NCBI GenBank assembly: GCA_946612185.1
Contig: CAMOEP010000044.1
Coordinates: forward strand, 1 to 11,802
Direction of reading: 5' to 3'
From: an uncultured Ruminococcus sp.
GTDB taxonomy: Bacteria > Bacillota > Clostridia > Oscillospirales > Ruminococcaceae
DNA length: 11,802 bases
Shown here: positions 1 through 11,802 of the stretch, in pieces
How positions within the stretch are numbered: the first letter of the stretch is position 1
How the letters are laid out: every line of letters begins with the position of its first letter
The notes under the pieces: model-generated
The model's input: the letters and a program-made list of their open reading frames with translations, nothing else
The model's database searches: none
Told to the model about the DNA's origin: nothing
Program-made: the position numbers and the translations under genes

Positions 1-248
1 AGTGAGCGCAGTTCGTCCAGGAACTCCTTAGCGCCGGGCATGGGGTCGATCTTAGCGATAGTGTCCTGGATCTCCTTCAGACCCAGACCATGCTCCTTGA
101 GGATACCGAGTCGCCAGTTCATGAGTTTATCGTAGTCAGGCTCGTCACGGGTAGTCTTTTTCAGCTCAGGGATTCCGCTTGCCTCCGCAAAAGCGATCCA
201 GATCTCCGGAACGAGTACACCTTCAAGGTCAAGACAAGTAATATACAT
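1..248 (-). CDS. thrH: ThrH-type HAD phosphatase / homoserine phosphotransferase, 5' part
   Basis: The minus-strand reading frame starts at ATG 248-246 behind an AGGAGG-type ribosome site at about 255-260 and runs off the window edge after 82 codons. The protein begins [17 protein letters not shown], which carries HAD motif I as DLEGV. It continues with [20 protein letters not shown] and [16 protein letters not shown], the pattern I recognise from ThrH, a bifunctional phosphoserine phosphatase / homoserine phosphotransferase of amino-acid metabolism in the cytoplasm. The later HAD motifs lie outside the window. It has its own promoter (283-311) and is transcribed divergently from the cotJ operon, so it is a neighbour rather than a partner of the coat genes. 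The symbol is from pattern memory; a related HAD phosphatase is the alternative. Confidence 0.8.
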
Positions 249-282
249 AAAAATTCCTCCAATTACAAGATTTTACCCTCCT

Positions 283-311
283 ATTATAACACACTGTCAT
301 AAAAAAATCAA
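283..311 (-). promoter_or_regulatory. sigma-A promoter of thrH
   Basis: On the minus strand, TTGATT (-35, 311-306) is separated by exactly 17 bp from TATAAT (-10, 288-283). It lies about 35 bp upstream of the thrH start codon. Confidence 0.75.
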
Positions 312-527
312 GTGTCGTCGCTTATTTAAGAAAACGCCGGAAATACGCCGAATTCTGCGGTTTTCATGAATATTCATTGTAACTGTCAGAAATAAGTCCC
401 ACTGGAATAATCTTTTAACTAAGCTTGAAATTCGCCCAATCTACCATAATATTCAGCGGAATTCACGTTTATTCCACCCGATGCATATTATGTGGCATGG
501 GGAGCGAATTCCCGGAAAGGAGATCTT
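312..527 (+). promoter_or_regulatory. cotJ leader region, probable location of the cotJ promoter
   Basis: This is non-coding DNA between thrH and cotJA. cotJ of Bacillus subtilis is transcribed by mother-cell sigma-E. Here GAATATT (368-374), inside the 12-bp perfect palindrome ATGAATATTCAT (366-377), matches a sigma-E -35 box, but the -10 candidate CAGAAATA at 387-394 is poor. CATAATAT (445-452) and CATATTAT (484-491) each match 6 of 8 positions of the sigma-E -10 consensus CATACAAT without a convincing -35. I cannot choose between them. Confidence 0.3.
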
Positions 528-788
528 ATGAAACTTGACCTTTTTGACGATATGGAGGGCGTTTTTCTCCGTGAGCGTGAGGGCAGTCTGCTCAATGCCG
601 ATTCTATGCGGAATAACGTAAATTCTGCGCCGGATAACTCCGCAATGCCGGAGCATCCACGACTTGCAATGGCTTACGTCCCCTGGCAGCAGTGGGGCGA
701 CACAATGGACTCCGACTCCGCCCTTGAGTTCGGAACACTGTTCAAAGACCTGGTTTTCCCCTTCGAGAGAGGAGGCGGCAAGCAGTGA
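528..788 (+). CDS. cotJA: Spore coat-associated protein CotJA
   Basis: This 86-residue protein starts at ATG 528, chosen because AAAGGAGAT lies just upstream. The upstream in-frame ATG at 492 has no ribosome site. The C-terminal half has the CotJA signature LAMAYVPWQQWGDTMDSD followed by ALEFGTLFKDLVFPFERGG. The N-terminal 50 residues are acidic and variable. CotJA is a small component of the spore coat, made in the mother cell, and needed with CotJC for their joint assembly into the coat. The gene overlaps cotJB by 4 bp (GTGA), so the two are translationally coupled. It is first in the cotJABC operon, and its presence is the main reason for reading the split gene downstream as cotJC. Confidence 0.9.
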   Translation: MKLDLFDDMEGVFLREREGSLLNADSMRNNVNSAPDNSAMPEHPRLAMAYVPWQQWGDTMDSDSALEFGTLFKDLVFPFERGGGKQ

Positions 789-1033
789 ACGAGCGCAAAA
801 TGCTTTTGAGGAAGATACAGCAGTATGACTTTTCCCTCAAAGAACTGAACCTCTATCTGGACACCCACCCGGACTGCCGCAGGGCGCTGGCGATGTTCAG
901 GAAGTATCAAAAACTGCGTACTGATGCGATAAACGAGTACACTCGCCGCTTCGGGGCGCTCACCCCTGAGATGAGCGTCAGCGACGAGCGTTGGGACTGG
1001 GTCAGCGACCCCTGGCCCTGGGAAAGGAGTTAA
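785..1033 (+). CDS. cotJB: Spore coat protein CotJB
   Basis: This 82-residue protein starts at GTG 785, which overlaps the cotJA stop and has GAGGAGG (769-775) at good spacing. The sequence LLRKIQQYDFSLKELNLYLDTHP, then DCRRALAMFRKYQKLRTDAINEY and the tryptophan-rich tail WDWVSDPWPWE, are the CotJB pattern. The C-terminal WPWE motif is typical of the family, where it is often just before the cotJC start. The gene is complete and undamaged. Its stop (1031-1033) is 2 bp before the cotJC ATG, and its end overlaps the cotJC ribosome site AAAGGAG (1023-1029). Confidence 0.9.
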   Translation: MNERKMLLRKIQQYDFSLKELNLYLDTHPDCRRALAMFRKYQKLRTDAINEYTRRFGALTPEMSVSDERWDWVSDPWPWERS

Positions 1034-1035
1034 CT

Positions 1036-1060
1036 ATGTGGCAGTATGAGAAAAAACTAC
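1036..1060 (+). CDS. cotJC: cotJC segment 1 (codons 1-8)
   Basis: It encodes MWQYEKKL up to the left boundary of element A. The last 7 bases, AAACTAC (1054-1060), are repeated at 5168-5174, where segment 2 begins. Read without excision the frame continues PCR and stops. Confidence 0.9.
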
Positions 1061-4000
1061 CGTGTCGATGAGGTACATCACTCCCCTTGCACTTCCATTC
1101 TGGCACATTCAGACAAATCCTGCCCGGTTAAACCAATCTGCACCAGCGCACGGGTCAGTTCATCCGCAAGTTTTCGCTGCTCCTCGGCGGTGTGCTTTGG
1201 GATATGGCAGGTTATCTCTGCGCCGCTGAACCGGTTGCGGATCACTGCGGTAAACTCAGTTTCACTCTGGCTTTCGCTGATAATGTCGAAGTCCGTTTTT
1301 TCCCAGAATGACGAGGATTTTTGCAAATTATCCGACATATTTTCCACCCCCTTTATGTTAATTTTATGCACCGCCGGTGGAATTTTAAACATTTCCCTTG
1401 ACAAAAGTGGAAAAATGTGTTACAATACACTTGTTATATAACACCTGTTATTTAAGGAGATCACTATGCCGCCAACAGCAAAAATCACAAAGGATATGAT
1501 CGTGGATTCCGGGCTGAAAATCGTCCGGGAGGAGGGCGCTGACCGCCTGAACGTCAGACGGGTCGCCACCGAACTTGGCTGCTCCACCCAGCCGATAATG
1601 TACCACTTCAAGACCGTCGCTGACCTGAAAACCGCAGTATATAGCGCCGCAGACGCTTTCCACACCAGTTTTATCATGACTCCGGAAGAAACAGATTTTA
1701 ACCCATTTCTTGCCATTGGTCTGCGGTACATTCGGTTCGCCGCCGAGGAAATGAACCTGTTCCGCTTTCTGTTCCAGTCGGACAAGCTGGGGAGTTCAAG
1801 TATTGAGGGGCTGCTGGAATCCGGTGAAATATCGCAAATTATCGCCCCTCTTACCGCCGCCACCGGATTTTCAGAGGAGAAGGCACGGGAGGTTTTCAGC
1901 GTGCTTTTCATCTGCGTTCACGGCGCAGCAAGCCTGATCGCCAACAATTCGATCGGCTACGACCAGGACTATTTCGTGACTATGCTCACCCGCACGTTCA
2001 ACGGTCTGATCGCCGCCAGTCAGGAGGAAAATCATGAAACTATTTGAGAGAAACCAGGTCACTTTCGCCATAGTACTCATCGTGGTCTATGTGGTGGGAG
2101 TCAGCGCAATGCAAAGAATATCGGCAAATATCGGCATCGAGTACCTTGCAGAAATGGTTTTCTGCCTTGCACTTTCGGGGCTTGTGTTATTCTTCATCAG
2201 GCGCAATTCTCTGGCAAATTACCTGGGTCTGCGCAAGTCGGAAGTCCCCGCCGGAAAAATGCTCCTGTACATTCCCCTGCTGATAATTGGCTGTATTTCG
2301 CTGATTTTCGGCGTTAGTACGGGAACTTCCCTGACATCTGCGATCATTCACAGCGTAGAAATGATATGTGTGGGATTTCTGGAGGAGATAATTTTTCGTG
2401 GATTTCTTCTTCGAGGCATCGCCCTCCAAAACCTGAAAAGGGGCGCTATCATCGCCTCGATCACATTCGGCATCGGTCACATAGTCAACCTTTTAAATGG
2501 TCAGAACGTGTTCGATACTGTCTGTCAAATCATTTACGCAGTTGTGGTTGGATTTCTGCTAACTTTCATCTTTTTGCGCACCAGTAGTATAATTATGTGT
2601 GTGATTTTCCACATTTTAAACAATTGTGTTACATATTTTTCGACGGGTGAAGTCCTCATAAGCAAGCTTGGTGAAAGTACAGCAGAACTGGTTATGCTGG
2701 GACTGAGGCTGTGCATCGCCGCCGCTTACCTTTTCTATGTAAGTCGGCTGCCGTCGAGGGAACTTCCTGCAAGAAATTACTAAAGGAGAAATCATGGAAC
2801 ATATCATACAAGCGAATTCTGCCGATATATGGCGAATTTCTGAAATCATCGTCACAAACTACCGGATGAATTTCTACCAGTTTTTCCGTGATGATGAGTA
2901 CTACTTTGGCGAGCTGAACGTCCGTGACACCGCTGCCGAATTTGCTGAATGTCTTGGCGAAACCTTCGTTTACGACGACGGTATTATCAAAGGCGTGCTG
3001 AAAATGAACGGCAGCGAGATTGAGAAACTGTTTATTGAGCCGACTTTCCAAAACTGCGGAATCGGCAGAAAACTGCTGAATTTCGCCGTTTCCGAGCAAA
3101 GTGGAAAGTTCCTCTGGGTGCTGGAGTACAACGTCCGTGCCGCCGAATTCTACAAGCGGAACGGGTTTAGGTTCACCGGGGAGAAAATGGTGGAGGACGA
3201 GGTCGTTCCCCTACTGAAAATGGCTATAAATTGCGGAATTTCGTAACTGACAAATTGAAAATTCTTTTGGATTCCGGACAAGAGTTTTCAGACGGAAATG
3301 TTGCAGATTTTTTCTGACGATTTCTCAGGCAAATTGTGGTACAACGTGAGCGATGAGGTGCAGTTAAAACTGTACATCAGCGAGGTTTCCGGTTCATTCC
3401 CACCACTGAATTACGCAACAGAACGCTTACATCACTCTATCTGAGCGAAGTGCGCCACTGTGGAAGTTGCGAAAACTGCTTCCGTTATACCTTTAAAAAA
3501 TAGTTTGTCCAGATTTACGAAGAACACTTGTACACTTTCTAAACAGATTGCAATAAACTGTACATAATCGTTAATTAATATTAATCCCGTTCAGTTTTAT
3601 TTGATATAACCTGAAATATATTCAGACATTTCTTTTGCAAATCTTCCACAGATTTATAGAATTTTCCTGCAAAATCCACCGTAAAATATGTTAAGGGGGG
3701 ATTTTATGGAAAAATATTGCATTTATCTGCGAAAATCCAGGGCTGACGCAGAGGCAGAAGCCCGTGGGGAAGGAGAAACTCTCGCTCGTCACCGAAAAAT
3801 GCTCACAGAACTGGCTGCTAAAAACGGTTTGAATGTTGTGGAGATTTATGAGGAAATTGTCAGCGGCGATAGCATTTCCGCACGACCTCAAATGCAGGCG
3901 CTTTTGGCGAAAGTAAGCCAAAAAACGTTTGCTGGCGTGTTAGTTGCAGAGGTCGAGCGCCTTGCCCGTGGTGATACGATTGACCAGGGAATCGTCGCCC

Positions 4001-7000
4001 GGACGTTCAAGGAGTCATCCACAAAAATCATCACACCGACCAAAACTTACGACCCGGAGAACGAGTTTGACGAGGAATACTTCGAGTTTTCGCTGTTTAT
4101 GAGCCGTCGGGAGTACAAAACGATCAACCGGCGTATGCAGGCTGGGCGGCTTGCGTCCGTGAAAGAGGGCAACTACATCGGCACTTGCGCTCCTTACGGC
4201 TACCGAAAAATCAGTCCTGAACCCAAAATTCACACGCTTAAAATCGTTCCGGAGGAAGCTGAAGTTGTGCAGTTCATATTTCAGTCATTTCTGAACGGTC
4301 ACGGTGCAAAGTTCATTGCTGCAAAACTGAACAAAATGGGAATAAGTCCACGGAAAAGCAGAGTTTGGGAGTACACAAGTGTTCGGAAAATACTCTCAAA
4401 TCCCGTGTATTGCGGAAAAATAAGTTGGAAAACCAAGTCAAACGGAAACATCCTCTATCATGGACTGCATGAGCCGATAATCAGTGAGGATACTTTCAAC
4501 GCTGCAATAATAAAGCGAAATTCCGTTCCTGCACCAAGGGTGAAATCTGGCGTAAAATTGCGGAATTACTACCATAATGTTCTGATATGCCAAAACTGTG
4601 GTCACCAGATGAAGCGCCGAAAAGTAACAGGATCAGACCGTGAACATCTGCTGTGCATGAGCAGCCAATGCAGCGGAATTATTGTAAGTTCTCCAATGGA
4701 AATTGTTGATTTAGCGACATTATCAGCACTTCGATACTTTCTGCAATTCATTTCTGAACTAAAAACTGAAATACATTCAGAAAATGTTAATAAATCTGAA
4801 ATTCGTTATGCAGTTCAAGCAGAATTACAGAAATTAGACAATCAGCTTTCACGTTTACAGGATTTTTTAGAACAAGGAATTTATGATGTACAGTTATATT
4901 TAAAACGTTCAGAAATTGTCCAGCAACGGATAAATTCTCTGAAAATAACGCTGAATGAGATTGAGCAAAAAGAACCAAAGCAGTTTCCTAAAAGCATTTC
5001 CATAACGTTAAGAAACATTGTTGAGAATTTTCCACTGGCTTCACCTGATGAGAAAAATCGGCTATTTATTGCAGTTTTTCGAGAAATTCAGTACTCAAAA
5101 AGAAAACCGCACTCAGCAATCTCTCTGAATGCGGCTCTGCGCTGATGTACCTCATCGACACATCAGCAAACTACAGTACCCCGTCAATATCAAAAACTCC
5201 AACCCAAAGCTGGCGAAAATCATTATCAGCCAATTGGGAGGTCCGGGTGGCATAAAGGTATAGAAATCCACACCAAACGGAGGGAAAATTTCAGAAATTT
5301 CTGTACAACTTCTATTTAACGGTGTCTCAATCAACATTTTCTGTTCTCTTTATCCAAGTTGAAATTGCGTAGATCAATTGTCTGCTTGTTGGAGTTTTCC
5401 GCTTACCGAAGCCATTTTTACCGAATATTTCCTCTGAAAGTTCCATATCACGGTAGTCCCAGCCGTGCAGAATTGCGCGTGACTCAGCAGCCTGCAAATT
5501 ACTCAGCGATTTCTGAAATCTGTTAGCAGTATATTCCTGTGCCCTTCTAACACTGTCGTAACCGATCTGGTTCTCAAGAAGGCACTGATTGATGCTGTTT
5601 TTCAAGTAGTAATAACCTCTAAGATTTGGCGCTATGCCAAGATTTAATAAGCTTTGACTAATTCTTCTGTAAATAGTAGCCATGAAACTATCCTTTCTAA
5701 AACACAATATTTAATGCATATAATTACTTGAACTTTGCTGCATTTTTTTCAATTCTCTGTTCCATGCGATTATTGGATTTTGTAAACTGATTTCTGGCAT
5801 ATCTGAACACTTGTATATTTTTACACATCATGTTCAGTTTTTTCTATCTTGATTACCTCCTTACTTATCAGCAATTGAATATTTGATTGATTATTCAGAC
5901 AATAGCTGCCAATTGCGCTTCCTGCGGCAATCCTGCCACGTTCCGAAAGCATTTTCCGTTCAGCATCACTTAGTCTGTCGGTGCATATGCGGCTGCCGTC
6001 AATAACCGCATAACAGGCTATTTCAAGCGGATCATTCTTGCTCATAGTTGCCCCTCTCTGTAATTATTATACAGAATTACTATACAGCAATTTCTAAAAT
6101 TATTCCGCAAGACCTGAAATTTCACCGCACAAGTACCGCTGTTAGTGATAAATTCAGCGATACTTGTGCCGCAAAACTTTAGTTAAAAATAAAAAAAATA
6201 TACTCTACTGCTTGATTAGTATGTACAAATGTAGTATAATATATAGTAAAATTATAGTTTTCTGACACATTTAGCAAAACTCACTTAAACTAAGCTGAAA
6301 AGGAGTCATTTTTATGGGTAGATCTGCTGTTGCAAAGAAATCAATATTCACCGAACGACTGAAAAAAGCCCTGGATACAAGCGGAGTCTCGCAGGCTAAA
6401 CTGTGCGAAGAAATCGGTATGTCTCGTTCCGCATTAAGTGGCTACCTCCGTTCTGACTTCATTCCCAAACAGGACAGGCTTCAAAAAATGGCGCAAATCC
6501 TAAACGTTTCCCCTGATTGGCTTATGGGGAGTGACGATTCATCTGAGATAAAGATAGAAAAGAAGCCGGAAAAAGAAAAAGCAGTTGATAAATGTAAAGA
6601 AACTCCTAAGAAAACTGAAAAAGCTGCCAAAAACCTGAATTTTGTTCCGGTTATTGACGTTGACAAAGTTAATTCAGACTCTTTAAGTACTGTAAGTCAG
6701 AACCCTGACAAGTTCAATAAACGCCTTCCCTATTGTCTAACATTCACGGGAAATAGCCAGAATATCGTTGGTATCAGGCTAAATTCAGCAAATTCGCATA
6801 TAAATACCTGCATGATGCCGTATTTATTGCCTAACGACGTGATTTTTGTTGACACCAAAGCTAAACCTAAACCTGGCGATATGATCCTTGTGGATAATTT
6901 GATCGACCCTGGGGTATTTTGCATCTACGCATGCGAAGATAAGCCCTATTTTAGGTTTCCGGTGGACACTCCGATGGCTGAATTTATGCATAGCAGGTGC

Positions 7001-10000
7001 AAAATACTTGCAGTAGTGAAGGGCGTTTTCAGGGCTGTTCAGCCTGTTCCGTCAAAATACGACTGGGGTGAGCCTACAAATACCAACTCTATGGCAATCT
7101 CTCGAAACGCCGACGGAAGCGGTGAGTTAAGTGAGCCGCCAAGTAGTGAAACTCTCGAAACCATCGAAAAAATTAAGGATTATGATGGATATTGAGCTTG
7201 TTTCAAATCATAAAATATCGGCAGAGCAGAGCATTGCTCTGCCATTTTTATTAGTCCGAGGTGTCGAATTATGAAAACCGCCGCTGCTTACATTCGTGTT
7301 TCGACTGATGGTCAGACCGAATTTTCGCCGGCTTCCCAGCTAAAAGCAATCAAGCGCTATGCCCAGACAAATGGCTATATATTGCCGGAAAACCTTATTT
7401 TCTCAGACAATGGCATTAGCGGAAGAAGTGCAGAAAAGCGTCCAGGATTTCAGAAAATGATAGCCGCCGCCAGAACATCACCGCCACCATTCACAGTGGT
7501 GCTGATCTGGAAATTCAGCCGCTTCGCCAGATCTCGCCAGGACAGTATAATATACAAAACTCTACTGCGCAGACAGTGCGGAATCGACGTAATATCCGTC
7601 TCCGAGCAACTTTCAACAGACAACACTTCAGTCCTCATCGAGGCGCTGATTGAAGCTATGGACGAATACTATTCCCTGAATCTTGCGGAGGAAGTACGCC
7701 GTGGAATGCAGGAAAAATTCTCCCGTGGCGGAGTGGTCAGTCAGCCGCCATTCGGCTATTTTATGGGGAATAGTCGGTTTATTCCTGATACGGAGAACGC
7801 CCCGTTCGTTCGGTACATTTTCAGCGCATACCTCGGAGGAACGAGTATGACAGAAATTGCCCGAAAACTGAACAGTATGGGCGTTACCACCGTTCGTGGC
7901 AACCTTTTCGAGCGCCGGAGCATTGAATACATTCTCACGAATCCAGTCTATGCCGGGAAACTTCGCCGTAGTTTGAAAGGTCGTGACACGTCAGACAGGT
8001 TTCACCAAAATCCGCAGAATACAGCCATTTCTCAGGGTAATCATGAACCACTTGTTACCTGGGAGGACTTTTGCCGTGTACAGGAAATGTACAGAAATAA
8101 TCATCAAAAACTATGCAGTTCTCATAATTGTGCCGAGATTTCTGAACACTTGCTTAAAGGTCTTGTTCACTGCTCTGCTTGCGGAGCAACGCTTGTTTAC
8201 CAGAATAGTAACAGTTGTCTTCAATGTCATAATTACGCCAAAGGTAAATGCAGCATATCCCACGGAATAAGTGCCAAAAAGCTTGAAACAGCTGTAATTG
8301 ACCAAGTTTGCGCTGATTTCCCTGGAGTGATTGAAATTACTATTCCTATGATACACTTGCCGCTTGACAAACTGGTTGCAAAACAAGAGAAAATGCTTGA
8401 AAAAGCACATCTTGCGTACTGCTCAGGCGCAGACACAATTGAGGAATACACTTCCCACAAATCCCGAATAATGCAGAATATTGAGAATATTCGGAAAAGT
8501 GAAACAAACAACGATTTTTTTCAGAAAAAGCTGTACACAAGTATAGAAATACTTCGTTCCGATGTTGCAGATGTACCGTTAAAGCGCTTAATTCTACACA
8601 ATCTGATACAAGGTATAGTACTCTACAGACCAGGCAACCGGCTTGAAATAAACTATCTCCCATAGCCATTTGGTGGTCCCGATGGCGAGTTAGCTGCATC
8701 ACTTCGTTACCTGAACCAGCGATTTGCTATGCCATATCCGGAAGTAAAAGGCATACTCACTGATATAGGTACGGAAGAATCTGTACATTGAACTATAACT
8801 TACAGCCTTTACTGACACGTTAATTATAGCACGTTCAGAAACACTTGTCAATAGTTTCTGTCAAATCCATTTAAATTCGTCAGAATATTCAGAACTAAAT
8901 TCAGTTTTTAGTAACAATGTACACCAAAATGATAAGAAATCCTGTCGATTTAACTTAATATTGTATAAATATTTCAGAAATTGAATTTATTTTTAACTTT
9001 TCTGTACACAAAAATGTATTAACGGAGGGATAATTATGAGTTATTTCTGTATGTACCTGCGCAAATCCAGAGCGGACAGTGACACTGAAACTGTCGAAAG
9101 TGTTCTGGAAAGGCATTGCAAGATTTTGCAGGATTTCGCTATAAATAGCCTTGGAGAACTTATTCCGGAGGAGCGAATTTTCCGGGAAGTTGTTTCCGGC
9201 GAAAACATAGACGACCGTCCCAAAATGCTCGAATTATTGCGACTTATCCAGTCTCAGAACGTCACTGGCGTACTCGTTGTCGACCCACAGCGACTAAGCC
9301 GCGGCGATCTGTCTGACTGCGGAACGGTCATCAGATACTTCCGCTACACCTCCACACGCATCATCACCCCCGCCCGCACCTACGACCTGAGCGACCGCTT
9401 TGACCGGAAATTCTTTGAAATGGAGCTGATGCGTGGCAGTGACTACCTGGAATACGTCAAGGAAATTATGCTCAGAGGACGAATAGCTTCTGTGAACGAG
9501 GGAAATTTCATTGGCTCAGTGCCGCCATATGGCTATATGAAGCAAAAAATCGGTAAGTCGTTTACTCTCGTTCCATGCCAGGAAGCTGAAAACGTACAGC
9601 TTATGTACAGAATGTGGTGTGAGGAAGGAGCGAGTATTTCTGATATTTCTGTACAGCTTGACAATCTTGGTATCCGTCCTCGAAAATCACCAAAATGGAG
9701 CGTCGCATCAATTCGTGATATTCTGCGAAATCCTGTGTATACCGGCGTTATTCGTTGGAATTGCCGAAAAACTGTTAAGAAATTCCTGAACGGTCGCCTG
9801 GTCACATCTCGCCCAATTTCACCGGAAAACCTGTGGATTACCGCCCCTGGCAAGCATGAAGCTATCATATCCCACGAATTTTTTCAGAAATCTCTGAACC
9901 GTTTTGATAGTTCGCCCAAAAACTGTACATCTCACAATGCACGAAACCCATTTGCTGGTCTGATCCGCTGCGAATGTGGATATTCCATCGTTTATCAGCC

Positions 10001-10650
10001 CAGCAAAACCGGCTCGCCACGGCTTCACTGTACAAATCAGAAAAACTGCCACAACCGTTCAATTTTATATAATGAAGTAGAGTCTAATGTACTTAAATTA
10101 TTATCAATTATTTCAGTTTTATATAGTGGTTTATGTACAGAAATTTCTGAAATATGTTCACTAAATCTTCTAAGCGACCCGGAAATCCCTGCTAATTACA
10201 AAAATCTGCTGCTGAAATCAATTCTCAAAATCATAGTTATTAGGCGTAGTATAGCCGATTATCCTGGATATTCACTCGACATCACCTTTCGCTGACAGCC
10301 TATGTACCGATGAACTGGCACACGTCGAAATGATTTCCGCAATCCTCTACCAGCTTACCAAAGGACTGTCAATCGACGAAATCAAGGCAAGCGGCTTCGA
10401 CACCTATTTCGTTGACCACACAACCGGAATCTATCCCGTCGCCGCCTCCGGAACGCCGTTTACTGCGGCATATTTCCAGTCCAAGGGCGACATTATCACC
10501 GACCTGCATGAGAATATGGCGGCTGAGCAGAAGGCTCGAACCACCTATGACAACATTCTCCGGCTCGCTGACGACCCCGATGTCCGTGACCCGATCCGCT
10601 TCCTCAGACAGCGTGAAATTGTCCATTTTCAGCGCTTTGGCGACCGCTAA
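1036..10650 (+). CDS. cotJC: cotJC (manganese-catalase-like coat protein), split into four segments by three recombinase elements
   Basis: The start is ATG 1036 behind AAAGGAG. The frame reads MWQYEKKL and then enters element A, stopping at 1069-1071. The rest of the protein is found downstream in order: QYPVNIKNSNPKLAKIIISQ (5174-5233) then LGG; PDGELAASLRYLNQ through DIGTE (8678-8776); ELAHVEM through the stop at 10650. Joined at the shared cores these give 531 bp, or 176 residues plus stop, in one uninterrupted frame. The expected di-manganese ligands of the catalase fold fall at E35, E65, H68, E136 and H169. These match the spacing of E35, E66, H69, E148 and H181 in Lactobacillus plantarum Mn catalase, with one shorter loop. 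The gene cannot make CotJC as arranged here. An intact spliced frame with all ligands suggests that it is still functional after DNA excision. Confidence 0.92.
1054..1080 (+). repeat. attL of element A (core plus left arm)
   Basis: It consists of core AAACTAC (1054-1060) followed by arm 1062-1080, the reverse complement of 5143-5161. The arm also contains the stop codon of the small minus-strand gene (1078-1080). Confidence 0.88.
1078..1338 (-). CDS. Small hypothetical protein of element A
   Basis: The start is ATG 1338-1336, preferred over an ATG 22 codons upstream because a purine-rich GGGGGTGG ribosome site (about 1344-1351) precedes it. The 86-residue protein begins MSDNLQKSSSFWEKTDFDII and contains ITCHIPKHTAEEQRKLADEL. 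It is acidic to neutral, without membrane segments or a known motif I can name. Its stop codon lies inside the attL arm, so the gene fits the left end of the element tightly. It is divergent from the TetR operon. Small proteins beside large serine recombinases sometimes act as directionality factors (SprB of SP-beta is an example), which makes this a candidate on position alone. It could also be chance coding. Confidence 0.55.
   Translation of the reverse strand: MSDNLQKSSSFWEKTDFDIISESQSETEFTAVIRNRFSGAEITCHIPKHTAEEQRKLADELTRALVQIGLTGQDLSECARMEVQGE
1398..1443 (+). promoter_or_regulatory. Promoter and palindromic operator of the TetR operon
   Basis: TTGACA (1398-1403), a 17-bp spacer and TACAAT (1421-1426) form a strong sigma-A promoter. 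TGTTATATAACA (1432-1443) is a 12-bp perfect palindrome just after the -10 box, around the expected transcription start. It is a likely operator for the TetR-family protein encoded next, allowing autorepression. Confidence 0.78.
1466..2047 (+). CDS. TetR/AcrR-family transcriptional regulator
   Basis: This 193-residue protein starts at ATG 1466 after AAGGAG (about 1454-1459). Residues 7-50 form the TetR helix-turn-helix: ITKDMIVDSGLKIVREEGAD, then LNVRRVATELGCSTQPIMYH and FKTVADLKTAV. The remaining residues (about 55-190) are helical and variable, as in the ligand-binding half of the family. The length is typical. It probably represses its own operon through the palindrome at 1432-1443 until a small molecule binds. 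Its end overlaps the next gene by 14 bp, so the two are coupled. It is cargo of element A and has no evident role in recombination. Confidence 0.88.
   Translation: MPPTAKITKDMIVDSGLKIVREEGADRLNVRRVATELGCSTQPIMYHFKTVADLKTAVYSAADAFHTSFIMTPEETDFNPFLAIGLRYIRFAAEEMNLFRFLFQSDKLGSSSIEGLLESGEISQIIAPLTAATGFSEEKAREVFSVLFICVHGAASLIANNSIGYDQDYFVTMLTRTFNGLIAASQEENHETI
2034..2783 (+). CDS. CPBP-family intramembrane glutamic protease
   Basis: This 249-residue membrane protein starts at ATG 2034 behind CAGGAGGA and overlaps the TetR gene. It has several hydrophobic segments (about residues 10-25, 37-55, 77-96, 104-120, 140-155, 160-182, 186-200 and 215-240). The CPBP (Abi/CAAX protease-like) motifs are present in order: EEIIFRG with E117, E118 and R122, FGIGH with H149, and HILNN with H193 and N197. 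Such proteins cleave within or next to membrane segments; bacterial members are linked to bacteriocin self-immunity and signal processing. The substrate is unknown here. TetR control suggests an inducible protective function. Confidence 0.85.
   Translation: MKLFERNQVTFAIVLIVVYVVGVSAMQRISANIGIEYLAEMVFCLALSGLVLFFIRRNSLANYLGLRKSEVPAGKMLLYIPLLIIGCISLIFGVSTGTSLTSAIIHSVEMICVGFLEEIIFRGFLLRGIALQNLKRGAIIASITFGIGHIVNLLNGQNVFDTVCQIIYAVVVGFLLTFIFLRTSSIIMCVIFHILNNCVTYFSTGEVLISKLGESTAELVMLGLRLCIAAAYLFYVSRLPSRELPARNY
2794..3246 (+). CDS. GNAT-family N-acetyltransferase
   Basis: This 150-residue protein starts at ATG 2794 behind AAAGGAG and lies 10 bp after the CPBP gene, in the same operon. The acetyl-CoA-binding motif A is clear: EKLFIEPTFQNCGIGRKLLN, with the Q-x-x-G-x-G signature at residues 86-91. 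Motif B follows as EYNVRAAEFYKRNGF (residues 111-125). The length and layout fit a single-domain GNAT enzyme that transfers an acetyl group from acetyl-CoA to a small-molecule or protein amine. The substrate cannot be read from the sequence. It is the last gene of the element A cargo operon. Confidence 0.88.
   Translation: MEHIIQANSADIWRISEIIVTNYRMNFYQFFRDDEYYFGELNVRDTAAEFAECLGETFVYDDGIIKGVLKMNGSEIEKLFIEPTFQNCGIGRKLLNFAVSEQSGKFLWVLEYNVRAAEFYKRNGFRFTGEKMVEDEVVPLLKMAINCGIS
3247..3705. other. Non-coding stretch with degraded coding and an att-like palindrome
   Basis: No convincing gene lies between the acetyltransferase and recombinase 1. One + frame stays open from about 3270 to the TGA at 3452-3454 (with FQTEMLQIFSDDFSGKLWY) but has no start site, so it may be a gene remnant. 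At 3351-3384 a near-palindrome combines pieces that resemble both element A arms (CGATGAGGT and GTACATCAGCG). The last 200 bp are AT-rich and must hold the recombinase 1 promoter, but I see no clear -35/-10 pair. CTGAA-ATATA-TTCAG at about 3611-3625 is a short inverted repeat there. Confidence 0.45.
3706..5145 (+). CDS. Large serine recombinase 1 (element A)
   Basis: The start is ATG 3706, with AAGGGGGG (3692-3699) 6 bp upstream; an ATG at 3688 would put that ribosome site inside the gene. The 479-residue protein opens MEKYCIYLRKSRAD, giving nucleophile S11 with R9. RLARGD supplies R85 and R88. Residues 1-145 are the catalytic domain, and about 165-280 the recombinase DNA-binding domain (APYGYRK, NPVYCGKISW). 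A zinc ribbon uses C295, C298, C317 and C322, and a coiled coil spans about 360-425. This is a full-length large serine recombinase, the class that integrates and excises phages and the skin element. It reads into attR, with its stop 23 bp before the crossover. It is closer in pattern to recombinase 3 than to recombinase 2. The DNA becomes markedly more AT-rich from about 4680. Confidence 0.93.
   Translation: MEKYCIYLRKSRADAEAEARGEGETLARHRKMLTELAAKNGLNVVEIYEEIVSGDSISARPQMQALLAKVSQKTFAGVLVAEVERLARGDTIDQGIVARTFKESSTKIITPTKTYDPENEFDEEYFEFSLFMSRREYKTINRRMQAGRLASVKEGNYIGTCAPYGYRKISPEPKIHTLKIVPEEAEVVQFIFQSFLNGHGAKFIAAKLNKMGISPRKSRVWEYTSVRKILSNPVYCGKISWKTKSNGNILYHGLHEPIISEDTFNAAIIKRNSVPAPRVKSGVKLRNYYHNVLICQNCGHQMKRRKVTGSDREHLLCMSSQCSGIIVSSPMEIVDLATLSALRYFLQFISELKTEIHSENVNKSEIRYAVQAELQKLDNQLSRLQDFLEQGIYDVQLYLKRSEIVQQRINSLKITLNEIEQKEPKQFPKSISITLRNIVENFPLASPDEKNRLFIAVFREIQYSKRKPHSAISLNAALR
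5143..5174 (+). repeat. attR of element A (right arm plus core)
   Basis: The arm at 5143-5161 starts TGATGTACC and overlaps the TGA stop of recombinase 1. The core AAACTAC at 5168-5174 follows. The crossover is probably at the AA of 5168-5169, the exact centre of the rebuilt inverted repeat. Confidence 0.88.
5168..5244 (+). CDS. cotJC: cotJC segment 2 (codons 7-31)
   Basis: It starts with the AAACTAC core, then reads QYPVNIKNSN and PKLAKIIISQLGG, the conserved CotJC N-terminal region. It ends at the GGTCC core (5240-5244), the left boundary of element B. Beyond it the frame reads GGIKV and stops inside element B. Confidence 0.9.
5240..5263 (+). repeat. attL of element B
   Basis: It consists of core GGTCC (5240-5244) followed by an arm containing TGGC (5248-5251) and ATAG (5260-5263), which pair with the right-end arm. 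Immediately inside (5292-5303) is a separate 12-bp perfect palindrome, CAGAAATTTCTG. Confidence 0.75.
5288..5307. repeat. Dispersed palindromic motif, copy in element B
   Basis: This 20-bp sequence, with CAGAAATTTCTG (5292-5303) at its centre, occurs in exact reverse complement at 10134-10153 in recombinase 3. Partial copies occur elsewhere (see findings). Confidence 0.75.
5327..5683 (-). CDS. Spo0A C-terminal-domain-like DNA-binding protein
   Basis: The start is ATG 5683-5681, chosen because AAAGGA lies 7 bp upstream. The longer frame would begin with a TTG and swallow that site. The 118-residue protein matches the layout of the Spo0A effector domain and has no receiver domain. SLLNLGIAPNLRGYYYLKNS corresponds to the Spo0A region around IGVPAHIKGYLYLREAI. 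TANRFQKSLSNLQAAESRAI is at the place of the DNA-recognition helices, and IFGKNGFGKRKTPTSRQLIY corresponds to the region ending KAKPTNSEF. Spo0A is the master regulator of entry into sporulation and binds TGTCGAA boxes. A receiver-less copy could act constitutively or compete with host Spo0A. The assignment is by eye. Confidence 0.7.
   Translation of the reverse strand: MATIYRRISQSLLNLGIAPNLRGYYYLKNSINQCLLENQIGYDSVRRAQEYTANRFQKSLSNLQAAESRAILHGWDYRDMELSEEIFGKNGFGKRKTPTSRQLIYAISTWIKRTENVD
5821..6045 (-). CDS. Small hypothetical protein of element B
   Basis: The start is ATG 6045-6043, with GAGGGG (about 6050-6055) as ribosome site; the frame encodes 74 residues. It begins MSKNDPLEIACYAVIDGSRI and includes RLSDAERKMLSERGRIAAGS. 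It is soluble and of mixed charge, and I do not recognise a family. A tandem 13-bp repeat (6062-6087) lies just upstream of the ribosome site, which points to regulated expression. It is divergent from the XRE/S24 regulator. By size and position it is a candidate recombination directionality factor or antirepressor for element B, but the sequence itself does not show this. Confidence 0.6.
   Translation of the reverse strand: MSKNDPLEIACYAVIDGSRICTDRLSDAERKMLSERGRIAAGSAIGSYCLNNQSNIQLLISKEVIKIEKTEHDV
6062..6087. repeat. Tandem 13-bp repeat, probable operator
   Basis: AATTATTATACAG (6062-6074) is followed directly by AATTACTATACAG (6075-6087), 12 of 13 bases identical. It sits 17-42 bp upstream of the small minus-strand gene and contains a TATAAT-like sequence on that strand, so a bound regulator would overlap the promoter. 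Confidence 0.6.
6127..6169. repeat. Long inverted repeat between divergent genes of element B
   Basis: GCACAAGTA (6127-6135) pairs with TACTTGTGC (6161-6169), and CGCTG (6137-6141) pairs with CAGCG (6155-6159), with one mismatch between the blocks and a 13-base loop. No T-run follows on either strand, so a simple terminator is unlikely. It is more likely an operator pair or a structured leader. Confidence 0.65.
6212..6240 (+). promoter_or_regulatory. sigma-A promoter of the XRE/S24 regulator
   Basis: TTGATT (6212-6217), a 17-bp spacer and TATAAT (6235-6240) lie 73 bp before the regulator start. The spacer contains TACA-AA-TGTA, a short inverted repeat that could be part of an operator. Confidence 0.8.
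6314..7195 (+). CDS. Phage-repressor-like regulator: XRE helix-turn-helix plus S24-like domain
   Basis: This 293-residue protein starts at ATG 6314 behind AAAAGGAG. Residues 10-72 form an XRE/Cro-CI helix-turn-helix (SQAKLCEEIGMSRSALSGYL, then a DWLMGSDD end typical of the family). Residues 75-108 are a lysine- and glutamate-rich linker. Residues about 135-240 resemble the LexA/CI C-terminal domain (MMPYLLPNDVIFVDTKAKPK, then GDMILVDNL). At the place of the usual Ser nucleophile in the S-M-x-P motif it has C166 (TCMMP), and I see no clear catalytic Lys, so LexA-type self-cleavage is doubtful. It probably controls the divergent promoters and, by readthrough, recombinase 2. Confidence 0.82.
   Translation: MGRSAVAKKSIFTERLKKALDTSGVSQAKLCEEIGMSRSALSGYLRSDFIPKQDRLQKMAQILNVSPDWLMGSDDSSEIKIEKKPEKEKAVDKCKETPKKTEKAAKNLNFVPVIDVDKVNSDSLSTVSQNPDKFNKRLPYCLTFTGNSQNIVGIRLNSANSHINTCMMPYLLPNDVIFVDTKAKPKPGDMILVDNLIDPGVFCIYACEDKPYFRFPVDTPMAEFMHSRCKILAVVKGVFRAVQPVPSKYDWGEPTNTNSMAISRNADGSGELSEPPSSETLETIEKIKDYDGY
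7220..7250 (+). terminator. Intrinsic terminator between regulator and recombinase 2
   Basis: GGCAGAGCA (7220-7228) pairs perfectly with TGCTCTGCC (7235-7243) across a 6-base loop, followed by ATTTTTA. It ends only 20 bp before the recombinase 2 start codon, leaving no room for a promoter between them. Confidence 0.88.
7262..7268 (+). promoter_or_regulatory. TGTCGAA (0A-box-like) between ribosome site and start of recombinase 2
   Basis: TGTCGAA is the Spo0A box consensus. It lies between GAGGTG (7258-7263) and ATG 7271. A protein bound here would block transcription or initiation. Other copies in the window lie within coding DNA (1284-1290, 9092-9098, and reverse near 10394-10400), so chance is possible. 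Confidence 0.35.
7271..8665 (+). CDS. Large serine recombinase 2 (element B)
   Basis: This 464-residue protein starts at ATG 7271 behind GAGGTG. The catalytic domain (residues 1-145) has AYIRVSTDGQ with nucleophile S11 and R9, and IWKFSRFARSRQD with R84 and R87. The recombinase domain follows (PPFGYFMG, TEIARKLNSMGVTT, NPVYAGKLRR). The zinc ribbon uses C301, C304, C319 and C327 (HCSACGATLVYQ), and a coiled coil runs from about 366 to 412. The opening AYIRVSTDGQ differs from the YLRKSRAD of recombinases 1 and 3, so element B comes from another branch of the family. Its stop is 10 bp before the crossover. Transcription must come through the terminator at 7220-7250 or from inside the regulator gene. 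It presumably excises and integrates element B. Confidence 0.93.
   Translation: MKTAAAYIRVSTDGQTEFSPASQLKAIKRYAQTNGYILPENLIFSDNGISGRSAEKRPGFQKMIAAARTSPPPFTVVLIWKFSRFARSRQDSIIYKTLLRRQCGIDVISVSEQLSTDNTSVLIEALIEAMDEYYSLNLAEEVRRGMQEKFSRGGVVSQPPFGYFMGNSRFIPDTENAPFVRYIFSAYLGGTSMTEIARKLNSMGVTTVRGNLFERRSIEYILTNPVYAGKLRRSLKGRDTSDRFHQNPQNTAISQGNHEPLVTWEDFCRVQEMYRNNHQKLCSSHNCAEISEHLLKGLVHCSACGATLVYQNSNSCLQCHNYAKGKCSISHGISAKKLETAVIDQVCADFPGVIEITIPMIHLPLDKLVAKQEKMLEKAHLAYCSGADTIEEYTSHKSRIMQNIENIRKSETNNDFFQKKLYTSIEILRSDVADVPLKRLILHNLIQGIVLYRPGNRLEINYLP
8653..8679 (+). repeat. attR of element B
   Basis: The arm at 8653-8668 overlaps the stop codon of recombinase 2 (8663-8665). The core GGTCC follows at 8675-8679, where the cotJC frame resumes. 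Confidence 0.75.
8675..8779 (+). CDS. cotJC: cotJC segment 3 (codons 31-65)
   Basis: It opens with the GGTCC core and reads PDGELAASLRYLNQRFAMPY and then PEVKGILTDIGTE. It holds ligand E35 (in GELAAS) and ends at GAA (8777-8779), the codon of ligand E65, which is shared with 10312-10314. The frame then reads SVH and stops inside element C. Confidence 0.9.
8777..8790 (+). repeat. attL of element C
   Basis: Core GAA (8777-8779) is followed by a left arm containing GTACAT (8783-8788), the partner of ATGTAC at the other end. Confidence 0.65.
8780..9035. other. Leader of recombinase 3
   Basis: This AT-rich stretch has no gene. CAGAAAC (8837-8843) pairs with GTTTCTG (8855-8861) over an 11-base loop. 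GAATATT (8884-8890) resembles a sigma-E -35 but no -10 follows at the right distance. GTATAAAT (about 8963-8970) could be a -10 without a good -35. I cannot assign a promoter. Confidence 0.4.
9036..10295 (+). CDS. Large serine recombinase 3 (element C), short form without coiled coil
   Basis: This 419-residue protein starts at ATG 9036 behind GGAGGG (9024-9029). The catalytic domain has MYLRKSRAD with S11 and R9, and PQRLSRGD with R86 and R89. The recombinase domain includes PPYGYMKQK and RNPVYTGVIRW. The zinc ribbon is C312, C314, C332 and C338, with an unusual C-x-C first pair. It shares many blocks with recombinase 1 (YLRKSRAD, RIITP, TYD, RIASVNEGNFIG), so the two are relatives. It is about 60 residues shorter, and I see no charged coiled coil between the zinc ribbon and the C-terminus. 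Family members use that segment to enforce direction. It is the only gene of element C; its stop is 17 bp before the crossover. Confidence 0.92.
   Translation: MSYFCMYLRKSRADSDTETVESVLERHCKILQDFAINSLGELIPEERIFREVVSGENIDDRPKMLELLRLIQSQNVTGVLVVDPQRLSRGDLSDCGTVIRYFRYTSTRIITPARTYDLSDRFDRKFFEMELMRGSDYLEYVKEIMLRGRIASVNEGNFIGSVPPYGYMKQKIGKSFTLVPCQEAENVQLMYRMWCEEGASISDISVQLDNLGIRPRKSPKWSVASIRDILRNPVYTGVIRWNCRKTVKKFLNGRLVTSRPISPENLWITAPGKHEAIISHEFFQKSLNRFDSSPKNCTSHNARNPFAGLIRCECGYSIVYQPSKTGSPRLHCTNQKNCHNRSILYNEVESNVLKLLSIISVLYSGLCTEISEICSLNLLSDPEIPANYKNLLLKSILKIIVIRRSIADYPGYSLDITFR
10134..10153. repeat. Dispersed palindromic motif, copy inside recombinase 3
   Basis: It is the exact reverse complement of 5288-5307. 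Here it lies in coding sequence and encodes part of LCTEISEI. The palindrome CAGAAATTTCTG is at 10138-10149. Confidence 0.75.
10300..10314 (+). repeat. attR of element C
   Basis: An arm containing ATGTAC (10302-10307) is followed by core GAA (10312-10314), where cotJC resumes at ligand codon E65. The arm begins 5 bp after the recombinase 3 stop. Confidence 0.65.
10312..10650 (+). CDS. cotJC: cotJC segment 4 (codons 65-176 and stop)
   Basis: It reads ELAHVEMISAILYQLTKGLS at the start, then DTYFVDHTTGIYPVAASG, AAEQKARTTYDNILRLADDP and REIVHFQRFGDR. It carries ligands E65, H68, E136 and H169. The first internal ATG (10330) could open a 106-residue frame, but it has no ribosome site and would lack E65 and H68, so I do not treat it as a gene start. 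Confidence 0.92.
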   Translation, partial: ELAHVEMISAILYQLTKGLSIDEIKASGFDTYFVDHTTGIYPVAASGTPFTAAYFQSKGDIITDLHENMAAEQKARTTYDNILRLADDPDVRDPIRFLRQREIVHFQRFGDR

Positions 10651-10681
10651 CAAACAAAACATAATGGCTAACGGTAGTTTG

Positions 10682-10729
10682 TCTATAAATAAGCTATTTA
10701 TAGGCATTTGTAAAAATCTTATTTATAGA
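10682..10729. repeat. AT-rich inverted-repeat cluster downstream of cotJC
   Basis: TCTATAAATAAG (10682-10693) is the exact reverse complement of CTTATTTATAGA (10718-10729). Between them CTATTTATAG (10694-10703) is a third related copy that can pair with the first. It lies about 30 bp after the cotJC stop. It could be a 3' stem-loop of the coat operon or a binding site for the nearby resolvase. Confidence 0.65.
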
Positions 10730-10916
10730 TAAAGTATTTACATAATTATGATAATTCGTTGTTTGTTAACTTATTTTCTTTTACCGACCTAAAGTAAACA
10801 GAAAACTCTATCAATCAATGCGCAGTTAATACGTTCGCTATCGCCTTAACACCGATATCAAAAGCGAACACTTTTCAGTACCAAATCTGACCTTTCAAAT
10901 TTAGTACCAAAACTGC

Positions 10917-10945
10917 TTGACAATAAGCCTGTAATGTGATATACT
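10917..10945 (+). promoter_or_regulatory. Strong sigma-A promoter of the resolvase gene
   Basis: TTGACA (10917-10922), a 17-bp spacer and TATACT (10940-10945), with an extended -10 TG at 10937-10938. This is the best consensus promoter in the window. Confidence 0.85.
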
Positions 10946-10998
10946 CTTAGTAGTAATTCAATGTATACTCAGAATTAATACTAAAGGAGATATTGACC

Positions 10999-11703
10999 AT
11001 GTGCAAGGTATATGCTTATTGTAGAGTATCAACTCAGAAACAGGAACTTCAAAGGCAGATAGACAATATCAGCAAAGTGTATTCAGATGCTATATTCTAC
11101 TCAGATAAGTTCACAGGAGCAACAACAGACCGCCCTAACTGGAATAAGCTTTACAAGATATTAAAGGCAGGTGATACCATTGTTTTTGATTCAGTATCAC
11201 GAATGAGCAGAAATGCAGCAGAGGGCGCAAGCCTTTATGAAGAACTATACAACAGAGGAATCAATCTTGTATTCCTGAATGAGCCTTACTGCAATACAGA
11301 TACTTACAGGCAGTCAGCACAGCAGAGCATACCCACAACAGGAAATGAAATTGCAGACATTTATATTGAAGCTACAAACAAGGTTATCATGATACTTGCG
11401 AAACGTCAGATAGAAATTGCATTTGAGCAAGCCGAAAAAGAACGCCTTGACATTTGCAAGAGAGTTAAAGACGGTATGCAGGCTAAGAAAAAGAAAGCCG
11501 CTGAAATGGGTATAACGGTTCATTATGGTGCAAAATTGGGCGTTAAGCTGACAACAAAAAAGAGTATCAGTGCAAAGGAAATAATCTTGAAGCATAGCAA
11601 GGACTTTGGCGGTACTCTATCAGATGCAGAGTGTATGCAGCTTGCAGAAGTTTCAAGGAATACTTTCTACAAGTACAAAGCGGAATTAAAGAATCAATTC
11701 TAA
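10999..11703 (+). CDS. Small serine recombinase (resolvase/invertase type)
   Basis: The start is ATG 10999, 9 bp after AAGGAG (10984-10989). A TTG at 10993 would be too close to that site. The 234-residue protein begins MCKVYAYCRVSTQKQELQRQ, with nucleophile S11 and R9, and has FDSVSRMSRNAAEG supplying the active-site arginines. A long helix with basic residues (about 130-165) precedes a C-terminal helix-turn-helix around CMQLAEVSRNTFYKYKAEL. There is no recombinase domain or zinc ribbon, so it belongs to the small resolvase/invertase group. Codon use is much more AT-rich than cotJ or thrH (many AGA, ATA and ACA codons), a sign of separate acquisition. It is outside the cotJC segments and is not needed to explain them. 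Confidence 0.9.
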   Translation: MCKVYAYCRVSTQKQELQRQIDNISKVYSDAIFYSDKFTGATTDRPNWNKLYKILKAGDTIVFDSVSRMSRNAAEGASLYEELYNRGINLVFLNEPYCNTDTYRQSAQQSIPTTGNEIADIYIEATNKVIMILAKRQIEIAFEQAEKERLDICKRVKDGMQAKKKKAAEMGITVHYGAKLGVKLTTKKSISAKEIILKHSKDFGGTLSDAECMQLAEVSRNTFYKYKAELKNQF

Positions 11704-11802
11704 TGGGCTTTTAATGGCTTTTAAGCGGTTCTATTCGTGTATGGCAAACTATACCGCCTATGTGTCAGAATCGCTCACAGCCTTTAATATTCAAGCGATA
11801 GG

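What the first reader, a model, noticed from the sequence alone, without database searches (positions are those of the whole stretch)
1036..10650. One sporulation gene (cotJC) split by three separate, side-by-side serine-recombinase elements
Seen: four stretches in order and in the same orientation encode successive parts of CotJC. Removing 4114, 3435 and 1535 bp at shared short cores gives one open 176-residue frame whose five metal ligands keep the spacing of Mn catalase. Known: single recombinase elements interrupt sigK (skin) and spsM and are excised in the mother cell. Inference: cotJC is rebuilt by three independent DNA excisions. I know of no described gene with three such elements, but I cannot search.
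Basis: partly seen in the sequence, partly recalled or inferred. Interest (0 to 1): 0.97.

Follow-up and report, generated by a model that had tools for sequence, protein, structure and literature searches.

The report
Spore-coat gene split by three elements
In this gut bacterium a spore-coat gene lies in four pieces separated by three stretches of foreign DNA, each with its own DNA-cutting enzyme; relatives carry related insertions at the same few spots and their gene pieces are still well preserved, so the gene is probably stitched back together by cutting the DNA when spores form.

Summary
cotJC lies in four in-order exons; removing 4114, 3435 and 1535 bp leaves 531 bp / 176 aa, and intact cotJC of same-genus genomes runs through all joins at up to 94% identity. 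The third core fits better at GAA of codon 65 than at GTAC: it restores the conserved GTEELAH.

It is not a one-off. Of 102 same-genus genomes examined, 31 have intact cotJC, 70 split (43 once, 24 twice, 3 three times), 1 undecided, at five fixed sites (hand-corrected). Sixty-one recombinases beside exons form five site-specific clades; the window's three fall in A, B and C2. Viral contigs hold near-identical recombinases next to free attP-like sites. Split exons hold no stops and are as constrained as intact genes. The third element is odd: 1.5 kb, one gene, recombinase without coiled coil, diverged att arms: RDF-independent, or dead.

Excision was not observed. Several elements in one gene has a precedent (cyanobacterial nifD, PMC4874684); for a sporulation gene my listings showed none.

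The parts
528..788 (+). cotJA
   Evidence: Pfam CotJA PF11007, E 5e-16
785..1033 (+). cotJB, directly upstream of cotJC exon 1
   Evidence: Pfam CotJB PF12652, E 4.5e-30; cotJB sits 3-13 nt upstream of all 58 pieces found to start at residue 1
1036..1060 (+). cotJC exon 1 (MWQYEKKL) with attL core AAACTAC at 1054-1060
1054..5167 (+). element E1 (site A, codon 7), 4114 bp; cargo TetR, CPBP/Rce1-like protease, GNAT
   Evidence: core AAACTAC at 1054 and 5168; 19-bp perfect inverted repeat at 1062-1080 and 5143-5161; attR arm ranks 9th of 23,556 window positions against 27 other A elements but scores below all of them except one; cargo by Pfam
1081..1338 (-). small ORF (86 aa), candidate recombination directionality factor of E1
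   Evidence: iterated HMM search of 11,800 ORFs from part of the fetched loci: 33 hits, 13 of them in loci of genomes with an A insertion, 14 in viral loci; no Pfam match; function inferred
3688..5145 (+). E1 large serine recombinase (485 aa), 3' end at attR
   Evidence: Pfam Resolvase + Recombinase; inside clade A of the recombinase tree
5168..5244 (+). cotJC exon 2 (codons 7-31) with attL core GGTCC of E2 at 5240-5244
5240..8674 (+). element E2 (site B, codons 30-32), 3435 bp
   Evidence: core GGTCC 5240/8675; attL arm is the best of 23,556 window positions against the arms of 13 other B elements; attR arm ranks 26th against 21 others and scores below all of them
5330..5683 (-). stand-alone Spo0A DNA-binding (effector) domain protein in E2
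   Evidence: Pfam Spo0A_C PF08769, E 7e-11; 1lq1 Spo0A, E 0.004
5824..6045 (-). small ORF (74 aa), candidate directionality factor of E2
   Evidence: the only window ORF above the inclusion threshold of the HMM of the small ORF shared by B elements, E 6.5e-5 among window ORFs; not found by that family's search of the larger set at E 1e-3; function inferred
6314..7195 (+). CI/XRE-like phage repressor in E2
   Evidence: Pfam HTH_3 1e-12; PHROGs transcriptional repressor families
7271..8665 (+). E2 large serine recombinase (464 aa), 3' end at attR
   Evidence: Pfam Resolvase, Recombinase, zinc ribbon; inside clade B, on a long end branch
8672..8779 (+). cotJC exon 3 (codons 30-65) with attL core GAA of E3 at 8777-8779
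8777..10311 (+). element E3 (site C2, codon 65, an invariant Glu), 1535 bp, one gene only
   Evidence: GAA at 8777 and 10312; ORF list: the recombinase and two shorter ORFs overlapping it on the other strand; att arms diverged from the other C2 elements: attL arm rank 194, attR arm rank 1889 of 23,556
9036..10295 (+). E3 large serine recombinase (419 aa) lacking the coiled-coil segment
   Evidence: gaps of 69 and 10 alignment columns that are filled in all 11 other C2 recombinases aligned; inside clade C2, on a long end branch
10306..10650 (+). cotJC exon 4 (codons 63-176 and stop); attR core GAA at 10312-10314
   Evidence: PF05067, E 1.2e-27

Best explanation
Three mobile elements of phage descent, each with its own large serine recombinase, integrated at three different attachment sites inside cotJC, a spore-coat gene of the cotJABC operon. 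Each recombinase clade has its own attB; sites B, C and D lie on codons of the conserved motifs (GGPDGE, GTEELAH, AAEQKAR). The elements are tolerated because CotJC is needed only in the sporulating mother cell, where excision at the short cores joins the four exons into one 176-aa frame. Shown: the four exons, the cores, site-specific recombinase clades, stop-free and constrained exons of split genes in the genus, attP-like sites beside near-identical B and related C2 recombinases in viral contigs. Inferred: that excision happens in this organism, that it is timed to sporulation, that E1 and E2 use their conserved small ORFs as directionality factors, and that E3, which has lost the coiled coil and has no partner gene, excises without such a factor.
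For: Joined frame matches intact cotJC at up to 94%. 70 of 102 same-genus genomes have cotJC split at the same five sites, 27 at two or three (hand-corrected). Recombinase tree: 61 recombinases, five site labels, 4 changes (the minimum), shuffles as low 0 of 200 (quick method; two labels were changed from C1 to C2 after I had seen junction and similarity). No stop in 9,533 codons of 108 exons from 68 of the 70 split genomes, exon ends set by site. Median omega 0.026 for 52 of 55 split genes (3 saturated, G000 among them) against 0.033 for 31 intact, Mann-Whitney p = 0.17. Viral contigs with a recombinase 99-100% identical to that of G022's B element show, read by eye, both arms joined as attP behind it, with no cotJC exon in the stretch held; 33 of 240 viral loci kept from three scans carry a cotJC exon. 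E1 ends form a 19-bp perfect inverted repeat, as in an attP. Window recombinases keep 90-91% of the columns invariant in their clade but 15-28% of variable ones. All three PF07508 matches in the 2.6-Mb own assembly lie in cotJC. Spo0A-type genes are present.
Against: No reads, circles or expression data. E3 att arms are far from the other C2 elements and its recombinase lacks the coiled coil; such a deletion gave LI integrase equal low activity on both site pairs but killed phiC31 integrase (PMC10754689, passages). E1 and E2 attR arms also score below nearly all relatives. E2 and E3 recombinases sit on long end branches whose place the tree program calls unsure. SpoIVA not found in the own assembly (it is in 121 of 125 genus genomes; own completeness 73.7%). 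A search for sigma-E-like promoters with a recalled consensus was not above chance. Some split genes may be recent insertions, so selection may reflect earlier history; only six same-site split pairs with dS under 0.9 were found.
Confidence: 0.7

Rival explanations
1. cotJC is dead in this strain: at least E3 can no longer leave, so the gene is a relic carrying decaying elements.
For: E3 recombinase without coiled coil, no partner gene, att arms ranking only 194th and 1889th against other C2 elements; E2 attR arm weaker than all 21 others; SpoIVA not found in the own assembly.
Against: Exons of the window without a stop and the joined frame up to 94% identical to intact genes; E3 recombinase frame open over 419 codons with 133 of 147 clade-invariant columns kept against 11 of 74 variable ones; genus-wide constraint on split genes.
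Confidence: 0.2
2. The elements are ordinary prophages or islands that leave at random or on induction; reconstitution of cotJC is a by-product and not timed to sporulation.
For: Related elements of about 33-37 kb are phage-sized (G022, G059, G106, G041 by exon positions), relatives occur in viral contigs with attP-like sites; E2 keeps a CI-like repressor; no sigma-E-like promoter signal above chance; for the yin element the joined yabG was seen at all time points (PMC10747680, passages).
Against: No phage structural gene among the window ORFs given to Pfam or listed; E2 carries a Spo0A effector domain; for earlier sporulation elements excision is described as sporulation-specific (PMC5595907, passages).
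Confidence: 0.08
3. The pieces act as separate polypeptides without being joined.
For: All pieces are kept open; exon 4 has an in-frame ATG at 10330.
Against: Exon 1 encodes only 8 residues, exon 2 has no start codon at its upstream end, and the boundaries sit at recombinase cores inside the conserved motifs.
Confidence: 0.01
4. Assembly chimera.
For: The window is one contig of a 433-contig draft assembly.
Against: The same three sites with the same three recombinase clades occur in independent assemblies.
Confidence: 0.01

Closest known systems
Sporulation gene-intervening elements: skin (sigK), SP-beta (spsM), gin (gerE), yin (yabG)
   Same: Serine recombinase encoded in the element, short core at both ends, in-frame restoration of a sporulation gene by excision, att sites with inverted repeats
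   Different: In the passages seen, one element per gene; here three side by side, in cotJC, with the same few sites used again and again across a genus and an order; excision not shown here
Heterocyst interruption elements of cyanobacteria (nifD, nifH, hupL ...)
   Same: Several independent recombinase elements in one gene, excised in a specialised cell type; many recombinases group by insertion site
   Different: Other phylum, other cell type, tyrosine as well as serine recombinases; there 10 of 87 interrupted genes have several elements, the most being four in Rivularia nifD (PMC4874684, passages)
Truncated Spo0A of human-gut phages
   Same: E2 encodes a Spo0A effector domain without receiver domain, as those phages do (PMC10294663, passages)
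   Different: Here it sits in an element that itself interrupts a sporulation gene
Coiled-coil deletion mutants of LI and phiC31 integrase
   Same: E3 recombinase naturally lacks the same segment
   Different: Natural; gaps at the corresponding C-terminal place also in one B (G095) and one C1 (G006) recombinase (residues looked at only for E3); activity unknown

Membership tests
Sporulation gene-intervening element (skin/SP-beta/gin/yin kind) | Element inserted inside a gene used in sporulation | tested here: met
   cotJA, cotJB and cotJC by Pfam; sporulation role of CotJ proteins is established knowledge, not tested
Sporulation gene-intervening element (skin/SP-beta/gin/yin kind) | Site-specific serine recombinase encoded by the element beside an att site | tested here: met
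   Three recombinases with 3' ends at attR
Sporulation gene-intervening element (skin/SP-beta/gin/yin kind) | Short common core at both ends whose recombination restores the frame | tested here: met
   AAACTAC, GGTCC, GAA; the GAA core is only 3 bp
Sporulation gene-intervening element (skin/SP-beta/gin/yin kind) | Recombination directionality factor in the element | tested here: inconclusive
   Conserved small ORFs in E1 and E2, none seen in E3; function not tested
Sporulation gene-intervening element (skin/SP-beta/gin/yin kind) | Excision, joined gene and circle in sporulating cells | not testable with these tools
   No reads or cultures
Sporulation gene-intervening element (skin/SP-beta/gin/yin kind) | Mother-cell (sigma-E/sigma-K) control | tested here: inconclusive
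   Best match to a recalled sigma-E consensus lies at 7187-7216, upstream of the E2 recombinase, but counts are near chance: 1 seen, 0.65 expected at that score in mononucleotide shuffles; sigma-K not scanned
Large serine recombinases | Resolvase and Recombinase domains | tested here: met
   All three
Large serine recombinases | Zinc ribbon (PF13408) | tested here: inconclusive
   E2 and E3 match, E1 has no match at E 0.001
Large serine recombinases | Coiled-coil motif | tested here: not met
   Absent in E3; no such gap in E1 and E2
Mn catalase / CotJC | Family profile, structural homologues and conserved Glu/His positions in the joined protein | tested here: met
   PF05067 on exons 3 and 4; 6j42, 1jku; the five positions invariant in 31 intact genes

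The most novel reading that the evidence does not exclude
cotJC is a shared landing gene with five recombinase-specific sites across Oscillospirales-like gut bacteria. Their spore coat depends on multi-step DNA splicing: up to three elements per gene, with exons as short as about three codons (G006), and with stripped, coiled-coil-less single-gene elements such as E3 that leave without a directionality factor, in effect small self-excising DNA introns.
Probability: 0.4. Interest if true: 0.95.

Novelty: new variant of a known kind. Interest (0 to 1): 0.86.

Why it matters
If true, it turns sporulation-linked DNA rearrangement from a set of single cases (sigK, spsM, gerE, yabG) into a recurrent, countable phenomenon in gut bacteria: one 530-bp gene with five fixed entry points, occupied in 70 of 102 examined genomes of a genus. 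It offers natural sets of site-specific recombinase/att pairs, a direct test of whether excision order matters, and natural coiled-coil-less recombinases with which the question of how serine integrases are held in one direction can be tested. It also suggests that cotJC pieces annotated next to integrases may be exons of a split host gene.

Tried and rejected
GTAC as the E3 core: replaced by GAA of codon 65. Frame openness as proof: weak, 7.9% of random joins stay open. Inverted-repeat arms at E2 and E3: not clearly above the attB control (13 against 14 matches, and 15 against 13); only E1 is clear (23 of 35 against 16). Sigma-E promoter scan with a recalled consensus: near chance. G119 as a triple: the junction shows C1 only. 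G095 C1 break: lies at contig ends and was not counted. G073 may hold both C1 and C2 but was counted as C1 only. Mid exon of G036 and G093: not found, so these two triples are inferred from the outer exons. Micro-exon search: found in 1 of 3 genomes given (G006; not G073 or G000). First dN/dS run had wrong labels for two genomes (G102, G004) and exon ends chosen by a score that penalises stops; redone. Structure prediction of the E3 recombinase: machine busy at each of three tries, not done.

Full report
Where it is. The window is a whole contig (G000:C44) of a draft genome of 2.6 Mb in 433 contigs, 73.7% complete. The genus is probably Ruminococcus: contigs of same-genus genomes have the same lengths as contigs of records titled 'uncultured Ruminococcus sp.' (G118:C1, 739,462 bp, and NZ_CAMYUE010000001.1; G117:C12, 51,875 bp, and CAMWYX010000012.1).

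What is in the window. cotJA and cotJB run straight into cotJC exon 1. Then come E1 (4114 bp), exon 2, E2 (3435 bp), exon 3, E3 (1535 bp) and exon 4. All four exons and the three recombinase genes lie on the + strand, each recombinase with its 3' end at attR. A fourth serine recombinase of the small resolvase kind lies behind cotJC at 10993-11703.

The joins. Cores are AAACTAC, GGTCC and, for E3, GAA of codon 65. GAA is shared at this junction in other genomes split there (for example G004, G022, G025) and gives GTEELAH, invariant in 31 intact genes, where GTAC gives GTDELAH. The joined gene is 531 bp, 176 aa. It matches intact same-genus genes along its whole length at up to 94% (G104, G065, G013) and solved Mn catalases.

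The genus. Of 125 genomes of the genus (the own included), 103 have a match to the joined protein. I examined 102 of these; G061, which shows only a distant paralogue, was left out. The script gives 33 without a site, 42 with one, 23 with two and 4 with three. After hand correction (G119 has A+C1, not C2, by its junction; G049 has C2 by its recombinase; G023 is a contig edge and counted neither way) there are 31 intact, 70 split (43 once, 24 twice, 3 three times) and one undecided. Script site counts, before the corrections, are A 32, B 26, C1 21, C2 18, D 3. The triples are G000 with all four exons seen, and G036 and G093, where the exon between B and C1 was not found. Fragments that looked like extra copies (L116, L138, L139) were kept out of the survey. 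The A breaks are real gene ends and not poor alignment: 58 of 58 pieces that begin at residue 1 have cotJB 3-13 nt upstream, and 0 of 28 that begin at residues 3-7 do (in G105 and G014 it lies 3.1 and 5.7 kb away; in the other 26 it was not found in the stretch fetched; L138 and L139 are among these pieces).

Where the sites lie. B is at GGPDGE, C1 and C2 at IGTEELAH, D at AAEQKAR: highly conserved stretches of the protein, among them positions that line up with Glu/His of Mn catalases. Recombinases that target conserved host DNA are expected to choose such places.

The recombinases. I took ORFs of at least 380 aa found with the window's recombinases as queries (E 1e-8) that end within 400 nt of an exon end: 58, one of them (L116) beside an extra-copy fragment, plus the window's three. 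A recombinase unlike these queries would have been missed. In the tree (quick method, SH-aLRT support only) the five site groups (A 13, B 19, C1 12, C2 14, D 3) are five single clades with support 98-100; 4 changes are needed, the minimum for five labels, and 0 of 200 shuffles reach it. Two labels (G073, G041) were changed from C1 to C2 before this tree on the junction sequence, after I had also seen which recombinase they resemble. Window E1 falls in A, E2 in B, E3 in C2; the program flags E2 and E3 as long end branches (0.87 and 0.9) whose place is unsure. All three PF07508 matches in the own assembly are these three.

Phage origin. In G022 the three exons lie on one contig at 53.4, 86.8 and 122.3 kb, so the inserts are about 33 and 35 kb. 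IMG/VR contigs carry the same recombinases: L261 (35,192-bp contig, 100% to the G022 B recombinase) and L262 (99%) show, right behind the recombinase, both arms joined as a free attP; L342 (79% to the G022 C2 recombinase) shows the same for C2. I read these sites by eye in the printed flanks, and the absence of a cotJC exon holds for the stretches fetched, not for the whole contigs. Of 240 viral loci kept from three scans (80 each, the best of 153, 234 and 186), 33 carry a cotJC exon at 50% identity or more. The A-type viral flanks printed do not show the AAACTAC core, so those phages may use other sites. All this shows integrated and free forms of relatives. It does not show excision in the window's organism.

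Selection. In 108 exons of 68 of the 70 split genomes, with exon ends set by site and not by score, 9,533 codons hold no stop (alignments are ungapped, so a frameshift would show as a lost piece). Some database hits do show stops; I take these to lie where the hit runs on past the exon. For dN/dS the codons near all junctions were dropped: nearest-pair NG86 gives median omega 0.026 for 52 of 55 split genes (3 saturated, among them G000) and 0.033 for 31 intact genes; Mann-Whitney p = 0.17. Genes with under 90 usable codons had been dropped beforehand. Split genes are thus as constrained as intact ones. Limits: dS near 1, the age of each insertion unknown, and only six same-site split pairs with dS under 0.9, with dN of 0 to 0.024.

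State of the three elements. E1: 19-bp perfect inverted repeat at its ends (1062-1080 and 5143-5161), as expected of an attP; its attR arm ranks 9th in the window but scores below all other A elements except one, so it has diverged; cargo TetR, Rce1-like protease, GNAT; a small ORF (1081-1338) whose family recurs in A-type elements and in viral loci of the A and C2 kinds (33 hits among 11,800 ORFs of part of the loci) and is therefore my candidate directionality factor. E2: attL arm ranks first of 23,556 window positions against other B elements, attR arm 26th; CI-like repressor; a stand-alone Spo0A effector domain, a kind known from human-gut phages (PMC10294663, passages); a small ORF related to the one shared by B elements (E 6.5e-5 among window ORFs; below threshold in the larger search). 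E3: one gene only; the recombinase lacks 69 + 10 columns of coiled coil that all 11 relatives in the alignment keep; att arms are far from the other C2 elements (ranks 194 and 1889). Its frame is nevertheless open over 419 codons and keeps 133 of 147 clade-invariant columns but only 11 of 74 variable ones, which does not look like free decay. [quoted passage not shown] Two readings stay open: an excision enzyme that needs no directionality factor, or a dead one. Gaps at the corresponding C-terminal place occur in the G095 B and G006 C1 recombinases (I did not look at their residues), so the loss may have happened in three site clades; G095 still has the B-type small ORF, which speaks against a simple rule.

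A micro-exon. G006 has C1 behind codon 62 and C2 before codon 65. A pattern for the missing bit between them gave one exact match (0 mismatches; control pattern none) at G006:C31:9866-9895, with a C1-like arm before and a C2-like arm behind, both read by eye. The exon would be about three codons. The match lies 24 bases from the end of the stretch, no recombinase was found in the 1,554 bases held, and the pieces are on three contigs.

Beyond the genus. In 107 genomes drawn from the order (57 of 67 genera with a match), 83 besides the own have a cotJC-type hit by my reading (5 more have only the distant paralogue or weak hits): 53 full length, 30 partial with ends near B, C or D (one of the 30, G138, is doubtful; contig edges not excluded). 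I fetched seven of the 30 and compared their recombinases by best phmmer hit. G154 and G165 have a recombinase of the right clade beside both breaks. G149 has D beside its last exon and a C1 match 1.9 kb from its first. G145 has B, and at its C2 break a best match to A, the sister clade. G228 and G194 match D on one side and A on the C side. G215 has a C1 recombinase on one side only. The rest are hits, not checked junctions.

Sporulation. Two long Spo0A-type genes are in the own genome. SpoIVA is in 121 of 125 genus genomes but not in the own assembly, which may be incompleteness. A scan for sigma-E-like sites with a recalled consensus was not above chance, although its best site (7187-7216) lies upstream of the E2 recombinase.

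What is known. One-element cases: skin, SP-beta/spsM, gin/gerE (PMC5595907, passages), yin/yabG (PMC10747680, passages). Several elements in one gene: 10 of 87 interrupted genes of heterocyst formers, four in Rivularia nifD (PMC4874684, passages). My searches for cotJC or sporulation genes with prophage, recombinase, intervening or attB terms (listings only, 20 of 76, 20 of 85, 25 of 1,095, 15 of 78, 11 of 11 and 12 of 66 papers shown) listed no paper whose title or opening abstract describes an interrupted cotJC or several elements in a sporulation gene. The library holds only open-licence papers.

Verdict. The mechanism (three recombinase elements, rebuilt by excision) is the best explanation at about 0.7, with E3 the weakest link. 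The find is a new variant of a known kind; its surprise is the reuse of one gene by five recombinase clades across a genus and beyond.

Noticed in passing
window 5330-5683 (-): Stand-alone Spo0A effector domain protein inside E2; homologues in fetched flanks of G052, G016, G003, G044 and G051.
   Followed up: partly
window 10993-11703 (+): Fourth serine recombinase, small resolvase type, just behind cotJC.
   Followed up: no
L257 (G006:C31:9866-9895): Putative three-codon micro-exon of cotJC between a C1-like and a C2-like att arm.
   Followed up: partly
L050 (G095) and L129 (G006): Recombinases of clades B and C1 with gaps of 84 and 68 columns where the coiled coil would be.
   Followed up: partly
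L516, L517 (G215:C1): In this one-contig genome the two cotJC pieces lie about 675 kb apart, so simple excision could hardly join them.
   Followed up: no
L050/L051 (G095), L118 (G023): Contigs end exactly at att cores, as an assembly might if joined and interrupted forms coexisted in the sample.
   Followed up: no
L066 (G105) against window E1: An A-type element with the same small ORF family and an ORF that looks TetR-like by eye, inserted in the opposite orientation relative to cotJC.
   Followed up: partly
window 7187-7216 (+): Best sigma-E-like site of the window (13 of 15, recalled consensus) 55 bp upstream of the E2 recombinase; not above chance overall.
   Followed up: no
G000:C334 and G000:C197: Two long Spo0A-type genes in the own genome.
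   Followed up: no
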